Assembly: GCA_002839825.1 (NCBI GenBank)
Contig: PGYU01000001.1
Location: forward strand, 124,001 to 188,000
Origin: Ignavibacteriae bacterium HGW-Ignavibacteriae-1
GTDB taxonomy: Bacteria > Bacteroidota > Ignavibacteria > Kapaibacteriales > UBA2268
Direction of reading: 5' to 3'
DNA: 64,000 nt
Made by a program: the position numbers and the translations under genes. Of the stretch, positions 1 to 64,000 are shown in pieces. Under the pieces are notes generated by a model. That model had not been told where the DNA came from. It did not search any database and was given only the letters and a program-made list of their open reading frames with translations. Numbering within the stretch: the first letter of the stretch is position 1; the number at the start of each line of letters is the position of its first letter.

Positions 1-1
1 T

Positions 2-1528
2 GACAGAAAATTGAACGTTCAACATGCCAGAGCAATGGCTATCACTAATCCGAGATTAGTTGATGAGATGATGGAATATGACCAAGAAATCACTATCGTT
101 TCAAGCTTTGACAAGCTACGGCGACAAACTCCAAAAACTGCTTCTAAATCTTCAAATGTTCGATTGTCCGGTGCAGGAGCAAATTCTGAAGTTTCTAAAA
201 ATGGGGGATGGACTATTTCACCCGGAAGTGGTGATAATCTGGTATTTTACGATACAGTTTATGTTTTGCCCGAATATTTTGTCAAACCACCTTGTTATTG
301 CGAATTCACCGAATTCATGACCGGATATGAACAAAATGTACCTTACTATCAAACCGGCTTTTGGGAAGTAAATACTTTGAGCAATTTCAGACGCGACATG
401 AATAAATTGGGGAGACGTGAATTTTCCGAAGCTAAATGGGTCGAATTGCATAGGAATAATCAATATTTCACCAATTCTCCCGAACGTCGCCAAAGTAGAA
501 TTTACGAATATGAAAAATTTGCCAAAATCGTTGACAAAAATTTGGATATGATGGCAGATATTATCAATCGCAGAATCATTCCGGCTTTCAATATAACAGA
601 CAGTCTATCCGGTAACGAAAAATTGATTATTTCGCTCGATGCATGGAGCGACAAACGCCCAGTCAGAAGAGGTTGGTACATTGGTGAAGATGTTGATTAT
701 TACGAAGGTGTGTTGCACGAATCGGCTTCTCATTATGATGTTAGTTTCAAAAAAGTAAGCATCCAATCCGGCGATTTGCTGAATATGAATAATGACACGC
801 TGTCAAAACTCAGAGCATATTATGGTTATCATGAATTAATCACACGTTTGCTTGACACCAAAAAATTCGGCTCTGCATTTTACGATTATTTTGCACAAGG
901 CAAAGTCCTATTGCCCGACAATCGCACTTTGGGCTCGAGCCAAGCTAATGTTGGAGCTTTTGACCCACAAGCGAGTATCGAAAATGCTAAGATAATTCTT
1001 TTAATCAAAGGGAATTATTTCGACCCGACTGAATTCAAAATCCCAAAATATATAAGAAATGTGGACTCATCGCTTTACATGCTCGATACTATTCGCCGCA
1101 TTGATTTGCGTATAAATAATTTATATTATCAAGCCGGAAAATTGGTCGAATCTCCTTGTTGCAACAAATCGCTGCCTTGTTTGGATTATGAAATGAAATT
1201 AAGTGCATCAAATATACAACCCGAGATAACAGCTACTTCGCCTACCAAAATAATTCCAAAACAAAATGACCATTTTATTCTTTATTTTGGTTCCTACAAT
1301 GATTTTGACGCTGCCCAATTAATTATGGTAATGCTGAATGAAGTCACTGATACAAAATTGATGATTGAGCAATCCGAATCCGAAGGGGAGCAAAAGTTTA
1401 TAGTCAGGACTGAAAGCAGTTTCTCGCCGGAAGAAGCGCGAAATAAGCAAGATTCGTTTATTAGACGTAGTAATATCCGAATTGAAGATTATCCGGGATT
1501 TGTAATAGAGTTAATTCAGTCCGAATAG
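2..1528 (+). CDS. Partial protein with SPOR-like C-terminus
   Basis: The reading frame is already open at the left edge, so the N-terminus is missing; the first possible internal start in view is a TTG at 11, which I do not take as real. The visible part is over 500 residues with no membrane segment. I do not recognise the central region, although a stretch starting KLIISLDAWSDKRP and continuing to an LSKLRAYYGYHEL helix loosely resembles an OmpA-type peptidoglycan-binding fold. The last 80 residues (ILYFGSYNDF...AAQL...KFIVRTESSFSPEEA) fit the strand-helix pattern of SPOR domains, which bind denuded peptidoglycan. This points to an envelope or division-site protein. It converges on ribD with one base between the stops. 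The SPOR call is tentative and the OmpA idea weaker. Confidence 0.55.
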   Translation, partial: DRKLNVQHARAMAITNPRLVDEMMEYDQEITIVSSFDKLRRQTPKTASKSSNVRLSGAGANSEVSKNGGWTISPGSGDNLVFYDTVYVLPEYFVKPPCYCEFTEFMTGYEQNVPYYQTGFWEVNTLSNFRRDMNKLGRREFSEAKWVELHRNNQYFTNSPERRQSRIYEYEKFAKIVDKNLDMMADIINRRIIPAFNITDSLSGNEKLIISLDAWSDKRPVRRGWYIGEDVDYYEGVLHESASHYDVSFKKVSIQSGDLLNMNNDTLSKLRAYYGYHELITRLLDTKKFGSAFYDYFAQGKVLLPDNRTLGSSQANVGAFDPQASIENAKIILLIKGNYFDPTEFKIPKYIRNVDSSLYMLDTIRRIDLRINNLYYQAGKLVESPCCNKSLPCLDYEMKLSASNIQPEITATSPTKIIPKQNDHFILYFGSYNDFDAAQLIMVMLNEVTDTKLMIEQSESEGEQKFIVRTESSFSPEEARNKQDSFIRRSNIRIEDYPGFVIELIQSE

Positions 1529-1529
1529 A

Positions 1530-2624
1530 CTATTTGACGTAAATTGCATGTATGTCATCTTCAATTTGTTTAAGCTGCTTTAGCTTGAAAGTAGGAGCTT
1601 CTTCAACACTTTGAACTTTGACTTGACCGAAGGTGCTAATGCCGCGTCCGAAAAATTTTGGTGCTATAAAAAGTTGCAGCTCATCGGCTAGTCCCTTTTC
1701 GAGAATCGTTGAATGCAGTGTCGCACCGCCTTCCACCAGAACGGATGCGATTTTGTACTGCCGTTCCAATTGCTCAAAAACATTCTTAATATCCAATTTG
1801 TCGGATTCATCAATATTAGAAACTAATATTTCATTTCCCATATCTCGAAGTTCGGCGGCTTTGTCAGTTACTGACATTTCCATAGAACAACAAATTATAG
1901 TACGAAACGCGTCATCAGTTTGGAATATTTTTAAAGCTTTTTCGAGTTTCAAATTTTTGTCGAGTACAATTCGCCAAGGATTTCTGCCTTCCACGTGGCG
2001 AACAGTGAGCTCGGGATTATCTTTCTCGACTGTATTGGTACCGACCATTACAGCATCAACCTGAGCTCTCAATTTGTGAGCTGCGGTTCTGCTTCCAAGG
2101 CTTGTAATCCACTTTGATTCGCCGTTTTCGAGTGCTGTGAAACCGTCCGCAGTTTGCCCTGCTTTAAGAATTACGTATGGCGAGCCACTTGTAATATGTT
2201 TGAAAAAAAAACGGTTCAGCCAATCAGATTCACTCTTCATGACTCCTTTGATTACTTCGATTCCGGCTTCACGCAAAATGCTAATGCCACCGCCTGACAC
2301 ATTAGGATTTGGGTCATTCGATGCAATAACGACAGTTTTGAATTTGTTTTCAATAATGGCATCTGTGCAAGGAGGCTGTTTGCCATGATGCGAACAAGGC
2401 TCTAAATTGACGTACAATATTGCATCGGTCAAATCAACGCCCTCGCATTTGCTTATTGCATCACGCTCTGCATGAGGCATACCATATGCGTGATGCCACC
2501 CTTCGGCAATAATTTCATCGTTTTTGACGATAAGTGCACCGACCAATGGATTTGGACTCACCAATCCCGTACCGTTCATGGCTAATTCCAAAGCACGGCG
2601 CATAAAAAAATCATGAGTAGCCAA
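1530..2624 (-). CDS. ribD: Riboflavin biosynthesis deaminase/reductase RibD
   Basis: Bifunctional cytoplasmic enzyme for the second and third steps of riboflavin synthesis: zinc-dependent deamination of the pyrimidine intermediate, then NADPH-dependent reduction of its ribosyl side chain. The N-terminal half has the cytidine-deaminase zinc site, with H51-A-E53 and C77/C86 in PCSHHGKQPPC. The C-terminal half is the RibD reductase domain (LKAGQTADG near 155, GTNTVEKDNP near 195, EGGATLHSTILE near 300). At 364 residues it has the usual length. The start is TTG, supported by a GGAG five bases upstream and by N-terminal alignment to RibD proteins; the next ATG (2603) would remove conserved residues. 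It lies two bases behind the lipoprotein gene, probably in one operon. No other riboflavin gene is in the window. Confidence 0.95.
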   Translation of the reverse strand: MATHDFFMRRALELAMNGTGLVSPNPLVGALIVKNDEIIAEGWHHAYGMPHAERDAISKCEGVDLTDAILYVNLEPCSHHGKQPPCTDAIIENKFKTVVIASNDPNPNVSGGGISILREAGIEVIKGVMKSESDWLNRFFFKHITSGSPYVILKAGQTADGFTALENGESKWITSLGSRTAAHKLRAQVDAVMVGTNTVEKDNPELTVRHVEGRNPWRIVLDKNLKLEKALKIFQTDDAFRTIICCSMEMSVTDKAAELRDMGNEILVSNIDESDKLDIKNVFEQLERQYKIASVLVEGGATLHSTILEKGLADELQLFIAPKFFGRGISTFGQVKVQSVEEAPTFKLKQLKQIEDDIHAIYVK

Positions 2625-2626
2625 TA

Positions 2627-3082
2627 CTACTCCACGTTGAAGGCTAAATTGGTCGAATAGTTGTTTGGTTGCGCAGGAATTACAATTCTCGCATTATAAA
2701 CACCCGGTGAAATGCGTTTCCCGTCGTTGTCTTTTTTGTTCCAGATCGCGGTATATTCGTGCGTGTCACCGACTGATTTGGGCCTTACATCGCCAATAGC
2801 CATAGTGAAACTCATATTATGATCTGAATTCCAAACTTGTTTGCCATTTGAATCGCTGACATAGATTCTTATATCCTCCGAACTTGGTAGATATTCTCCC
2901 TCTACAGTTCTATTTCGCACAGCTTTCACAGAAAAAGTGATAAAATTGGAATTTTGTTCACTTATTGAGGGTAATAAAGTGAGTGGTTCAGCAGAACTGT
3001 TGCCGGCGTTTTTAGAACTTGAACAATTCATCATTGCTAATGAAAATGCTAATACGATTGTTAGATAGACTATACTTTTCAT
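2627..3082 (-). CDS. Lipoprotein with BsuPI-like domain
   Basis: A 151-residue exported protein. It has a hydrophobic signal of about 19 residues followed by Cys20; the residue before the cysteine is Asn, which is unusual for a lipobox, so lipidation is probable rather than certain. The rest reads as one beta-sandwich: GKQVWNSDHNMSFTMAI, then GDTHEYTAIWNKKDNDGKR, then SPGVYNARI. This matches the BsuPI intracellular proteinase-inhibitor fold (a conserved W near the start, a Trp-Asp/Asn-Gly block, and PGxY near the end). FlgD Ig-like domains look similar at the C-terminus and are the alternative. Inhibitory function is not implied. It is divergent from the beta-barrel gene at 3137 and sits directly upstream of ribD. 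Confidence 0.7.
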   Translation of the reverse strand: MKSIVYLTIVLAFSLAMMNCSSSKNAGNSSAEPLTLLPSISEQNSNFITFSVKAVRNRTVEGEYLPSSEDIRIYVSDSNGKQVWNSDHNMSFTMAIGDVRPKSVGDTHEYTAIWNKKDNDGKRISPGVYNARIVIPAQPNNYSTNLAFNVE

Positions 3083-3136
3083 GGTTGCGTCGCTCCATAA
3101 TAATTGAATGTTACAAAAAGATAAGACGATTCTTAA

Positions 3137-3910
3137 ATGATAAAATTTATTCTAACTATTTTTATGTTTTTAGCTTTGATTTATACCCTTTCAGCGTCAT
3201 CTCCGGGTAAAGCCGGTACAAGTGCCAAATACGAGACTGATTTGATTGTTGACTTGCCTACCGTCGGAATGTTGCCTGTCCGGCACGGAGCCGGAGTAAT
3301 TAATTTCTTGCCCTCAGGTGGTTTATATTTCGAAGCTTCTTACGCACCATTTCAATCCTTCCTTGTAGCTGTCGCCTACGGTGGAAACGGAATAATTGGC
3401 AATTCGACACCTGAAATGCAAAATTTGCCGGGCATTACTGCCAAATATCGTTTTCTCGACGAACGAATAAATCTTCCTGCAATCGCAATCGGTTTTCGTT
3501 CTCAAGGTGGTGGAAATTTCCTTAATTCACAAGATAGATTTGTTGACCATTCTCCGGGATTTTTTCTCGCAATTAGTAAAAGTTTTATATGGCAAATGGG
3601 TGAGTTATCTTTTCATTCGGGAGTGAATTATTCGTTCGACCCGGATGAGTCACTGCGTTCACCTGATGCTTTCTTTGGTTTTGAACAATCTATCGGCAAA
3701 TTTATTGCTTTGAATTTGGAATTTGATTTAACTCTCGACGAAGATGCAAAATTACTCAATCATCGTGGCAGAGCCAATGCAGCTCTTCGATTTTCAGTTG
3801 TTGATGGAGTAACATTGGGAATGAAAATTCGCGATTTGACAAATAGTGTGAAACACCAAAATGGGCTCACGAGACAATTTTATGTTGATTTTGTCAAAAA
3901 TCTTAATTAA
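3137..3910 (+). CDS. Exported beta-barrel-like outer membrane protein
   Basis: A 257-residue protein with a signal peptide (hydrophobic residues 3-20, cleavage probably after the ASS/GKAG region). The mature part alternates short amphipathic strands and turns (GGLYFEASYAPF, FLVAVAYGGNG, IAIGFRSQGGG, FLAISKSF, GELSFHSGVNYSF, ALNLEFDLTL, AALRFSV, VTLGMKIRDL), as in small outer-membrane beta-barrels of the YjbH-like or porin-like kind. No catalytic motif is visible. It is transcribed away from the lipoprotein gene with 54 bases between them. Its 3' end overlaps the 3' end of the convergent YbbR gene by eight bases. Substrate or role cannot be told from sequence. Confidence 0.6.
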   Translation: MIKFILTIFMFLALIYTLSASSPGKAGTSAKYETDLIVDLPTVGMLPVRHGAGVINFLPSGGLYFEASYAPFQSFLVAVAYGGNGIIGNSTPEMQNLPGITAKYRFLDERINLPAIAIGFRSQGGGNFLNSQDRFVDHSPGFFLAISKSFIWQMGELSFHSGVNYSFDPDESLRSPDAFFGFEQSIGKFIALNLEFDLTLDEDAKLLNHRGRANAALRFSVVDGVTLGMKIRDLTNSVKHQNGLTRQFYVDFVKNLN

Positions 3911-4874
3911 TACCGCTTAGTTTGGATTGTCTTAGTAAGATTATGTGATAGACATATGGCGGATTGACTTGAATTACTTCGACATCAGTTGGGAATTCAA
4001 TATTCGGAATCAAAATTCCGGATTTATCTTTGGCTATTGTCGTGAATTCTAAATAAACAGACAAGTTCTCAGCATCAAGATTTTTGATTTGCTCTAAACC
4101 GCCTCTGACTGTAATATCAATTTTATCAGGATTAATCACACTGTTTTTCGGCATTGTACCGCCTCGGACAACGATTGGTATATCATAAAATGTTCTTTCC
4201 AAAGTTAATTGAACGTCAGCATAAAATTGGATTTCGCGAGTATTGAAGTTAATAATTTCGCCTAATGAGTCAGATAGTTCCACTATTCCTCTTATAGGTT
4301 TGTTTGCTTCTTCAATTTTCAGAACTTTTGTGCTCCAAGATTTTATTTGCGATGTGATTTTATCATTGCCAATAATCATAATGCTATCCGGCTTGAGTTT
4401 GATATCGCCTACTATAGAAAATCCTTCTTTAGGAGTTATTTCAACCAAGGAATTAAGGGGCACGTAATATTCGCCGATTCTACCTGTACGCAAAGTTAAT
4501 GAACTCGGAATAACATCGGCAAGTTCTACAGTCTCAAAAGACTCAATTCCTTTCAAAAAATCAGACCTTCCAATTGTAAAAAGACTATCTTTAATATTTG
4601 TTTCGCTCAAATCTACGTTTGCTCTTTTGCTGTTGTTGAGGTATAATAAGTTGAATAAATTCCAACCTGTGCCACGACTTTCAACCGATATTGTAGTGGG
4701 AAGTTCTTTTTCAATCGCGCGAGTAGGAGGCAATTTTACCGACAAAGGTATATCTACATAAGTCGTATAATATGTATTCAGACTGGTATAGCTCCATAAT
4801 GCAATAGCAAATAACAAAGCACCAATGAATGCCCTTTTCGTAAAAATCCGCAATATGCTGAGTATGAATTTCAT
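3903..4874 (-). CDS. YbbR-domain protein
   Basis: A 323-residue protein with one N-terminal membrane segment (about residues 14-32), then a long extracytoplasmic region of repeated small beta units: VDIPLSVKLPP, YVPLNSLVEITPKEGF, DSIMIIGN, YDIPIVVRGG, DKIDITVRGG, YLEFTTIAKDKSG. This is the YbbR/CdaR-like architecture. In Firmicutes YbbR (CdaR) regulates a membrane diadenylate cyclase; no cyclase gene is present here, so that role should not be assumed. It is the last gene of a four-gene minus-strand run. Its ATG shares one base with the TAA of the TauE/SafE gene (TAATG), which suggests translational coupling. Confidence 0.75.
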   Translation of the reverse strand: MKFILSILRIFTKRAFIGALLFAIALWSYTSLNTYYTTYVDIPLSVKLPPTRAIEKELPTTISVESRGTGWNLFNLLYLNNSKRANVDLSETNIKDSLFTIGRSDFLKGIESFETVELADVIPSSLTLRTGRIGEYYVPLNSLVEITPKEGFSIVGDIKLKPDSIMIIGNDKITSQIKSWSTKVLKIEEANKPIRGIVELSDSLGEIINFNTREIQFYADVQLTLERTFYDIPIVVRGGTMPKNSVINPDKIDITVRGGLEQIKNLDAENLSVYLEFTTIAKDKSGILIPNIEFPTDVEVIQVNPPYVYHIILLRQSKLSGIN

Positions 4875-5626
4875 TAAATAAAATCAAAAAGTTTAATTGC
4901 CATAATTATCATTGATAATATAAGGAAAATTTTGATAAATTTCTCACCTTTTCTTACAGAAATTTTGGCAGCAACTAATGCACCAATTGCATTTCCTATT
5001 GCTAAGACGATTCCAAGAAGATAATTAACGTGTCCGCTAATCATAAAAACTATCATTGCCGGAGTAGTGAATACGAATGCTATAAAAACTTTGTGCATAT
5101 TAACACGAGTAAGCTCCATCTTCAACATTTTCTGCATGATTGCCATCATCATAAATCCTACGCCGACTTGGATGAATCCGCCGTAAAGCCCAACGCCGAA
5201 CATAGCCAAAAACGTCCAAAAATTCGGCGGAACTTCTTGTCCCTTGCCTTTCTTAGGTGTTGGGATAATCATCGAAACGATGATTACTATCATTATCACG
5301 CCAAGAACTTTGTTGAACACTTCGTCGTTCATTTGCAATGCCGTCACCGCACCCAAAATGCCTCCCGGCAATGTAATGGCAGCCAATTTCATGCTCTTGC
5401 CAAATTCCGAATATTTGTCGGATTTGAAAGATGCAATTGCAGACAAACTCTGGACGACGATAGCTACTCGATTTGTGCCATTTGCAGTAGCTGAATCAAG
5501 ACCAAGAAAAATCAACAAAGGCAATGTCAATGCCGAGCCGCCACCGGCTGTTACATTCAAGAAACCGGAAGCAAATCCTGCTATTAAAAGCAGTAAAGTT
5601 TGGATTAGGTCTATCTCAATCGGCAA
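4874..5626 (-). CDS. TauE/SafE-family membrane permease
   Basis: A 250-residue polytopic inner-membrane protein with about eight hydrophobic segments. The family signature is at the N-terminus (GFASGFLNVTAGGGSALTLP), followed by ATANGTNRVA and, in the second half, a repeat-like GLYGGFIQVGVGFMMM. TauE/SafE proteins are putative exporters of sulfite, sulfoacetate or related small organosulfur anions, but substrates are rarely known and none can be assigned here. The start is TTG, which gives the typical short N-terminus; no strong ribosome-binding site is seen. The gene follows the small unknown gene by two bases and overlaps the YbbR start by one. Confidence 0.88.
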   Translation of the reverse strand: MPIEIDLIQTLLLLIAGFASGFLNVTAGGGSALTLPLLIFLGLDSATANGTNRVAIVVQSLSAIASFKSDKYSEFGKSMKLAAITLPGGILGAVTALQMNDEVFNKVLGVIMIVIIVSMIIPTPKKGKGQEVPPNFWTFLAMFGVGLYGGFIQVGVGFMMMAIMQKMLKMELTRVNMHKVFIAFVFTTPAMIVFMISGHVNYLLGIVLAIGNAIGALVAAKISVRKGEKFIKIFLILSMIIMAIKLFDFI

Positions 5627-5628
5627 TA

Positions 5629-5862
5629 TTAATCTTTAATCTTGTAATTTTCAATATAATCTCTCACAGCCGGCATTAAATATACATCATTCAAATCAAG
5701 TTCTAAGAAATTTTCGACAAATAATTTGATTATGCTTTCCTCATCATCATCCTTATTTAAAAGAATGATTTTTTGATTGTTCAAATTGCAAAAGCTGCTT
5801 TCAAAAGTTCCACTTTCTTTTCTTACGGCAAATCCCAATTTCTTAGCTTGCTCAATAAGCAT
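5629..5862 (-). CDS. Small conserved-looking cytoplasmic protein
   Basis: A 77-residue soluble protein of unknown function. The pattern is a helix (MLIEQAKKLGFAVR), beta strands around SSFCNLNNQKIILLNK, an acidic helix (DDDEESIIKLFVENF) and a short end with MPAVRDYIE. I chose the ATG at 5862, which has GGAAAG upstream and lies 13 bases after the preceding stop. A GTG at 5925 would extend the protein by 21 residues and overlap the upstream gene by 50 bases. The alternation of charged helices with a clean C-terminus, and its place within an operon, argue that it is real. The layout reminds me of uncharacterised Bacteroidota proteins, but I cannot name the family. Confidence 0.6.
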   Translation of the reverse strand: MLIEQAKKLGFAVRKESGTFESSFCNLNNQKIILLNKDDDEESIIKLFVENFLELDLNDVYLMPAVRDYIENYKIKD

Positions 5863-5875
5863 ATCCAACTTTCCG

Positions 5876-6484
5876 TCAGCTTCCAAGTTCTTCACGATAT
5901 TCCTTACGCAATGGTTGCCATACACATAATATGATAATCGTGATTGCCGACATAAATGATATTCCCTTCAAAATTGAAAGTACTATATTCTCGAACCTGA
6001 CTAAGAACAGCTTTCTGAATATTGGAGAGGTATAGTAAACAAATTCATTATTAAAAAATATCTCCACACTAAGGGCATAATCTAAGTATATATAGTATAT
6101 CTCGATGGGTAAATTCAGAAAGAACAATACAATGGACATGAAGAGCCAGCCTTGATACTTGAGTACTTTGCGAAATCGAATTGTAAGGAAAATAAGGGAA
6201 ATAAAACTGATAGCATATGCAATATTGGTATATAGCGATGCTTGAGCAAACAAATATATGTTGTATCCCACAGTTCCTTGATCTTGCCTAAGGTCTTGGC
6301 GGATACTGATGGTACCCGTATCGAATAAATCGTAGGATAATGCTGTTCGGATAATTGTGCCTCCGAACCAAATCATAAAACCTGTAACTAATAAGGCAAC
6401 GAAAAATCGTTCGAGATTGCTAATTTCAGTATATTTTATCATATCCAAAAATACAAAGAAATCACAAATTAATGACTCTATCAA
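5876..6484 (-). CDS. Hypothetical membrane protein, about five helices
   Basis: An integral membrane protein of 202 residues with hydrophobic segments near 27-48, 80-102, 113-132 and 175-192 and shorter ones between. The C-terminus is short and charged (LRKEYREELGS). I do not recognise the family. The TTG start at 6484 has GGAGA seven bases upstream; the alternative is ATG at 6442 (188 residues), which lacks a clear ribosome-binding site. It is the first gene of the minus-strand run ending with the YbbR gene, and is divergent from murF with only about 30 bases between start codons. The Bacteroidota-like CAAAAATA at 6446-6453 lies too close to the 6442 start to help decide. Confidence 0.6.
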   Translation of the reverse strand: MIESLICDFFVFLDMIKYTEISNLERFFVALLVTGFMIWFGGTIIRTALSYDLFDTGTISIRQDLRQDQGTVGYNIYLFAQASLYTNIAYAISFISLIFLTIRFRKVLKYQGWLFMSIVLFFLNLPIEIYYIYLDYALSVEIFFNNEFVYYTSPIFRKLFLVRFENIVLSILKGISFMSAITIIILCVWQPLRKEYREELGS

Positions 6485-6491
6485 TCGTCAT

Positions 6492-6510
6492 TCTCCAAAA
6501 ATTTATGGAG
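6492..6510. repeat. Inverted repeat carrying both divergent ribosome-binding sites
   Basis: TCTCC (6492-6496 region) and GGAGA (6507-6511 region) form short inverted arms around an A/T centre. The plus-strand GGAG is five bases before the murF ATG, and the minus-strand GGAGA precedes the TTG of the opposing membrane-protein gene. The symmetry may simply reflect two purine-rich ribosome-binding sites facing each other. Confidence 0.45.
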
Positions 6511-6515
6511 ATATT

Positions 6516-7916
6516 ATGATAGAAAATACTGCATCTTTCACAACAACAGAGCTAAGAGCTATTCTTGACAAATCTGAATTTCATAATTTGAATGAGTCCA
6601 AACTGTTTACAGGCGTATCTATAGATACACGTTCAGTCAAGCAAGGGAATATTTTTGTAGCCTTAAAGGGCGAAAATATTGATAGTCATACCCTGATTGA
6701 CAAAGCTTTTGAAGCCGGTGCTGAAGTATGTTTTGTAGAAAAAAAATCTATGTCGGAGCTTAATATCGAAATTGGCGACAGACCAATCATTGTTTCAGAC
6801 GATAATATTGAAGTTTTGGGAGAATTAGCTTCATTTCATAGGATGAAATTCAACATTCCGATTGTCGCTATTACCGGCTCAAACGGCAAAACAACTACAA
6901 AGGAGATGATTGCCGACGTGTTAGCAACTAAATATAATGTTCTCCGCACTTATGAAAATTACAACAACCTGCTTGGCGTTCCGCTTATGTTATTGAGTTT
7001 GAACAATTCATATGACCTTGCCGTGCTCGAACTTGGAACCAATCAATCGGGCGAAATTTATCGTCTTGGCGAAATTGTAAGCCCGACACACGCATTAATC
7101 ACCAATATCGGGCGCGAACATCTTGAATTCCTCTTAGATTTAGATGGTGTCGAGCTTGAAGAAACCTATATTTTCGCACACATTCGCTCGGAAGGATTTG
7201 CCTTTGTGAATTATGATGATGCGCGTTTGAAACTTTACGGGCATGTTTTGCAAAAATTTATGACATTCGGCACTCACGAAAATGCCGAACTTAGAGCATC
7301 AATCATACTCGATAATGATATGAAACCAATTCTTGATTTCGACTATGACGACAAAAAATTCAGTGTCAATATGCAAACTATCGGGCTTGGCTCTGCCTAT
7401 AACGCAATTGGAGCAACAGCAGTGGGAATTCATTTCGGAGTTGAATTCGAGTTGATTAAAAAAGCATTGGAAAATTTTGCGTCTCCACTTTATCATGGTT
7501 ATGGCAGAATGGCTATCGAAACACATTCCGATATTAAAATTATAAACGATTGCTACAACGCAAACCCCGATTCTATGATTATTGCTTTGTCAACTCTATC
7601 CAAATTTTCAGGTGACGGAAAGAAAGTAGCCGTACTTGGTGATATGCGCGAACTCGGCGAATGGGCTGACCAAGAGCATAAGGATATACTCAAACTTGCA
7701 TCCGAATCTGCCGATTTGGTCTATCTCACAGGCGACGAATTTGCCAAAGCCTACTCAGAGCATTCGCAAATGTATCCCAATGTTCAACATTCAAGTAAAA
7801 GTGAAATCGCCCAAAAACTCAAAAATACTTTGAAATCGGGTGATATTGTGCTTGTCAAAGCATCTCGAGGTGTCACACTCGAAACTGTAATCACAGATTT
7901 GAAAAATATAATTTGA
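6516..7916 (+). CDS. murF: UDP-MurNAc-tripeptide--D-Ala-D-Ala ligase MurF
   Basis: Cytoplasmic ATP-dependent ligase that adds D-Ala-D-Ala to the UDP-MurNAc tripeptide, completing the muropeptide precursor of peptidoglycan. The 466-residue protein has the N-terminal Mur ligase substrate domain (SIDTRSVKQGNIFVALKG, 36-52), the ATP-binding loop ITGSNGKTTTKE (119-130), the central domain with ELGTNQSGEI and TNIGREHLEF, and the C-terminal domain with INDCYNANPDSM and AVLGDMRELG. The frame is open upstream to 6357, but ATG 6516 has GGAG five bases before it and matches normal MurF N-termini. mraY follows after 67 bases, as in division/cell-wall clusters, but the murD, ftsW and murG genes normally found nearby are absent. 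Confidence 0.97.
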   Translation: MIENTASFTTTELRAILDKSEFHNLNESKLFTGVSIDTRSVKQGNIFVALKGENIDSHTLIDKAFEAGAEVCFVEKKSMSELNIEIGDRPIIVSDDNIEVLGELASFHRMKFNIPIVAITGSNGKTTTKEMIADVLATKYNVLRTYENYNNLLGVPLMLLSLNNSYDLAVLELGTNQSGEIYRLGEIVSPTHALITNIGREHLEFLLDLDGVELEETYIFAHIRSEGFAFVNYDDARLKLYGHVLQKFMTFGTHENAELRASIILDNDMKPILDFDYDDKKFSVNMQTIGLGSAYNAIGATAVGIHFGVEFELIKKALENFASPLYHGYGRMAIETHSDIKIINDCYNANPDSMIIALSTLSKFSGDGKKVAVLGDMRELGEWADQEHKDILKLASESADLVYLTGDEFAKAYSEHSQMYPNVQHSSKSEIAQKLKNTLKSGDIVLVKASRGVTLETVITDLKNII

Positions 7917-7983
7917 TTTTCGCATCAATAAGTGATAATTTATTTTTAAATTAGTGTTTATTCAAAATCTAAAAACCTAATTA

Positions 7984-9114
7984 ATGCTCTATTATTTGTT
8001 TGATTGGATTTGGAAGACTTTTGACCCGCCCGGATTCGGTCTATTCCAGTATATTACATTTCGTTCTGCATTGGCAGCCATCACAGCTCTATTAATCAGC
8101 TTCATCGTTGGACCGATAATCCTCCGAAAATTGACTAAACACCAGATAGGGGAGCAATCCAAAAACGAACTTCAGAACGTCGGAAATCACTCCTCCAAAG
8201 CCGGTACACCAACAATGGGTGGATTGATAGTCCTTTCGGCACTTCTCGTTCCTACTTTGCTTTGGGCGGATTTGTCAAATATGTTCGTAATAATGATATT
8301 GCTGACTACAATTTGGCTCGGTATAGTCGGTTTCATTGATGATTACTTGAAGGTGATAAAAAAATATCCCCAAGGCTTGATCGGCAGATATAAAATCATA
8401 GGGCAGGTATCAATAGGCATCATTCTCGGCTCGGTAATATACTTTTGCCCGGATTGGTTCTCACAAGATTTTCACAAATATAACACGCTGACTACGGTTC
8501 CATTTGAAAAGAATCTCAATTTCAATTTCCAATTCATGTATATCCCGATGGTAATTTTCATTCTTACCGCAACATCTAACGCCGTCAATTTGACTGATGG
8601 CTTGGATGGGCTTTCTATCGGTACTGTGGGAATAGCAGCATTAGTGTTAGCTTTGATAGCTTACGTAACGGGCAATGTGCGTTTTTCTGAATATTTGAAT
8701 GTTGTATATTTGCGAGAAACAGGGGAATTGACAATTTTTGCATTTGCATTGGTTGGTGCAGCACTCGGATTTCTATGGTATAATTCCTATCCGGCGCAAG
8801 TTTTTATGGGCGATACGGGTTCTTTAGCTCTTGGTGGAGCAATTGGTGGTCTTGCGATATTGATTAAGAAAGAATTCTTACTACCGATTATTGGTGGAAT
8901 TTTCTTTGCTGAAGCTTTGTCGGTAATAATCCAAGTTAGTTATTTCAAATATACTAAGAAGAAATATGGTGAAGGGAAGCGATTATTTAAGATGGCACCG
9001 ATCCATCATCATTTTGAAAAGAGTGGATGGCACGAATCAAAGATTGTAACTAGATTCTACATAATTGCGGTAATGCTCGCAATTATAACTCTTACAACAT
9101 TCAAAGTGAGATAA
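7984..9114 (+). CDS. mraY: Phospho-MurNAc-pentapeptide transferase MraY
   Basis: Integral membrane enzyme that transfers phospho-MurNAc-pentapeptide from UDP to undecaprenyl phosphate, forming lipid I. It has 376 residues and about ten membrane helices. Signature stretches are visible in order: KAGTPTMGGL (after helix 1), IDDYLKVIKK with the paired aspartates, NLTDGLDGLSIG, FMGDTGSLALGG and APIHHHFEKSGW. All catalytic aspartates and the HHH loop are present. Its product would be flipped and used by enzymes not encoded here. It converges with the NlpC/P60 gene; the 18 bases between them hold no terminator that I can see. Confidence 0.97.
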   Translation: MLYYLFDWIWKTFDPPGFGLFQYITFRSALAAITALLISFIVGPIILRKLTKHQIGEQSKNELQNVGNHSSKAGTPTMGGLIVLSALLVPTLLWADLSNMFVIMILLTTIWLGIVGFIDDYLKVIKKYPQGLIGRYKIIGQVSIGIILGSVIYFCPDWFSQDFHKYNTLTTVPFEKNLNFNFQFMYIPMVIFILTATSNAVNLTDGLDGLSIGTVGIAALVLALIAYVTGNVRFSEYLNVVYLRETGELTIFAFALVGAALGFLWYNSYPAQVFMGDTGSLALGGAIGGLAILIKKEFLLPIIGGIFFAEALSVIIQVSYFKYTKKKYGEGKRLFKMAPIHHHFEKSGWHESKIVTRFYIIAVMLAIITLTTFKVR

Positions 9115-9132
9115 TAAGATGATTCTGAATCT

Positions 9133-9966
9133 TTAAGGATTAACTTCTGCGTTCAGCACATCGGGTTTGTTAATGCTCAAATTGGCAACGTCTTTGGCTG
9201 TAATTCTTCTGCCGCCGATGAAATTCTTCTTGTAGTAAGAAGATTCTAAAGACGATACTGTCACTCCAAATCTTGAACTTGCATGAGCGAAAAGATTATC
9301 GCCTAAGTAAATGCCAACGTGTGAAGCAAATTTGCGTGAGTAAGTATGGAAAAACACCATGTCGCCAAATTCAAGTTGATTTCTGGGGATTTTTCTGCCA
9401 ATGTTGACTTGTTCGCGGGCAACTCTTGGTATCAAAATGCTTGCTGAAGAAAGGAATATTTTTTGGGTGAATGCCGAGCAATCAATTGCTCGAGTAGTTG
9501 TGCCCCCAAATCTGTAGGGAGTACCAAGCCATTCCATGATTTCGTCCATCAATTCATCTTTTCTGATGCCCGATTCGATGTATGGCGATTGGATATGGTC
9601 GTCAATGTAGGAGAGCCAAAGCATTTTGAAAGAATCTATATCAACGATTACATCATCTTCATTTTGCAATTCATCAATGTCTTCGCCAAAATCACCAATT
9701 TCTTCACCCGAATCAAGGTCTTCGGCATGTTCCAGTAGTTCGTTTTGGAGTTCTTCGTTGGTTTCTTCGACAATCGGGTCGAGTCCTGCGATTTCGCAGA
9801 GATGTTCTGAGCTTGACCTGATTATTTGAATCGCTTGTTCGCGCGTTTGCTTGGGGTTGTACTTTCGCCTTTTGCGGGCGGAAGCTTCATCTGTGAGGCT
9901 TATGAATGTTAATAAAGCTATTATTGTAAGAACAATTGATTTAGTAATCAGTGTTTTCAATCTCAT
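9133..9966 (-). CDS. Exported NlpC/P60 peptidoglycan hydrolase
   Basis: A 277-residue secreted protein. The signal peptide ends in ASA (residues 28-30). A basic stretch and a strongly acidic linker (about 64-112, rich in E and D) separate it from a C-terminal NlpC/P60 (C40) domain starting near 135. Catalytic residues are C163 in AIDCSAF and H216 in SHVGIYLG, with a further polar residue expected near LFAHAS. These enzymes cut the D-iGlu to diamino-acid bond in cell-wall stem peptides. No SH3 or LysM anchoring domain is seen, so the acidic linker is the unusual part. The gene has a good promoter candidate at 10028-10060. It may be envelope-remodelling or lipoprotein-like in the Spr/MepS manner, but there is no lipobox. 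Confidence 0.92.
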   Translation of the reverse strand: MRLKTLITKSIVLTIIALLTFISLTDEASARKRRKYNPKQTREQAIQIIRSSSEHLCEIAGLDPIVEETNEELQNELLEHAEDLDSGEEIGDFGEDIDELQNEDDVIVDIDSFKMLWLSYIDDHIQSPYIESGIRKDELMDEIMEWLGTPYRFGGTTTRAIDCSAFTQKIFLSSASILIPRVAREQVNIGRKIPRNQLEFGDMVFFHTYSRKFASHVGIYLGDNLFAHASSRFGVTVSSLESSYYKKNFIGGRRITAKDVANLSINKPDVLNAEVNP

Positions 9967-10027
9967 ATTTCACCTATTATTTCTCATTTGAAACTTTTTA
10001 AGTCTTAGTGTGTTTTATATATCTTTA

Positions 10028-10060
10028 CAAATATAAAGCTAAAATTTACCAGTTTTCAAA
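10028..10060 (-). promoter_or_regulatory. Bacteroidota-type promoter for NlpC/P60 gene
   Basis: On the minus strand TTTG (10060-10057), a 21-base spacer and TATATTTG (10035-10028) match the Bacteroidota -33/-7 pattern (TTTG, then TAnnTTTG). The start of transcription would fall near 10021, leaving a leader of about 55 bases before the ATG at 9966. The imperfect palindrome at 10060-10083 touches the -33 box and might be an operator. Confidence 0.55.
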
Positions 10061-10083
10061 AGTGTGTAAAAAATTTTACACTT
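10060..10083. repeat. Imperfect palindrome near -33 box
   Basis: AAGTGTGTAAA (10060-10070) and TTTTACACTT (10074-10083) are inverted copies apart from a two-base bulge in the left arm. The element sits at the upstream edge of the NlpC/P60 promoter, in a 250-base AT-rich divergent spacer. The rest of the spacer holds only runs of A and T that I cannot assign. Confidence 0.35.
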
Positions 10084-10217
10084 TTAACAACTACAATTTA
10101 ACACTTTTTTTTCAATTACACAAAATTATATAAAGTTTCTGCATTTTTGTATAACGTTTTTGCTCTTTCAATATTTTTTGTCATTTTTGTTTCTTGATTA
10201 ATCAAACAAGTACAAAA

Positions 10218-11009
10218 ATGTTTATTTCAGTAGTACAATTCGAGCCAAAGTTTGGCGAAATCGAAACAAATTTTTCTAGAGTTTTGGATGCCGTAAAGTC
10301 AGTCAAATCTGATTTAATCGTGTTCCCGGAGCTTTGTCTGACAGGTTATGACTTCGTTTCGAGAGAAGAGGCAATGAAATTAGCCTTAGAAGTCCAAGAT
10401 TTAGTTTTCACCGAATTGAAAAATCTTGCCATCAAGGAAAAGAAGATAATCGTTATCGGTTTTCCGGAAATCAGCGGTGATAAATTGTATAATTCCGCCG
10501 CAATACTGCTCCCAAATCCGCAATTGAACAATGTCTATCGTAAAACGCACTTATTTTTCCGAGAAAGATTCATATTCGACGAAGGAGACATGGGCTTTTT
10601 TGTGATTGAAAGCATTGAGCCGGAAATCAAGATTGGCACTATGATTTGCTATGATTGGCGATTCCCCGAAGCCTCTCGAACTTTAGCTTTGAATGGTGCA
10701 GACCTCATCGTTTGCCCCTCAAATTTGGTAACCAATGTTTGGCATATCGCAACTCCTGCCAGAGCCTTAGAGAACAAAGTTTATTTAGCGGTTGCAAATC
10801 GGATTGGTATTGAAAACAGGAACGGACAGGAACTTTTATTCAACGGTAGCAGCCAAATTTACTCATATAATGGAAGCGTTTTAAGCAAAGCTCATCCCGA
10901 TACCGAAGAGATTATTTCAGCCGAAATTGAGCCAATCATGACAAGAAACAAATCTTTTAACGAATTTAATGATATTTTTGCAGACCGACGTTCTCAATAT
11001 TATTTATAA
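10218..11009 (+). CDS. Nitrilase-superfamily carbon-nitrogen hydrolase
   Basis: A 263-residue cytoplasmic hydrolase with the complete Glu-Lys-Cys triad: E38 in FPELCLTGYD, K109 in YRKTHLFF and C144 in GTMICYDWRFPE. The length and the CYDWRFPE motif fit the omega-amidase/N-carbamoyl-type branches of the superfamily, which cut C-N bonds in small amides; the exact substrate cannot be assigned. I chose ATG 10218; a TTG at 10194 would add eight residues and lies inside the perfect palindrome TTGATTAATCAA (10194-10205), so it is less likely. The ABC transporter ATPase begins 15 bases after its stop, so it may head that operon. Confidence 0.9.
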   Translation: MFISVVQFEPKFGEIETNFSRVLDAVKSVKSDLIVFPELCLTGYDFVSREEAMKLALEVQDLVFTELKNLAIKEKKIIVIGFPEISGDKLYNSAAILLPNPQLNNVYRKTHLFFRERFIFDEGDMGFFVIESIEPEIKIGTMICYDWRFPEASRTLALNGADLIVCPSNLVTNVWHIATPARALENKVYLAVANRIGIENRNGQELLFNGSSQIYSYNGSVLSKAHPDTEEIISAEIEPIMTRNKSFNEFNDIFADRRSQYYL

Positions 11010-11024
11010 ACACAAATTTTGAAA

Positions 11025-11750
11025 ATGAAAGCAATTGAAATAAGTAAATTAAACAAGACATTCAATAAAAAGTCGAAAATGCCGACCCGTGCTTTGATAG
11101 ATTTTGACGTAGAAATTATTCCCGGCGAAGTTGTTGGACTGATTGGACCCAACGGTGCAGGCAAAACAACGCTAATCAGAATCCTTATGGGATTTGATAA
11201 TGCTGATAGCGGTTCGGTATCAGTTTTCGGCATTGATAACCAAGATTATAGATTCAAACAGCTTGTAGGGTTCCAATCCGATAATCAATATCGCTCAAAA
11301 ACAATGAAAACATACGATTTTTTGGTTTTGAATTCGATTTTAGCAGGATTTCCAAATAACGATGAGCAAATCCACACTTTGTTGGAATATTTCAAACTGT
11401 CTCAAGCCGCAGATAAATCTCTCGTTAGTTTATCAAAGGGCATGAGACAAAAAGTTGAATTGATTTCCTCGTTCATCGGCAAACCCAAATTAGTTGTTCT
11501 CGATGAACCAACTGCAGCACTTGACCCGCCATCTGTTTTTGAATTGCGGGATTTTATATCCGAACAAAAAAAATCAGGCATGACGATATTATTCAGTTCT
11601 CACCATCTGACCGAAGTAGAGAAAGTCTCTGACCGAATTCTCTTCATTGATTCCGGCGAACTGAAAGGCAACGTGCTGACATCTGAGGCTGGTCCGGGAT
11701 TTATCGAAGAAGCATTCCGTAGATACGAATCCGAAAGGAGTTTTTTATGA
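11025..11750 (+). CDS. ABC transporter ATP-binding protein
   Basis: A 241-residue nucleotide-binding subunit of an ABC-2 type transporter. Walker A is GPNGAGKTT, the signature is LSKGMRQKVEL, and Walker B is VVLDEPTAALDP, followed by the H-loop SSHH. The Q-loop region reads GFQSDNQY. Its partner permease follows with a four-base ATGA overlap. Such pairs usually export lipids, polysaccharides or small molecules, or drive gliding or copper-related functions in Bacteroidota (NosFY/GldAG-like). The substrate cannot be told. Start ATG at 11025, two codons inside a possible TTG at 11019. Confidence 0.93.
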   Translation: MKAIEISKLNKTFNKKSKMPTRALIDFDVEIIPGEVVGLIGPNGAGKTTLIRILMGFDNADSGSVSVFGIDNQDYRFKQLVGFQSDNQYRSKTMKTYDFLVLNSILAGFPNNDEQIHTLLEYFKLSQAADKSLVSLSKGMRQKVELISSFIGKPKLVVLDEPTAALDPPSVFELRDFISEQKKSGMTILFSSHHLTEVEKVSDRILFIDSGELKGNVLTSEAGPGFIEEAFRRYESERSFL

Positions 11751-12529
11751 AAACTCAACTACAAGCAATTCTCAAAGCTGAATTTACAAGATATTTTACA
11801 TTATCCAAAATCATAATTCTTTCGCTTGTTACCATACTTGGAGTTGTGATTGCAATGTTGCCCTCATGGCTTGGCTTTTTTGATAGCGAAGCAGCCGGAT
11901 TTTTTGCGATTAAAGATATTTTCACTTATGCTTTGAAAATTATCATACCGTTTTCGATTTTCTTCATTACACCCGGAATCATAGCAAATGATGTCAACAA
12001 CTTTTGGTTCAGAACTGTTTTTTCAAGACCCGTTCAACGTCAAACTGTTCTCGCATCAAAATATATCTACGCATCACTATTACTATTGCTGTTCACTATT
12101 GCGTTTTGCTTGATTCCACTGATAGTGTTCTCGTTTACTGCTCCGGGAATTGAGTTTAACGTATTTTCAGTCTTGTCAATTTGGTTCTTTGCATATATGG
12201 AAGGCTTACTATTCATTAGCATAGCGATTTGGTTTTCATGCTTCTTGAGCAAATTTTTCAATGTGTTATTGCTCGCAATTTGGATGTTTGCAGATAATAT
12301 CGTCATCAATGGTGTGCTTGCAAATTTCTTTTGGGATTCGCCGATTATGGGCGTATTTACTGAATTTTTCTTTCCAAATGGATTTGCCAACGCAGCAAGT
12401 TTTTATAGTTTGAAAGATTCATTCCCCGTCGAACATTTTTTCTGGGGCATGGCAGCGTTGACATTCTTTGGTGCTTTATCCTATTTGCATTTCAGTCTAA
12501 TAAATATTGACAGGCCCGGCAATGATTAA
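11747..12529 (+). CDS. ABC-2 type transporter permease
   Basis: A 260-residue membrane protein with six hydrophobic segments: residues 18-36, about 65-85 (FSIFFITPGIIAND), 100-125, 130-155, 170-195 and a last one near 232-252. The conserved ABC-2 element is the stretch FFITPGIIANDVNNFWF followed by SRPVQRQTVLASKY. It overlaps the ATPase by four bases and the following thioredoxin-like gene by eight, so the three are almost certainly one unit. NosY/GldG-like permeases have similar structure; I do not assign a substrate. Confidence 0.85.
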   Translation: MKTQLQAILKAEFTRYFTLSKIIILSLVTILGVVIAMLPSWLGFFDSEAAGFFAIKDIFTYALKIIIPFSIFFITPGIIANDVNNFWFRTVFSRPVQRQTVLASKYIYASLLLLLFTIAFCLIPLIVFSFTAPGIEFNVFSVLSIWFFAYMEGLLFISIAIWFSCFLSKFFNVLLLAIWMFADNIVINGVLANFFWDSPIMGVFTEFFFPNGFANAASFYSLKDSFPVEHFFWGMAALTFFGALSYLHFSLINIDRPGND

Positions 12530-13394
12530 TCAACTTAAAGATAAAAACTTTCTTATTATATTATCAATATCACTTATATCGTTCTTGATAGCAATGTTTT
12601 TTTATGTACGCGAAATGAAAAGCGATATTGAGTGGTTGACTTTTGAGAAAGCAAAGGTAGAAGCTGCCACAACTGGAAAATTTATTTATGTCAACGTTTA
12701 CTCGAGATGGGACGCAAATTCGAGACTGAGATATAATACTTTGTTTAGCAATGAAAATGTAACTGAATATTTTCAAAAAGATTTTATTCCGGTCAGATTC
12801 AATCTGGACGATAAAAACGAGAAAGCAGCCTTATCGAAAGATTTCGGCATCAGCACATCGAGATTCGATTTTGTGGCGGATAATCAGGGCAGAATATTGT
12901 CTTTCATGTCCACAAGCACCTCGTATGAGAATTTCATTTCAATGCTCGAAAATTTGGAGAAATTGAAAATAAACGAACTTCAAAGTTTAGAAAATGCCTT
13001 ATCGGCTTCCAAACAAAGCGGCAAATATGTGATGCTGTTTGTCAGTAATTATCTGAATGACAATTTCTTTATTCACGAATTGATGGACAATGACACGAAT
13101 TTCAATTTTGCGATAAATAATCACGAAGTAGCAGTCGCAATGTCCTACGACAAAAGTGATTTTGAGAAAATCAAATTTTTAGCCGATGCAACTAATGAAA
13201 ATGACCCTTTGAAAGAATATCAACCACTTTCAGACAATATGTTTTCCGATAAACGAACATTTTCTACACGACCGATATTATACATTCTCAATCCCGAGGG
13301 GCAACTTTTCGGTAAATTTGTCATGGAATATGACTTATTGAAGCCGAATATTTTCATTGAAAAAGTAGAACAAATCACAAAGAAATCAAATTAG
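12522..13394 (+). CDS. Membrane-anchored thioredoxin-like protein lacking CxxC
   Basis: A 290-residue protein with an N-terminal membrane anchor (about 9-28) and an extracytoplasmic region that looks like two degenerate thioredoxin folds. The first (about residues 50-125) has GKFIYVNVYSRWDANSR, where the redox CxxC would normally sit, then FIPVRFNLDD and a DFVADNQGRIL strand. The second (about 165-285) has GKYVMLFVSNYLNDN and ILYILNPEGQLFGKF. Neither contains a cysteine pair, so a binding or scaffolding role is more likely than disulfide exchange. It overlaps the ABC permease by eight bases, suggesting it works with the transporter. Start at ATG 12522. Confidence 0.65.
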   Translation: MINQLKDKNFLIILSISLISFLIAMFFYVREMKSDIEWLTFEKAKVEAATTGKFIYVNVYSRWDANSRLRYNTLFSNENVTEYFQKDFIPVRFNLDDKNEKAALSKDFGISTSRFDFVADNQGRILSFMSTSTSYENFISMLENLEKLKINELQSLENALSASKQSGKYVMLFVSNYLNDNFFIHELMDNDTNFNFAINNHEVAVAMSYDKSDFEKIKFLADATNENDPLKEYQPLSDNMFSDKRTFSTRPILYILNPEGQLFGKFVMEYDLLKPNIFIEKVEQITKKSN

Positions 13395-13399
13395 AAATC

Positions 13400-14761
13400 A
13401 TGTTTAAAAGCGTAAATCGTATTCATTTTGTAGGCATTGGCGGTATTGGCATGAGCGGTATCGCAGAAATATTATTGCAACAAGGCTTTAAAATTAGCGG
13501 ATCCGATATGAACGAATCCGATAATGTTCGGGAACTCCGCTCCAAAGGTGCAGAAATATATATCGGGCATAAGGCGGAGAATATTCAAAATGCTGAAGTG
13601 GTGGTATATTCGAGTGCTGTCAATCCATTTACAAATCCCGAAACTGTTCATGCTTCCGATTTGGGCATACCAATTATCAGACGTGCCGAAATGCTTGCTG
13701 AAGTTTCCAGATTGAATTACTGTGTAGCTGTCGCCGGAACTCACGGCAAAACTACGACTACATCAATGATTGCACTAATTGCTATCAATGCGGGCATTGA
13801 CCCGACTGTAATTGTGGGCGGCAGATTGCGAGACTTTGGCGGTACAAATGCGCGACTCGGAAAAGGGGAATGGACAATTGTCGAAGCCGATGAATATGAC
13901 AGGTCTTTTTTGCAATTACAACCGACAATTGCTATTATCAACAACATCGAGGCGGAACACCTTGATATCTACGCAGATATTGAAGACATTCGGAAAACTT
14001 TTACAGAATTCGCCAACAAAGTTCCATTTTATGGTCTTGTGGTGCTTGGCAGCGATGATATTGGAGTGCAAAAAATTTCTGATGATTTGAAACGCAAATC
14101 CGTTACATTTGGAATTGGCGAGGACTCCTACTATCGTGCTTCAAATATAATCGAAAGCCCGAGTGGTGCAAGGTTCGACCTTATCTGCAATGAAAAAGAA
14201 ATTTGCAATATTCATCTCAAAGTTCCCGGAATTCACAATATAAAAAACGCTCTTGCGGCAATTACAGTTGCACATAAAATGGGAATTGATTTCGATGTAA
14301 TTAAGCAATCACTCGAAGCCTTCAATGGAGTTTATCGTAGATTTGATATTCGTGGCGAATTTGGCGGCGTACTTGTAATTGATGATTATGCTCATCACCC
14401 AACGGAAGTGAGAGCAACTCTGAATGCTGCTAAATCGTATGGAAGACGTGTGGTAGCGGCTTTCCAACCACACACTTTCACCAGAACTCAAGCAATGTAT
14501 CGCGAATTTGCCGAATCTTTTGATGATGCCGATGTAGTGATTATAACTGAAATTTATCCTGCTCGCGAACGGCCCATAGAAGGTGTTACCGGTCAATTGA
14601 TTGCCGATAGATTGATTGAAAGCGGTAAGGGAAATGTCCATTTTATTCAGACTTTGGACGAAGTAAGAGCCCGGATTTTCGATATTCTTCAGCCCGGTGA
14701 CGTTTTTCTGACTATTGGCGCAGGTAATGTTTGTGATTTGATAGATTGTTTCGAGGCTTAA
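13400..14761 (+). CDS. murC: UDP-N-acetylmuramate--L-alanine ligase MurC
   Basis: Cytoplasmic ligase that attaches the first amino acid (L-Ala) to UDP-MurNAc. The 453-residue protein shows the Rossmann loop FVGIGGIGMSGIAEILL at the start, the ATP loop AGTHGKTTTTSMI, the EADEYDRSFL motif, NIEAEHLDIY and the C-terminal DDYAHHPTEVRATL. All are standard. It lies five bases behind the thioredoxin-like gene and is separated from murF/mraY by about 4 kb of unrelated genes, so the usual mur order is rearranged. MurC acts at the beginning of the same pathway that MurF and MraY finish. Confidence 0.97.
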   Translation: MFKSVNRIHFVGIGGIGMSGIAEILLQQGFKISGSDMNESDNVRELRSKGAEIYIGHKAENIQNAEVVVYSSAVNPFTNPETVHASDLGIPIIRRAEMLAEVSRLNYCVAVAGTHGKTTTTSMIALIAINAGIDPTVIVGGRLRDFGGTNARLGKGEWTIVEADEYDRSFLQLQPTIAIINNIEAEHLDIYADIEDIRKTFTEFANKVPFYGLVVLGSDDIGVQKISDDLKRKSVTFGIGEDSYYRASNIIESPSGARFDLICNEKEICNIHLKVPGIHNIKNALAAITVAHKMGIDFDVIKQSLEAFNGVYRRFDIRGEFGGVLVIDDYAHHPTEVRATLNAAKSYGRRVVAAFQPHTFTRTQAMYREFAESFDDADVVIITEIYPARERPIEGVTGQLIADRLIESGKGNVHFIQTLDEVRARIFDILQPGDVFLTIGAGNVCDLIDCFEA

Positions 14762-14854
14762 CGTCTTACAATTTTATTCGTCTTATGTGAAATAACAATT
14801 TGTTTTTTTTGTCTTATTGTCAATATGTATGTTCAACTTAACATAAATTATATC

Positions 14855-16894
14855 ATGAAATTTATTTTTTTGCTGTCAACTGTGTTTATTATTACTTTTC
14901 AAGCCATTCTATCATCCCCGAGTGAAGCATATTTAAAAAGTCAAATTGTTGCCGAAGTCGGTAAAGAAAAGCTTAGTGCTTTCGATTTGGACAAAGCCTA
15001 TCGCAAAAGTATTAACCGAAGCGATAAACCGATTTTCGAAGCAGGTCGCGATAGTGTAATGGATTTCCTGAATTTATACACCGGTTTCAGACTCAAAGTA
15101 AACGATGCATATAGTCGTGGCTTCGACAAAGATTCCTCAGTCGTAGCAGACATCAACCAAAATCGCAAAATTTTAGCTGAATCTTTTTATTATGACCAAG
15201 TACTCGTCAATCCTGCCATCAACCGATTTCTTGAAATGAGAAAAAAAGAATATCAGGTGGGAATTATCCTTATCAGGCACATTCCTGAAAATGATACAGA
15301 AACAATCACTCCAAAGGAAAAAGTTGAATTGATAAGCCAAAAACTCAGAGCCGGAGAAGGTTTTGAAGAATTAGCAAGAACTTATTCTGATGATAAAAGA
15401 ACCGGCAGTTTAGGCGGATTAATCCAAAATTATGTAACTTCGGGCAAGGTGCAACGCCCAATCGAAAATGCTATCTACAGTACAGGCAAAGGTCAGGTTT
15501 ATCCCGAACCTATTGAAACAGATTTCGGATATTTCTTTATCAAAGTTTTCGATGTCGCCGATAGAATCATCACAAAGCCACGTCATCTTTTGATTACAAT
15601 CAACGAAAATAGAACCGAAGAAGATGCTCGCAAAAAAGCCGACAGCCTTTATAATTTGCTTCAAAAAGGCGCCGATTTCAAAAAATTAGTTTTAGAAAAT
15701 TCAGATGATGTCGTTTCTGCTGAGAAAGGTGGCGATTTGGGCGGATATTATTCACGTTCTACAGGTTTGCAAGAGAGTGAATTGCCATTAGTTGCCGAAT
15801 TCGAAAATGCAGTTTACAACATGAAAAAAGGCGAAATTTCCGAACCTGTCAAAACAGCTTTCGGCTATCATATTATTTATCTTGAAGATGCCATTGAGCC
15901 TATTTTCGAAGCTGAAATTGAAGGTTTGAAAAAATTATACAAAACTTTGTACTATACTCCCGATAAAAATGAATTGATGGATTCGCTCAAACAAGCCTAT
16001 GGTTATAAAATAAACGATGATGTTTTGTTTGAAATGCTCAATTATCTTGATACCAATAAGACCAATATGGAGCGTGAATGGTACAAGAATATTCCAAAGG
16101 ATTTGCACAATAAGACTCTGTACGAGATTTTGAAAAAGAAGACAACGATTGCTGATTTTATCAATATATTGAATACTGACGGTTCGATGCGCGGCGCTGC
16201 TCTGAATGAAGCCGGAATCCGGAAAGCAATTGTCTACAAAGCCGACAATGCTGCATTCGATGAAGCGACCAAGAATCTTGAGAAAGATTATCCCGAATTT
16301 TCTGCTCTAATGAAAGAATTTCGTGATGGCATTATGCTATTCAAAGTAGAAGCAATCGAAGTTTGGGATAAATTAAACAACGAAGATTTGGCATTGGCTC
16401 GTGCTTACTATGATTCCACTAAAACCAAATATTTTACAGACCTTTCCTACGACATATCTGAAATTTATGTGATGAAAGAGGATGACGCTAATGCAATTTA
16501 CGAAAGGGCTAAAAGCGGCGAAGATTTTGCACAAATTGCAAGTGAGGAAACTCAAAGAGCAGGGTATAGAGAAAAGAATGGAAATTGGGGAGTAGTGACA
16601 ATCGCTAACAATCCATTTGCCAAAAAAGCAAATGAATTGAATGTCCAATCAGGTGATATAATTCCACCATTCCAGCATGAACGCGGCTATTCAGTAGTGA
16701 AAATAAATGAAGTGTTTACACCTCGTCAAATGACATTTGAAGAAGCCAAAAGTAGATTCGCACCAAGAATTCAAGAGATACGTCAAAAAAATCTGAACTC
16801 ACAATGGTTAGCAAAGCTAAGCAAAAAATTCAACGTAAAAATACACGAAAAAGTAATTGAAGAAGTAATAAACCAATACAAAAGCGGAAAATGA
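14855..16894 (+). CDS. SurA-like chaperone with three parvulin-type domains
   Basis: A 679-residue exported protein, signal peptide in residues 1-20 (MKFIFLLSTVFIITFQ...). A SurA-like N-terminal helical region (about 30-130) is followed by three stretches with the PpiC/parvulin pattern: about 133-236 (GIILIRH...DFGYFFIKVFD), about 240-345 (KPRHLLITIN...AFGYHIIYLED) and a weaker one near 540-645 (DISEIYVMKED...ERGYSVVKINEV). Such proteins fold or deliver outer-membrane proteins in the periplasm. I preferred ATG 14855 over 14825 because it begins directly at the signal peptide. It overlaps the next gene by four bases (ATGA), forming a chaperone pair. Confidence 0.85.
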   Translation: MKFIFLLSTVFIITFQAILSSPSEAYLKSQIVAEVGKEKLSAFDLDKAYRKSINRSDKPIFEAGRDSVMDFLNLYTGFRLKVNDAYSRGFDKDSSVVADINQNRKILAESFYYDQVLVNPAINRFLEMRKKEYQVGIILIRHIPENDTETITPKEKVELISQKLRAGEGFEELARTYSDDKRTGSLGGLIQNYVTSGKVQRPIENAIYSTGKGQVYPEPIETDFGYFFIKVFDVADRIITKPRHLLITINENRTEEDARKKADSLYNLLQKGADFKKLVLENSDDVVSAEKGGDLGGYYSRSTGLQESELPLVAEFENAVYNMKKGEISEPVKTAFGYHIIYLEDAIEPIFEAEIEGLKKLYKTLYYTPDKNELMDSLKQAYGYKINDDVLFEMLNYLDTNKTNMEREWYKNIPKDLHNKTLYEILKKKTTIADFINILNTDGSMRGAALNEAGIRKAIVYKADNAAFDEATKNLEKDYPEFSALMKEFRDGIMLFKVEAIEVWDKLNNEDLALARAYYDSTKTKYFTDLSYDISEIYVMKEDDANAIYERAKSGEDFAQIASEETQRAGYREKNGNWGVVTIANNPFAKKANELNVQSGDIIPPFQHERGYSVVKINEVFTPRQMTFEEAKSRFAPRIQEIRQKNLNSQWLAKLSKKFNVKIHEKVIEEVINQYKSGK

Positions 16895-18186
16895 GATTAA
16901 TTGTCCTTAACATTGTTTTTCTGACGTTGATGATGAATGTCGCTAACGCCCAACCCAAAGCAGGCGAAAGCCTTGACCGTATTGTCGCTATAGTTGGTGA
17001 TGATGTTGTTATGAAATCCGATATTGACGGTCAGATTGGCGCTCTTTTGCAGTATGACAAGAATCTTGACGTCAATGATAAAGCTCTCAGAAAGCAAATT
17101 CTTGATGGGCTGATTGACCAATTCCTAATGGTTTACAAAGCCAAGCAAGATTCAATCGTAGTTTCCGACGAGGAAGTGACGCAAAGAATGGAAATGCACC
17201 TCCAGACAGAAGTCAGAAGATTTGGCTCTGAGCAGCGTGTGGAGCAAGTTTACGGTATGTCTATACCCAGAATCAAAAATGAAATAAAAGAGAAAATTCG
17301 CCAGAGCTTATTAGTTCAAAATCTATTGTCCGTAAAGTTTAGCGACGTAAAAGTTTCTCAAAAAGAAGTCCAAGAATTTTATGCCAAAAATAGTGATTCA
17401 ATCCCCGAAATGCCAGCAGCTTATGAGTTATATCATATAGTCAAGAATGTCAAATCGGACGATGACACTAAGAAAACTTCATTTGAATTTGCTGTCAAAT
17501 TGCGTGATTCGCTTCTAAATGGTGCAGATTTCGCAGACTTTGCAAACCGTTACAGCGGCGACCCGGGTACTGCCCAAGAAGGTGGCGAGCTCGGTTGGTT
17601 CGAACGTGGGAAGTTATTTCCCGAATTTGAACAAGCGGCTTTCAAATTAGCTGTCAATGAGATTTCACTGCCAATCGAGACTCCATTTGGTTTCCATATT
17701 ATCCAAACGCTCGATAAGCGAGCCGATGCTGTAAAAACTCGTCATATTTTGCTTAAATTTGCACAATCAACCGAAGACAAGCAAAGAGCTATTGACTTTT
17801 TAAACGATTTGAAGAAAAAAATCGAAGACGGTTCCGATTTCGAAGAGTTAGCCAAATTACATTCAGATGACAAGGACAGTCGCGGTTTTGGTGGATTCCT
17901 CGGTAAATTGCCTTATGAAGATTTGCCCGAAAAGCTACGTCCGATTGTAACAGAACTCCCTGACGGTGGCTTGAGCGAACCTATGCTATATGTATCCGAC
18001 CCTTCTAAAGAGTCCTATCATATAATTTACAAAAAGAAATTTCATCCTGTACACAAAGCAAATTTGACAGATGATTTTAACGAAATCGAGCAATATGCGA
18101 TTGAAACTAAAAAGCGAAAATTATATTCTGAATTTCTCAAAAATCTACGTAAAGATATGCATTGGGAAATAGTCAGTGATTATTAG
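16891..18186 (+). CDS. surA: Periplasmic peptidyl-prolyl isomerase SurA-like
   Basis: A 431-residue protein with a signal peptide (cleavage after ANA, residue 20), the SurA N-terminal domain (IVAIVGDDVVMKSDIDGQI, about 31-49, extending to about 170) and two parvulin domains. The first runs from about 178 to 275 with YELYHIVKNV and PFGFHIIQTL; the second from about 279 to 390 with KTRHILLKF and the segment ending YHIIYKKKF. This is the normal SurA layout and length. SurA assists outer-membrane protein biogenesis, in keeping with the beta-barrel, TamB and T9SS proteins in the window. It is translationally coupled to the larger paralogue upstream and its stop overlaps the convergent comF stop by four bases. 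Confidence 0.9.
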   Translation: MRLIVLNIVFLTLMMNVANAQPKAGESLDRIVAIVGDDVVMKSDIDGQIGALLQYDKNLDVNDKALRKQILDGLIDQFLMVYKAKQDSIVVSDEEVTQRMEMHLQTEVRRFGSEQRVEQVYGMSIPRIKNEIKEKIRQSLLVQNLLSVKFSDVKVSQKEVQEFYAKNSDSIPEMPAAYELYHIVKNVKSDDDTKKTSFEFAVKLRDSLLNGADFADFANRYSGDPGTAQEGGELGWFERGKLFPEFEQAAFKLAVNEISLPIETPFGFHIIQTLDKRADAVKTRHILLKFAQSTEDKQRAIDFLNDLKKKIEDGSDFEELAKLHSDDKDSRGFGGFLGKLPYEDLPEKLRPIVTELPDGGLSEPMLYVSDPSKESYHIIYKKKFHPVHKANLTDDFNEIEQYAIETKKRKLYSEFLKNLRKDMHWEIVSDY

Positions 18187-18896
18187 GCAATTGCAACAGT
18201 TGCACAATCGCATCGCTCGGCACCTGCCGATTTGAGACTTTTTGCAAGTGAGTTAATTGTCGAGCCCGTTGTCAGAACATCGTCCACTAAAAGAATTCGG
18301 CTCCCATTGGGGTCGAATTTTTTGTTTAGTTCAAATATATTCCCAACATTGCGCTTGCGTTGCTCTTTACTGAGTGCAGTCTGAGTTATGGTGTATTGGT
18401 TCCTTTTGACGAATTCATCAGACATTTCGCCCGCAACAAATTCAATCAAACCTAAAGAAATGTGATATGATTGGTTATAGCCGCGTTCGCGATATTTTAC
18501 TTTGTGAATTGGCACGGGAATGATATAGTTGTACTCAGTCATGCCGTCAATTTGCATTCTCCTTCCCAAGAGCTTTCCGTATTCATACGCTAATTGCGAC
18601 AATCCTGCATATTTGAATTTGTGAATTGCTTCCAGATACTGAGCATTCTCCTTCAGAGAAATAAGAGCAGTTGCGCCATCAATCGCTACTTTGTCTTCGC
18701 TGAAATGCTCAAAAAAACGATTACGAATAATATTGGGTGGTGGAGCATAAGGAATAGAGTTGAGGCAAGCGTAGCAAAGCATTTTGAATTGAGCAGAATT
18801 TGGCTTGATGTGTTTATTACAAATGGCACAATGCTCTGGAGCGACAAAATCAAAGAGATTGTCTCGGATTGCCCTTATAAACGTAGTATTTACCAA
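18183..18896 (-). CDS. comF: ComF-family phosphoribosyltransferase-like protein
   Basis: A 237-residue protein with an N-terminal four-cysteine zinc site (C23-x2-C26 and C41-x2-C44) and a C-terminal type I phosphoribosyltransferase domain whose PRPP motif is ILLVDDVLTTGSTI. The intermediate element REIGYNQS-like (RERGYNQSYHIS) and AGLSQLAYEYGKLLGRRM are typical of ComF. In naturally competent bacteria ComF is needed for handling incoming DNA, but its biochemical role is poorly defined. The start is TTG 14 bases after the upstream stop, with a weak GAG element. It is likely cotranscribed with the MauE/DoxX-like gene. No other competence gene is present. Confidence 0.92.
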   Translation of the reverse strand: MVNTTFIRAIRDNLFDFVAPEHCAICNKHIKPNSAQFKMLCYACLNSIPYAPPPNIIRNRFFEHFSEDKVAIDGATALISLKENAQYLEAIHKFKYAGLSQLAYEYGKLLGRRMQIDGMTEYNYIIPVPIHKVKYRERGYNQSYHISLGLIEFVAGEMSDEFVKRNQYTITQTALSKEQRKRNVGNIFELNKKFDPNGSRILLVDDVLTTGSTINSLAKSLKSAGAERCDCATVAIA

Positions 18897-18910
18897 TTAC
18901 CACTCTTATT

Positions 18911-19354
18911 TTATTCAAACTTGTCTAATGAGAATCTGCTTTTTGGAAAATAGATATTGAAAATTGAAATCGCGAATAATACCAAATTTTCAATCAACTT
19001 TGGAAATCCAACTTTCTGTGGATTAGTGCTCGAGCATCCGCAATTGATGTCAAGCCCGCGTGCCATAGCCGAAATTACGGCAATTACAAATACAAACATC
19101 ATTGACGCTGTGATTACCGAATTTGCTCTAACTTTTACACCAGTTATAAGCAGTACTCCGCAAATGGTTTCGACCCAAGGCAATATCATAGCAATCATGT
19201 TCAGCGAAAAGTTCGGAACCATGTCATAATTCGCAATTTCGGAGACAAAAAGTGTAGGATTGGCAATTTTACCTATTCCGTATGTTAAAAAAATGTAGCC
19301 CACGATAATTCTTGCAATTGTAGTCGGTATTCCTGATTCGAGTATCTTTTTCAT
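18911..19354 (-). CDS. MauE/DoxX-family redox-associated membrane protein
   Basis: A 147-residue membrane protein with four hydrophobic helices (about 12-30, 50-72, 79-98 and 119-136). The third loop contains LDINCGCSS (cysteines 105 and 107), a feature of MauE/DoxX-like membrane proteins linked to disulfide or methylamine-dehydrogenase maturation. The family has been associated with redox partner proteins; no such partner is adjacent. It begins the two-gene minus-strand unit with comF. Confidence 0.75.
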   Translation of the reverse strand: MKKILESGIPTTIARIIVGYIFLTYGIGKIANPTLFVSEIANYDMVPNFSLNMIAMILPWVETICGVLLITGVKVRANSVITASMMFVFVIAVISAMARGLDINCGCSSTNPQKVGFPKLIENLVLFAISIFNIYFPKSRFSLDKFE

Positions 19355-19423
19355 CTAATTTGAGTCGTTGATTTTAATAATTATTATTAACTACTAAAAC
19401 AACTCATTATTTTACCTTTTTCA

Positions 19424-19457
19424 TTGTCACGCTCAAAATCAATATATTTGTGACAAT
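19424..19457. repeat. Inverted repeat around a -7 box
   Basis: ATTGTCAC (19424-19431) and GTGACAAT (19450-19457) are exact inverted copies separated by 18 bases. The right arm shares a base with TATATTTG (19443-19450), a good Bacteroidota -7 box for the phosphohexomutase gene at 19487. An operator or a structured leader is possible. Confidence 0.45.
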
Positions 19458-19486
19458 AAAAATTTGAAAATTCATAAAAGTATAAA

Positions 19487-20851
19487 ATGTCTTTTGTAAG
19501 GTCAATTTCAGGAATCAGGGCAACTTTGGGAGATGATATGACTCCCGAGATGGTCGCCAAATATGTTGCGGCATTCGCCAAAGCTACAAAATCAAAAAAA
19601 ATCGCAGTCGGCAGAGACGGCAGACCTTCAGGCGATTGGATAGAAAAAATCGTTTCTTGGACACTCTCTAAATGCGGTGTAGAATGTGATATTCTGGGCA
19701 TTGTCCCAACTCCGACAGTCCAATTAATGGTCGAGAAATTCGATTATGACGCCGGAATCGTTATCACAGCTTCGCACAATCCGGAACAATGGAACGGGTT
19801 GAAATTTCTGAATTCAAGCGGTGTGTTTTTGAATGAAGCTGAAAATCAAAAAGTATGGGATATAGTTGATTCAGGGGCTATTGAAAGTGATTCTGAAAAT
19901 CATGCTGAAATAAAATTCTCCGAAGTTGAGCCAATAGATTTTCATATCAAATCAGTCACAAATAGCGATTTCATCGCTGAACGATTGGAAATAATCAAAT
20001 CTCGCAAATTCAAAGTGGTCGTTGATGCCGTAAACGCTTCTGGAAGTGTTATCATCCCGAAACTGCTCGAATCTCTTGGTTGCGAAGTAATCACTATCAA
20101 TTGCGAAGGTAACGGAGAATTTCCTCACGTTCCCGAACCGCTCCCACAATATTTGACCGAATTATCTGCTAAAGTCGCAGAAGTCGGTGCTGATGTAGGC
20201 TTTGCTGTGGACCCCGATGCCGATAGATTAGTCCTTGTGGACGAAAGCGGTTCTTGCGTAAGCGAGGAAAAGACAATAGCCTTGGCGATTCAATCTGTCA
20301 TGAGTAGCTCGATTGCCGAAGCTACGAAAATTGCAGTTGTCAATCTTTCTACTTCATCATATTCCGAATGGGCTGCTCGGCAATTCGGTGGCAGCGTTGC
20401 CCGTTGTCCCGTTGGTGAAATCAACGTCGTTAGCAAAATGAAAGAAATCGGTGCAATCATCGGTGGGGAAGGTAGCGGTGGTGTGATATTACCCAATTGC
20501 CATTACGGACGTGATTCCCTTGTTGGGATTTGCTTGATTTTGGGCTTAATGGCTCAATCAAATCGCTCCTTATCCGAATTGTCAAACGACTTCCCAGCTT
20601 ATGAAATGAAAAAGCTTAAATTTGATTTCACAGGTAATTTTGTAAATTTGAAATCTCGAATAATTCAAGAAATTTCTTCTGAAAATGTCAATTTGGAAGA
20701 TGGACTGAGAATTGATTCGGACGGCTTTTGGATTCATATCCGCAAGTCAAACACAGAGCCTATCATCCGGCTTATTTACGAAAAGTTGAATGATTCAAAT
20801 ATTGATGAAACGATTAACATAATCAAAAGCATCATTGCGGAAACTGAATGA
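19487..20851 (+). CDS. Phosphoglucosamine/phosphohexose mutase
   Basis: A 454-residue alpha-D-phosphohexomutase. The phosphoserine loop is ITASHNPEQWNG (S96), the metal-binding loop is DPDADRLVLVDE (about 237-248), the sugar-specificity loop is GEGSGGVI, and the phosphate-binding end is RKSNTEPIIRL. These enzymes interconvert hexose 1- and 6-phosphates; the RSISGIRA start and GEGSGG loop resemble the GlmM/phosphomannomutase side of the family, but whether it makes glucosamine-1-P or mannose-1-P cannot be decided. Product would feed UDP-GlcNAc or GDP-mannose. It overlaps the ccoI start by four bases, an odd pairing with no obvious metabolic link. Confidence 0.9.
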   Translation: MSFVRSISGIRATLGDDMTPEMVAKYVAAFAKATKSKKIAVGRDGRPSGDWIEKIVSWTLSKCGVECDILGIVPTPTVQLMVEKFDYDAGIVITASHNPEQWNGLKFLNSSGVFLNEAENQKVWDIVDSGAIESDSENHAEIKFSEVEPIDFHIKSVTNSDFIAERLEIIKSRKFKVVVDAVNASGSVIIPKLLESLGCEVITINCEGNGEFPHVPEPLPQYLTELSAKVAEVGADVGFAVDPDADRLVLVDESGSCVSEEKTIALAIQSVMSSSIAEATKIAVVNLSTSSYSEWAARQFGGSVARCPVGEINVVSKMKEIGAIIGGEGSGGVILPNCHYGRDSLVGICLILGLMAQSNRSLSELSNDFPAYEMKKLKFDFTGNFVNLKSRIIQEISSENVNLEDGLRIDSDGFWIHIRKSNTEPIIRLIYEKLNDSNIDETINIIKSIIAETE

Positions 20852-23265
20852 AACCTGATAATTTGATTTGCTATCATTGTGGGGACATTTGTCCTGACGA
20901 CACTATTAAAATCGACAATAAATTATTTTGTTGCAACGGTTGCAAAACTGTTCACATTCTGCTGTCAGACAATGATTTGACTAAGATTTACGAGGAAGCT
21001 CGAATTGGTTCTGATTCAAAATCTAAATTTGACAAAGATGAATTTTCCTTCCTTGATGACAATTCAATTGTCGAAAAACTATTAAAATATAATATCGAAA
21101 ATCGCTCAAAAGTGATTTTCTATTTGCCTCAAATCTATTGCAGTGCTTGTTTGTACCTAATCGAAAATATTCACCTTTTGGAAAGCGGTGTGCTCGAATC
21201 TAAGGTGAATTTCTTGCGCAAAGAAGTCAGCATCACATTTGATAACCATAAAACTTCGCTTCGCAAAATCGTTGAACTGCTCACATTGTTAGGTTATCGC
21301 CCAACTTTGAATCTATCGGATATCGAACAACCCCGAAAGATTGCTCACAACAGGGCATTATATATCAAATTGGGAATTGCGGGATTTGCTTTTGGTAATA
21401 TCATGTTGATGGCAATTCCTGAATATTTATCCGGTGGCAATATCCAAAGCGATATCCGCACTTACATGGGCTATATCTCGATTTTGCTGAGTATTCCCGT
21501 TATGTATGCCGCAAGCGATTATTTCAAGGGCGCGTGGCACGGCTTAAAAATGAAAACTGTGAATATTGATGTACCCTTGAGCTTGGGGATTTTGGTGCTA
21601 TTTCTACGTAGCGTTTACGATATTTTGTTCACAGCCGATTCGGGTTTCATTGATTCGCTCACAGGTTTGGTCTTTTTCCTCTTATTGGGAAAATTATTCC
21701 AACAAAAAACTTATCATAATTTATCATTCAATCGCGATTTCAAATCCTATTTTCCGCTTTCGGTAATCAAATCCGATAACGGAAATGACAAGCCTATACC
21801 CGTCAATCAAATCGTTCCGGGTGATTTGCTTTCGATTCGTCATGATGAACTCATTCCGGCGGATTCAATTTTGGAAAGCGAATCTGCATTGATTGACTAT
21901 AGTTTCGTAACCGGAGAATCATCACCGATTACCGCCATGAAAAATGACAAGATTTACGCCGGTGGCAAACACAAGGGGAGCGTAATCAAAATTCGAGTGA
22001 TGAAGAAATTTTCAAGTAGCTATTTAACGGAGCTTTGGAATTCCAAGCTATTTGAAAAGCAGAAAGAATCAACAATTTCAAATTTGTCAAATACAGCTGC
22101 GAAATACTTTACTGCAATTGTGCTTGTGATTGCTATTGCAACCGCTATTTATTGGATTCCCAAGGATATGACTATCGCCATGAATGCGATTACTGCAGTG
22201 TTAATCATTGCCTGCCCGTGCGCTATCGCACTTTCGATTCCATTTTCCTACGGCACTACAATGCGATTACTCGGAAAAAGGAAAATGTTCTTAAAAACAG
22301 ATAAAATTGTCGAATATATGACTTCCGCCGATGTAATCGTTTTTGATAAAACGGGAACTCTGACCGAACTAAACAAGTCTGAAATCACTTTCAACGGCTC
22401 TCCGCTCGATAATGACAAGCAGATTGCAATTAAATCTATAGTCAAAAACTCGACTCACCCTTTGAGCAACATGATTTACAATCATCTAAATTGTGAAACT
22501 GTCATCGTTGATGATTATGATGAAGTGTCGGGCAAAGGGCTGATGGCATTTGTAGGAACTAATTCGATTCTGCTCGGCAGTAAATCTTGGCTCTTGGAAA
22601 ATAATATAAAAATTGATGCTGAATCAGGCGATATTTCTGGTGAGTTCAATGCCGAATCGCGTGTTTACGTAGCCTTTAATGGTATTTACTCCGGGTTTTT
22701 TGCCATTAATTCATCTTATAGGCATGGCTTGAAATCGCTTTTTGACGAACTTCTGAAAAAGCACGAAATTTACATTTTATCAGGTGATAATGATTCTGAA
22801 CGAAATCATCTGCAAACCCTCACTTCCGACAAAGCTAAAATGCAATTTAATATGCTTCCGGCTGATAAATTGGAATATATCTCAAAGCTGCAGCAATCCG
22901 GCAAAAAGGTGATTATGATAGGCGATGGGTTGAACGATGCCGGAGCTTTGAACCAAAGTGATGTCGGGATTGCAATAGCCGAGCAACATTCTAACTTTAC
23001 ACCGGGCTCGGACGCCATTTTGATAGCTGATGAGTTCCCCAAACTCACAAAATTATTAACCCTCGCCAAAAATGGTGTCACCACTGTGAAGTTGAGCTAT
23101 TTTTTGTCCTTTGTTTATCATAGCATCGGCTTCTTTTTTGCGGTTCAAGGGCTTCTGTCGCCGTTGATAGCGGCGATTTTGATGCCTATCAGCTCAATTA
23201 GTGTTATAGCATTAACTGTTGGCTCAGCATATTTAAAAGATTTTAGATTATCTCGCAAGATTTAG
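20848..23265 (+). CDS. ccoI: Copper-exporting P-type ATPase CcoI
   Basis: An 805-residue heavy-metal P1B-type ATPase. The N-terminus has a cysteine-rich zinc-ribbon-like segment (C8, C11, C15, C28, C29, C32) followed by a heavy-metal-associated domain with CSAC near residue 97. The core has the actuator motif VTGESSP, the membrane CPC motif (ACPCAIALS), phosphorylation site DKTGTLTEL and the hinge GDGLNDAGAL. This architecture matches FixI/CcoI, which transports copper to the periplasm to load CuB of cbb3 oxidase. It overlaps the phosphohexomutase by four bases and lies 155 bases before ccoS. The association with ccoSNOQPGH strongly supports the name. Confidence 0.93.
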   Translation: MKPDNLICYHCGDICPDDTIKIDNKLFCCNGCKTVHILLSDNDLTKIYEEARIGSDSKSKFDKDEFSFLDDNSIVEKLLKYNIENRSKVIFYLPQIYCSACLYLIENIHLLESGVLESKVNFLRKEVSITFDNHKTSLRKIVELLTLLGYRPTLNLSDIEQPRKIAHNRALYIKLGIAGFAFGNIMLMAIPEYLSGGNIQSDIRTYMGYISILLSIPVMYAASDYFKGAWHGLKMKTVNIDVPLSLGILVLFLRSVYDILFTADSGFIDSLTGLVFFLLLGKLFQQKTYHNLSFNRDFKSYFPLSVIKSDNGNDKPIPVNQIVPGDLLSIRHDELIPADSILESESALIDYSFVTGESSPITAMKNDKIYAGGKHKGSVIKIRVMKKFSSSYLTELWNSKLFEKQKESTISNLSNTAAKYFTAIVLVIAIATAIYWIPKDMTIAMNAITAVLIIACPCAIALSIPFSYGTTMRLLGKRKMFLKTDKIVEYMTSADVIVFDKTGTLTELNKSEITFNGSPLDNDKQIAIKSIVKNSTHPLSNMIYNHLNCETVIVDDYDEVSGKGLMAFVGTNSILLGSKSWLLENNIKIDAESGDISGEFNAESRVYVAFNGIYSGFFAINSSYRHGLKSLFDELLKKHEIYILSGDNDSERNHLQTLTSDKAKMQFNMLPADKLEYISKLQQSGKKVIMIGDGLNDAGALNQSDVGIAIAEQHSNFTPGSDAILIADEFPKLTKLLTLAKNGVTTVKLSYFLSFVYHSIGFFFAVQGLLSPLIAAILMPISSISVIALTVGSAYLKDFRLSRKI

Positions 23266-23323
23266 TCATTTCTAAAATATTTTTACATTTTGGTTACAAA
23301 TTATTAAAACAAAATTGCACAGT

Positions 23324-23337
23324 TCATTTGAAAATGA
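23324..23337. promoter_or_regulatory. Palindrome at the cbb3 promoter
   Basis: TCATTTGAAAATGA has six-base inverted arms (TCATTT, AAATGA) around GA and overlaps the -33 box of the predicted promoter. It could bind a regulator. Neither half matches the usual FNR site, and chance palindromes are common in AT-rich sequence. Confidence 0.35.
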
Positions 23338-23360
23338 TACATTTAAAAATTGTAAATTTG
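23327..23360 (+). promoter_or_regulatory. Bacteroidota-type promoter of the cbb3 cluster
   Basis: TTTG (23327-23330), 22 bases, then TAAATTTG (23353-23360), a match to TAnnTTTG. Transcription would start near 23367, leaving about 54 bases before the ccoS ATG. The spacer is slightly longer than the usual 19-21 bases. Confidence 0.5.
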
Positions 23361-23391
23361 CATTGTGCTTTATTGTATTTGCATTATGATT

Positions 23392-23405
23392 TTTGAATGT
23401 TCAAA
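23392..23405. promoter_or_regulatory. FNR-like palindrome upstream of ccoS
   Basis: TTTGAATGTTCAAA is a 14-base inverted repeat (TTTGA-N4-TCAAA) lying 15 bases before the ccoS start and downstream of the -7 box. The spacing resembles Crp/FNR-family sites (TTGAT-N4-ATCAA), but the half-site differs by a shift, so binding by such a protein is only a possibility. Oxygen-responsive control would suit cbb3 genes. Confidence 0.35.
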
Positions 23406-23420
23406 TTATACAGGTTTGTA

Positions 23421-23597
23421 ATGTCAGTTGTAATAATTTTGATGAGCGCCTCTTTATTTGTTGCCATAATTTTTTTGATTTCATTTCTATGGGCAGTCAA
23501 AAATGAACAATTTGATGACACTTTCACTCCTGCTTTACGCATTTTAAATGATGACAACAAAAATAATGTAAAATTAAAAGATGGAGTAGATGAATGA
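23421..23597 (+). CDS. ccoS: cbb3 oxidase assembly protein CcoS
   Basis: A 58-residue single-helix membrane protein (hydrophobic 3-28) with the family ending FLWAVKNEQFDDTFTPALRIL. The position after ccoI and before ccoN, and the WAVKxxQFDD motif, identify CcoS, required for cofactor insertion in cbb3 oxidase. The frame is open from 23397, but ATG 23421 gives the standard MSVxxIL N-terminus. It overlaps ccoNO by four bases. Confidence 0.92.
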   Translation: MSVVIILMSASLFVAIIFLISFLWAVKNEQFDDTFTPALRILNDDNKNNVKLKDGVDE

Positions 23598-25765
23598 GTA
23601 TTGATTCTTCCGGTTCAGTTAACCCCAAAGACCTCGAAACCTTCAGCTATGATAATGTGATTGTCCGAAATTTTGCTTGGGCAACGATTATCTGGGGCAT
23701 AGTCGGTTTCCTTGTTGGCTTGATAATAGCAATTCAAATGTTTGTTCCGGCATATTTCCCATTTTTAGATTTGGGAATTTCCTATATTTCCTTTGGCAGA
23801 CTTCGCCCATTGCATACAAATGCGGTAATTTTTGCATTTGTTGGTAACGCAATTTTCATGGGTGTTTATTATTCGCTACCTCGACTTGCCAAAGCTCCTA
23901 TGTGGAGCATCTTACTCAGTAAATTGCATTTCTGGGGCTGGCAATTGATTATTTTATCTGCCGCAATTACATTCCCTTTGGGATTAACGCAAGGCAAAGA
24001 ATATGCTGAATTAATATGGCCCATAGATGTGGCTGTTGCAGTTGTTTGGGTGATTTTTGGTATCAATATGTTGATGACTTTAGTCAAAAGGCGCGAGCGC
24101 CACATGTATGTTGCCATTTGGTTTTATATTGCATCGTGGGTAACCGTTGCAGTTTTGCATATAGTCAATTCATTAGTTATTCCTTATTCAATACTCGAGA
24201 GCTATCCAATTTATACCGGAGTTCAAGATGCATTGGTTCAGTGGTGGTATGGTCATAATGCTGTTGCATTTTTCTTGACAACTCCATATTTGGGGCTTAT
24301 GTATTATTTTCTCCCTAAAGCCGCCAATCGTCCTGTTTATTCATATAGACTTTCCATTATACATTTCTGGTCATTGATTTTCTTATATATTTGGGCAGGT
24401 CCTCACCATTTGCTTTATTCATCAACGCCTGATTGGGTTCAATCACTCGGTACGGTGTTTTCGATAATGCTTATCGCACCGTCATGGGGCGGTATGATTA
24501 ATGGTTTGCTCACACTCCGAGGAGCTTGGGACAAAGTTCGCGAAGACCCTGTCCTGAAATTCATGGTAGTTGCTATTACAGCGTATGGTATGGCTGTATT
24601 CGAAGGTCCAATGCTTTCGATTAAAAGCTTCAATGCACTTTCGCACTTTACCGATTGGACTATTGCACACGTTCATGTTGGAGCATTAGGGTGGAACGGT
24701 ATGCTGACATTCGGAATTTTATATTGGATAATACCGAAAATGTGGAAAACCGAACTGCATTCTAAAAAACTTGCAAGTTTGCACTTTTGGATTGCATTTC
24801 TGGGCATTTTGATATATGCTGCACCACTTTATTGGGCAGGAATCACACAAGGCTTGATGTGGAAACAATTCTCGCCTGATGGATTTTTGATGTATCGCAA
24901 CTTTCTCGAAACAGTAACGCATTTAGTTCCGATGTATGCTATCAGAGCTTTAGGCGGCACATTCTTCTTGACAGGCGCAATTATCATGTTGTATAATCTA
25001 ATCATGACAATGAAACGCGGTTCATTCATGGCTGAGGAAACCTTCAAGGCGCCAGCTATGGCATCTATACATAACGAAAAGGTAAACCATAGATGGTTGG
25101 AAGGTAAGCCGATGCCATTTTTGATTGCATCACTTGTTGTAGTTTTGGTTGGAGGTATTTTTGAAATTGTACCGATGCAGGTAATCAAATCAAACGTTCC
25201 GACAATTACAAGTGTTAAGCCATATACACCACTCGAATTGCACGGTCGGGATATTTACATCCGAGAAGGTTGCTATTTGTGCCACTCGCAAATGGTTCGT
25301 CCATTCAGAAACGAGACTGAACGTTACGGAGAATATTCCAAAGCCGGTGAATTTGTTTACGATACGCCATTCCAATGGGGTTCTAAACGAACAGGACCGG
25401 ATTTGCACAGAATTGGTGGCAAATACCCTCATGCTTGGCACTACCAACATATGTACGACCCACAATCAATTTCTCCGGGTTCGATTATGCCGCGCTATCC
25501 GTGGTTACTCGAAAATAGTTTAGATACGTCTCTTACATCAAATAAGATCAGAGCTCTTATGACTCTCAACTTCCCATATCCTACCGGATATGATAATGTT
25601 GCACATATTGATGTCCGTACTCAAGCTCTCGAAATTGTCGAGGAACTGAAAGTTACGGGAATCGAAACTACGCACGATAAGGAAATCATCGCTCTGATTG
25701 CATATTTGCAAAGATTGGGCACTGATATAAAGGGCGAAAGTAAACCAATTTTCAACAAACCATAA
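23594..25765 (+). CDS. ccoNO: Fused cbb3 oxidase subunits CcoN-CcoO
   Basis: A 723-residue fusion. The first about 480 residues are CcoN: twelve membrane helices, with haem/CuB ligand stretches LHTNAVIFAFVGN, WWYGHNAVAFF, GPHHLLYSSTPDW and HVHVGALGWNG. A linker and one further membrane helix (about 510-530) lead into the CcoO cytochrome domain with CYLCH at about 560-564, MVRPFRNETERYGEYSKAGE and the distal-ligand region SPGSIMPRYPW. Subunit I reduces oxygen at the haem b3-CuB centre and CcoO passes electrons from cytochrome c. Fusion in this order is known from Bacteroidota, where it supports the taxonomic guess. There is no frameshift: the reading frame is continuous through the junction. 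Confidence 0.95.
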   Translation: MSIDSSGSVNPKDLETFSYDNVIVRNFAWATIIWGIVGFLVGLIIAIQMFVPAYFPFLDLGISYISFGRLRPLHTNAVIFAFVGNAIFMGVYYSLPRLAKAPMWSILLSKLHFWGWQLIILSAAITFPLGLTQGKEYAELIWPIDVAVAVVWVIFGINMLMTLVKRRERHMYVAIWFYIASWVTVAVLHIVNSLVIPYSILESYPIYTGVQDALVQWWYGHNAVAFFLTTPYLGLMYYFLPKAANRPVYSYRLSIIHFWSLIFLYIWAGPHHLLYSSTPDWVQSLGTVFSIMLIAPSWGGMINGLLTLRGAWDKVREDPVLKFMVVAITAYGMAVFEGPMLSIKSFNALSHFTDWTIAHVHVGALGWNGMLTFGILYWIIPKMWKTELHSKKLASLHFWIAFLGILIYAAPLYWAGITQGLMWKQFSPDGFLMYRNFLETVTHLVPMYAIRALGGTFFLTGAIIMLYNLIMTMKRGSFMAEETFKAPAMASIHNEKVNHRWLEGKPMPFLIASLVVVLVGGIFEIVPMQVIKSNVPTITSVKPYTPLELHGRDIYIREGCYLCHSQMVRPFRNETERYGEYSKAGEFVYDTPFQWGSKRTGPDLHRIGGKYPHAWHYQHMYDPQSISPGSIMPRYPWLLENSLDTSLTSNKIRALMTLNFPYPTGYDNVAHIDVRTQALEIVEELKVTGIETTHDKEIIALIAYLQRLGTDIKGESKPIFNKP

Positions 25766-25775
25766 GGAGGGCGTG

Positions 25776-25982
25776 ATGTTTAGACAAATATTTCAAAATA
25801 TTCAAGGAATAGAACTTCTGCCTACATTTACTTTATTGTTCTTTTTTACTTTTTTTATAGTTGTTTTTATAATGGCTTACAAATTAGACAAGAAATTCAT
25901 AAACTACATGGGCTTATTACCCCTTGATTCTGATGATACTTTAAATGAAAATAAATCAGGAGATGAAAATGTCACAAACTGA
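25776..25982 (+). CDS. ccoQ: CcoQ/FixQ-like small oxidase subunit
   Basis: A 68-residue single-span protein (helix about 14-35) ending with KLDKKFINYMGLLPLDSDD. The charged tail, size and position between ccoNO and ccoP match CcoQ, which stabilises the cbb3 complex. AAGGAGG at 25764-25770 serves the ATG at 25776; an in-frame GTG one codon earlier is possible. Its end overlaps ccoP by 14 bases. Confidence 0.85.
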   Translation: MFRQIFQNIQGIELLPTFTLLFFFTFFIVVFIMAYKLDKKFINYMGLLPLDSDDTLNENKSGDENVTN

Positions 25983-26535
25983 AGATAAACTATTAGAACA
26001 TAATTATGACGGTATTCTCGAATACGATAACCCATTGCCGAAATGGTGGGTTTGGCTCTTTATCCTAACAATAATTTGGGGAATAGGCTATTTTTTCTAC
26101 TATAATATAACCGAAATTGGACCAAGCCAACATGAAGAGTATATTGCCGAATTCAACACCGGTTCTGATGATGCTATGCGTCTAATCCAACAAATGAACG
26201 AAAAATGGGCTGCTATTGCATACGTTCCTATTACCGATAATGATGCTTTAGAACAAGGTAAAGCCATTTATGCGGTAAATTGCGTATCATGCCATGGTGC
26301 AAATGGCGAAGGCGGCATCGGTCCTAATTTGACAGACAATCATTATATTCATGGCGGTGGAATCGAAAATACGATGAACGTCATTATTAACGGTGTCCCC
26401 GAAAAAGGGATGATTTCTTGGAAACCATTGCTAACTCCTGAAGAAGTGCAATTGGTAGCAAGTTACATTCTAACATTGAAAGGTACACAACCGGCAAATG
26501 CTAAAGCTCCACAAGGCGAACTTTGGGAGCAATAG
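25969..26535 (+). CDS. ccoP: cbb3 oxidase subunit III CcoP, single haem
   Basis: A 188-residue membrane-anchored cytochrome c. After an N-terminal stretch typical of CcoP (DGILEYDNPLPKWW) comes one membrane helix and one periplasmic cytochrome domain with the haem site CVSCHG and later GMISWKPLLT as the Met ligand region. Usual CcoP proteins carry two haem c domains and are about 300 residues; here there is one CxxCH. The start is ATG 25969 with AGGAG nearby; ATG 25945 would overlap ccoQ further. Its likely job is to pass electrons to the CcoO domain of the preceding fusion. Confidence 0.9.
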   Translation: MSQTEDKLLEHNYDGILEYDNPLPKWWVWLFILTIIWGIGYFFYYNITEIGPSQHEEYIAEFNTGSDDAMRLIQQMNEKWAAIAYVPITDNDALEQGKAIYAVNCVSCHGANGEGGIGPNLTDNHYIHGGGIENTMNVIINGVPEKGMISWKPLLTPEEVQLVASYILTLKGTQPANAKAPQGELWEQ

Positions 26536-26560
26536 TCGCTATTTATAAAGAAGCAAAAAA

Positions 26561-28027
26561 ATGAGTGATTTTAAAGAGTTGAAACAAGTCGGGGAGAAAG
26601 CGATTAATCCCCAAGATTCGGATAAACTCATAACTGAAACAGGCGTTTCCTTTCGGGATAGAGTATCAAATATTGATAAAAAAGGAAACCGAATTTGGAT
26701 TTATCCCAAAAAGCCGAAAGGCGATTTCACTAAATGGCGCTCGATCGTAGCTGTCGTTTTATTGATTTTCATGTTTGTTCTGCCATTTATAAAAGTGGGG
26801 GGCAGACCTTTCGTACTTCTTGATATTTTTCAACGCAAATTTATCATTTTTGGTATTGTTTTCTGGCCCCAAGATTTTTATATTTTCGCACTTGCATTCC
26901 TAGCTTTCATTGTGTTTGTTGTCCTCTTTACCGCTGTTTACGGGCGAATATGGTGCGGTTGGGCTTGCCCTCAGACCATCTTCTTGGAAATGGTTTTCCG
27001 CAAGATTGAATATTGGATAGAAGGCGATTACAAGCAACAAATGGCTCTTTCGCGCTCGGAATGGAATGCAAACAAAATTTTCAAAAGGGGTTTGAAGAAA
27101 ACTATCTTCATTTTGCTTTCCTTCATCATCAGTAATTTGTTTTTAGCATACATAATTGGTATTGATGAGTTACAAAAGTACATGACTGAAGGTCCGGCGG
27201 ATCATATGGCTTCTTTTGTATTCGTAATATTTTTCGCTGGTACTTTCTATTTTATTTTTTCGTGGTTTCGCGAACAAGCCTGTACTTTTATTTGTCCATA
27301 CGGAAGACTCCAAACTGTACTTTTAGACAAAAATTCAATCGTAGTTGCTTATGATTTCAAACGTGGCGAGCCTCGTATGAAATTCAAGAAGAATATGCCT
27401 GAAGATGCCGGTGATTGCGTAGATTGCGGTGCTTGTGTCCGCGTTTGCCCAACGGGTATTGACATCCGAAACGGCACTCAGCTTGAATGTATCAATTGCA
27501 CTGCATGTATTGATGCTTGTGATGAAGTGATGTTGAAGGTCAATAAGCCAAAGGAGCTGATTCGATATGCTTCGGAATTGCAAATTACCGAAGGTACAAA
27601 GTTTAAATTTACTCCAAGAATTATGGCTTATAGTGTTGTGCTGCTGCTCTTGTCAGGATTAGTCGCATATTTGATGCTCAACAGAAGCGATATCGAAGCC
27701 ACAATTTTGAAAGTCAAAGGTACGATGTACCAAAATACTGAAACAGGAGTTGCCAACGTTTACACTGCGACAATTATCAACAAGACTTTCGTACCAATGG
27801 ATTTTTCCTTGAAATTGATGGATATACCCGGCACGATTCAAATTATTGGGAAAGATCATCTTCACGTCCCGGCTGAAGGGCTGACCGATGCTACTTTTAT
27901 TTTGGAATTACCCCGAAAATATGTGACCGGAACTCGTAATAACATACAAATCGGAGTTTACTCCGGCGACAAACTAATCCAAACTGTAAATACAGGCTTT
28001 ACGGGACCGGCGCCCGGCATGAAATAA
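26561..28027 (+). CDS. ccoG: cbb3 oxidase accessory protein CcoG
   Basis: A 488-residue membrane protein with a polyferredoxin centre. Membrane helices flank GRIWCGWACPQTIFLEM and CTFICPYGRLQ. The ferredoxin-like sequence follows as CGACVRVCPTGID and ECINCTACIDACDEV, giving two 4Fe-4S sites. A last helix (about 352-372) is followed by an extracytoplasmic Ig-like C-terminal domain (TATIINKTFVPMDF...). This is the RdxA/CcoG structure. CcoG reduces copper for delivery to the cbb3 site. It follows ccoP by 25 bases. Confidence 0.95.
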   Translation: MSDFKELKQVGEKAINPQDSDKLITETGVSFRDRVSNIDKKGNRIWIYPKKPKGDFTKWRSIVAVVLLIFMFVLPFIKVGGRPFVLLDIFQRKFIIFGIVFWPQDFYIFALAFLAFIVFVVLFTAVYGRIWCGWACPQTIFLEMVFRKIEYWIEGDYKQQMALSRSEWNANKIFKRGLKKTIFILLSFIISNLFLAYIIGIDELQKYMTEGPADHMASFVFVIFFAGTFYFIFSWFREQACTFICPYGRLQTVLLDKNSIVVAYDFKRGEPRMKFKKNMPEDAGDCVDCGACVRVCPTGIDIRNGTQLECINCTACIDACDEVMLKVNKPKELIRYASELQITEGTKFKFTPRIMAYSVVLLLLSGLVAYLMLNRSDIEATILKVKGTMYQNTETGVANVYTATIINKTFVPMDFSLKLMDIPGTIQIIGKDHLHVPAEGLTDATFILELPRKYVTGTRNNIQIGVYSGDKLIQTVNTGFTGPAPGMK

Positions 28028-28040
28028 GGAATAATGAAAT

Positions 28041-28487
28041 ATGAAAATATATGGAAATTGGGCTTTCGCAATTACGGCTTTTTACATCACTTTTGTGGTG
28101 TTACTCGTGTCTTTAGTGGTTTATGTTTCTCAAGATAAAGTTGATTTGGTTGTCGAAAATTATTATGACCATGACCTTGTTTTCCAGCAACAAATTGACA
28201 AAGTTATGCGAACTAAAGCACTCAAGGAGCAAATCACTATATCGAGTATCGAAAATAAAGTAGTCCTGAAATATCCCGATTCATTGGAATATCCTATTTC
28301 AGGCTCGATTTTGATGTTTCGACCCGATAATTCTAAGCTAGATGTGAAAATCCCGATTCAACCAAATAATGAAATGATGCAAATCATAAATACCGACTCA
28401 TTCAACAAAGGACTTTGGAAAGTAAAAGTTGATTGGACTATGAACGACACGAACTATTACAACGAACAAATTATCATTTTTAATTGA
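28041..28487 (+). CDS. ccoH: FixH/CcoH-family protein
   Basis: A 148-residue protein with one N-terminal helix (about 10-30) and an extracytoplasmic region. The YYDHDLVFQQQIDK segment and final WKVKVDWTMNDTNYYNEQ are typical of FixH, which associates with the cbb3 complex during assembly. It fits the order ccoNOQPGH. The sequence is less conserved than its neighbours but the context makes the call secure. Confidence 0.88.
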   Translation: MKIYGNWAFAITAFYITFVVLLVSLVVYVSQDKVDLVVENYYDHDLVFQQQIDKVMRTKALKEQITISSIENKVVLKYPDSLEYPISGSILMFRPDNSKLDVKIPIQPNNEMMQIINTDSFNKGLWKVKVDWTMNDTNYYNEQIIIFN

Positions 28488-28493
28488 TAGACT

Positions 28494-29210
28494 ATGGATT
28501 GGACTCTAATTGGCGCAGGATTCATGCTCGGTGCACTCGGTAGTATGCACTGTATTGGTATGTGCGGACCAATTGCTTTGGCTATTCCGCATAAAGGTAC
28601 AACAAAATTTTCAATTTTTTCCGAAGGATTTATTTATAATTTCGGGAGAGTGATAACCTATTCAATCATGGGACTAATACTTGGTTTAGCGGGGGCTTCA
28701 TTCAAACTTGGAGGCTTCCAAGAACAGCTTTCATTGGTAGTTGGAACTTTAATTTTGCTTGGAGTAATAATTCCAAGAAAATATTATTCAAGATTGAACG
28801 ACACTAAAAAAATTAGTTATTTTGTTTCAACTATTAAACAAAAATTCCAGAAGCTATTGAAATCTAAAAGCCTCATATCTTTGCTCTTTATCGGAATCCT
28901 AAATGGGCTCTTGCCGTGCGGCTTGGTTTATATAGCATTGGCTGGCTCATTTGCAGCAGGCGATGTCGTCACATCTACGTTTTATATGGCTGCTTTTGGC
29001 TTCGGTACACTTCCCGTAATGGCTGCAATCTTCATTTCAAAAAACCTCATCACGATCAATATCAGACAAAAAATAAATAAATTGATTCCATATGGAGTCG
29101 CTTTAGTGGCAATTCTAATGATTCTTCGCGGCTTGGCTCTCGATATTCCTTATATCAGTCCGGTACTTCCGGAAACAGTTTTATCGGGCGAAGCATCTTG
29201 TTGTCATTAA
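28494..29210 (+). CDS. TauE/SafE-like metal-associated membrane protein
   Basis: A 238-residue membrane protein with six helices. It differs from the permease at 4874 by having GSMHCIGMCGPIALAIP in helix 1 and LNGLLPCGLVYIAL in helix 4, and a C-terminal ASCCH, which look like metal or redox sites. Homologues occur routinely at the end of cbb3 assembly clusters in Bacteroidota and Proteobacteria (annotated as sulfite exporter TauE/SafE or UreH-like), so a role in copper or cofactor delivery is inferred. It starts six bases after ccoH. It closes the cbb3 part of the island and is followed by the only gene-free stretch over 300 bases. Confidence 0.8.
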   Translation: MDWTLIGAGFMLGALGSMHCIGMCGPIALAIPHKGTTKFSIFSEGFIYNFGRVITYSIMGLILGLAGASFKLGGFQEQLSLVVGTLILLGVIIPRKYYSRLNDTKKISYFVSTIKQKFQKLLKSKSLISLLFIGILNGLLPCGLVYIALAGSFAAGDVVTSTFYMAAFGFGTLPVMAAIFISKNLITINIRQKINKLIPYGVALVAILMILRGLALDIPYISPVLPETVLSGEASCCH

Positions 29211-29519
29211 ATTTGATTATTGTGGAAAAGTTTTTTATGTTTGAAATTGGTTTTTGTTCTATTCACAAAATCTTTATTTTATACTGTGTTACAGTGTTAT
29301 TTATGACTAAGAACATATTGATATGAAAAATAAATTTAAAATTAGTCTTGTTTAAAATAATTTTGTGTCTTATTTTGCATGTCGAAGTTTGTTAAAAAAG
29401 GAAAAAGTTTTGGAATTTGTTACGAAAATGAAAGAAGTTGTCACTAAAATGTTCTATATCGGACATGTCGAAACCGATTCCAAACCTAATTATTCATCAC
29501 TAATAATAGCAGGCGAGTA
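29211..29519 (+). promoter_or_regulatory. Gene-free leader before actA
   Basis: This AT-rich 309-base stretch lacks a convincing gene. TTTG (29212-29215), 20 bases and TATGTTTG (29236-29243) form a good Bacteroidota-type promoter, which would produce a leader of about 270 bases. A further lone -7 match lies at 29358-29365 (TAATTTTG). Around 29280-29300 the sequence ACTGTGTTACAGTGTTAT has both a five-base palindrome (ACTGT, ACAGT) and a direct repeat of GTGTTA. A 30-codon frame (29428-29520) ends at the actA GTG, but codon quality is poor. No terminator or riboswitch is recognisable. Confidence 0.45.
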
Positions 29520-30092
29520 GTGAAAAAGACTGTACTTGATTATGCACTGAAAGTTAAATTACCGTTCACGGTATTCATTATACTTACATCATTTGCCGTT
29601 ACGTATTTTGTGGCAAAGCCCGAAAGAGACGGCGTCGGTTATGCTCCGGAACAACCCATAAAATTCTCGCACAGACTTCATGCCGGCGATATGGCAATTG
29701 ATTGCCAATATTGCCACACAAGTGTCGAGAAATCTCGCCATGCTACAATACCATCGGCTGATGTTTGTATGAATTGCCATGCAGTAGCCAGAACTGATAA
29801 ACCGGAAATTGTGAAGTTAACCCAATATTATAAAGAGGGTAAACCCATTCCATGGAAAAGAATCCATAGAGTGCCGGAATATGCCTATTTCAACCATGCC
29901 TCGCATGTTGTCAATGGAATTGATTGCGCTAATTGCCACGGCGATGTTCGCGAAATGGATGTAATAAGCCAAGTTCATTCCTTCACGATGGGCTCTTGTC
30001 TTGATTGCCATCGCGAACCACAAAAGCGAATGCCACAAATGATCGGAAATATAAATAATGGACCTGAAAATTGTAATGCTTGTCATCGTTAA
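29520..30092 (+). CDS. actA: Alternative complex III pentahaem cytochrome ActA
   Basis: A 190-residue exported cytochrome with one N-terminal hydrophobic segment (about 15-32) and five CxxCH sites: 62-66, 83-87, 136-140, 160-164 and 185-189. Extra histidines (H51, H54, H126, H129 and others) supply the distal ligands. ActA is the peripheral electron-transfer subunit of alternative complex III, the quinol:cytochrome c reductase that replaces bc1. Start is GTG, with AGGCGAG just upstream; the preceding potential stop overlaps it as TAGTG. The gene opens the ACIII operon, which is followed by actB after the micro-gene. Confidence 0.95.
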   Translation: MKKTVLDYALKVKLPFTVFIILTSFAVTYFVAKPERDGVGYAPEQPIKFSHRLHAGDMAIDCQYCHTSVEKSRHATIPSADVCMNCHAVARTDKPEIVKLTQYYKEGKPIPWKRIHRVPEYAYFNHASHVVNGIDCANCHGDVREMDVISQVHSFTMGSCLDCHREPQKRMPQMIGNINNGPENCNACHR

Positions 30093-30124
30093 TGATTGTA
30101 AAATTTTTTTAAGAATCGGGAAAT

Positions 30125-30301
30125 ATGAGTAACACAAGAAGAAAATTTTTCAACTCGATAGGTGTAAGCGCTCTTGGCGTTTTTGCACTTAATGTTTTAC
30201 CCGTGAAATTTATTAAGAACGGCAAAACGGAAACTCAACCCAATCCTAAGGTTGTTATTCATCCTCTTGCTGTAAACAGAAACATAAAAGGGGATGGTTG
30301 A
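30125..30301 (+). CDS. 58-residue Tat-signal micro-protein in ACIII operon
   Basis: A small gene between actA and actB. The 58 residues begin MSNTRRKFFNS, a twin-arginine motif, then a hydrophobic span (about 12-26, IGVSALGVFALNVLP), followed by a basic and then hydrophilic tail with HPLAVNRN. It has the layout of a Tat-exported or Tat-anchored small protein. Its TGA shares the A with the actB ATG (TGATG), indicating translational coupling. An ATG, a lone twin-arginine motif and tight spacing on both sides make a chance frame unlikely. Function unknown; it may be an ACIII maturation or assembly subunit. It resembles small Rieske-like signal regions but has no iron-sulfur motif. Confidence 0.7.
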   Translation: MSNTRRKFFNSIGVSALGVFALNVLPVKFIKNGKTETQPNPKVVIHPLAVNRNIKGDG

Positions 30302-33300
30302 TGGATAATAATGCTACTAAACCTCGATTTTGGAAAAGTCTGAATCTATTGGCTAATAAACCAGAAAGTATCGAAAGCACTCGCCACGAATTCCAAAAGG
30401 GAGTCACCGACGATTTCGATTTGAATGCACTTCCCGATAAATCAAGGAGAAAGTTCCTTGCTGTGCTTGGTGCTTCTGCGGCTTTTGCGGCTACAGCTTG
30501 TTCTGACTATCCGGATAAAGGCGAAATCATTTCGTATAATAAAAAACCGTCGGGAGTGGTGTATGGTCATGCTAATTATTACGCATCATCTCTCAACAGC
30601 GGGCTGGGAATTTTAATCAAAACTAGAGAAGGTCGCCCTATAAAAGTGGACGGCAATCCTCAGCATCCTATTAATGCGGGCAAAGTTGATGCTACTGCGC
30701 AAGCTACAATGCTTGACTTGTACGACCCGGGAAGAGTGCGTTATCCGGTCAAAAAATCAGATAGCAAACTGATTCTCAACAAAGACGAGATGCCCAAAAC
30801 TGATTGGGAACGCATTGATAAAGATATTACCGAAAAATTGAAAGCTGCCTCGCAATCGGGCAAGGAAATTGCCATTGTTGCGCATTCAGTCAAATCTCCG
30901 TCACAGGAAAAATTGTTCAATGAATTTGTATTGAAATATCCCACTACTAAGTTCTACACTTACGAAGTTTTCGGTAATCAAAACAAATTGGGCGCATGGG
31001 AAAAATGCTACGGCAATAAAAATCTTCCAGTCATTGCTTGGGATAAAGCTGATGTAATCGTAGCTTTGGAATGTGATTTCCTCGGTACAGAAGGAATCAC
31101 TGTCGAACAAATCAAACAATATACGACAAGACGCGATGTTGATAATGCCCAAAACTTCAATAAGTTATATACTGTTGAAGCAAATTACAGTCTAACAGGT
31201 GCAAATTCAGATTATCGTTTGAAACTCTCGCCTGAGTATCAATACGATTTTATCATGGCATTGATTAATGAAATTGCTGTCAAAAAATCGCAATCTGCAG
31301 CAAATTTAGACGATTCGGCAATGTCACGAATCAGCCAATATAGTATTTCGGATATTGCTTCAAAATATGGCTTACATGCTGATAAGTTGGCTTCGATGGT
31401 TGATGACATTTTGCATCACCCAACTAAGACGCTTGTTGTCTGTGGAAACAGCCTTCCTGAAGAGTGCCACATTGCAGCGAATTTGCTAAATGAAGTTCTC
31501 GGAAGCGTTTCGAATGTCTATTCCGATAAATATGAAGTTTTGCACAGACCTATAAACACGCTTGCTGAATTTGCACAATTAAGTGCAAAAATGAAATCCG
31601 GCAATGTCGGAGTTTTGATTCATTTTGATTCAAATCCTGCTTATCATTTACCTCGTGAAATTGGATATACAGATGCATTGAAAAGCGTTGAGACAATCGT
31701 TTCGATGATTCATCTCGAAAATGAATCTTCTGAGGGCAGTCATTACATTTTGCCTGTCAATCACGAATTCGAATCTTGGGGTGATTTCATGCTTCGCAAT
31801 GGTGTGTTGAGCACTCAACAACCTGTTATCGCACCGATATTTGATTCTCGCCAAAAAGAAGCAGTCTTGCTCAATTGGATGTCTGAGGATTACACAAAAT
31901 ACAATCACGATATTTATAATCAATATATCAAAGCACATTGGCAGGAAAAAGTTTACCCAAGTGCCAATACTTTTAGCTCTTTTGATGAATTTTGGTATTC
32001 ATGTTTGCATGATGGCATTTTTACTTGGGATGAAGTTGGAATTCCTCGTGCGGCTTTTAATGCAGCAGCGTTATCGACAACGCAAAATTCCTTGAGCAAA
32101 TCAGGCTTTACGGTTATTTTGACTCAGCCACATTATCTGGGCGACGGTCAATATGCTAATAATGGCTGGTTGCAAGAAGTTCCGCATCCGATTACAAAGG
32201 TCGTTTGGGACAATTGTGCTATGATGTCGCCTGCAACTGCAAAAAAACTTGAAGTAGCCTACGGTTTAGACAAATTGGATAAAATCTCTGATATGATTGA
32301 CTTAACCGTAAATGGCAAAACACTCAGACTTCCTATAATGCCACAACCGGGTATGGTTGATGATGTGATTGCTGTTGACCTTGGTTACGGCAGAACAAGA
32401 GGCGGTGAAGTTGGAACGGGCGTAGGGTTTGATGCTTATACATTGATGAACAAATCCGGAAGCAAAATCTATACGGGTGCATCGGTTGCTAAAGCAGGCG
32501 AAAGCTACGAATTGATTTCGAGCCAAGAACATCATTCTCTTGATGAAGATTTCGTCAAGGATTTCCATTTAAAACGCCACATAATTCAAGAATTTACAGT
32601 TCCATTTTATGTAGAATTTGAAGATAAGCTGGAAGAAGCAAAATCACGTCTCAAATCCGAATTCGGTGATGATCGCGAAGCTTACGAAAAAGCATTGAAA
32701 ACAGAGAAAATCCATCTTTTGGGACATCACGAATACCAAAACCATAGCATGTATCCCGATAAGGAATATCCGGGTGTTAAATGGGCAATGGCTATTGACA
32801 TGAACAAATGTACCGCTTGCAATGCTTGTGTAACAGCTTGTAATGTCGAAAATAATATCCCGATTGTGGGCAAAGAAGAATGCGGCAAGGGTCGCGAAAT
32901 GCACTGGATGAGGATTGATACCTATTTCAGCGGTACTCCTGATGAGCCAATTACAAGTATGCAACCTATGCTTTGCCAACATTGCGATAATGCACCATGC
33001 GAAAACGTTTGCCCGGTTGTTGCAACCAATCACAGCCCCGAAGGATTGAACCAGATGACTTACAATCGTTGTGTCGGTACGAGATATTGTGCCAACAACT
33101 GTCCTTATAAAGTTAGAAGATATAATTTCTTCGATTTCCGCAATGATTTCAAAGATGGTTACTATCGCAAGGACACACTCGAATTATTGAATAATCCCGA
33201 AGTAACAGTCCGTTCGCGTGGTGTAATGGAAAAATGTACATTCTGCACTCAAAGAATCGAAGAAGCTCGTTCGGCAGCAAATATTAAGGGCAGAAAAATT

Positions 33301-33513
33301 CAAGGCTCTGATGTAGTGACAGCTTGTCAAGAAGCTTGTCCGTCAGATGCAATTATATTCGGAGATATGAATGACCCGAATTCTAAAGTATCGAAATTAC
33401 GCAATCACAGTTTGGGTTACCACGTTCTCGAAACGATTATGGTCAAACCCAACGTTACTTACATTTCAAGATTGAGGAACACAAACATGGAGGATACACA
33501 CAGTGGCCACTGA
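30301..33513 (+). CDS. actB: Alternative complex III iron-sulfur subunit ActB
   Basis: A 1070-residue fusion of a molybdopterin-oxidoreductase-like domain (without visible Mo-cofactor cysteine) and a polyferredoxin domain. The Tat-variant motif [15 protein letters not shown] (near 48-62) is followed by a cysteine. The C-terminal part holds four cysteine clusters: [43 protein letters not shown] and CTFCTQR with CQEACP, consistent with three 4Fe-4S and one 3Fe-4S centre. ActB transfers electrons between quinol sites and the cytochromes. Length is standard. Its start shares one base with the micro-gene stop, and it overlaps actC by 11 bases. Confidence 0.95.
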
Positions 33514-34912
33514 TATTACTCATGAAGTTTCTGTAATAGAAGGTAAGCCTACACTCAAAGAGATTGATGCTACCATCATCAAGCCAATGGATGAGATGCC
33601 GAATATCAAATTTTTTATTGCAATCGGTTTCACAACTACATTGCTTTTGATAGGTGTTTTTTCATTAGGTATGGCATTTTACCGAGGCGTGGGTCTATGG
33701 GGTGTTAACAATCCCGTAGGTTGGGGCTTCGCTATCATCAATTTCGTATTTTGGGTGGGTATCGGACATGCCGGTACGCTTATTTCTGCGATTTTGTTCC
33801 TCTTCCGCCAAAAATGGAGAACGGGTATAGCTCGATTTGCCGAGGGCATGACGATTTTTGCGGTTATGACGGCAGGGCTCTTCCCTTTAATTCACGTCGG
33901 ACGCCCTTGGTTAGATGGCTATTTGATGCCACACCCTAACCAACATAATTTGTGGGTGAATTTCACTTCACCTTTGTTATGGGACGTTTTTGCTGTTTCA
34001 ACTTATTTTACTGTTTCATTTGTATTTTGGTATATGGGCTTGGTTCCTGATTTCGCAACAATGCGTGACAGACTCAAAAACAGTACAGTAGTATCAAAAG
34101 TTAAAAAGACAATTTACTCAGTTTTATCTTTAGGTTGGAGATTTTCAAACCGTCATTGGTCACATTATGAAATGATGTATCTCGTTCTTGCCGGATTTGC
34201 GACGCCACTTGTGCTCTCGGTTCACACTATAGTATCATTCGACTTTGCTGTTTCGATTGTACCGGGTTGGCATACAACCATATTCCCACCATATTTCGTT
34301 GCGGGAGCGGTATTTTCGGGCTTTGCAATGGTTCAAAATGCTTTGATTATCATCCGAAAAGTGTTCAATATGGAACATATCGTTACGCTTGATACACTCG
34401 AAAAAATGAATAAAGTTATCATCGTTACAGGTATGATGGTTGGCTATGCTTATGGTATGGAATTTTTCATTGCTTGGTATAGCGGTCACGAAGTCGAATC
34501 CTTCGCCTTTTTGAATAGAGCATTCGGACCTTATACTTGGGCTTACTGGATTATGGTAAGTTGCAACGTTATATTCCCACAATTTTTCTGGATAAAGAAA
34601 CTAAGAAGAAATATTCCATTCATGTTCGTAATAGCTATTTTAGTAAACGTTGGTATGTGGTTCGAGAGATTCGTAATTACAGTTACCTCGCTTTCTCGCG
34701 ATTATTTGCCATCGAGTTGGGCATATTACGTCCCAACAATTTGGGATATCGGATTGTTGATTGGTAGTTTTGGATTCTTCTTTACATTATTACTATTATT
34801 CACACGAACTATGCCTGTAATTTCAATTGCTGAAGTAAAAAGTGTTGTTGCCGGTTCTCAACCTACTCGACATAAATTAGGTCATCACGAGGAGGACGAG
34901 CATAATGGATAA
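33503..34912 (+). CDS. actC: Alternative complex III membrane subunit ActC
   Basis: A 469-residue NrfD/PsrC-family integral membrane protein with about ten helices, forming a quinol-binding subunit of alternative complex III. Typical elements are [14 protein letters not shown], the helix region [12 protein letters not shown]-like ([12 protein letters not shown]) and a HSIVSFDFA-type loop ([17 protein letters not shown]). The GTG start is supported by GGAGG nine bases upstream, within the 3' end of actB. The N-terminus has a long soluble leader before helix 1. The stop overlaps the ActDE start by eight bases. Confidence 0.95.
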
Positions 34913-36044
34913 TAAAATTTTACATTCGGTAACTGCTATTTTCCATACACCGGACGATATTATTAACGCTGCAAAAGCTGTCGTCAAGGAAGGCTATAAG
35001 AAATTTGATGTACATACTCCATATCCGGTTCACGGAATGGACCAAGCTATGAAATTGAAGCGTTCTCCTTTGGGCTACTTTGCTTTCGTACTTGGAGTTC
35101 TTGGTGCAACGCTTGGATTATTGCTGATGTATTGGACTATGACTATAGACTATCCGCTTAATATTGGCGGCAAACCTACTTTCCCGTTGCCGGCATTTAT
35201 TCCGGTTACCTTCGAGATAACTGTATTACTTGCTTCGGTTGCAACAGTTGTGGCTATGATTGTTATCTTTTTCAAATTTCCTAATAACAGTCATCCATTG
35301 CACGATACTGAATACATGAAAAGAGTATCTTCGGATAAATATGGCGTGACAATCGAAGCCGCTGACCCAAATTTTGATTTGGAAAAAGTTAAAGCGTTTC
35401 TTGCAAAGCTTGGCGGTACAAATGTTGAACCGATTTATTTCGATAATGATGAAATTAATGCAAAACGAACTCTATTAGAACCAAAATTCTTGACAGGATT
35501 GGCAGTTATCTCAGTGTTAGTAATTGCGATTACATATTTCACTCTGAATAAATTGATGTTCTTGGAACCGTTCAATTGGATGATGAACCAACAAAAGATT
35601 ACAGCGATGGAAGTTACTACATTTTTTGATGACGGATTTTCGATGAGACCTCCGATTGAAGGAACTGTTGCTCGCGGATTCAAACCATATCCTTATAAAG
35701 ATAGTGTTGACCTTGCTTCGCGATTCCTTGTAAATCCGATGGAATTTAGCACCGAAAACCTTGAAAACGGTAAACGTAAATACAATACCTTCTGTAGTCC
35801 TTGTCACGATTATCATGGCAATGGGGTTGCTCGTTTGAACGGTCAATTCCCCAATCCTCCAAGTTTGCATACGGACAAAGTTAGAGAGTGGACTGATGGG
35901 CATTTGTATCATATTATAACTGTTGGGCAAAATACTATGCCCTCGTACGATAAACAACTAACTCAAGATGAAAAATGGCAAGTCATACTGTATGTCAGAG
36001 CTTTACAAAGAGCTTTGAATGCTCAGGAGGGTGATTTACAATGA
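34905..36044 (+). CDS. actDE: Fused alternative complex III subunits ActD-ActE
   Basis: A 379-residue fusion. Residues 1-182 are ActD (DUF3341 family): a soluble start with [11 protein letters not shown] and [11 protein letters not shown], and two membrane helices (about 58-80 and 102-123). A third helix (about 195-213) begins the ActE part, which has the [12 protein letters not shown] motif (248-259), haem site CSPCH (297-301) and distal Met345 (NTMPSY). ActE is the monohaem cytochrome that hands electrons to the oxidase. In the best-known operons (Rhodothermus) actD and actE are separate genes. The frame is continuous with no stop or shift at the join. Overlaps actF by four bases. Confidence 0.9.
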
Positions 36045-37240
36045 GTAACGATAATATAGTTTTATACGAAAGAAAGCCTCTGCCTGCTAAACTACCATTA
36101 ATTGGCTGGTCATTGTTGTTGATTGGTGTTGCTCTGACAGTTTTAGCCTTTTCAATAGACAATGTTCGCGCTTCATACAATTTGATAATTGTTTTAATGA
36201 TGGTATTTAGTGTTGGATTTGGTTCGCTATTCCTTATTGCACTCGAACATATCGTGGGTGCTGATTGGAGCGTGCCATTCCGGAGACTAACGGAAATTAT
36301 TGCGGCAGTTTTGTTCGCAACTCCATTGATAGCATTGCCTTTGTTCCTGAATCTCAACGAAGTATTCTCTTGGCTTAATCCTGTGGTTATGGATTCCGAC
36401 AAATATATTAAAAATAAATCACCATATTTGAATGAGTCCTTTTTCGTCATTAGAAATATAGTTGTCTTCTTGTTCATGTTTTTATTCTACTTCCTACTTG
36501 TAGGTCGTTCGTTGAAACAGGACAAAACGGGCAAAGCCGATACAAAAAAATGGTCAACCAAGATTTCTGCTATCTTTTTGCCAATTTTCGCCATTTTGAT
36601 TACAGTTGTGGCAATGGATTGGTTGATGAGCTTGGAGCCAAAGTGGTTCTCGACAATTTTCGGTGTGTATTACTTTGCAGGCTCTGTGCTTGCAGCACTC
36701 GCAGTTCTGACTTTCATTGCGATTACATTAGCCGAAAACGGATATTTGAGCAAATATTTGACCGAAGACCATTATTACAACTTTGGTGCTTTGATGTTTG
36801 CATTTACTAATTTTTGGGCTTATATAGCATTCAGCCAGTTCATGTTGATTTGGTATGCAAATATTCCCGATGAAACAATGTGGTATATGCAACGCGGTGG
36901 GGAAGGATGGATGACTGTTTCTCTCGGATTGATTTTCATCAGATTTTTATTTCCTTATTTGGCTCTTGTCACAAGACCTTCAAAGAGCAATCCATTCCGT
37001 CTGAAAATCATTGCTGTGTGGGTGTTTATAGCTCACTATTATGATTTGTATTGGGTGATTATGCCCGAATATACTAAGAAAACTGAACTTCATGCACCGG
37101 TTTATAGTTGGTTTGAATTTACAGTGCCGATTTTGGTGCTGGGTGTATTAATAGTTGTATTCAGCCTTGTTGCGGGTAAAAAGAATTTGATGCCAATTGG
37201 CGACCCGAAATTCAGAAAAGGTATGGAATTTCACCTTTAA
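36041..37240 (+). CDS. actF: Alternative complex III membrane subunit ActF
   Basis: A 399-residue membrane protein with about ten helices, paralogous in role to ActC (quinone-binding subunit 2 of alternative complex III). Recognisable stretches are LEHIVGADWSVPFRRLTE near residue 67, ISFAMDWLMSLEPKWFST-like (VVAMDWLMSLEPKWFST), and PDETMWYMQRGGEGW. It is the last of the act genes, followed after 18 bases by the monohaem cytochrome. ActF is not thought to bind haem and none is visible. Confidence 0.93.
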   Translation: MSNDNIVLYERKPLPAKLPLIGWSLLLIGVALTVLAFSIDNVRASYNLIIVLMMVFSVGFGSLFLIALEHIVGADWSVPFRRLTEIIAAVLFATPLIALPLFLNLNEVFSWLNPVVMDSDKYIKNKSPYLNESFFVIRNIVVFLFMFLFYFLLVGRSLKQDKTGKADTKKWSTKISAIFLPIFAILITVVAMDWLMSLEPKWFSTIFGVYYFAGSVLAALAVLTFIAITLAENGYLSKYLTEDHYYNFGALMFAFTNFWAYIAFSQFMLIWYANIPDETMWYMQRGGEGWMTVSLGLIFIRFLFPYLALVTRPSKSNPFRLKIIAVWVFIAHYYDLYWVIMPEYTKKTELHAPVYSWFEFTVPILVLGVLIVVFSLVAGKKNLMPIGDPKFRKGMEFHL

Positions 37241-37258
37241 TTAATTAGGAAATAAAAA

Positions 37259-38215
37259 ATGGAAAATAAATTCAGACCCGAAGATGAGATAAATTATAAG
37301 GATTTCTTGAAAAATCCTTTAAGATTATTTGCTGTTGTTTATCCTTATTTAATTATGTTGATTATTGTCGTCGGAATGTATTGGGTATTCAATCTTGATA
37401 ATGCCTACTTAAATACTCAACAAAAACAACTGCTTGCTCGCGATACTGTTGCACCGGAAATTCCTATGCAAAAAGGTGCGATGATGGAAGGCGTAAATGT
37501 TAAGGAAATTAGTGTTCCTAGTGCTGAAATGATTGCAAAGGGAGCCGAATTATATAAAGCAAATTGCTCGTCATGCCATGGAAATGAGGGCAAAGGCGAT
37601 GGAATTGCAGGTGCAGGATTGAATCCAAAACCTCGTAATTTTACAGATTTGCAAGGCTGGAAAAATGGTGCTCAACTTTCCCATATGTGGAAGACTTTGG
37701 AAGAAGGAATCCCAGGTACAGGTATGGTAGCATATAATTACTTGACAGTTGTTGATAGATTTGCTCTAATTCATTATATGCATTCCTTGATGCCCGATTT
37801 TCCTAAGGATTCCGATTCTGATTTGGAAGCTTTAGATTTGGCTTATTCACTTTCTGAAGGCAAAGTTACATCAAACCAAATTTCGGTTTCGATGGCGATG
37901 ACCAAAATGAACGAAGAATATGGTAACAATAAGACTAAAATTGAACAATTGACTAACGAATTAAATACTGTTGAAGGCGAAATAGCTACTTTATTAGATA
38001 AAGTAATAAGCAATAAGGAAAGGGCATCTGTCACTCTAGTTCATGGCAAAATTTGGCAAAACGGAACTGATGCATTTATCCAAGAAATTAGCTCTACAAT
38101 TAACGACAATGGTTTCACACCAACGACATTGAGACTGACTAAAGACGAACTTACAACATTGCATTCATTCTTATTAAACGCCCGTAACAGGCTTAATCTA
38201 CAGTCACAATCATGA
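37259..38215 (+). CDS. Membrane-anchored monohaem cytochrome c
   Basis: A 318-residue protein with an N-terminal helix (about 28-45), a cytochrome c domain with CSSCHG at 103-107 and likely Met156 ligand, and then a 130-residue tail with charged helices including a coiled-coil-like stretch (about 215-255, NNKTKIEQLTNELNTVEGEI). It lies between actF and SCO, the place where Bacteroidota complex III operons often have a cytochrome c. It could pass electrons from ActE to the oxidase. The C-terminal extension is longer than in plain monohaem cytochromes; its role is unknown. Confidence 0.85.
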   Translation: MENKFRPEDEINYKDFLKNPLRLFAVVYPYLIMLIIVVGMYWVFNLDNAYLNTQQKQLLARDTVAPEIPMQKGAMMEGVNVKEISVPSAEMIAKGAELYKANCSSCHGNEGKGDGIAGAGLNPKPRNFTDLQGWKNGAQLSHMWKTLEEGIPGTGMVAYNYLTVVDRFALIHYMHSLMPDFPKDSDSDLEALDLAYSLSEGKVTSNQISVSMAMTKMNEEYGNNKTKIEQLTNELNTVEGEIATLLDKVISNKERASVTLVHGKIWQNGTDAFIQEISSTINDNGFTPTTLRLTKDELTTLHSFLLNARNRLNLQSQS

Positions 38216-39003
38216 AATATATTTTAGCATTTTTAATAGCTGTATTGCCTTTGAACTTGACTTCTGCAGTAGAAGACAAAGTTGAAGTCGGCATAGAGCA
38301 CGAAAAGAAACTCGGCACTTATCTACCATTGGATTTGGAGTTTGTTGATTCGGAAGGATACAAACGAACTTTGAAAGAATTGATAGACCGACCCGTAGTT
38401 CTTTCATTAGTTTATTATCATTGCCCGGGGATTTGCAGTCCTTTGCTCAATAGTCTCGGTGAAGTCATTGACAAAGCCGCTATTGAACCCGGCAAAGATT
38501 ACAAAGTATTGACAATTAGTTTCGATCCGCGTGAAAATCACGAGGACGCAAAAAAATGGAAATCGAATTATATATCAGGAATGACTCGTCCGATTTCACC
38601 GGAAGATTGGATTTTCATGGCTGGAGACAGCACAAATATTGCCAAAATCACCGATGCAGTCGGATTTAGATACAAACCTGACGGCGAAGACGATTACGTT
38701 CATGCAGGAGCATTGATAATGATTGCACCTGATGGCAAAATTACACGATATTTATTGGGTACTGAGTACTCACCATTTGATTTTAAATTAGCTGTTGCCG
38801 AGGCATCAAAGGGCATATCAGCCCCGCCGATTTCTAAGATGCTTGCGTATTGCTTCAGCTACGACCCTGAGGGTAGGACTTATGTATTCGATTTCAACAA
38901 AGTTGCCGGTACTGTGATTTTTCTTGGGGTGGGTATTTTCTTCGTGGTTTTATTAGTAAAAGGAAGAACAAAAAAAGTAAGTAAAGGAGAAGAGAATGTC
39001 TGA
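38212..39003 (+). CDS. SCO1/SenC copper chaperone
   Basis: A 263-residue protein with a signal peptide (1-19, ending TSA), a thioredoxin-fold domain and a C-terminal helix (about 230-252, AGTVIFLGVGIFFVV). The copper ligands are the CxxxC in YYHCPGICSPLL and the later histidine in DYVHAGALIMI. SCO proteins load CuA of oxidase subunit II or keep its cysteines reduced. It overlaps the upstream cytochrome by four bases and ctaD by eight, in keeping with the job. The C-terminal helix suggests a membrane-tethered form. Confidence 0.93.
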   Translation: MKYILAFLIAVLPLNLTSAVEDKVEVGIEHEKKLGTYLPLDLEFVDSEGYKRTLKELIDRPVVLSLVYYHCPGICSPLLNSLGEVIDKAAIEPGKDYKVLTISFDPRENHEDAKKWKSNYISGMTRPISPEDWIFMAGDSTNIAKITDAVGFRYKPDGEDDYVHAGALIMIAPDGKITRYLLGTEYSPFDFKLAVAEASKGISAPPISKMLAYCFSYDPEGRTYVFDFNKVAGTVIFLGVGIFFVVLLVKGRTKKVSKGEENV

Positions 39004-40642
39004 TTCGACAGTAAACACCAACGGTGATTATGTAAATTTTTACCAGTACAAAGGGAAGCATTCCGGTATTTTGGGTTGGTTGCTTTCAGTTGACCACAAA
39101 AGAATTGGTCTTTTATATCTTGGTTCGATGGTCTTATTTTTCCTTGTCGGCATGACGCTTGGTTTCTTCATGCGACTTGAAATGTGGAATCCAGGGCAAG
39201 ACGTTATGGGTCCGCAAACATATAATGCTCTGTTTACATTGCACGGCATTATAATGATATTTTTGGTAATTATCCCGGGTATTCCTGCCGGATTTGGAAA
39301 CTTTTTCCTCCCGATTCAGATTGGGGCAGAGGATGTGTCATTTCCGCGACTGAATCTATTATCGTGGTATCTCTACACAATCGGCGGATTATTGGCAGTC
39401 GCTTCGCTATTTTTGAGTGGCGGACCAATTGATACAGGTTGGACTTTTTACGCACCATATAGTTTGCGAACCGGAACTGAAGTAATAATGCCGCTAATGG
39501 CTGCATTTATTCTGGGATTCTCGTCCATTCTAACGGGTGTGAACTTTGTAACTACTGTGCATAGATTGAGAGCTCCCGGCATGACATTCTTCAAAATGCC
39601 GCTCTTTATTTGGGCTTTGTATTCAACTGCTTGGATTCAAATTATCGGAACTCCGATTATAGGTATTACAATTTTATTGGTAATTGTAGAAAGATTATTC
39701 GGTGTGGGTTTATTTGACCCTGCTATGGGCGGTGACCCGATTTTGTTCCAACACTTATTCTGGATTTATTCCCACCCGGCTGTATATATTATGATTTTGC
39801 CGGCGATGGGTGTAGTTTCCGAGATTATCCCTACATTTTCACGCAAAACAATATTCGGCTATGGTGCAATCGCCGTATCGTCTATTGCCATTGCATTTGT
39901 CGGTACTTTAGTATGGGGACATCATATGTTCACATCGGGTATGAGCGACGAATCGCGATGGGTATATTCATTCCTGACATTCATTGTGGCATTGCCTTCG
40001 GGCGTTAAAATTTTCAACTGGGTCGCTACAATGTACAAAGGCTCAATTAAGGCAGAAACACCATTTCTTTATGTGATGGCATTCATTTTCTTGTTTTCGA
40101 TTGGTGGTCTGACCGGATTAGTTCTCGGGTCATTGGCTACAGATGTCCATTTGCATGATACATATTTCGTGGTAGCCCATTTCCATTACGTTATGTTTGG
40201 CGGAACGATATTTATTTTCTTTGCAGCTTTGCATTATTGGTTCCCCAAAATGTTCGGCAAAATGTACAACACTAAAATCGCCAATATCGCACTTGCAATT
40301 ATGGTGGTTGGGTTCAATATGTTATATTTTACGTTTTTTATACTCGGATATTTAGGAATGCCTCGAAGGTATTATGACTATTTACCCGAATTTCAGGGGA
40401 TGCACCAATTTGCGACGGTTGGTTCGTGGGTGCTGATAGCAGGTATATTGCTTATGTTTACCAATTTATTCCTTGGACTGAAAAACGGCAAGAAAGCCGG
40501 AAATAATCCTTGGGGTGGAATGACTTTGGAATGGACAGTACCTTCGCCACCACCATTATTGAATTTCAAGAAAATCCCAACTGTGAAATATGGTCCTTAC
40601 GAATACGAACATTATGATGAGGTAACGAAGAATGTCAACTAA
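38996..40642 (+). CDS. ctaD: Cytochrome c oxidase subunit I (A2-type)
   Basis: A 548-residue haem-copper oxidase catalytic subunit with twelve helices. Haem and copper ligands lie in LHGIIMIFLVIIPG, IYSHPAVYIMILP, WGHHMFTSG and the paired histidines in HFHYVMFGG. The sequence YSHPAV, where common A1 enzymes have GHPEV, marks an A2-type oxidase with the Tyr-Ser motif replacing the conserved glutamate of the proton channel. This matches the Rhodothermus-type caa3 oxidase. The HPAVY tyrosine partner of CuB is present. It overlaps SCO by eight bases and ctaE by 11. Confidence 0.96.
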   Translation: MSDSTVNTNGDYVNFYQYKGKHSGILGWLLSVDHKRIGLLYLGSMVLFFLVGMTLGFFMRLEMWNPGQDVMGPQTYNALFTLHGIIMIFLVIIPGIPAGFGNFFLPIQIGAEDVSFPRLNLLSWYLYTIGGLLAVASLFLSGGPIDTGWTFYAPYSLRTGTEVIMPLMAAFILGFSSILTGVNFVTTVHRLRAPGMTFFKMPLFIWALYSTAWIQIIGTPIIGITILLVIVERLFGVGLFDPAMGGDPILFQHLFWIYSHPAVYIMILPAMGVVSEIIPTFSRKTIFGYGAIAVSSIAIAFVGTLVWGHHMFTSGMSDESRWVYSFLTFIVALPSGVKIFNWVATMYKGSIKAETPFLYVMAFIFLFSIGGLTGLVLGSLATDVHLHDTYFVVAHFHYVMFGGTIFIFFAALHYWFPKMFGKMYNTKIANIALAIMVVGFNMLYFTFFILGYLGMPRRYYDYLPEFQGMHQFATVGSWVLIAGILLMFTNLFLGLKNGKKAGNNPWGGMTLEWTVPSPPPLLNFKKIPTVKYGPYEYEHYDEVTKNVN

Positions 40643-41285
40643 TAGCACTACAAATGCAACCCATGAAGAGGAACACGGACACGAGCATGTTCACGACTTG
40701 AGAGACGATTACGGCTCCAAGCTTGGTATGTGGCTGTTCCTTTTTACCGAACTTATTTTATTCGGCGGATTGTTTTTGCTCTATATGTCTTATAGATTTC
40801 AGTATTTTCCGGAATTTCAACTTTCTGCAAAAAGCCTAAAGATATGGATGGGCGGCTTGAATACTATCATTCTGCTTACAAGTAGTTTGACTATGGTGTT
40901 GTCTATCACAGCTTTGCAACGTCGCAAAATTAAAGCATCAATTTATTGGCTAATTACGACGATTGTTTTTGCTTCCGGATTCCTTGTGGTTAAATTTTTT
41001 GAGTGGTCCGATAAATTTTCTCATGGAATTTTCCCGGGTGGCGAAGAGTTAGCACTCAAATCGCAAGGCGAAAAAGTTTTTTACGGATTATACTTTACTA
41101 TGACAGGCTTGCACGGGCTTCACGTTATAATTGGGATGATTATTCTTGGATTTATTTTAGTTTTCATTGTCAAAGGCAAGGTCAGCCCCGATAGATTTGC
41201 ACTAATCGAAAACGGTGGACTTTATTGGCACCTTGTTGACTTAATTTGGATTTTCCTTTTCCCACTATTTTATTTATTGCACTAA
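40632..41285 (+). CDS. ctaE: Cytochrome c oxidase subunit III
   Basis: A 217-residue membrane protein, seven-helix-family but with about five clear helices, as in bacterial subunit III. Motifs: KLGMWLFLFTELILFGGLF in the first helix, YFTMTGLHGLHVIIGM and ENGGLYWHLVDLIWIFLFPLFYL at the end. The N-terminus is rich in His and acidic residues (EEHGHEHVHD), which could bind metal. Subunit III stabilises the catalytic unit. It overlaps ctaD by 11 bases. Confidence 0.95.
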   Translation: MSTNSTTNATHEEEHGHEHVHDLRDDYGSKLGMWLFLFTELILFGGLFLLYMSYRFQYFPEFQLSAKSLKIWMGGLNTIILLTSSLTMVLSITALQRRKIKASIYWLITTIVFASGFLVVKFFEWSDKFSHGIFPGGEELALKSQGEKVFYGLYFTMTGLHGLHVIIGMIILGFILVFIVKGKVSPDRFALIENGGLYWHLVDLIWIFLFPLFYLLH

Positions 41286-41294
41286 GGGGTACAA

Positions 41295-41603
41295 ATGTCA
41301 TATACTGATACAAATGAAGGAAAAATAGCTCACGCTCACGACCCAAGATATGGAATCAATGTTATGATTTGGATTACTCTCCTATCATTGACGGTTATTA
41401 CAATTGCGGTCGCCGGTCTTGATTTGGGGAATTACACTCTTTTGGTTGCAATGTTTATAGCAGCAATCAAATCCGGTTTCGTTATAAACTACTTCATGCA
41501 CATTAGGTTTGAAGATTTGTTGTTTAAGTTGTTTATTGCCGGAGTGATTATGGTTCTTTTAGTGGTTTTTGTTTTGACAGCATTGGACGTATTCTTAAGA
41601 TAA
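41295..41603 (+). CDS. ctaF: Cytochrome c oxidase subunit IV
   Basis: A 102-residue protein with three helices (about 21-38, 43-63, 76-98) and NYFMHIRFED between the second and third, typical of bacterial caa3 subunit IV. AAGGGG lies just before the start. It follows ctaE by nine bases. Confidence 0.92.
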   Translation: MSYTDTNEGKIAHAHDPRYGINVMIWITLLSLTVITIAVAGLDLGNYTLLVAMFIAAIKSGFVINYFMHIRFEDLLFKLFIAGVIMVLLVVFVLTALDVFLR

Positions 41604-41613
41604 GGAACAAAAC

Positions 41614-42294
41614 ATGTTTGAAACAGCATCAGATTATGCTCAAAATGTAGATTTTGTAATGCTTTTGATTGTTGGCATCTCAGTTGTGCTACTGTTAGGC
41701 ATTACTATTGCCATGATTTATTTTGTTATCCGCTACAGTAGAAAAAGAAACCCTGTAGCCAAACAAATTCATGGGCACGTATTACTCGAAATTATTTGGA
41801 TTGTTATACCTACTATTATTGTTATGATAATGTTTTGGTATGGTTACGAAGGCTACCAAAGGCTTCGAGCCGATTCGGAGGGCGCTTACGAAGTAAAAGT
41901 TTTTAGTTTTATGTGGGGATGGAATTTCGAATATCCTAATGGCAAAAAGACCGACACTTTATACATTCCTTTGAGCCAAAAAACTAAACTTGTAATGACT
42001 TCGAGAGATGTGTTGCACAGTTTATACATTCCGGCTTTCAGACTCAAAGAGGACCTTATTGCAGGTAAAAGCACATTCATTGTACTCGAGCCTTCCAAAA
42101 CAGGCTCTTTTGATATTGCTTGTGCCGAATATTGCGGTTTGAATCATTCCAGAATGTACACTAAATTGCACGTTCTCGAAGATAGCGAATTCGACAAATG
42201 GCTAAAGATTGGTATGCCTGACGAGGAAATAAAAGATGAAACTGAAACCGATACACCGCAAGATTCTGTGAAAGCAGAAGTTCTAGCAAAATAG
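41614..42294 (+). CDS. ctaC: Cytochrome c oxidase subunit II
   Basis: A 226-residue protein with two N-terminal helices (about 14-37, 52-73) and a periplasmic CuA domain. CuA ligands are visible: the His of DVLHSLYIPAF and C-A-E-Y-C-G-L-N-H-S-R-M near residues 171-182. The WGWNFEYPNG motif is the cytochrome docking tryptophan region. No cytochrome c domain is fused to the C-terminus, which instead is acidic (DEEIKDETETD), so the oxidase may be aa3 with separate cytochromes rather than a true caa3. Subunit order I-III-IV-II is unusual relative to many operons. Confidence 0.95.
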   Translation: MFETASDYAQNVDFVMLLIVGISVVLLLGITIAMIYFVIRYSRKRNPVAKQIHGHVLLEIIWIVIPTIIVMIMFWYGYEGYQRLRADSEGAYEVKVFSFMWGWNFEYPNGKKTDTLYIPLSQKTKLVMTSRDVLHSLYIPAFRLKEDLIAGKSTFIVLEPSKTGSFDIACAEYCGLNHSRMYTKLHVLEDSEFDKWLKIGMPDEEIKDETETDTPQDSVKAEVLAK

Positions 42295-42318
42295 TATTTA
42301 AAAATTAAATTGAAATCA

Positions 42319-43218
42319 ATGTCTAACGAAAAAATAAATAGTATTAGCGAAATGTTTAGGTCGAAAATTGAGATTCTTGCCGAATTGAGCAAAGTTAAGA
42401 TAACCTTTTTTGTTGCCATTTCCGGAACAGTGGGTTATATACTTGCAGGTGGTTTGGTAGGATTTGAAATGCTCATGACTTTGCTTGGCATTTTCATTCT
42501 CTCTTGTGGTTCATCAGCTTTTAACCATGTGCAAGAAGTCAAAACTGACGCTTTGATGGTCAGGACAAAAAATCGTCCTTTACCTCAACAAAAAATGAGT
42601 ATCAGCGAATCTGCTGCATGGGCTTTAGCTATGGTGGTGACAGGATTGTTGATTTTGATTGTATTCACAAATCCTCTGGCAACTCTTCTTGGCGTGGCGG
42701 CACTCGTTTCTTACAATCTCATGTACACACCGCTCAAAAAGCTCACTGCATTTGCTATTTTCCCGGGTTCGATTGTTGGAGCATTACCTCCGGCTATTGG
42801 CTGGGTTGCAGCAGGTGGCGGCATTGCTGACCCCAAGCTAATGTCATTGATGGTATTTTTCTTCGTGTGGCAAATTCCCCATTTCTGGTTTTTGATGCTC
42901 ATTTATGATAATGATTATCGTCGAGCCGGATTCCCGACTCCATCGAGATATTTTTCTAACGAGCAACTAAAGCGCATTACTTTTGTTTGGATTGGTGCAT
43001 TGGCTGCATCGTGCATGATGATACCATTTTTCGGGGTTACTCATAGCGTATTTACCAATTTGCTTTTGCTTTTGGCGGGTGGAATTTTACTTTGGAGAAC
43101 TCGCTCACTTGTTGTAAAATTGGAAAAGCAATTCAATTTGAAACTTGCTTTTGTTGATATAAATGTTTATGTATTATTTGTAGTTGTTTTACTTTCAGTT
43201 GATAAATTCATTAATTGA
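42319..43218 (+). CDS. ctaB: Protohaem IX farnesyltransferase (haem O synthase)
   Basis: A 299-residue UbiA-family prenyltransferase with nine helices that farnesylates haem b to haem O, the precursor of the oxidase haem A. The aspartate-rich motif is NHVQEVKTDALMVRTKNRPLP, with E replacing the first Asp found in many relatives; a second motif is IYDNDYRRAGFPT. The haem A synthase gene (ctaA) is absent here. Start is ATG 42319, preceded by a possible in-frame TTG at 42310. It follows ctaC by 24 bases. Confidence 0.93.
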   Translation: MSNEKINSISEMFRSKIEILAELSKVKITFFVAISGTVGYILAGGLVGFEMLMTLLGIFILSCGSSAFNHVQEVKTDALMVRTKNRPLPQQKMSISESAAWALAMVVTGLLILIVFTNPLATLLGVAALVSYNLMYTPLKKLTAFAIFPGSIVGALPPAIGWVAAGGGIADPKLMSLMVFFFVWQIPHFWFLMLIYDNDYRRAGFPTPSRYFSNEQLKRITFVWIGALAASCMMIPFFGVTHSVFTNLLLLLAGGILLWRTRSLVVKLEKQFNLKLAFVDINVYVLFVVVLLSVDKFIN

Positions 43219-43241
43219 AAATCTAATTCGAGGCTGATAAA

Positions 43242-44594
43242 ATGGAATTTTTGGACAAACTTGTTATACCGCAACCCGATTATAATTTGAACCTATTGAA
43301 TTATTTTCTGATACTCGGGTTGACGATTTTTCTTGCTTATTCGGGAGTCTTATTCGGCAGCATGACATTGTCGGTATATTTTCGAAACAAGAGTAAAAAA
43401 GCAACTGATAATAATGCAAAATTATCGCGTGATTATGCTGATTTGATAACCGATAACTGGATTTATTCGTTCGGTCTCGGGATTGTTCCTCTATTATCAA
43501 TCATTTTCATTTATACTCAATTGCTTCATAAGCAACCTGTAGCAATTGTCACATATCTGACAATAGCATTCTTGTTTTATCTTATATCGTTACTTCTGGT
43601 TCATAAATATAAAAAATCTTTGCATCTGAGCTTACTGTTTTCAGCTTTGAAAAATAAAGTTGGCGAAAGTGACGAAGTGTCTGCAGAGATTGAATCTTTG
43701 AATAATTCCACAAACACAACAAAAGGAATGACAGGCACATGGTCAGTGGTCTTGTTGTTCATTAGCATGTGGATATTTGTCGGAGCGGTCACATTTGCTA
43801 TGAACCCTGATTCATGGGTGTTTGGAAATTCTTTGACAGTATTATTTTCGGGTGCATCAATTCTGAAATTTTTGCAATTCATCACTGCTGCTTTAGCATT
43901 TACCGCAATATCATTTGTCTTCAGAAATTTATATTGGGATGCCGAAAGAAAGCATTACACAGAAGAATATGTTGAATATGCAAAGAATTTTAATCTATGG
44001 TTAGCATTAGTGACCGGATTAATTTTGCCAATTTTCATTGTTGCATCATTGTTCATAATACCCAAAACTTCGCTAAATCCGCAAATATTTGCTGCCGTTT
44101 TATTGAGTCTATTGTTATTGTTGGTAATCCTCCAACAAATTTACTTAGTCCTAAAAGGAAATAAAAATAGCTTCATCAGATACGCATTTTATTCATTTAT
44201 AGTCGTATTTTTCTTGATGGCATTTATAGATAAAGCTGCCTTCAGCGTAGGGAATAGAGCACACGTACTTGTTCTTGACCAAGAATACAAAGTGCATAAA
44301 GAAGAGTTTTTGGCAAGTCTTGGGATTGAAGCAGCACCGATTGATGGTGCGGAAATTTACACCGGTAGATGTGCTGCTTGCCATCGCGATGAGGATTCTC
44401 CTTTAGCTCCGGCTCATAAAAATATAATGCAAAAATATTTAGACCAAGCTGACCCTTTGACTGCATTGGTACAATTTATCCAAAATCCGACGCCTGTCAA
44501 TCCACAATGGTCCCCGATGCCTAATCAAGGTTTGACGCCTCAGGAAGCCCAAGCTGTTGCTGAATATATGCTCGAAAAATATTCAACTAAGTAA
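43242..44594 (+). CDS. Eight-helix membrane protein with C-terminal cytochrome c
   Basis: A 450-residue protein of unrecognised family. Hydrophobic helices are visible at about 20-44, 74-95, 97-121, 166-187, 196-230 (long), 251-274, 281-304 and 311-334. The remaining 115 residues carry a single haem c site, CAACH (377-381), and a probable Met426 ligand (SPMPNQG), with a C-terminal helix typical of class I cytochromes. No quinone or metal motif is obvious in the helices. It ends the oxidase operon, 23 bases after ctaB. Placement suggests an electron-transfer partner of ACIII or of the aa3-type oxidase. Conserved loop SRDYADLITDNW and an RNLYWDAERKHY segment may help homology searches. Confidence 0.7.
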   Translation: MEFLDKLVIPQPDYNLNLLNYFLILGLTIFLAYSGVLFGSMTLSVYFRNKSKKATDNNAKLSRDYADLITDNWIYSFGLGIVPLLSIIFIYTQLLHKQPVAIVTYLTIAFLFYLISLLLVHKYKKSLHLSLLFSALKNKVGESDEVSAEIESLNNSTNTTKGMTGTWSVVLLFISMWIFVGAVTFAMNPDSWVFGNSLTVLFSGASILKFLQFITAALAFTAISFVFRNLYWDAERKHYTEEYVEYAKNFNLWLALVTGLILPIFIVASLFIIPKTSLNPQIFAAVLLSLLLLLVILQQIYLVLKGNKNSFIRYAFYSFIVVFFLMAFIDKAAFSVGNRAHVLVLDQEYKVHKEEFLASLGIEAAPIDGAEIYTGRCAACHRDEDSPLAPAHKNIMQKYLDQADPLTALVQFIQNPTPVNPQWSPMPNQGLTPQEAQAVAEYMLEKYSTK

Positions 44595-44631
44595 TAAACT
44601 AAGTAATAAACTAAGTAATAAATAAGTAATA
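44585..44631 (+). repeat. Tandem 12-base repeat over the stop codon
   Basis: AACTAAGTAATA occurs at 44585-44596, 44597-44608 and 44609-44620, with a shortened copy (AATAAGTAATA, 44621-44631) after it. In the frame of the upstream gene each unit reads Thr-Lys-stop-stop, so the first unit provides the natural TAA at 44592. Likely slippage-generated DNA; a regulatory role is not evident. Confidence 0.85.
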
Positions 44632-44678
44632 AATTTTAATATAAGTATTTTTTCTGAGTGAATTAAATAAAAATTTCT

Positions 44679-44686
44679 TATCTTTG
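44679..44686 (+). promoter_or_regulatory. -7 promoter box for lipoprotein gene
   Basis: TATCTTTG is an exact TAnnTTTG -7 box about 37 bases before the lipoprotein ATG (44723). No TTG lies at the proper distance upstream for the -33 box, so the promoter call rests on the -7 element. AAGGTG precedes the ATG. Confidence 0.45.
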
Positions 44687-44722
44687 TATTATTACATTTT
44701 CTCATTTTTATAAAGGTGATTT

Positions 44723-45133
44723 ATGAAATATTTACTTTTAATCATGTTGGTTCTTGCTTTTGTATTTTCCGGTTGCGAACAAAACTCAACCAAATGGCAA
44801 GATAACAACGACAGACCGTCAATAGCTATTAGTGTTGATTTGGACGACGACGAAGAAGAAGTTAACCCTTGCTCGACTGATAACGAACAATGGAATGCGT
44901 TCTTAGCTGAAGTTGAAGCTGCTCTTGGTATAGATTTGAGTGACGTTATTGTGAACGATGAACCAATTAGCTGCTCTATTTTAGCATGTCTCGATGAAAA
45001 TTACAACAATCATGGCAAATTTGTCAGCTGTATTGCTCACTTGACAAATGATATGGTAAAAGCGGGAATTATCACCGGAACACAAAAAGGTGTAATTCAA
45101 AGTATCGCAGGTGCTTCTGAAATTGGCAAATAA
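44723..45133 (+). CDS. Small acidic lipoprotein
   Basis: A 136-residue protein with a type II signal: hydrophobic stretch 2-16, then FSGC with Cys18. The mature part is acidic (DLDDDEEEVNPC near 46-56) and has four further cysteines (about residues 56, 91, 96 and 108), which could form disulfides outside the cytoplasm. No domain is recognised. It has its own -7 box and AAGGTG ribosome-binding site, and is followed by a strong hairpin terminator, so it is a single-gene unit. Function unknown. Confidence 0.75.
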   Translation: MKYLLLIMLVLAFVFSGCEQNSTKWQDNNDRPSIAISVDLDDDEEEVNPCSTDNEQWNAFLAEVEAALGIDLSDVIVNDEPISCSILACLDENYNNHGKFVSCIAHLTNDMVKAGIITGTQKGVIQSIAGASEIGK

Positions 45134-45180
45134 GCCCATAATTGAAGCAAAAGCAAAACTAATAAACTGCTTATTTAACG

Positions 45181-45222
45181 AAAAAGTGTCATTCCGAGAA
45201 ATTGAAATGACACTTTTTTTTT
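45181..45222. terminator. Bidirectional rho-independent terminator
   Basis: AAAAAGTGTCATT (45181-45193) and AATGACACTTTTT (45206-45218) are perfect 13-base inverted arms around a 12-base loop (CCGAGAAATTGA), with an A tract on the left and a run of T on the right (to 45222). It lies between the lipoprotein gene and the convergent dehydrogenase gene and should serve both strands. Confidence 0.9.
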
Positions 45223-45237
45223 GTCTAAATGTGAGAT

Positions 45238-46356
45238 TTAGATGCGATCAGCAATAGCATGAGCCATTTCTAATGTAGTTGCATTGCCACCCATATCATA
45301 AGTCCGAACTTTCCCTTCTTCGACTACTTGTGCGACAGCTTTTTCGACTTTGGATGCCATATCCTTCTCGCCTAACCAATCAAGCATTAATTTTGCCGCT
45401 AAAATAGTAGCAATAGGGTTCACTTTATACTGTCCTGCATATTTTGGAGCCGAACCGTGAGTTGGCTCGAATACTGCTAACTTTTTCCCGATATTTCCCG
45501 AACATGCAAAGCCTAATCCGCCTACCATTTGAGCACACAAATCGGAAATTATGTCACCGTAAAGATTGGGTGCAACGAGCACATCATATCTTTCGGGATT
45601 TTTTAGCAACCACATAGTCAATGCGTCTATGTTGCCTTCGTCAAATTGAATTTCAGGGTATTCCGCTGCGATTTTTTTTCCGATTTCCAAGAACATTCCG
45701 TCGGTTGCCCGAACCACATTTGCTTTGTGAACGATAGTTACTTTTTTTCGTCCGTGTTCTTTTGCAAATTCAAAGGCTGTTCTGATTATTTTTTCGCAAC
45801 CCAGTTTAGTGTTGATTTTACATGAAATTGCGTAATCGTCGCCATCCAAATGGGCAAAAGCCGAAAATGGTTTGCTCAACTTTTGTAAAGTCTCTGAAAG
45901 TTCTTTCGGTACAGGGCTGAATTCAACGCCGGCATACAAATCTTCTGTGTTTTCGCGGAATACAACAATATCAATGTCATCTTTGAAATTCAGTGGATTG
46001 CCTTTGTATGCTTTAGTTGGGCGGAAGCAATTAAACAGGTCGAAAGTTTGTCTCATGCGGACTATCGGCGACCTATAAACCAATCCTGTGTTGCGTAATT
46101 CGGGAACTAATTCATGTTCAGCTTCTTTGACCGGTTTCGATGTGATTGCTCCAAACATTGCAGCATCTACATTTCCGAGCAAATCAATTGTACGTTTGGG
46201 TAACGCATCTCCTTCGGAACACCAAAATTCCCAGCCAATATCACCGTGGATATACTCAGCAGGAAAATTCAATTTGTCTAAGACAATTTTTGTGGCTTCT
46301 AACACTTCTATACCGATACCATCGCCCGGTAACCATGCTATTTTGTAAGTTTTCAT
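45238..46356 (-). CDS. Isocitrate/isopropylmalate-type dehydrogenase
   Basis: A 372-residue member of the isocitrate/isopropylmalate dehydrogenase family, which decarboxylates a hydroxy-dicarboxylate using NAD(P). Elements visible: GDGIGIEVLEA at the start, YRSPIVRMRQTFDLF with substrate arginines, FRENTEDLYAGVE, HKANVVRATDGMFLE and GDIISDLCAQMVGGLG for the metal-binding aspartates, and EPTHGSAPKYAGQ. The NTEDLYAGVE and HKANVVRATDG stretches favour NAD-type isocitrate dehydrogenase, but homoisocitrate or isopropylmalate activity cannot be excluded. No leu genes are near. It is convergent to the lipoprotein gene. Confidence 0.85.
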   Translation of the reverse strand: MKTYKIAWLPGDGIGIEVLEATKIVLDKLNFPAEYIHGDIGWEFWCSEGDALPKRTIDLLGNVDAAMFGAITSKPVKEAEHELVPELRNTGLVYRSPIVRMRQTFDLFNCFRPTKAYKGNPLNFKDDIDIVVFRENTEDLYAGVEFSPVPKELSETLQKLSKPFSAFAHLDGDDYAISCKINTKLGCEKIIRTAFEFAKEHGRKKVTIVHKANVVRATDGMFLEIGKKIAAEYPEIQFDEGNIDALTMWLLKNPERYDVLVAPNLYGDIISDLCAQMVGGLGFACSGNIGKKLAVFEPTHGSAPKYAGQYKVNPIATILAAKLMLDWLGEKDMASKVEKAVAQVVEEGKVRTYDMGGNATTLEMAHAIADRI

Positions 46357-46520
46357 CTTACTACTCCATTTTTCAAATTATAATAAAACTTTTTCGTAAA
46401 TTGCATAAAATGCAAGTGCAATATATCGGTTTATTTTTGGATAGTAAAGTGAAATCGTATCAGTAGTAAGCAGTTTAGCATTTTAGAATATGAATTTTTG
46501 TTCAAATAAACACTAATCAA

Positions 46521-47315
46521 ATGTCGAAATTATCATTTTTAATCGCTTTTTTGTCCATTGTGTCTTTTGTCCAAGTTCAGTCACAATATTACGAGATTCA
46601 TTGCAAACATTTTATCTATGGCTATCCGGTCGGGTCGTCAATTACAAATGATTTAATTATCCGAGATTCTTACGCACTCAGTAGTAACGATTCAACAAAA
46701 TTTGCCGATTGGGTGTGCTATTATCTTGATTCGGCTACAATGAGCGGCAATGTTTCAACTTCGCGGGTTTGGAAAGCCGACCCTTGGCTCGATGATGATG
46801 AAACGCTCGAACCTGATGATTACAAGGGTGCGAATGCAGCATTGAAAACTGATAGGGGACACCAAGCTCCATTGGCAAATTTCAAGGGCAATCGTGATTG
46901 GCATACTACTAATTATTTGTCTAATATTACCCCCCAAAATTCAAAGTTGAATCAAGGTGTTTGGAAAAATCTTGAAGAATTGGAAAGAAGAATTGTCGCA
47001 GATTTTAAAGAAATCTATGTCATGACCGGACCGCTTTACGAGCGATATATGCCCCGATTACCATATGCTGATGAACAGCACATTATCCCAAGTGGTTATT
47101 GGAAAATCATAACAAGTTTTGATTCAAAAAATAATTTATTAGTGGCGGCTTTTATATTCGACCAAACAAATAATCTATCACAAAATTTAGCTGATCACTG
47201 TGTAAGTGTCCGTGAAATTGAAGCTCGTTCGGGATTGGATTTTTATAATCTATTGGAGTATCATTTGCAAGAAATGATTGAGAACCCAAATAATTGCGAT
47301 TGGATATTAAGGTGA
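46521..47315 (+). CDS. Secreted DNA/RNA non-specific endonuclease
   Basis: A 264-residue exported protein with a signal peptide (about 1-20). The catalytic motif of the beta-beta-alpha-Me nuclease family is DRGHQAP (H114) within KTDRGHQAPLAN, and the Mg-binding asparagine sits in SNITPQNSKLNQGVWKNLE (N140 region). The layout is that of NucA/Serratia nuclease, used for nutrient scavenging or competition. It lies between two minus-strand genes and is convergent with the TamB gene, with a single base between the stops. Confidence 0.92.
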   Translation: MSKLSFLIAFLSIVSFVQVQSQYYEIHCKHFIYGYPVGSSITNDLIIRDSYALSSNDSTKFADWVCYYLDSATMSGNVSTSRVWKADPWLDDDETLEPDDYKGANAALKTDRGHQAPLANFKGNRDWHTTNYLSNITPQNSKLNQGVWKNLEELERRIVADFKEIYVMTGPLYERYMPRLPYADEQHIIPSGYWKIITSFDSKNNLLVAAFIFDQTNNLSQNLADHCVSVREIEARSGLDFYNLLEYHLQEMIENPNNCDWILR

Positions 47316-47316
47316 T

Positions 47317-50300
47317 TTACCAACTATTTCCAAACTTGATTTTGACTTCCCAGTTTTTGGCATCTTGAGTAATTATGGTAGTGTTTTGCGTCGTAGCTTT
47401 GGTTACTTGGAGCACAAAATTTGACCAAAATGGATTGGATAGAAATTCGGAAGCGGGAATATCAATCGAAATTTCATTATTTGCAGATAAATCCGCAATA
47501 GTTCCGCCAATAGTCCAACTAATGCCGCCGAGAATTTGCCCTGAAATTCGCAAATTTGCTTGTTCGAAACTCGCAGCGTTACCTGCAAAATCAAGCTCGG
47601 CACTTTGGATTACTCCGGTAGTCATGAGCATTTCGGTCAGAGCCTTGTTTGCGAAATTTGTAAAACTCGAAGTCATTCCCTCAGTCAGCAAGTCGTTAGA
47701 AGCGGCATCAGTACCGGTCTTAGTCCGTCCCATTACAAGTAGAAACAAAGCATTCTCATTGATTTGTTCCTCCGAACCTGTGGCTTCCACACCTTCAACA
47801 AAATATGTAAATTTGATAACAGGCAATTCTTTCGTTCCGGTAATTTTCATCCGTACCTCAAATCGGCGGTTATCACCATCTTCAATCATAGTTCCTGTAT
47901 GTGATGCTTCCAAATTGAGCGATGGATTTTCAATCGTACCTGTAGGGAATTGTATTGAACCTGATGTTCTGAATTGTTTGAAGAACTTTAAGGTCGAATT
48001 CTCTTTTACAATAATGTCGCCATATAGTCTTGCTTCATCCGAGTCTCTATTCTTTTGATATATTAATTGAGTATTTCGGTCACTAGTTCCAACTTCGGCA
48101 TACAATTCGCCCAGCATATTCATATCCATGAGTACAGTAAATTGCCCCAAGATTTTAATTCGCAAATCATAATTGATTAAATCAGCCATGCTTCGTTCGG
48201 AAATAGAACCGATTCTTTGATAATCGCTCTCTTCTACTTCTAATTCCACAGTATCCGGTCTGGTAATGGTACGAATACGGTGAACGCTATCAATCACTTC
48301 ATATTCCAATTGGGTTCGAACTTTTTGCTTTTTTTCTAACATTGGCATTGACAATTCTGCATATATGACATTTATATCACCGGTCAAACTTGGTCTTTGT
48401 AAAGTTCCCGAGAAATGAATAGGATTTGCGTCTGTCGAAATAATAAAATCACCATACAAATCGGGCATGCTCAACGATGTATTTTCGTTAAGCACGAGCA
48501 ATCTATCGGCAGTTATCGAAACGTCAATCATCGAGGGTTGGAATTGATCGTCTAAATCTATAAATCCTAACACCTCTGCTTTGCCGAGCCTACCAAATCT
48601 GGCATCATAATTCACATTTTGCAACTTCAAATCAACAATCGAAATTCGGGAATTATCTATATAAATCTCAGTAATTGCATTATATTCCATATTTATGGCA
48701 TCTACTCGGAATCTGATTGCTTTGGTCTTGATTTTACCCGAATAAACAGGCTTTACGTGCAAAACGCCACCAAGTTTTAAATTGATATCTGCTCTGCCTC
48801 GTATATCGCTCAAACCGGGTACAAATGGCGATAAAAATTCTAAAGGGAATGATTGCGTCGTAAGCACAATATCACTTTTCTTTTGCCTTTGTTGTTCGCC
48901 GGTTAGTGAATCAAGTCCTATATACATCGGTAAATAATTGATTTGCAAATTCATTAGCTCAATGGGTTCGTCTCCTAATTCATGAAATAATTGAGCCGTT
49001 CCGGTGATATTGTCTTTGTCATGCAGGAAATCACCCTTGAGAGTTCCTATATATTGATTATTAATCGAGATACTGTCGCTATAGAGCTCGGCTTTTATTA
49101 CCGGGCTGAAAACATCATTGTTGATGCTGATTCTCATCGAATCTATATTGAATTTCAAAGTTGATAACTGTTGTCTCATATCCGCAGCAGCAAACATCAT
49201 CATGTCTTGCACAGGAAAATTAAATACATTAATCGTTATATTATCTAAATCATCACCTTTTTTAGCTCCGGAAATTTCAATGCGTTCAGCTTCGCCCCGT
49301 CCGATGACAAACTTTTTTATATCAATTGTGTTTTCGTAAGTTTCAATCACAATTGGTTCTATAGCATGCCAGGAGAATGTGTTTTCGTAAAAGAATTGCA
49401 ATGAATCAATACTAAATCTCAACCTCTCATCGGCTATTGCAATTTTACCACTCGATAATACACCCATATTGCCATTTATTTCGGATAATACCTTAAAGTT
49501 TAAATCTTCCCCATCGAATCTCATATCCGTATTTAACCTGTCAATAGTCATATCACCAATTTTGCTTATGCCATTTTGCCTTGCTTTCAAATTAAAATAC
49601 TCAAATTCAGGAAGTGAATCTTTCAAATTTGACACAAAGCGTCCATCCATTTCAAAATCTCGTAAGTTTATATTTGTTACAGGCAAATTTATGTCTAAAT
49701 AATCAATATTTAAAGTGTCAATAAAAACTGAAAGAGATGAATCTGAGGACATGACCTGCATTTTAACTTCCATTTTCGTGAAGATATTCATGTCTTGAAT
49801 AAATGTATTAATCGGTGAAATATCTTTTACGGAGGCATTAAACGTACCGCTTATAGTGGGGAAAGCCGCGATTTTTTCGATATTAAAAGTTAAAGTAGTA
49901 TCATGAATCTCTCGCAAATCAGGGTCTAATGTCGAAACTTTAGCGTTGATAAACTCACCCAAATAAGCTCCTTGATATGCTAAAACATCAATCAGTTCAC
50001 CCAAATTATATTGTCCTGAAAATCTTGCATCAAAAAAATCGGAGTTCAAAACCAACTCATTGTGGTCTTCGTATTTGTTAATTTCCAAATCAATTCTGAA
50101 TGGCATAAGAGCTCTATCTGTAAATAGAATTTCATCTACTTGGATATTATATTTCCCGGCTAAAGAATCGGGATGAATTCCAATACCTTCAATGGAAGCA
50201 GTTCCGGTTACATGTGTGGGCATAGTTGAGTTTTTCATTAATTTTGAAAAATTCAAGGACGCAAATTTTGCATCTAATTTGTACGAAGGATTATCTATAT

Positions 50301-51915
50301 TTGTCAAATTGACTGAGCCTGTTGCCGTGACATGCATAAAGCTGTCATCGAAAATATCAAATTCACTGAAATCATCACTTGAAATCGAAGAGCGATACAA
50401 ATTCATTGCAAGATTTTCAATTACAATTTGGCTATTTCCATCGGCATTAAATTTCAAAGCGAGGTCTTTAATATCGTTGCCCATGAATTTTGATTGTCCA
50501 AGTTGCACATCTCCCGTTACCCAAATAGTATATATTTCAGTGCCTCTGCCGGTTACTTTTGCGTTGCCGTTCAAATCACTCAAATATTCCGGATTGTTCA
50601 ATACTTTTTCCAAATTTAGCTTTGTAAACTGAACATTGAGGTCATAATTTAAAATCCCTGCGAATTTTACACCGGCACTTCCTTTCACATTTCCAAGATT
50701 TGATTTAAGATTCATATTTGCAAAAACGCTGTCAGCAGTACCTTTCACATACAATTCGTCAAATTGAACTATCCCAAATTGTGGTATTTCGGATAGCACC
50801 AAATCGGGCAACAACTGAATTAAATTTGCTCTTTGAATCATGGAATTGTCTAAATTCAATTCGTAGCCGAAATTATCCGCATCTATCAAACCATACAAAT
50901 TCCCACTTGCATTGATATTGGATTCACCATTGTCATAATACAAACTTGTGATTTTCAGATTGTTCAAATCTCCGGTGGATTCGATATTTATATCCTGTTT
51001 ACCTGTTATTCTTATTGGCAATTCCGAAAAATATTCGATGAATCTTTGGTCAATTTGCTTAACTTCAATGTCAATATCGAAATGTGCCGAATCCAGAACC
51101 GGCTCCTCGGTACTGAATACATTATATTTAGTCATTTTCAAATCACCGTCAATTTTATAATCAGCTGATTTGAAGTCCATATTTTCTATAGATAGTGCAT
51201 CGGGTGAGACATCAGCATCGAATGCAAGATTTTCGAAGGTGAATCCACTAAATAATTCCTTCGCCGACATTGATTTCATTTTCAATCGGAAAGTATTTTC
51301 ATCCAAAATCGTTTCTGCGCGCGCCTCCATATTCAAAGATTCGTATGCCATATGGTTGAAATCAATCTTTTTGCCTGTCTCTTCCGCCAAAGTAGAATCG
51401 TACATCACAAAGAAGGCATTTTCCATGATTAATTTATCAACGCTAATGTGCCAATCGCTTGGAGTGGTGTCAGATGGTGTGTCCGAAGGTTTGGCGATTT
51501 TGTCATAATTCCAAAGGCTGTCCTGCGAATTACGTAGTAGCTTGATAATAGGATTTGTCAACTTGAGGTAATTTACAGAAACTTTGTTCTGGAGCAAAGC
51601 CGATATATCGAATTTCAGATTGATTTCATCTACGTATGCTAATGTATCGCCATCGGTATAAAGCGATGCCGAATATATCGTCAATCCATTCGTTAAACTG
51701 AATCTCAAGTCTTTTGCATGAATTTCGGCTATCAATTCATCATTAACATAACCCAAAATAGTCTTTAAGGCATATGAACGAAAAAACTCGAACTGTGCTA
51801 ATGTGATAATTGTAATAGGCACTATAATTATAAACAACAAAAAAATTAGAATAATCCGCTTCACGTATGTGCCGAATTTGCTTTTTGGTTTTTTATCTAT
51901 GCTTTTATCTGTCAT
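47317..51915 (-). CDS. tamB: TamB-like translocation/assembly protein
   Basis: A 1532-residue protein with one N-terminal helix (about 17-40) and a very long region of repeated beta-strands (AsmA/TamB-like, about 40-1400) such as GNLYGLIDADNFGYELNLDN. The C-terminal part carries the TamB domain, with MGRTKTGTDAASNDLL and a final NWEVKIKFGNSW. TamB proteins span the periplasm and move lipids or assemble outer-membrane proteins with TamA. No TamA-like Omp85 gene is visible. The start is ATG 51915 after an in-frame GTG (51918). It lies a few bases behind the cyclase-family gene. Confidence 0.9.
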   Translation of the reverse strand: MTDKSIDKKPKSKFGTYVKRIILIFLLFIIIVPITIITLAQFEFFRSYALKTILGYVNDELIAEIHAKDLRFSLTNGLTIYSASLYTDGDTLAYVDEINLKFDISALLQNKVSVNYLKLTNPIIKLLRNSQDSLWNYDKIAKPSDTPSDTTPSDWHISVDKLIMENAFFVMYDSTLAEETGKKIDFNHMAYESLNMEARAETILDENTFRLKMKSMSAKELFSGFTFENLAFDADVSPDALSIENMDFKSADYKIDGDLKMTKYNVFSTEEPVLDSAHFDIDIEVKQIDQRFIEYFSELPIRITGKQDINIESTGDLNNLKITSLYYDNGESNINASGNLYGLIDADNFGYELNLDNSMIQRANLIQLLPDLVLSEIPQFGIVQFDELYVKGTADSVFANMNLKSNLGNVKGSAGVKFAGILNYDLNVQFTKLNLEKVLNNPEYLSDLNGNAKVTGRGTEIYTIWVTGDVQLGQSKFMGNDIKDLALKFNADGNSQIVIENLAMNLYRSSISSDDFSEFDIFDDSFMHVTATGSVNLTNIDNPSYKLDAKFASLNFSKLMKNSTMPTHVTGTASIEGIGIHPDSLAGKYNIQVDEILFTDRALMPFRIDLEINKYEDHNELVLNSDFFDARFSGQYNLGELIDVLAYQGAYLGEFINAKVSTLDPDLREIHDTTLTFNIEKIAAFPTISGTFNASVKDISPINTFIQDMNIFTKMEVKMQVMSSDSSLSVFIDTLNIDYLDINLPVTNINLRDFEMDGRFVSNLKDSLPEFEYFNLKARQNGISKIGDMTIDRLNTDMRFDGEDLNFKVLSEINGNMGVLSSGKIAIADERLRFSIDSLQFFYENTFSWHAIEPIVIETYENTIDIKKFVIGRGEAERIEISGAKKGDDLDNITINVFNFPVQDMMMFAAADMRQQLSTLKFNIDSMRISINNDVFSPVIKAELYSDSISINNQYIGTLKGDFLHDKDNITGTAQLFHELGDEPIELMNLQINYLPMYIGLDSLTGEQQRQKKSDIVLTTQSFPLEFLSPFVPGLSDIRGRADINLKLGGVLHVKPVYSGKIKTKAIRFRVDAINMEYNAITEIYIDNSRISIVDLKLQNVNYDARFGRLGKAEVLGFIDLDDQFQPSMIDVSITADRLLVLNENTSLSMPDLYGDFIISTDANPIHFSGTLQRPSLTGDINVIYAELSMPMLEKKQKVRTQLEYEVIDSVHRIRTITRPDTVELEVEESDYQRIGSISERSMADLINYDLRIKILGQFTVLMDMNMLGELYAEVGTSDRNTQLIYQKNRDSDEARLYGDIIVKENSTLKFFKQFRTSGSIQFPTGTIENPSLNLEASHTGTMIEDGDNRRFEVRMKITGTKELPVIKFTYFVEGVEATGSEEQINENALFLLVMGRTKTGTDAASNDLLTEGMTSSFTNFANKALTEMLMTTGVIQSAELDFAGNAASFEQANLRISGQILGGISWTIGGTIADLSANNEISIDIPASEFLSNPFWSNFVLQVTKATTQNTTIITQDAKNWEVKIKFGNSW

Positions 51916-51921
51916 CACTGA

Positions 51922-52641
51922 TTAAGACGTTTCAAAGTAAGATTTATCTATTAAAATCGGTGTCACCGGACTTTCATTCGAATTTTCGATAAATAGTGGC
52001 ATACCCGAAAAATAATAAATGCCTTCGGGAACTTCTGAAAGATTGAGCAATTCGAATATCACAGCTTTTTTAAATATCGTATCGTGAATAGGGCGAGTAG
52101 GCGATTTGGGCTGATAATCAGTTGATTTCCACGTTGTCCCGAATAGATGAAAACCGGGTAAGCTAATCAAATATTCAGCTGCTTCGACATCTAAAACAAG
52201 GATATAATTTTCCGCATGGAAACCGTTTTCATTTTTGTGATAATTTTCTGTTGTAAGTAATATTTTCGGTGGAATTGCTTTCCCCTTGCAAATCTCATTA
52301 ATTTTACTTTCGATTTCACTACGCGATATAATTTTGATATAAGTGTTTTCAATTCCGTCTATCTGAAGGTAATCATCCGGGAATTTGAGCACCAAGGCTT
52401 CACCAAAGAAAAAATGAGGTGAGTTCTCGATGTAACTATGAAGTGGTTTGCCGTCATTATTGGTATGCAATGGCGATTCGGCATGTGTCAGACTATGCGG
52501 CTTGAGTGTATGCTCATCATAATTGACCGGTGGCAAAGTGTTCTCTTGCTTACTGTAGATATTTCTTTTGGAATAGGGAGTACCTTCATTCCAAAATCCT
52601 GACATTTCAGCTTTTATTTTATTTCCGATAACATAAATCAT
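51922..52641 (-). CDS. Cyclase/kynurenine-formamidase-family protein
   Basis: A 239-residue putative metal-dependent hydrolase. The family metal motif HxGTHxDxPxH appears as HSLTHAESPLH (near residue 53), with Leu for Gly and Glu for Asp. It is supported by ADAAEYL-like (DVEAAEYLISLPGFHLFG) and the C-terminal PIHDTIFKKAVIFE-LLNLSEVPEGIYYFSGMPLF pattern, where the GTTWKSTDYQP segment replaces GIDSPSI. Related enzymes are kynurenine formamidase and other cyclases. Substrate unknown. Preferred start ATG 52641; an upstream TTG exists at 52647. It is the first gene before tamB. Confidence 0.7.
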   Translation of the reverse strand: MIYVIGNKIKAEMSGFWNEGTPYSKRNIYSKQENTLPPVNYDEHTLKPHSLTHAESPLHTNNDGKPLHSYIENSPHFFFGEALVLKFPDDYLQIDGIENTYIKIISRSEIESKINEICKGKAIPPKILLTTENYHKNENGFHAENYILVLDVEAAEYLISLPGFHLFGTTWKSTDYQPKSPTRPIHDTIFKKAVIFELLNLSEVPEGIYYFSGMPLFIENSNESPVTPILIDKSYFETS

Positions 52642-52660
52642 AATCAACTAAAATAGTAAA

Positions 52661-52723
52661 TAAAAAAATGCCTCGAAATTATTTTATTACAATTTATGTA
52701 ATTCCAAAAACATTTCGAGGCAT
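52661..52723 (-). terminator. Terminator after gyrA
   Basis: ATGCCTCGAAAT (52668-52679) and ATTTCGAGGCAT (52712-52723) are perfect 12-base inverted arms separated by 32 bases, inside which ATTAC and GTAAT pair further. On the minus strand the hairpin is followed by a T tract (complement of A7 at 52662-52668). It lies 16 bases beyond the gyrA stop, so it should end gyrA transcripts. Confidence 0.85.
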
Positions 52724-52738
52724 AAATCTTAAAATCGC

Positions 52739-55231
52739 TTAAAGCAATTGGTCTTGCTCTGGTATATCAATTATGTTATCATTTAGATGGTCTTGGTCAT
52801 CGTCATGCACGACTGTGATAATATCAGCAATCGAATCGCCCTCGTCCAATCTAATCAATCTAACACCTTGAGTATTTCTGCCAATGGTCCTTATAGCTTT
52901 TATGCTTTGTCTGATTACGATGCCATTGACTGTCATTACGACCAAGTCATCATTATCAACTGCTGGTAAAATACCAACAACTTTTCCGGTCTTAGGAGTG
53001 ACGTTCATCGAAATCACACCTTTCGCTCCACGACGAGTAAGGCGGAAATCTTCAAATTTAGTACGCTTACCATAACCGTTTTCGCTGACTACCATTACTT
53101 GCGCATCTTGGCGTTTGATAATTATCATCGCCACGACTGAATCGCTTTTCGATAATGAAATACCGCGAACACCAGTTGCAGTTCTACCCATCGAACGGAC
53201 ATCAGATTCTCTGAATCTACATGCGATACCGTTTCTGGTACCGATAATAATATCTGCGTTTCCATCGCTGATACCTGCTGTCATCAATTTATCATCATCA
53301 TTCAAACCGATAGCAATGATACCGTTTTGGCGGACATTTGCGAATTTTGATAATTCAGTCTTTTTGATGACACCTTTTTGTGTACACATAATTACGAATT
53401 CATCATCAACGAATTCTTTAACAGGCATCAGAGCGGTAACTTTTTCATTTGCTTCTTTGGCAATCACGTTAGCAAGTGACCTACCTTTTGCTGTACGACT
53501 GCCTTCGGGCAAATCATAAACTTTGATTCGGTAAACTTTGCCTGCATCAGTAAAGAATAGCAAATAATGATGAGTTGATGCTTGGTAGATAAATTCGATA
53601 AAGTCATCATCATAAGTAGTCGAGCCGCTGGCGCCTCTTCCGCCTTTGTTCTGGCGACGGTAGCTGCTCAATGGCGTCCGCTTGATGAATCCTTTGTGCG
53701 AAATCGTCACTATGACGTCTTCATCGGCAATCATATCTTCGATTGTAAATTCCTTGGCATCGCGAACTACTTCGGTTCTACGAGCATCGCCGAATTTTTC
53801 ACGAATTTCGACTAATTCGGTTTTGATGATTTCCATTTGCAAATCATTACTTGCCAAAATTGCTTTTAATTTTTCAATTAACTGAATTAATTCGCGATAT
53901 TCTTTTTCGATTTTGTCTCTTTCAAGTCCTGTCAATCGTTGCAAACGCATATCGAGGATTGCTTTTGCTTGAATTTCGCTCAATCCGAATGTTTGTTGCA
54001 ATCCCATCGAAGCTGTAGCAGCATCGCGTGAAGCACGAATCAATTTGATAACGGCATCAATATTGTCCAATGCAATTTTGAAGCCTTCTAAGATATGAGC
54101 GCGTTTTTCAGCTGTGTCTAATTCAAATTTAGTTCTGCGTATTACAACTTCATTTCTGAACTCAATGAAATATTTCATCATATCACGCAAAGTCAATACA
54201 CGTGGTCTGCCCTTGACAAGCGACAACATGATTGAACCGAAAGTTACTTGCATCTGAGTATGCTTGTACAAATTATTCAGCACTACTTCCGGACTGCCGT
54301 CACGTTTCAAATCTATTACAATTCGCATTCCATCGCGGTCTGACTCGTCATTCAAGCCTGAAATATCTTCCAATACTTTTGAACGAACCAAATCTGCAAT
54401 TTTTTCAATTAAACTTGCTTTATTTACTTGATAGGGGAGTTCGGTTACGATGATTGATTGTCTTGAGCCGGTTTTATTCTCTTCAAAAGCGACTTTGGCT
54501 CTAACTATGATTTTACCTCTACCTGTCCTATAAGTTTCTCTGACACCTTCGTAACCATAGATTATACCGCCCGTCGGGAAATCAGGTGCCGGAACATATT
54601 CCATCAATTCCTCGATAGTTATGTCGCGGTTTTCGATGTATGCAACGAGACCATTAACAATTTCGGTCAGATTGTGAGGCGGAATATTTGTCGCCATACC
54701 AACAGCAATACCACTTGCACCATTGATGAGCAAGGTTGGCAATACAGTCGGGAGCACAGTGGGTTCTTTCAGAGATTCGTCAAAGTTCGGCTGAAAATCA
54801 ACAGTATTTTTATCAATATCCCGAAGAGTTTGATTGGCAATTTGGGCTAATCTTGTTTCGGTGTAACGCATTGCCGCCGGTGGGTCGCCGTCAACAGAGC
54901 CGTAGTTGCCCTGACCGTCAACCAATGGGTACCGCATACTCCAATCTTGGGCAAGCCTTACCATTGCGTCATAAACCGATGAATCGCCGTGCGGGTGGTA
55001 CTTACCAAGCACTTCACCCACAAGTCTTGCGGACTTTTTGTAGGCGCGGTTTGGCAATAATCCTAATTCTTGCATTGCGTACAGAATCCTTCGGTGCACG
55101 GGCTTTAAGCCATCCCTTACGTCAGGTAATGCTCTTGATACTATTACAGACATTGAATAATCAAGGTATGAGCTTTTCATCTCATCTTCTAACAGGGTCT
55201 GTACTATCGTTTCGTAATTCAAATGTGACAT
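52739..55231 (-). CDS. gyrA: DNA gyrase subunit A
   Basis: An 830-residue type II topoisomerase subunit. The catalytic tyrosine is Y123 (MRYTETRLA). The quinolone-resistance region is [14 protein letters not shown] with Ser84 and Asp88, the unsubstituted residues. The N-terminal DNA-binding and breakage domain is followed by the beta-pinwheel C-terminal domain carrying a GyrA box-like [10 protein letters not shown], which distinguishes it from ParC. The end is acidic (DDDQDHLND). It produces negative supercoils with GyrB, which is not in the window. The gene stands alone, about 106 bases after the nuclease-helicase gene end and ending at a strong terminator. Confidence 0.98.
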
Positions 55232-55278
55232 TTTATGCTGATATATAATTTAATAATAATTGTCCGTATACAAACTCA

Positions 55279-55286
55279 CAAATTTA
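55279..55286 (-). promoter_or_regulatory. -7 promoter box for gyrA
   Basis: On the minus strand TAAATTTG (55286-55279) matches TAnnTTTG about 48 bases before the gyrA ATG. No TTG is found at the usual -33 distance, so this is a weak candidate. Confidence 0.35.
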
Positions 55287-55337
55287 CGCATTTTTAGCGT
55301 CATATCATAAGATTTGTTAAAAAAACTACACTAAAAT

Positions 55338-58300
55338 CTACATTAAATCACTACTTTCGAAATATGCCTGCTCATTTCGGAGTTCGTCGAGCAATTTTGC
55401 ATAAATTGGTGAGTTTTGGAGTATTTTTGCATTGCCAATGAAAATGAAATGTGATTTTGCTCTCGTCATTGCGACGTTGAGTTTGCGGTCAATCGGAATG
55501 TCATCAAAATATGATATGTTCGACATTGAGGTGAGCAATTGCTCGTAATTTGTTGCAGACGACATGATAATAAATTCGCGCTGGCTGCCTTGGTAACGTT
55601 CGACTGTATCAACATTCACCGTGTCGCCGAATTCTTCAGTCAGATAACTTTTCACCAAGGAGCATTGCACTCGATACGGAGCGATTACACCAATCGTCTC
55701 ATTATTGAAATGATGCTTTACAGCTTGCTTGATAGTTTGGCAAATGTCCAACACCATCTTGGCTTCAATTTCGGACTCCTTGAATCCCAAGCCGTGCATA
55801 CAATTTATGAAAATGAATCTTTTTGTGGCAAGAATTCGCTCAATCGGATTGTTTGAATTGGCAGAGAAATGCTTGATTTTTTCCTTTTGATTCAGCCCGA
55901 ATATTTGCAAAGCATTATTATAAAAAAGCATATTTGGGAAATTCTGAATATCCTCGTGCATACGTGCTTGAAAAATCAATGTGTCGAAGGCTTTTACCCA
56001 CTCATTCATTTTGCAAACGCGCAATAATCGGTCGAAAAGTGAGATTGACAGATTTGTCATGCAAATATCCGCAAGTAATTCATTTTCAATATGATAATAT
56101 TGAGGCGATTGGCTGATAATTGCCGGAAGTTGTTTTTCATCGCCGATAAGTATGAATTTTTTGGCTCGAGTTAACAAGCCGGCTAATTGGAATTCCGGTA
56201 TTTGCGACGCTTCATCAGTAATTATTATATCAAAAGATTTCAACCCGAAAATCGAATCATTGCTCAATGCCGAAGCCACAGTCGAAATATATACATTTGA
56301 GTCAACGACTTCCTTATAAAGCTCTTTCAAGCTGATTTTGTCCGCCAAATCACCAACCAATCTATTGGACTTTTTCTTGGATGCTTTCGAGCCTAATCGC
56401 AGGAATTTAATATCGGGCTCGATTGATGAAATCACACTTTCGATTTCATCCACAGCGCGATTTGTATATGCCAATACCAGAACGGTTTTTTGCTCCACAT
56501 TTGCGAAATAATCCACAAGTGCACGCAGCATATACGAAGTTTTTCCCGTTCCCGGTGGTCCCTGGATTATGAAATAATTCTTAGCATTTATACATTTTGT
56601 ATATACTTCATTTTGCTTTGAATTGAGGTAGCTTATTTTATCAACTTGTTTATCATCAAATTCAGGTTCTCTGAGTCCTAAGATGAAGTCTGTGACCTTT
56701 TTATCTGAACTTAATAATTTAAATATTGAATTTAGATTTGATTTATTTGTGGATTCGAGCCTGTCAGATGTTATCGCCCATTCGATATTTATATTCAGAC
56801 TATTTCTGGGCAATGTTTTATTACGCAAAGAAATAATTAAAAAATCAATTCCTGTCGAAATTATCGAACCACGTAGCAGTTGGTCTTTATGCGGCAGACA
56901 TTCACCGTTCGAGTCAGAATGAAATAATACTACGATATCTCCCTGCCTGAGCGATGTATATTGCATACTTCTTTTATCCACTTCGAAATATAAATGTAAT
57001 TGTTGCGGATTGCTTAATTGCAAATTTAACTTCATATCTGTCAGCACATTACTGCTATAATTCAAATCGAATTTATTCAATTTCCATAAATTTGAATATG
57101 ACATAAATGAATCTGCGCCGTAAAAACCTGTTTTTCCTGTAATAATTTCACGATAAACAAATGATATTTGCTCTCTAAACCATTCTCGCAATACAGGTGA
57201 GGCAATATTATAAAATGCATAAAATCTCGATAAAAGATCACTCGTGATATAATTAGTTATATTTTCAGTAAGCTCCGAATTGGAATCAATCAATTTGAAT
57301 CGCCTTGCTGCAAGTGCAAATTCAGCTCCGACAATATAATTCCGATGCGAAATAATTAGGCGCTTATAGTGAAAAGTATTAGGCACATTTCGTATCGGAT
57401 TATCCAAATCCTGAGCGTACAAAATTGCCGAAACTCCAAAGCGTTCCTTATTTATTTCATCAATTAGAAGATTGTATCCGGTTACTTGGGCAAGGTGTTG
57501 TGCCCAAACTCCGCTTTGTATATACTTGCCGTCATCTCCCAGCATTGTGAGCTTTTTGCTTGGTGGTTTGCCGGATTTTAATTCAAGAATATTCACCTCC
57601 GTATAATCTTCAGATTTAATTTCTGCAATATCCAATCGCCCTTGCAGCCCATATGTTGGAGATATAAACGACGGTTCTACAATCGGGTCAACGTATTCAA
57701 TTCGCGGTAGTATTTCAGATAAATTATTAATTATTTTCCTAATCTGTTCTTTTAATATCCCAAATTCATTTTTATTATTTTCAAAAAAGTCGAAAAATGA
57801 GAGCGGGTCTTGCTTTAGTGCAATTTCAAAAAGTGAATCAAAATCAGCATTGGGTTCTTGGATAATTTCATCAAAAATTGTATTAACGATTTTTCCTATT
57901 TGCAGATGAATACTATTCGGAAAATCAGAAATTTTCTTAATAAAATTAACATAATAATCAGGTCCGGATGATTGAAAACTATTGGCAATCTCCGTAACAT
58001 CAACCAAATAATCAGGCTCTAATACTATTATCGAACGTGCAGCAGTCTCAAACTTATTGTCTGAAAGCCTGTTTACATCAATCGCATTTATATGACAGCC
58101 CTTTGACATATATTTGTAAATATCATTCCACGGCTTATTAAATGTGATACTGATTTTTTCATCTTCATCCAGAAATTCAATTATGCAATAATCATCGTGT
58201 TTCTTTATTATTTTAACTATCAACAAATCCATCAAATCAACAATTGCAGACTTCTTATATATGAAAGAATTAAAGTATTTACCGTAATCAGTATTATCGA

Positions 58301-58640
58301 AATCAATTAATTCATTAGTATAAATATAATTAATAATATCATTGACTAATACTATGCAATTATTGACAGTTACATCAGTAATCTCATGATTATGTGCATT
58401 TTTAGATATTATATTTAGTTTGTTGAAATAATTCTTCAAATTTGGCGGAAATTTGAATCGTTCATGAATGTATGAATTTATCGCATACGAGCTTGGAAAG
58501 CTTTGATTGGCTAAATCAGCTATATCGCGATAATAAGACTTTAGTATAGAAACTAATTTCTTTAATCGCTTAGCATGATTTGACTTTCCATCTTCACCAA
58601 TAGAATTAATTAATTCAAGGTATTTATCAGGCTGAATCAT
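55338..58640 (-). CDS. Dna2-like nuclease-helicase
   Basis: An 1100-residue protein. Residues 1-320 are not recognised. A PD-(D/E)xK nuclease region follows at about 330-395: LQGRLDI (D337), ILELKSGKPP (E353, K355) and a QHLAQVTGYN helix (Q385). The C-terminal about 430 residues are a superfamily 1B helicase: Walker A IIQGPPGTGKTS (near 690), IIITDEASQ for Walker B, LIGDEKQLPAI, IGVIAPYRVQ, DTVERYQGSQREF and VAMTRAKSHFIFIG. This nuclease plus helicase order matches Dna2 and its bacterial relatives, which process DNA ends or flaps. No iron-sulfur cysteine pattern is evident. It starts three bases after the recJ stop. Confidence 0.85.
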   Translation of the reverse strand: MIQPDKYLELINSIGEDGKSNHAKRLKKLVSILKSYYRDIADLANQSFPSSYAINSYIHERFKFPPNLKNYFNKLNIISKNAHNHEITDVTVNNCIVLVNDIINYIYTNELIDFDNTDYGKYFNSFIYKKSAIVDLMDLLIVKIIKKHDDYCIIEFLDEDEKISITFNKPWNDIYKYMSKGCHINAIDVNRLSDNKFETAARSIIVLEPDYLVDVTEIANSFQSSGPDYYVNFIKKISDFPNSIHLQIGKIVNTIFDEIIQEPNADFDSLFEIALKQDPLSFFDFFENNKNEFGILKEQIRKIINNLSEILPRIEYVDPIVEPSFISPTYGLQGRLDIAEIKSEDYTEVNILELKSGKPPSKKLTMLGDDGKYIQSGVWAQHLAQVTGYNLLIDEINKERFGVSAILYAQDLDNPIRNVPNTFHYKRLIISHRNYIVGAEFALAARRFKLIDSNSELTENITNYITSDLLSRFYAFYNIASPVLREWFREQISFVYREIITGKTGFYGADSFMSYSNLWKLNKFDLNYSSNVLTDMKLNLQLSNPQQLHLYFEVDKRSMQYTSLRQGDIVVLFHSDSNGECLPHKDQLLRGSIISTGIDFLIISLRNKTLPRNSLNINIEWAITSDRLESTNKSNLNSIFKLLSSDKKVTDFILGLREPEFDDKQVDKISYLNSKQNEVYTKCINAKNYFIIQGPPGTGKTSYMLRALVDYFANVEQKTVLVLAYTNRAVDEIESVISSIEPDIKFLRLGSKASKKKSNRLVGDLADKISLKELYKEVVDSNVYISTVASALSNDSIFGLKSFDIIITDEASQIPEFQLAGLLTRAKKFILIGDEKQLPAIISQSPQYYHIENELLADICMTNLSISLFDRLLRVCKMNEWVKAFDTLIFQARMHEDIQNFPNMLFYNNALQIFGLNQKEKIKHFSANSNNPIERILATKRFIFINCMHGLGFKESEIEAKMVLDICQTIKQAVKHHFNNETIGVIAPYRVQCSLVKSYLTEEFGDTVNVDTVERYQGSQREFIIMSSATNYEQLLTSMSNISYFDDIPIDRKLNVAMTRAKSHFIFIGNAKILQNSPIYAKLLDELRNEQAYFESSDLM

Positions 58641-58642
58641 TG

Positions 58643-60349
58643 TTAATTGAAATCCGGTCTGATATCCTTGATATTTAATTGTGGTGTTTTATTGCCACTA
58701 AAATTCGAAAACTCTAAACTATAAACAATTGAAAATGACTTGTTATTATTGCACAAACTTACTTTTTTAGCTAAATTAATCCCTATCGCATCAATTGCAA
58801 AATTATTCTGTATCGCTCTAAACCGGATATTGCTATTGCCAATAATTTTAATTCCATTTTGAGATTTGACCCCTTTTGAAACAAAAACCGGTTTGTAGTT
58901 AGCATATCCGTAAGGAGCAAAAATATTCAATGTGCTGAGAAAAGAGGGAGAGAGTTCATTAAATTGCAATTCGGCATCAATCAAAATTTCCGGCGTCAAC
59001 ATTTCCGTCGTTATCTTCAATTTGGCTAAGTCGTCAAATCTTTTTCTAAACTCCGGCACATTTTCGATTTTCAGTGATAATCCGGCAGCGTGTTTATGCC
59101 CTCCGAATTCGAGCAGCAAATCTTCGCAAATTTTGAGAGCCGTATGAACATCAAAATCGTTGATGCTGCGGGCTGAACCCTTGGCTACTCCATCAATATT
59201 GGTAAGCAAAATTGAGGGCAGATTGTATCGGTCAACGAGTCTCGAAGCCACGATTCCAATCACTCCTGCGTGCCATTTGTCGCCGTAAATCACCAATGAG
59301 TGCGGTGCAGTAGTTTTGATTAGGTCATCTGCAATCGGAATTGCCTCCTCAAAAGCATGTTGGTCAAATAATCTGCGTTTGCGGTTCTCATCTTCCAGGA
59401 TTTGAGCAATTCTGAATGCCACGTTTTCATCTTTTTGCATCATCATTTCAACCGAGCGCTTCGCATCGCCCAATCTTCCTGCTGCATTTATCAACGGAGC
59501 AATGGCATAGACAATATTGGATGCCGTTATATGACCCAATTTAAGCCCTGTACAATGAATTAAGCCCTTCAAACCTGGTCGTGGGTTGCTATTGAGCAAC
59601 TTCAAGCCATAGTGGACTAATATGCGGTTTTCGCCAAGTAGCGGAACCATATCAGCCGCAGATGAAATTGCTACGTAGTCAAGAAATTCAATCGCCTTAG
59701 AGCTAATGCCTAATTCGTGCGAAATTGCCTGAACGAGTTTGAATGCCACGCCACATGCAGAAAGAGATTTGAAAGGATAGGGGCAACCGGGCATCAATGG
59801 GTCAAGGATTGCTACTACTTTAGGTATATGCGGACCGGGTTCGTGGTGGTCGCAAATGATTGTGTCAACATTTTTAGAGGTTGCGTATTCGATTTGTTCG
59901 TAAGATGTAATTCCTACGTCAACAGTCAACAACAACGAAGCACCACGGCTAATGCCGAGGTCAATGCTCTTTTCTGATAGTCCGTATCCATCCTCGAATC
60001 GGTCGGGGATATAGTAATCCACACGCCCTCCGATTTCCGTAAGGAACTGACATACCATTGATGTACTCGCTGTACCGTCAACATCGTAATCTCCGTGTAC
60101 CCAGATTAACTCTTGCCTTCTTATCGCTAACAGTATCCTATCTACTGCCTTTTGCATATCCTCCATAATGAATGGATTATGCAATTCGTTCAACGATGGC
60201 TTGAAAAAACCTGCCGCATCATCTTGGTCAGTCAAACCACGCGATGCCAGCACCTCAGCCAAGCTTTTGGGTATTTTTAGAAATTTCGCTATTCTTTGTA
60301 CAGTCTCTTCATCATTATTTTGTCTGATTGTCCACCGATAGTTCAACAT
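58643..60349 (-). CDS. recJ: Single-stranded-DNA exonuclease RecJ
   Basis: A 568-residue DHH-family 5'-to-3' single-strand exonuclease for recombination and mismatch repair. Motifs: HGDYDVDGTAS, TVDVGITSYEQIE, CDHHEPG (DHH), ISSAADMVPLLGENR and in the DHHA1 domain GGHKHAAGLS. An OB-fold region follows to the C-terminus (about 460-568). Length is typical. It overlaps neither neighbour and has a good minus-strand promoter at 60378-60408. It is cotranscribed with the Dna2-like nuclease-helicase. Confidence 0.97.
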   Translation of the reverse strand: MLNYRWTIRQNNDEETVQRIAKFLKIPKSLAEVLASRGLTDQDDAAGFFKPSLNELHNPFIMEDMQKAVDRILLAIRRQELIWVHGDYDVDGTASTSMVCQFLTEIGGRVDYYIPDRFEDGYGLSEKSIDLGISRGASLLLTVDVGITSYEQIEYATSKNVDTIICDHHEPGPHIPKVVAILDPLMPGCPYPFKSLSACGVAFKLVQAISHELGISSKAIEFLDYVAISSAADMVPLLGENRILVHYGLKLLNSNPRPGLKGLIHCTGLKLGHITASNIVYAIAPLINAAGRLGDAKRSVEMMMQKDENVAFRIAQILEDENRKRRLFDQHAFEEAIPIADDLIKTTAPHSLVIYGDKWHAGVIGIVASRLVDRYNLPSILLTNIDGVAKGSARSINDFDVHTALKICEDLLLEFGGHKHAAGLSLKIENVPEFRKRFDDLAKLKITTEMLTPEILIDAELQFNELSPSFLSTLNIFAPYGYANYKPVFVSKGVKSQNGIKIIGNSNIRFRAIQNNFAIDAIGINLAKKVSLCNNNKSFSIVYSLEFSNFSGNKTPQLNIKDIRPDFN

Positions 60350-60377
60350 AAAACCTATAACATTTATATAATTAATG

Positions 60378-60408
60378 CAAAATTATACATAATTTTGTAA
60401 TTATCAAA
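60378..60408 (-). promoter_or_regulatory. Bacteroidota-type promoter for recJ
   Basis: On the minus strand TTTG (60408-60405), 19 bases and TAATTTTG (60385-60378) match the -33 and -7 boxes. The start of transcription would lie near 60371, with a leader of about 22 bases before the recJ ATG. On the plus strand a second match (TAATTTTG, 60390-60397) lies upstream of rsgA without a -33 box. Confidence 0.55.
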
Positions 60409-60459
60409 ATAAAGTGTGGAAAAAATTTCACAGTTTGTAAAAAAAAAGTAAAGTTGGAC

Positions 60460-61509
60460 ATGAAATTTGATGAAGATGAAGAGCTCTCGAAAAGCTCACC
60501 AATCAGGAAACATAAGGTTTCCAAGCGAAAATTAGTTCGTGAATCAGGCGATTTACCCGAAAATTCCGAACTTGGGCTCGTTGTTGCGCAAATTGGAAAT
60601 ACTGTCATTGTCGAATCGGATTTCGATGGCAAAGTCGAATATATTGATTGCAAAGTTTCGGGGAAAATTATCACGCCGCATTCGCAGTCAAATTTGGTAG
60701 CTGTTGGCGACAAAATTCAATTCTTGAGGAGCAACTCCATTGCCGAAGACTCGGGCTTGGTAACCGGGCGTATCGTGGCTGTAGAGCAAAGAGAGACTTA
60801 TTTCTCCCGAAAAGCAGCAGGACGAGCAACCCGTGAACACGTTATAGCAGCCAATTGTGACAAATTGTTGATTTTATCATCTTTAGCCGACCCGATTTAT
60901 AACCGTAGATTCATAGATAGAGTCTTGCTGGCAGCCGAATTTGGCGATGTTCAGCCCGCCATTTGTGTAAACAAGACGGATTTGTTCGACGACATCAGCG
61001 CTTTTGAAGAGGATTTTGAAGCATATCCCAAAATGGGAATTGAAGTCTTCTTTGTGAGCGCTCTAAACCAAGATGGATTGAATGAAATCATCAAGTTCAC
61101 GAAAGACAGCACCACATTGCTATTCGGACCTTCCGGAGTCGGGAAATCTACTTTGCTCAATGATTTGGTGGGTCAGGAAGTGCAAGAAGTGGCTGAAATC
61201 AGCGAGCGAACCGGCAAAGGTCAGCACACAACAAGCGCAGTGCGAATGTTCAAACTTAGCGACACTACACGTCTGATAGATTCGCCCGGAGTTCGGGAAT
61301 TCGCACTGTGGAACGTCAATAGGGAAGAGCTACCTCTATATTTTCGTGATTTCGTAAAATTCATGCACGATTGCAAATTCACGCCTTGTACGCACATGCA
61401 CGAGCCGGGTTGCGCCGTTCTTGCAGCTGTTGACCGTGGAGATATAGACGCAGAAAGATACCAAAGTTACATCAATTTAGTAGAATCAACAGACGAAATT
61501 GGATTTTAA
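60460..61509 (+). CDS. rsgA: Ribosome small-subunit GTPase RsgA
   Basis: A 349-residue circularly permuted GTPase that helps mature the 30S subunit. After a charged N-terminus (MKFDEDEELSKSSPIRKHK) and an OB domain come the permuted motifs: NKTD (G4), GPSGVGKSTLL (G1), TGKGQHTTSAV (switch I) and DSPG (G3). The C-terminal zinc site is C-KFTP-C-TH-M-H-EPG-C. The start is ATG 60460; a TTG at 60454 lies two codons earlier. The gene stands alone between recJ and tRNA-Ser. Confidence 0.95.
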   Translation: MKFDEDEELSKSSPIRKHKVSKRKLVRESGDLPENSELGLVVAQIGNTVIVESDFDGKVEYIDCKVSGKIITPHSQSNLVAVGDKIQFLRSNSIAEDSGLVTGRIVAVEQRETYFSRKAAGRATREHVIAANCDKLLILSSLADPIYNRRFIDRVLLAAEFGDVQPAICVNKTDLFDDISAFEEDFEAYPKMGIEVFFVSALNQDGLNEIIKFTKDSTTLLFGPSGVGKSTLLNDLVGQEVQEVAEISERTGKGQHTTSAVRMFKLSDTTRLIDSPGVREFALWNVNREELPLYFRDFVKFMHDCKFTPCTHMHEPGCAVLAAVDRGDIDAERYQSYINLVESTDEIGF

Positions 61510-61512
61510 TTT

Positions 61513-61541
61513 TTTGGCTTGGCAAAATTTTCATACTTTTG
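61513..61541 (+). promoter_or_regulatory. tRNA-Ser promoter candidate
   Basis: TACTTTTG (61534-61541), a TAnnTTTG match 12 bases before the tRNA, and TTTG at 61513-61516 with a 17-base spacer. The spacer is shorter than typical. Confidence 0.4.
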
Positions 61542-61553
61542 CATTGGCATTTT

Positions 61554-61640
61554 GGAGAGGTGGCAGAGTGGTTGAATGTGGCGGTCTCGAAAACCGTTGT
61601 ACGGGCAACTGTACCGAGGGTTCGAATCCCTCCCTCTCCG
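61554..61640 (+). tRNA. tRNA-Ser (CGA)
   Basis: The acceptor arms GGAGAGG (61554-61560) and CCTCTCC (61633-61639) pair exactly. The D arm is TGGCAGAGTGGTTGAATG, the anticodon loop is CTCGAAA (anticodon CGA), the long variable arm GTACGGGCAACTGTAC marks a class II tRNA, and the T arm is GGGTTCGAATCCC. CCA is not encoded; the discriminator base is G (61640). Confidence 0.97.
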
Positions 61641-61654
61641 CTGAGTGAAATCAT

Positions 61655-61694
61655 AAGCCCTTGTAATATCATATGTTACAAGGGCTTGTTTTTT
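61655..61694 (+). terminator. Terminator after tRNA-Ser
   Basis: AAGCCCTTGTAA (61655-61666) and TTACAAGGGCTT (61676-61687) are perfect 12-base arms around a nine-base loop, followed by G and a run of T (to 61694). It would end the tRNA transcript; there is no T run on the minus-strand side, so it is not an effective terminator for the T9SS gene. Confidence 0.85.
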
Positions 61695-61715
61695 GTTTCC
61701 AGCATATTTCCATAA

Positions 61716-64000
61716 TTACTTCACAATTTTTATAATCTGATTTTCTATGTGTGTTGGTGTCCGTAACTGCAAGTAATATTGGCCGGTGCTGAGTAGCTTT
61801 GTGTCTAAATTGAAATTTTGGATGCCGTTTAGGGGAGAGGTTGTGCTGAAAACAGTTAAAACCTTTTCTCCCATAGTGTTGTAAATTGCTAATTCAGTCA
61901 TTCCACTTTCAATTAGAGAGACTACTATGTCAAGAATATCATCTGCAGGATTTGGAGCTATGCTCAAAATTCCAGCTTCGGAATTTGGATTAATAAGTCG
62001 CGTGCCGCCTTCGTAGCAGATGCCGAGTAGTTTGAATGTGCCGGATTGTTTCTCAAAGTCATACTCGACATAATTCCCATTTTGGTCCTTTAATTTCATA
62101 TCAAATATTTCAACCAAAGTTTCTTCGACGACGCCAAGCCCGGCGATTACAGGGATTTCAGCTAATTCGAGAGAATTCCCAAACGTGCCGTTGATTGTGA
62201 CATAGATAGAATCGTTGATAAAATTGACTGAACTGAAATTTTCAGGGAATAAAATTGTGCGTTGGAAGCGAATTGTTGCCTCAAAATTGGATGCGATTGA
62301 AGCTATTCCTTCAGGCTTCACCTTGCTCATCATCAAGCTCAAAGTGCGCTTTTCGCCTGCATAAGCTGAATCGTTAGAAACATAGACCAATCCACCGATT
62401 CCGGTACCGAAAAGTTGAGCCACAGCTGGCGAACCTGTTCCGTCGTAAACAAAACCGAGTTGCCCGGAAGTTCGCCCACCGAAGATTGGCTGAAACATTA
62501 AGGTCATTGCTCGTTCTTCGTTCGGCATCAGAGTAAAATTGCCGCCACCGCTAATAATTTTGAACTGAGCCATATCGGGACCCAATTGTACAACATCATC
62601 AATGGTAATTGGCGAACTTGAGATGTTTTTGATTAAAACAGTGTCTGAAATTGTGCGCTCACTACCGATTTCAACCTGCCCGAAGTCAAGAAAATCAGTT
62701 ATGACTTCAAGCCTTGGCTGAACGCCTTCGCCGATGATATTTTGTATAATCGTTTCAGCTTGTGTTACAATTACAATTTCAGCTCTATGTATTCCAACTC
62801 TATTTGGAACAAATCTAAATTCCCCAAAATAGCTATCGTTCGGCTCAATTGTATATTCAGGAAAACCAGCTACAAGCGAGAAAGCTGATGCATCAGCGCC
62901 TTGTATATAGATGGAATCCACTCTAAATTTCCAAGAGCCGACATTACTCACAAATTCGCTTATGACGGAATCCTTTGTAGAGCCCACCAAAACCTGCTCC
63001 ATATCAATATCTCTAGATGAGGCAATTGGCTCAACAATTGAAAAAACTGCATCAGAGACATCAGATTGCAAAACAGTTCCACCGGCAAGTTTTATCACCC
63101 AAACGTCTCTTAAACCAGAACCTCCTGATGATAATACGCTTAGTGCAGTCGAACCTGCAATTATATAGCCACCATCGCTTGTAACCTTAACTGATTTCGC
63201 AACTTCAGATTCACTTTCTCCAAATGTCTTTTGCCATTCAATACTCCCATCAGTTCTCAATTTCAACAACCATATGTCACTCGAGCCCTTGTTTTCTGTG
63301 ACATCTCCGTCTATTGAAAAAGAATGACCGGTTACAATGTAACCTCCATCTAATGCTTCTTGGATGGAGTAAGCACGATCAATATCACTTCCACCATATG
63401 TCTTTTGCCATTCAATACTTCCATCAATTCTTAATTTCAACACTAATAGGTCACTTTGTCCCTTATTCTCTGTTACGTCACCATCGTTTGAGGTAGAATA
63501 TCCTGCAACAATATAACCACCATCACTTGTAACTTGTATGGATTGTGCAGTATCAGAAAGACTTCCGCCATATGTCTTTTGCCATTCAATATTTCCATCA
63601 AATCCTAATTTCAACACCCATACGTCAAATATACCGTTTTTTTCTGTAACATCACCGTCATTGGAGCTTGTATAACCTGCAACAATATAGCCACCTTCAA
63701 TAGTCTGTAGGATAGATTGTGCATGATCTCTTCCACTTCCACCAAATGTTTTTTGCCATTCAAGAGTTCCATCAATACTTAATTTCAATACCCACATATC
63801 CCACCAACCTTTATTTTCAATTATATCGCCGTTTTTTGAACCAGTATAACCAGCCACAATATAACCACCGTCTCTCGTCTCTTGTATGCTATTTGCACCC
63901 TCCTGACCACTTCCACCATATGTTTTTTCCCATTCAATTTTTCCATCAGTACTTAATTTCAATACCCACAAATCCCAACTTCCATTTTTCTGCGATATAT
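61716..64000 (-). CDS. Partial repeat-rich T9SS cargo protein
   Basis: The C-terminal part (over 750 residues) of a large secreted protein whose 5' end is outside the right edge; the frame stays open to 64000. It begins with 58-residue repeats (174 bases each) of the type DVWVLKL..DGNIEWQKTYGGS...DGGYIVAGY-S-DGDV, about four complete copies, ending near 63060. Two Ig-like/ASPM-type domains follow (for example LDFGQVEIGSERTISDTV, then GGNFTLMPNEERAMTLMFQP). The last about 80 residues, LSIAPNPADDILDIVVSL ... NLDTKLLSTGQYYLQL, are a type A sorting domain for the type IX secretion system. The DNA repeats agree closely. It is probably a surface or outer-layer protein of unknown function. Confidence 0.88.
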   Translation of the reverse strand, partial: ISQKNGSWDLWVLKLSTDGKIEWEKTYGGSGQEGANSIQETRDGGYIVAGYTGSKNGDIIENKGWWDMWVLKLSIDGTLEWQKTFGGSGRDHAQSILQTIEGGYIVAGYTSSNDGDVTEKNGIFDVWVLKLGFDGNIEWQKTYGGSLSDTAQSIQVTSDGGYIVAGYSTSNDGDVTENKGQSDLLVLKLRIDGSIEWQKTYGGSDIDRAYSIQEALDGGYIVTGHSFSIDGDVTENKGSSDIWLLKLRTDGSIEWQKTFGESESEVAKSVKVTSDGGYIIAGSTALSVLSSGGSGLRDVWVIKLAGGTVLQSDVSDAVFSIVEPIASSRDIDMEQVLVGSTKDSVISEFVSNVGSWKFRVDSIYIQGADASAFSLVAGFPEYTIEPNDSYFGEFRFVPNRVGIHRAEIVIVTQAETIIQNIIGEGVQPRLEVITDFLDFGQVEIGSERTISDTVLIKNISSSPITIDDVVQLGPDMAQFKIISGGGNFTLMPNEERAMTLMFQPIFGGRTSGQLGFVYDGTGSPAVAQLFGTGIGGLVYVSNDSAYAGEKRTLSLMMSKVKPEGIASIASNFEATIRFQRTILFPENFSSVNFINDSIYVTINGTFGNSLELAEIPVIAGLGVVEETLVEIFDMKLKDQNGNYVEYDFEKQSGTFKLLGICYEGGTRLINPNSEAGILSIAPNPADDILDIVVSLIESGMTELAIYNTMGEKVLTVFSTTSPLNGIQNFNLDTKLLSTGQYYLQLRTPTHIENQIIKIVK

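Follow-up and report, generated by a model that had tools for sequence, protein, structure and literature searches.

The window studied here is a stretch of 64,000 nucleotides from Ignavibacteriae bacterium HGW-Ignavibacteriae-1, and all of its genes described below lie on the forward strand. At 43242-44594 it holds a single open reading frame with an ATG start, which encodes a protein of 450 amino acids plus stop. The gene is the last of an operon with the order ActA-ActB-ActC-ActDE-ActF-cytochrome c-SCO-CoxI-CoxIII-CoxIV-CoxII-CtaB-450-residue gene, and it begins after a gap of 23 nt behind CtaB; it does close the oxidase operon, as had been claimed when only the sequence was read. A 12-bp tandem repeat, AACTAAGTAATA, present in 4.2 copies at 44585-44633, spans the stop codon and extends beyond it.

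The operon starts with an ActA-like multiheme cytochrome of 190 residues with five CxxCH motifs (29520-30092), ActB (30298-33513; MROS_0044 is the Melioribacter roseus gene in the same order), ActC (33503-34912), a fusion of ActD and ActE with a cytochrome c (34905-36044; PF11821) and ActF (36041-37240). A single-TM monoheme cytochrome c, ActE-like and the counterpart of MROS_0040, lies at 37259-38215, followed by the copper chaperone SCO1/SenC (38212-39003). The oxidase genes are CoxI (38996-40642), CoxIII with five TM helices (40632-41285), CoxIV (41295-41603) and CoxII (41614-42294), which has the CuA motif CAEYCGLNHSRM and no CxxCH. CtaB, the heme o synthase of the UbiA family (PF01040), is found at 42310-43218.

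Both hydropathy and an AlphaFold model give the 450-residue protein eight TM helices, at about residues 18-46, 73-94, 102-123, 166-187, 204-230, 250-272, 280-306 and 311-333. This part, residues 1-342 (43242-44267), has the fold of CydA according to AlphaFold and profile. Residues 366-447 (44337-44582) form a periplasmic class I cytochrome c domain, c551/c552-like, that matches PF00034 (E 6.5e-8, above the Pfam cut-off), and from the charged-loop topology both termini are outside. The sole CxxCH of the protein is the CAACH heme c attachment site at residues 377-381 (44370-44384), while Met426 (44517-44519) is the presumed distal heme c ligand. C377, C380, H381 and M426 are all invariant, i.e. 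both the CxxCH and the distal Met of a class I cytochrome c are present. In general the cytochrome domain is more conserved than the membrane part: in an alignment of 20 relatives it has twelve invariant columns, the TM part two.

The layout of eight helices and then one CAACH cytochrome c, as proposed in the sequence-only reading, is thus borne out by the reading frame, hydropathy, AlphaFold and PF00034. Two details of that reading fare less well. The loop SRDYADLITDNW is present, but its conservation is only moderate and the family pattern is FSKDLIDLVTFNK; and it is not helix 5 that is long, since the longest predicted helix in the AlphaFold model is the fourth, residues 144-186.

No credible match to the TM part came from Pfam or NCBIfam, and at that level the protein is indeed unassigned. 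A profile search of PDB sequences returned spurious membrane or designed proteins only and was set aside. The predicted fold, on the other hand, is that of CydA of cytochrome bd. In the first AlphaFold model, built on 20 relatives (pLDDT 85), residues 10-356 match CydA in VIA with Z 24.9 over 309 residues at an rmsd of 3.7 Å, and a second model, built on 12 other sequences, matches it with Z 25.8 over 299 residues (rmsd 3.2). The next, unlike groups are the NrfD-type subunits of ACIII (Z 18-19) and UbiA (Z about 9). Helices 1-8 of CydA (PDB 7oy2, 5doq) are matched over about 300 residues at Z 24.9-25.8 with 8-9% identity; compared with CydA, the window protein lacks the Q-loop, the ninth helix and the heme ligands at the tested positions, and it has a cytochrome c in addition.

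The same relationship was found with profiles. When 89 relatives are combined into a profile, hhalign matches it to CydA'-type subunits of the bd superfamily with a probability of 98.9% (E 1.2e-17, 290 columns) and to OR-N-type CydA with 86.6% (E 4.5e-6). Five unrelated membrane families from the operon, ActC, ActF, CtaB, CoxI and CoxIII, served as controls and reach 0.2-1.9%. Compared directly with canonical CydA the profile gives 1.8%, which is not significant, so the link rests on the fold and on the CydA' intermediate; OR-N-type CydA matches canonical CydA with 96.1% and bridges CydA' to CydA. Judged from predicted fold and profile together, the TM part is a CydA'-type member of the cytochrome bd superfamily. 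The profile search and structure prediction earlier suggested as a check therefore did find a described family, CydA'/CydA.

The Pfam CydA matches in the class Ignavibacteria take in divergent bd-like gene pairs. We call these local CydA/CydA' pairs "OR-N-type", an assignment of our own that is not tree-based, with bd class names as used in papers citing Murali et al. 2021. The OR-N-type CydA partner possesses the TM1 His together with Glu residues in TM3, and mostly a C-terminal CxxCH, while the CydA' partner has no TM3 Glu. The CydA fold is common to both the window protein and the CydA' of such pairs (L194 6742-7854, L141 9094-10440), and the L141 protein, too, has a CxxCH domain at its end. 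However, known CydA' keeps the TM1 His and is encoded beside a ligand-bearing CydA, and the window family has neither. Some OR-N-type CydA encoded elsewhere in the class (L148, L189, L190, L191) have eight TM helices and then one C-terminal CxxCH, like the window protein; unlike the window family they keep the TM1 His and the TM3 Glu, and their profile match is weaker. Together with the CydA fold and the CydA' match, these relatives contradict the earlier view that no known oxidase subunit has this layout. At three of these loci (L148, L189, L190) an ACIII-cbb3-like cluster precedes bd-like CydA/CydA' genes that encode a C-terminal cytochrome c.

The active-site heme ligands of cytochrome bd are missing. 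At the position of the axial TM1 His of CydA and CydA' (E. coli H19) the window protein has Phe30 (43329-43331), and none of the 89 members has His: the residues are F (71%), L (26%), Y or V only. The TM5 His of CydA' is replaced by Gln212 (43875-43877), a position with Q in 31%, F in 17%, I in 11% and H in 9% of the 89 relatives. No Glu corresponding to E99/E107 is found in TM3 of the window protein (residues 102-123) and none is conserved in the family alignment (A1). Further, the quinol-binding Q-loop is absent, as the loop between helices 6 and 7 has about 7 residues. With TM1 His, TM3 Glu and Q-loop all absent, the membrane part is not expected to bind active-site hemes or quinol. A heme b site on the frequent H15 or H96 was also considered and dropped, given that these are conserved in 78% and 67% and that the window protein has Asn at position 15. 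Also, no catalytic CydA gene adjoins in the operon, as it does in OR-N CydAA' pairs; the one canonical CydA of the genome is on another contig.

The family is present in 154 of the 294 genomes of the class, and in 88 of the 89 aligned members a CxxCH domain stands at the C-terminal end, so the layout is not due to chance; the single exception is cut by a contig end. An apparent "TM-only" version in one genome (G103) was rejected for the same reason. Eight or nine TM helices are predicted in all 88 complete members. Outside the class we found weak CydA'-like matches only. The record JAGXRP010000006.1 (L096) is titled Desulfobulbaceae bacterium CROMO_A_116; it comes from a genus-mate of the window genome, so the title looks wrong.

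The order from ActB to CtaB and the family gene is almost invariant in the loci found through the gene itself. As such loci are selected for the gene, a count based on CoxI is a fairer test. A family member is encoded in 145 of the 146 genomes of the class with a close CoxI type, in most of them immediately downstream of ctaB; in the remaining one (G250) the contig stops just behind CoxII, within the oxidase operon. In three genomes (G092, G170, G219) the oxidase operon ends at CtaB and a family copy is found in a nar or nos cluster. The gene is thus absent beside the same operon in these relatives, with a copy elsewhere, and it is not strictly needed in cis. For the absence from relatives that the sequence-only reading named as a refutation, this is a mixed answer. 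Three other genomes (G006, G008, G009) have an ACIII operon without CoxIII, CoxIV or the family gene. Three ACIII operons of the window genome's family (L238, L239, L240) stop behind the ActE-like cytochrome and have no adjacent oxidase genes.

Relocated copies (L146 9437-10702, L145 9792-11063, L246 8545-9813, L247 9393-10673) adjoin nosZDFY, nrfHA and narGHJI-like clusters; a DoxX-like gene is usually their neighbour. The tree of the family points to two or more moves into nar, nrf or nos clusters. One relocated copy is in a nosZ operon, and NosZ also has a CuA-type domain; the copies at nar and nrf have no CuA partner beside them.

In six loci (G255, G303, G200, G238, BMS3Abin04, BROCD011) the operon lacks CoxI, CtaB, and CoxII or its CuA part, and in five of the six also SCO. 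Retained are the ActE-like cytochrome, CoxIII, CoxIV, the family gene and, within the reach of the contig, ActA-F. ACIII operons of this kind, with CoxIII and CoxIV kept, were seen at L060, L113, L152, L153, L154 and L217. A tree of ActC, ActDE and ActF requires five separate events for the reduced operons, and from their nesting the direction is probably loss. The cytochrome domain is gone as well in two of the five lineages, G200 and G255/G303, where the family protein is shortened to 342 and 364 residues, while in the other three it persists without CuA. No close CoxI is found elsewhere in the genomes G255, G303 and G200 or in the other two tested (G238, G236), and most reduced-operon genomes retain a cbb3-type oxidase. 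G236 looks like a further reduced case but is fragmentary.

What could the protein do? We find it rather probable that it is an orphan CydA'-like scaffold without heme b, sitting on ACIII, CoxIII and CoxIV, whose tethered cytochrome c feeds the CuA of CoxII. A CydA'-type member of the bd superfamily would have lost its b/d-heme ligands and come to carry a class I cytochrome c at the periplasmic end of helix 8. In the membrane, the eight helices would dock with CoxIII, CoxIV and ACIII, and the cytochrome would accept electrons from ACIII (ActE-type hemes) and pass them to CuA, replacing the cytochrome c domain that CoxII bears in caa3 oxidases. Most likely, then, the protein holds an electron carrier in place between two respiratory complexes. 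From what was computed (fold, homology, heme c motif, missing ligands, topology, synteny and retention pattern) we infer the physical contact, the direction of electron flow and CuA as the acceptor. The electron-transfer subunit imagined in the sequence-only reading fits this evidence and is a likely role. For a sensor, the other function proposed there, the analysis gave no support.

The rest of the operon is in agreement with such a role. In Flavobacterium johnsoniae ActA bears an extra mobile heme domain, and the caa3 oxidase of R. marinus has its own heme c (PMC8552683). Here the ActA-like protein, at 190 residues, leaves no room for an additional mobile heme domain at the N-terminus; with CoxII lacking a CxxCH, the operon is otherwise without a terminal mobile heme of either type. 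The proposed role, a membrane-tethered terminal c heme that feeds CuA, is the same as for the cytochrome c domain of caa3 CoxII and the N-terminal heme domain of F. johnsoniae ActA (PMC8552683), although their anchors are unrelated to that of the window protein. Further, the contact between ACIII and oxidase in F. johnsoniae is a five-helix CoxIII (PMC8361435), and CoxIII in the window likewise has five helices. Also in favour are the near-constant presence of the family in genomes with this CoxI, its retention with ACIII, CoxIII and CoxIV in the reduced operons, and the reliable detection of the M. roseus orthologue in aerobic cells only. The copy linked to nosZ fits a CuA donor because NosZ also has CuA; with copies adjoining nar and nrf as well, electron donation may not be limited to CuA.

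Several observations count against this reading: complete oxidase operons that lack the gene beside them in three genomes, the cytochrome domain that persists without CuA in three reduced lineages, the ACIII operons of G006, G008 and G009, and the copies at nar and nrf with no CuA partner nearby. Moreover, electrons could be delivered in its place by the ActE-like cytochrome at 37259. The protein might then be mainly a structural subunit of ACIII/CoxIII/CoxIV, a supercomplex glue with an auxiliary cytochrome c, and the ActE-like cytochrome the real donor. The TM part does persist without the cytochrome domain in two lineages and every reduced operon retains the ActE-like cytochrome, but we think this unlikely: most invariant residues of the protein lie in the cytochrome domain, which is lost only where CoxI/CoxII were lost.

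The gene adjoins ctaB in most genomes, as might be expected if it helped to assemble or stabilise the oxidase, with a cytochrome that reduces copper or heme sites. Such a function is quite improbable, however, as the family gene stays in reduced operons from which ctaB, and mostly SCO, were lost, and copies have moved to nar, nrf and nos loci.

In M. roseus the protein has already been described, to that extent it was not unassigned. In genome G197, counted from the start, gene 31 is sodium-solute symporter-like, 33 the family member, 35 CoxII, 38 CoxI, 39 SCO and 40-44 ACIII. This numbering matches the M. roseus papers (PMC3534657, PMC5492636), which makes G197 M. roseus and MROS_0033 the family member. 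By synteny and sequence MROS_0033 is the orthologue of the window protein; it has 446 residues and aligns over residues 1-447 with 33% identity. These papers call MROS_0033 a soluble class I cytochrome c551/c552, a redox partner of the oxidase, and the passages on it do not mention a membrane part. In PMC5492636 the proteome reliably identified it in aerobically grown cells only. The cytochrome domain is c551/c552-like, as published, and its release by cleavage is possible. Nevertheless, a soluble shuttle between complex III and the oxidases is very unlikely in view of the full-length alignment and of the TM helices predicted throughout the family.

Least of all do we expect the TM part to be still catalytic, as a divergent OR-N-type oxygen/NO reductase or quinol-reactive unit to which its own cytochrome c supplies electrons: it is homologous to CydA/CydA', and bd-like OR-N enzymes are reported directly downstream of ACIII in Nitrospirales (PMC12342949), but the ligand positions and the missing CydA partner described above speak against it.

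Given the eight-TM layout, MROS_0033 should no longer be read as a soluble cytochrome. The reduced operons indicate that CoxIII and CoxIV can persist where CoxI/CoxII are absent. More tentatively, the ACIII of this clade might own a module of CoxIII, CoxIV and the heme-less CydA'-like cytochrome c that can be attached to different oxidases or CuA enzymes. Loss of CoxI/CoxII would then leave the module with ACIII, and a move of the subunit to nos or nar would wire the chain to nitrogen oxides. ActE is dispensable in F. johnsoniae (PMC8552683), and for the question of how ACIII passes electrons to its oxidase the clade offers natural knock-outs.
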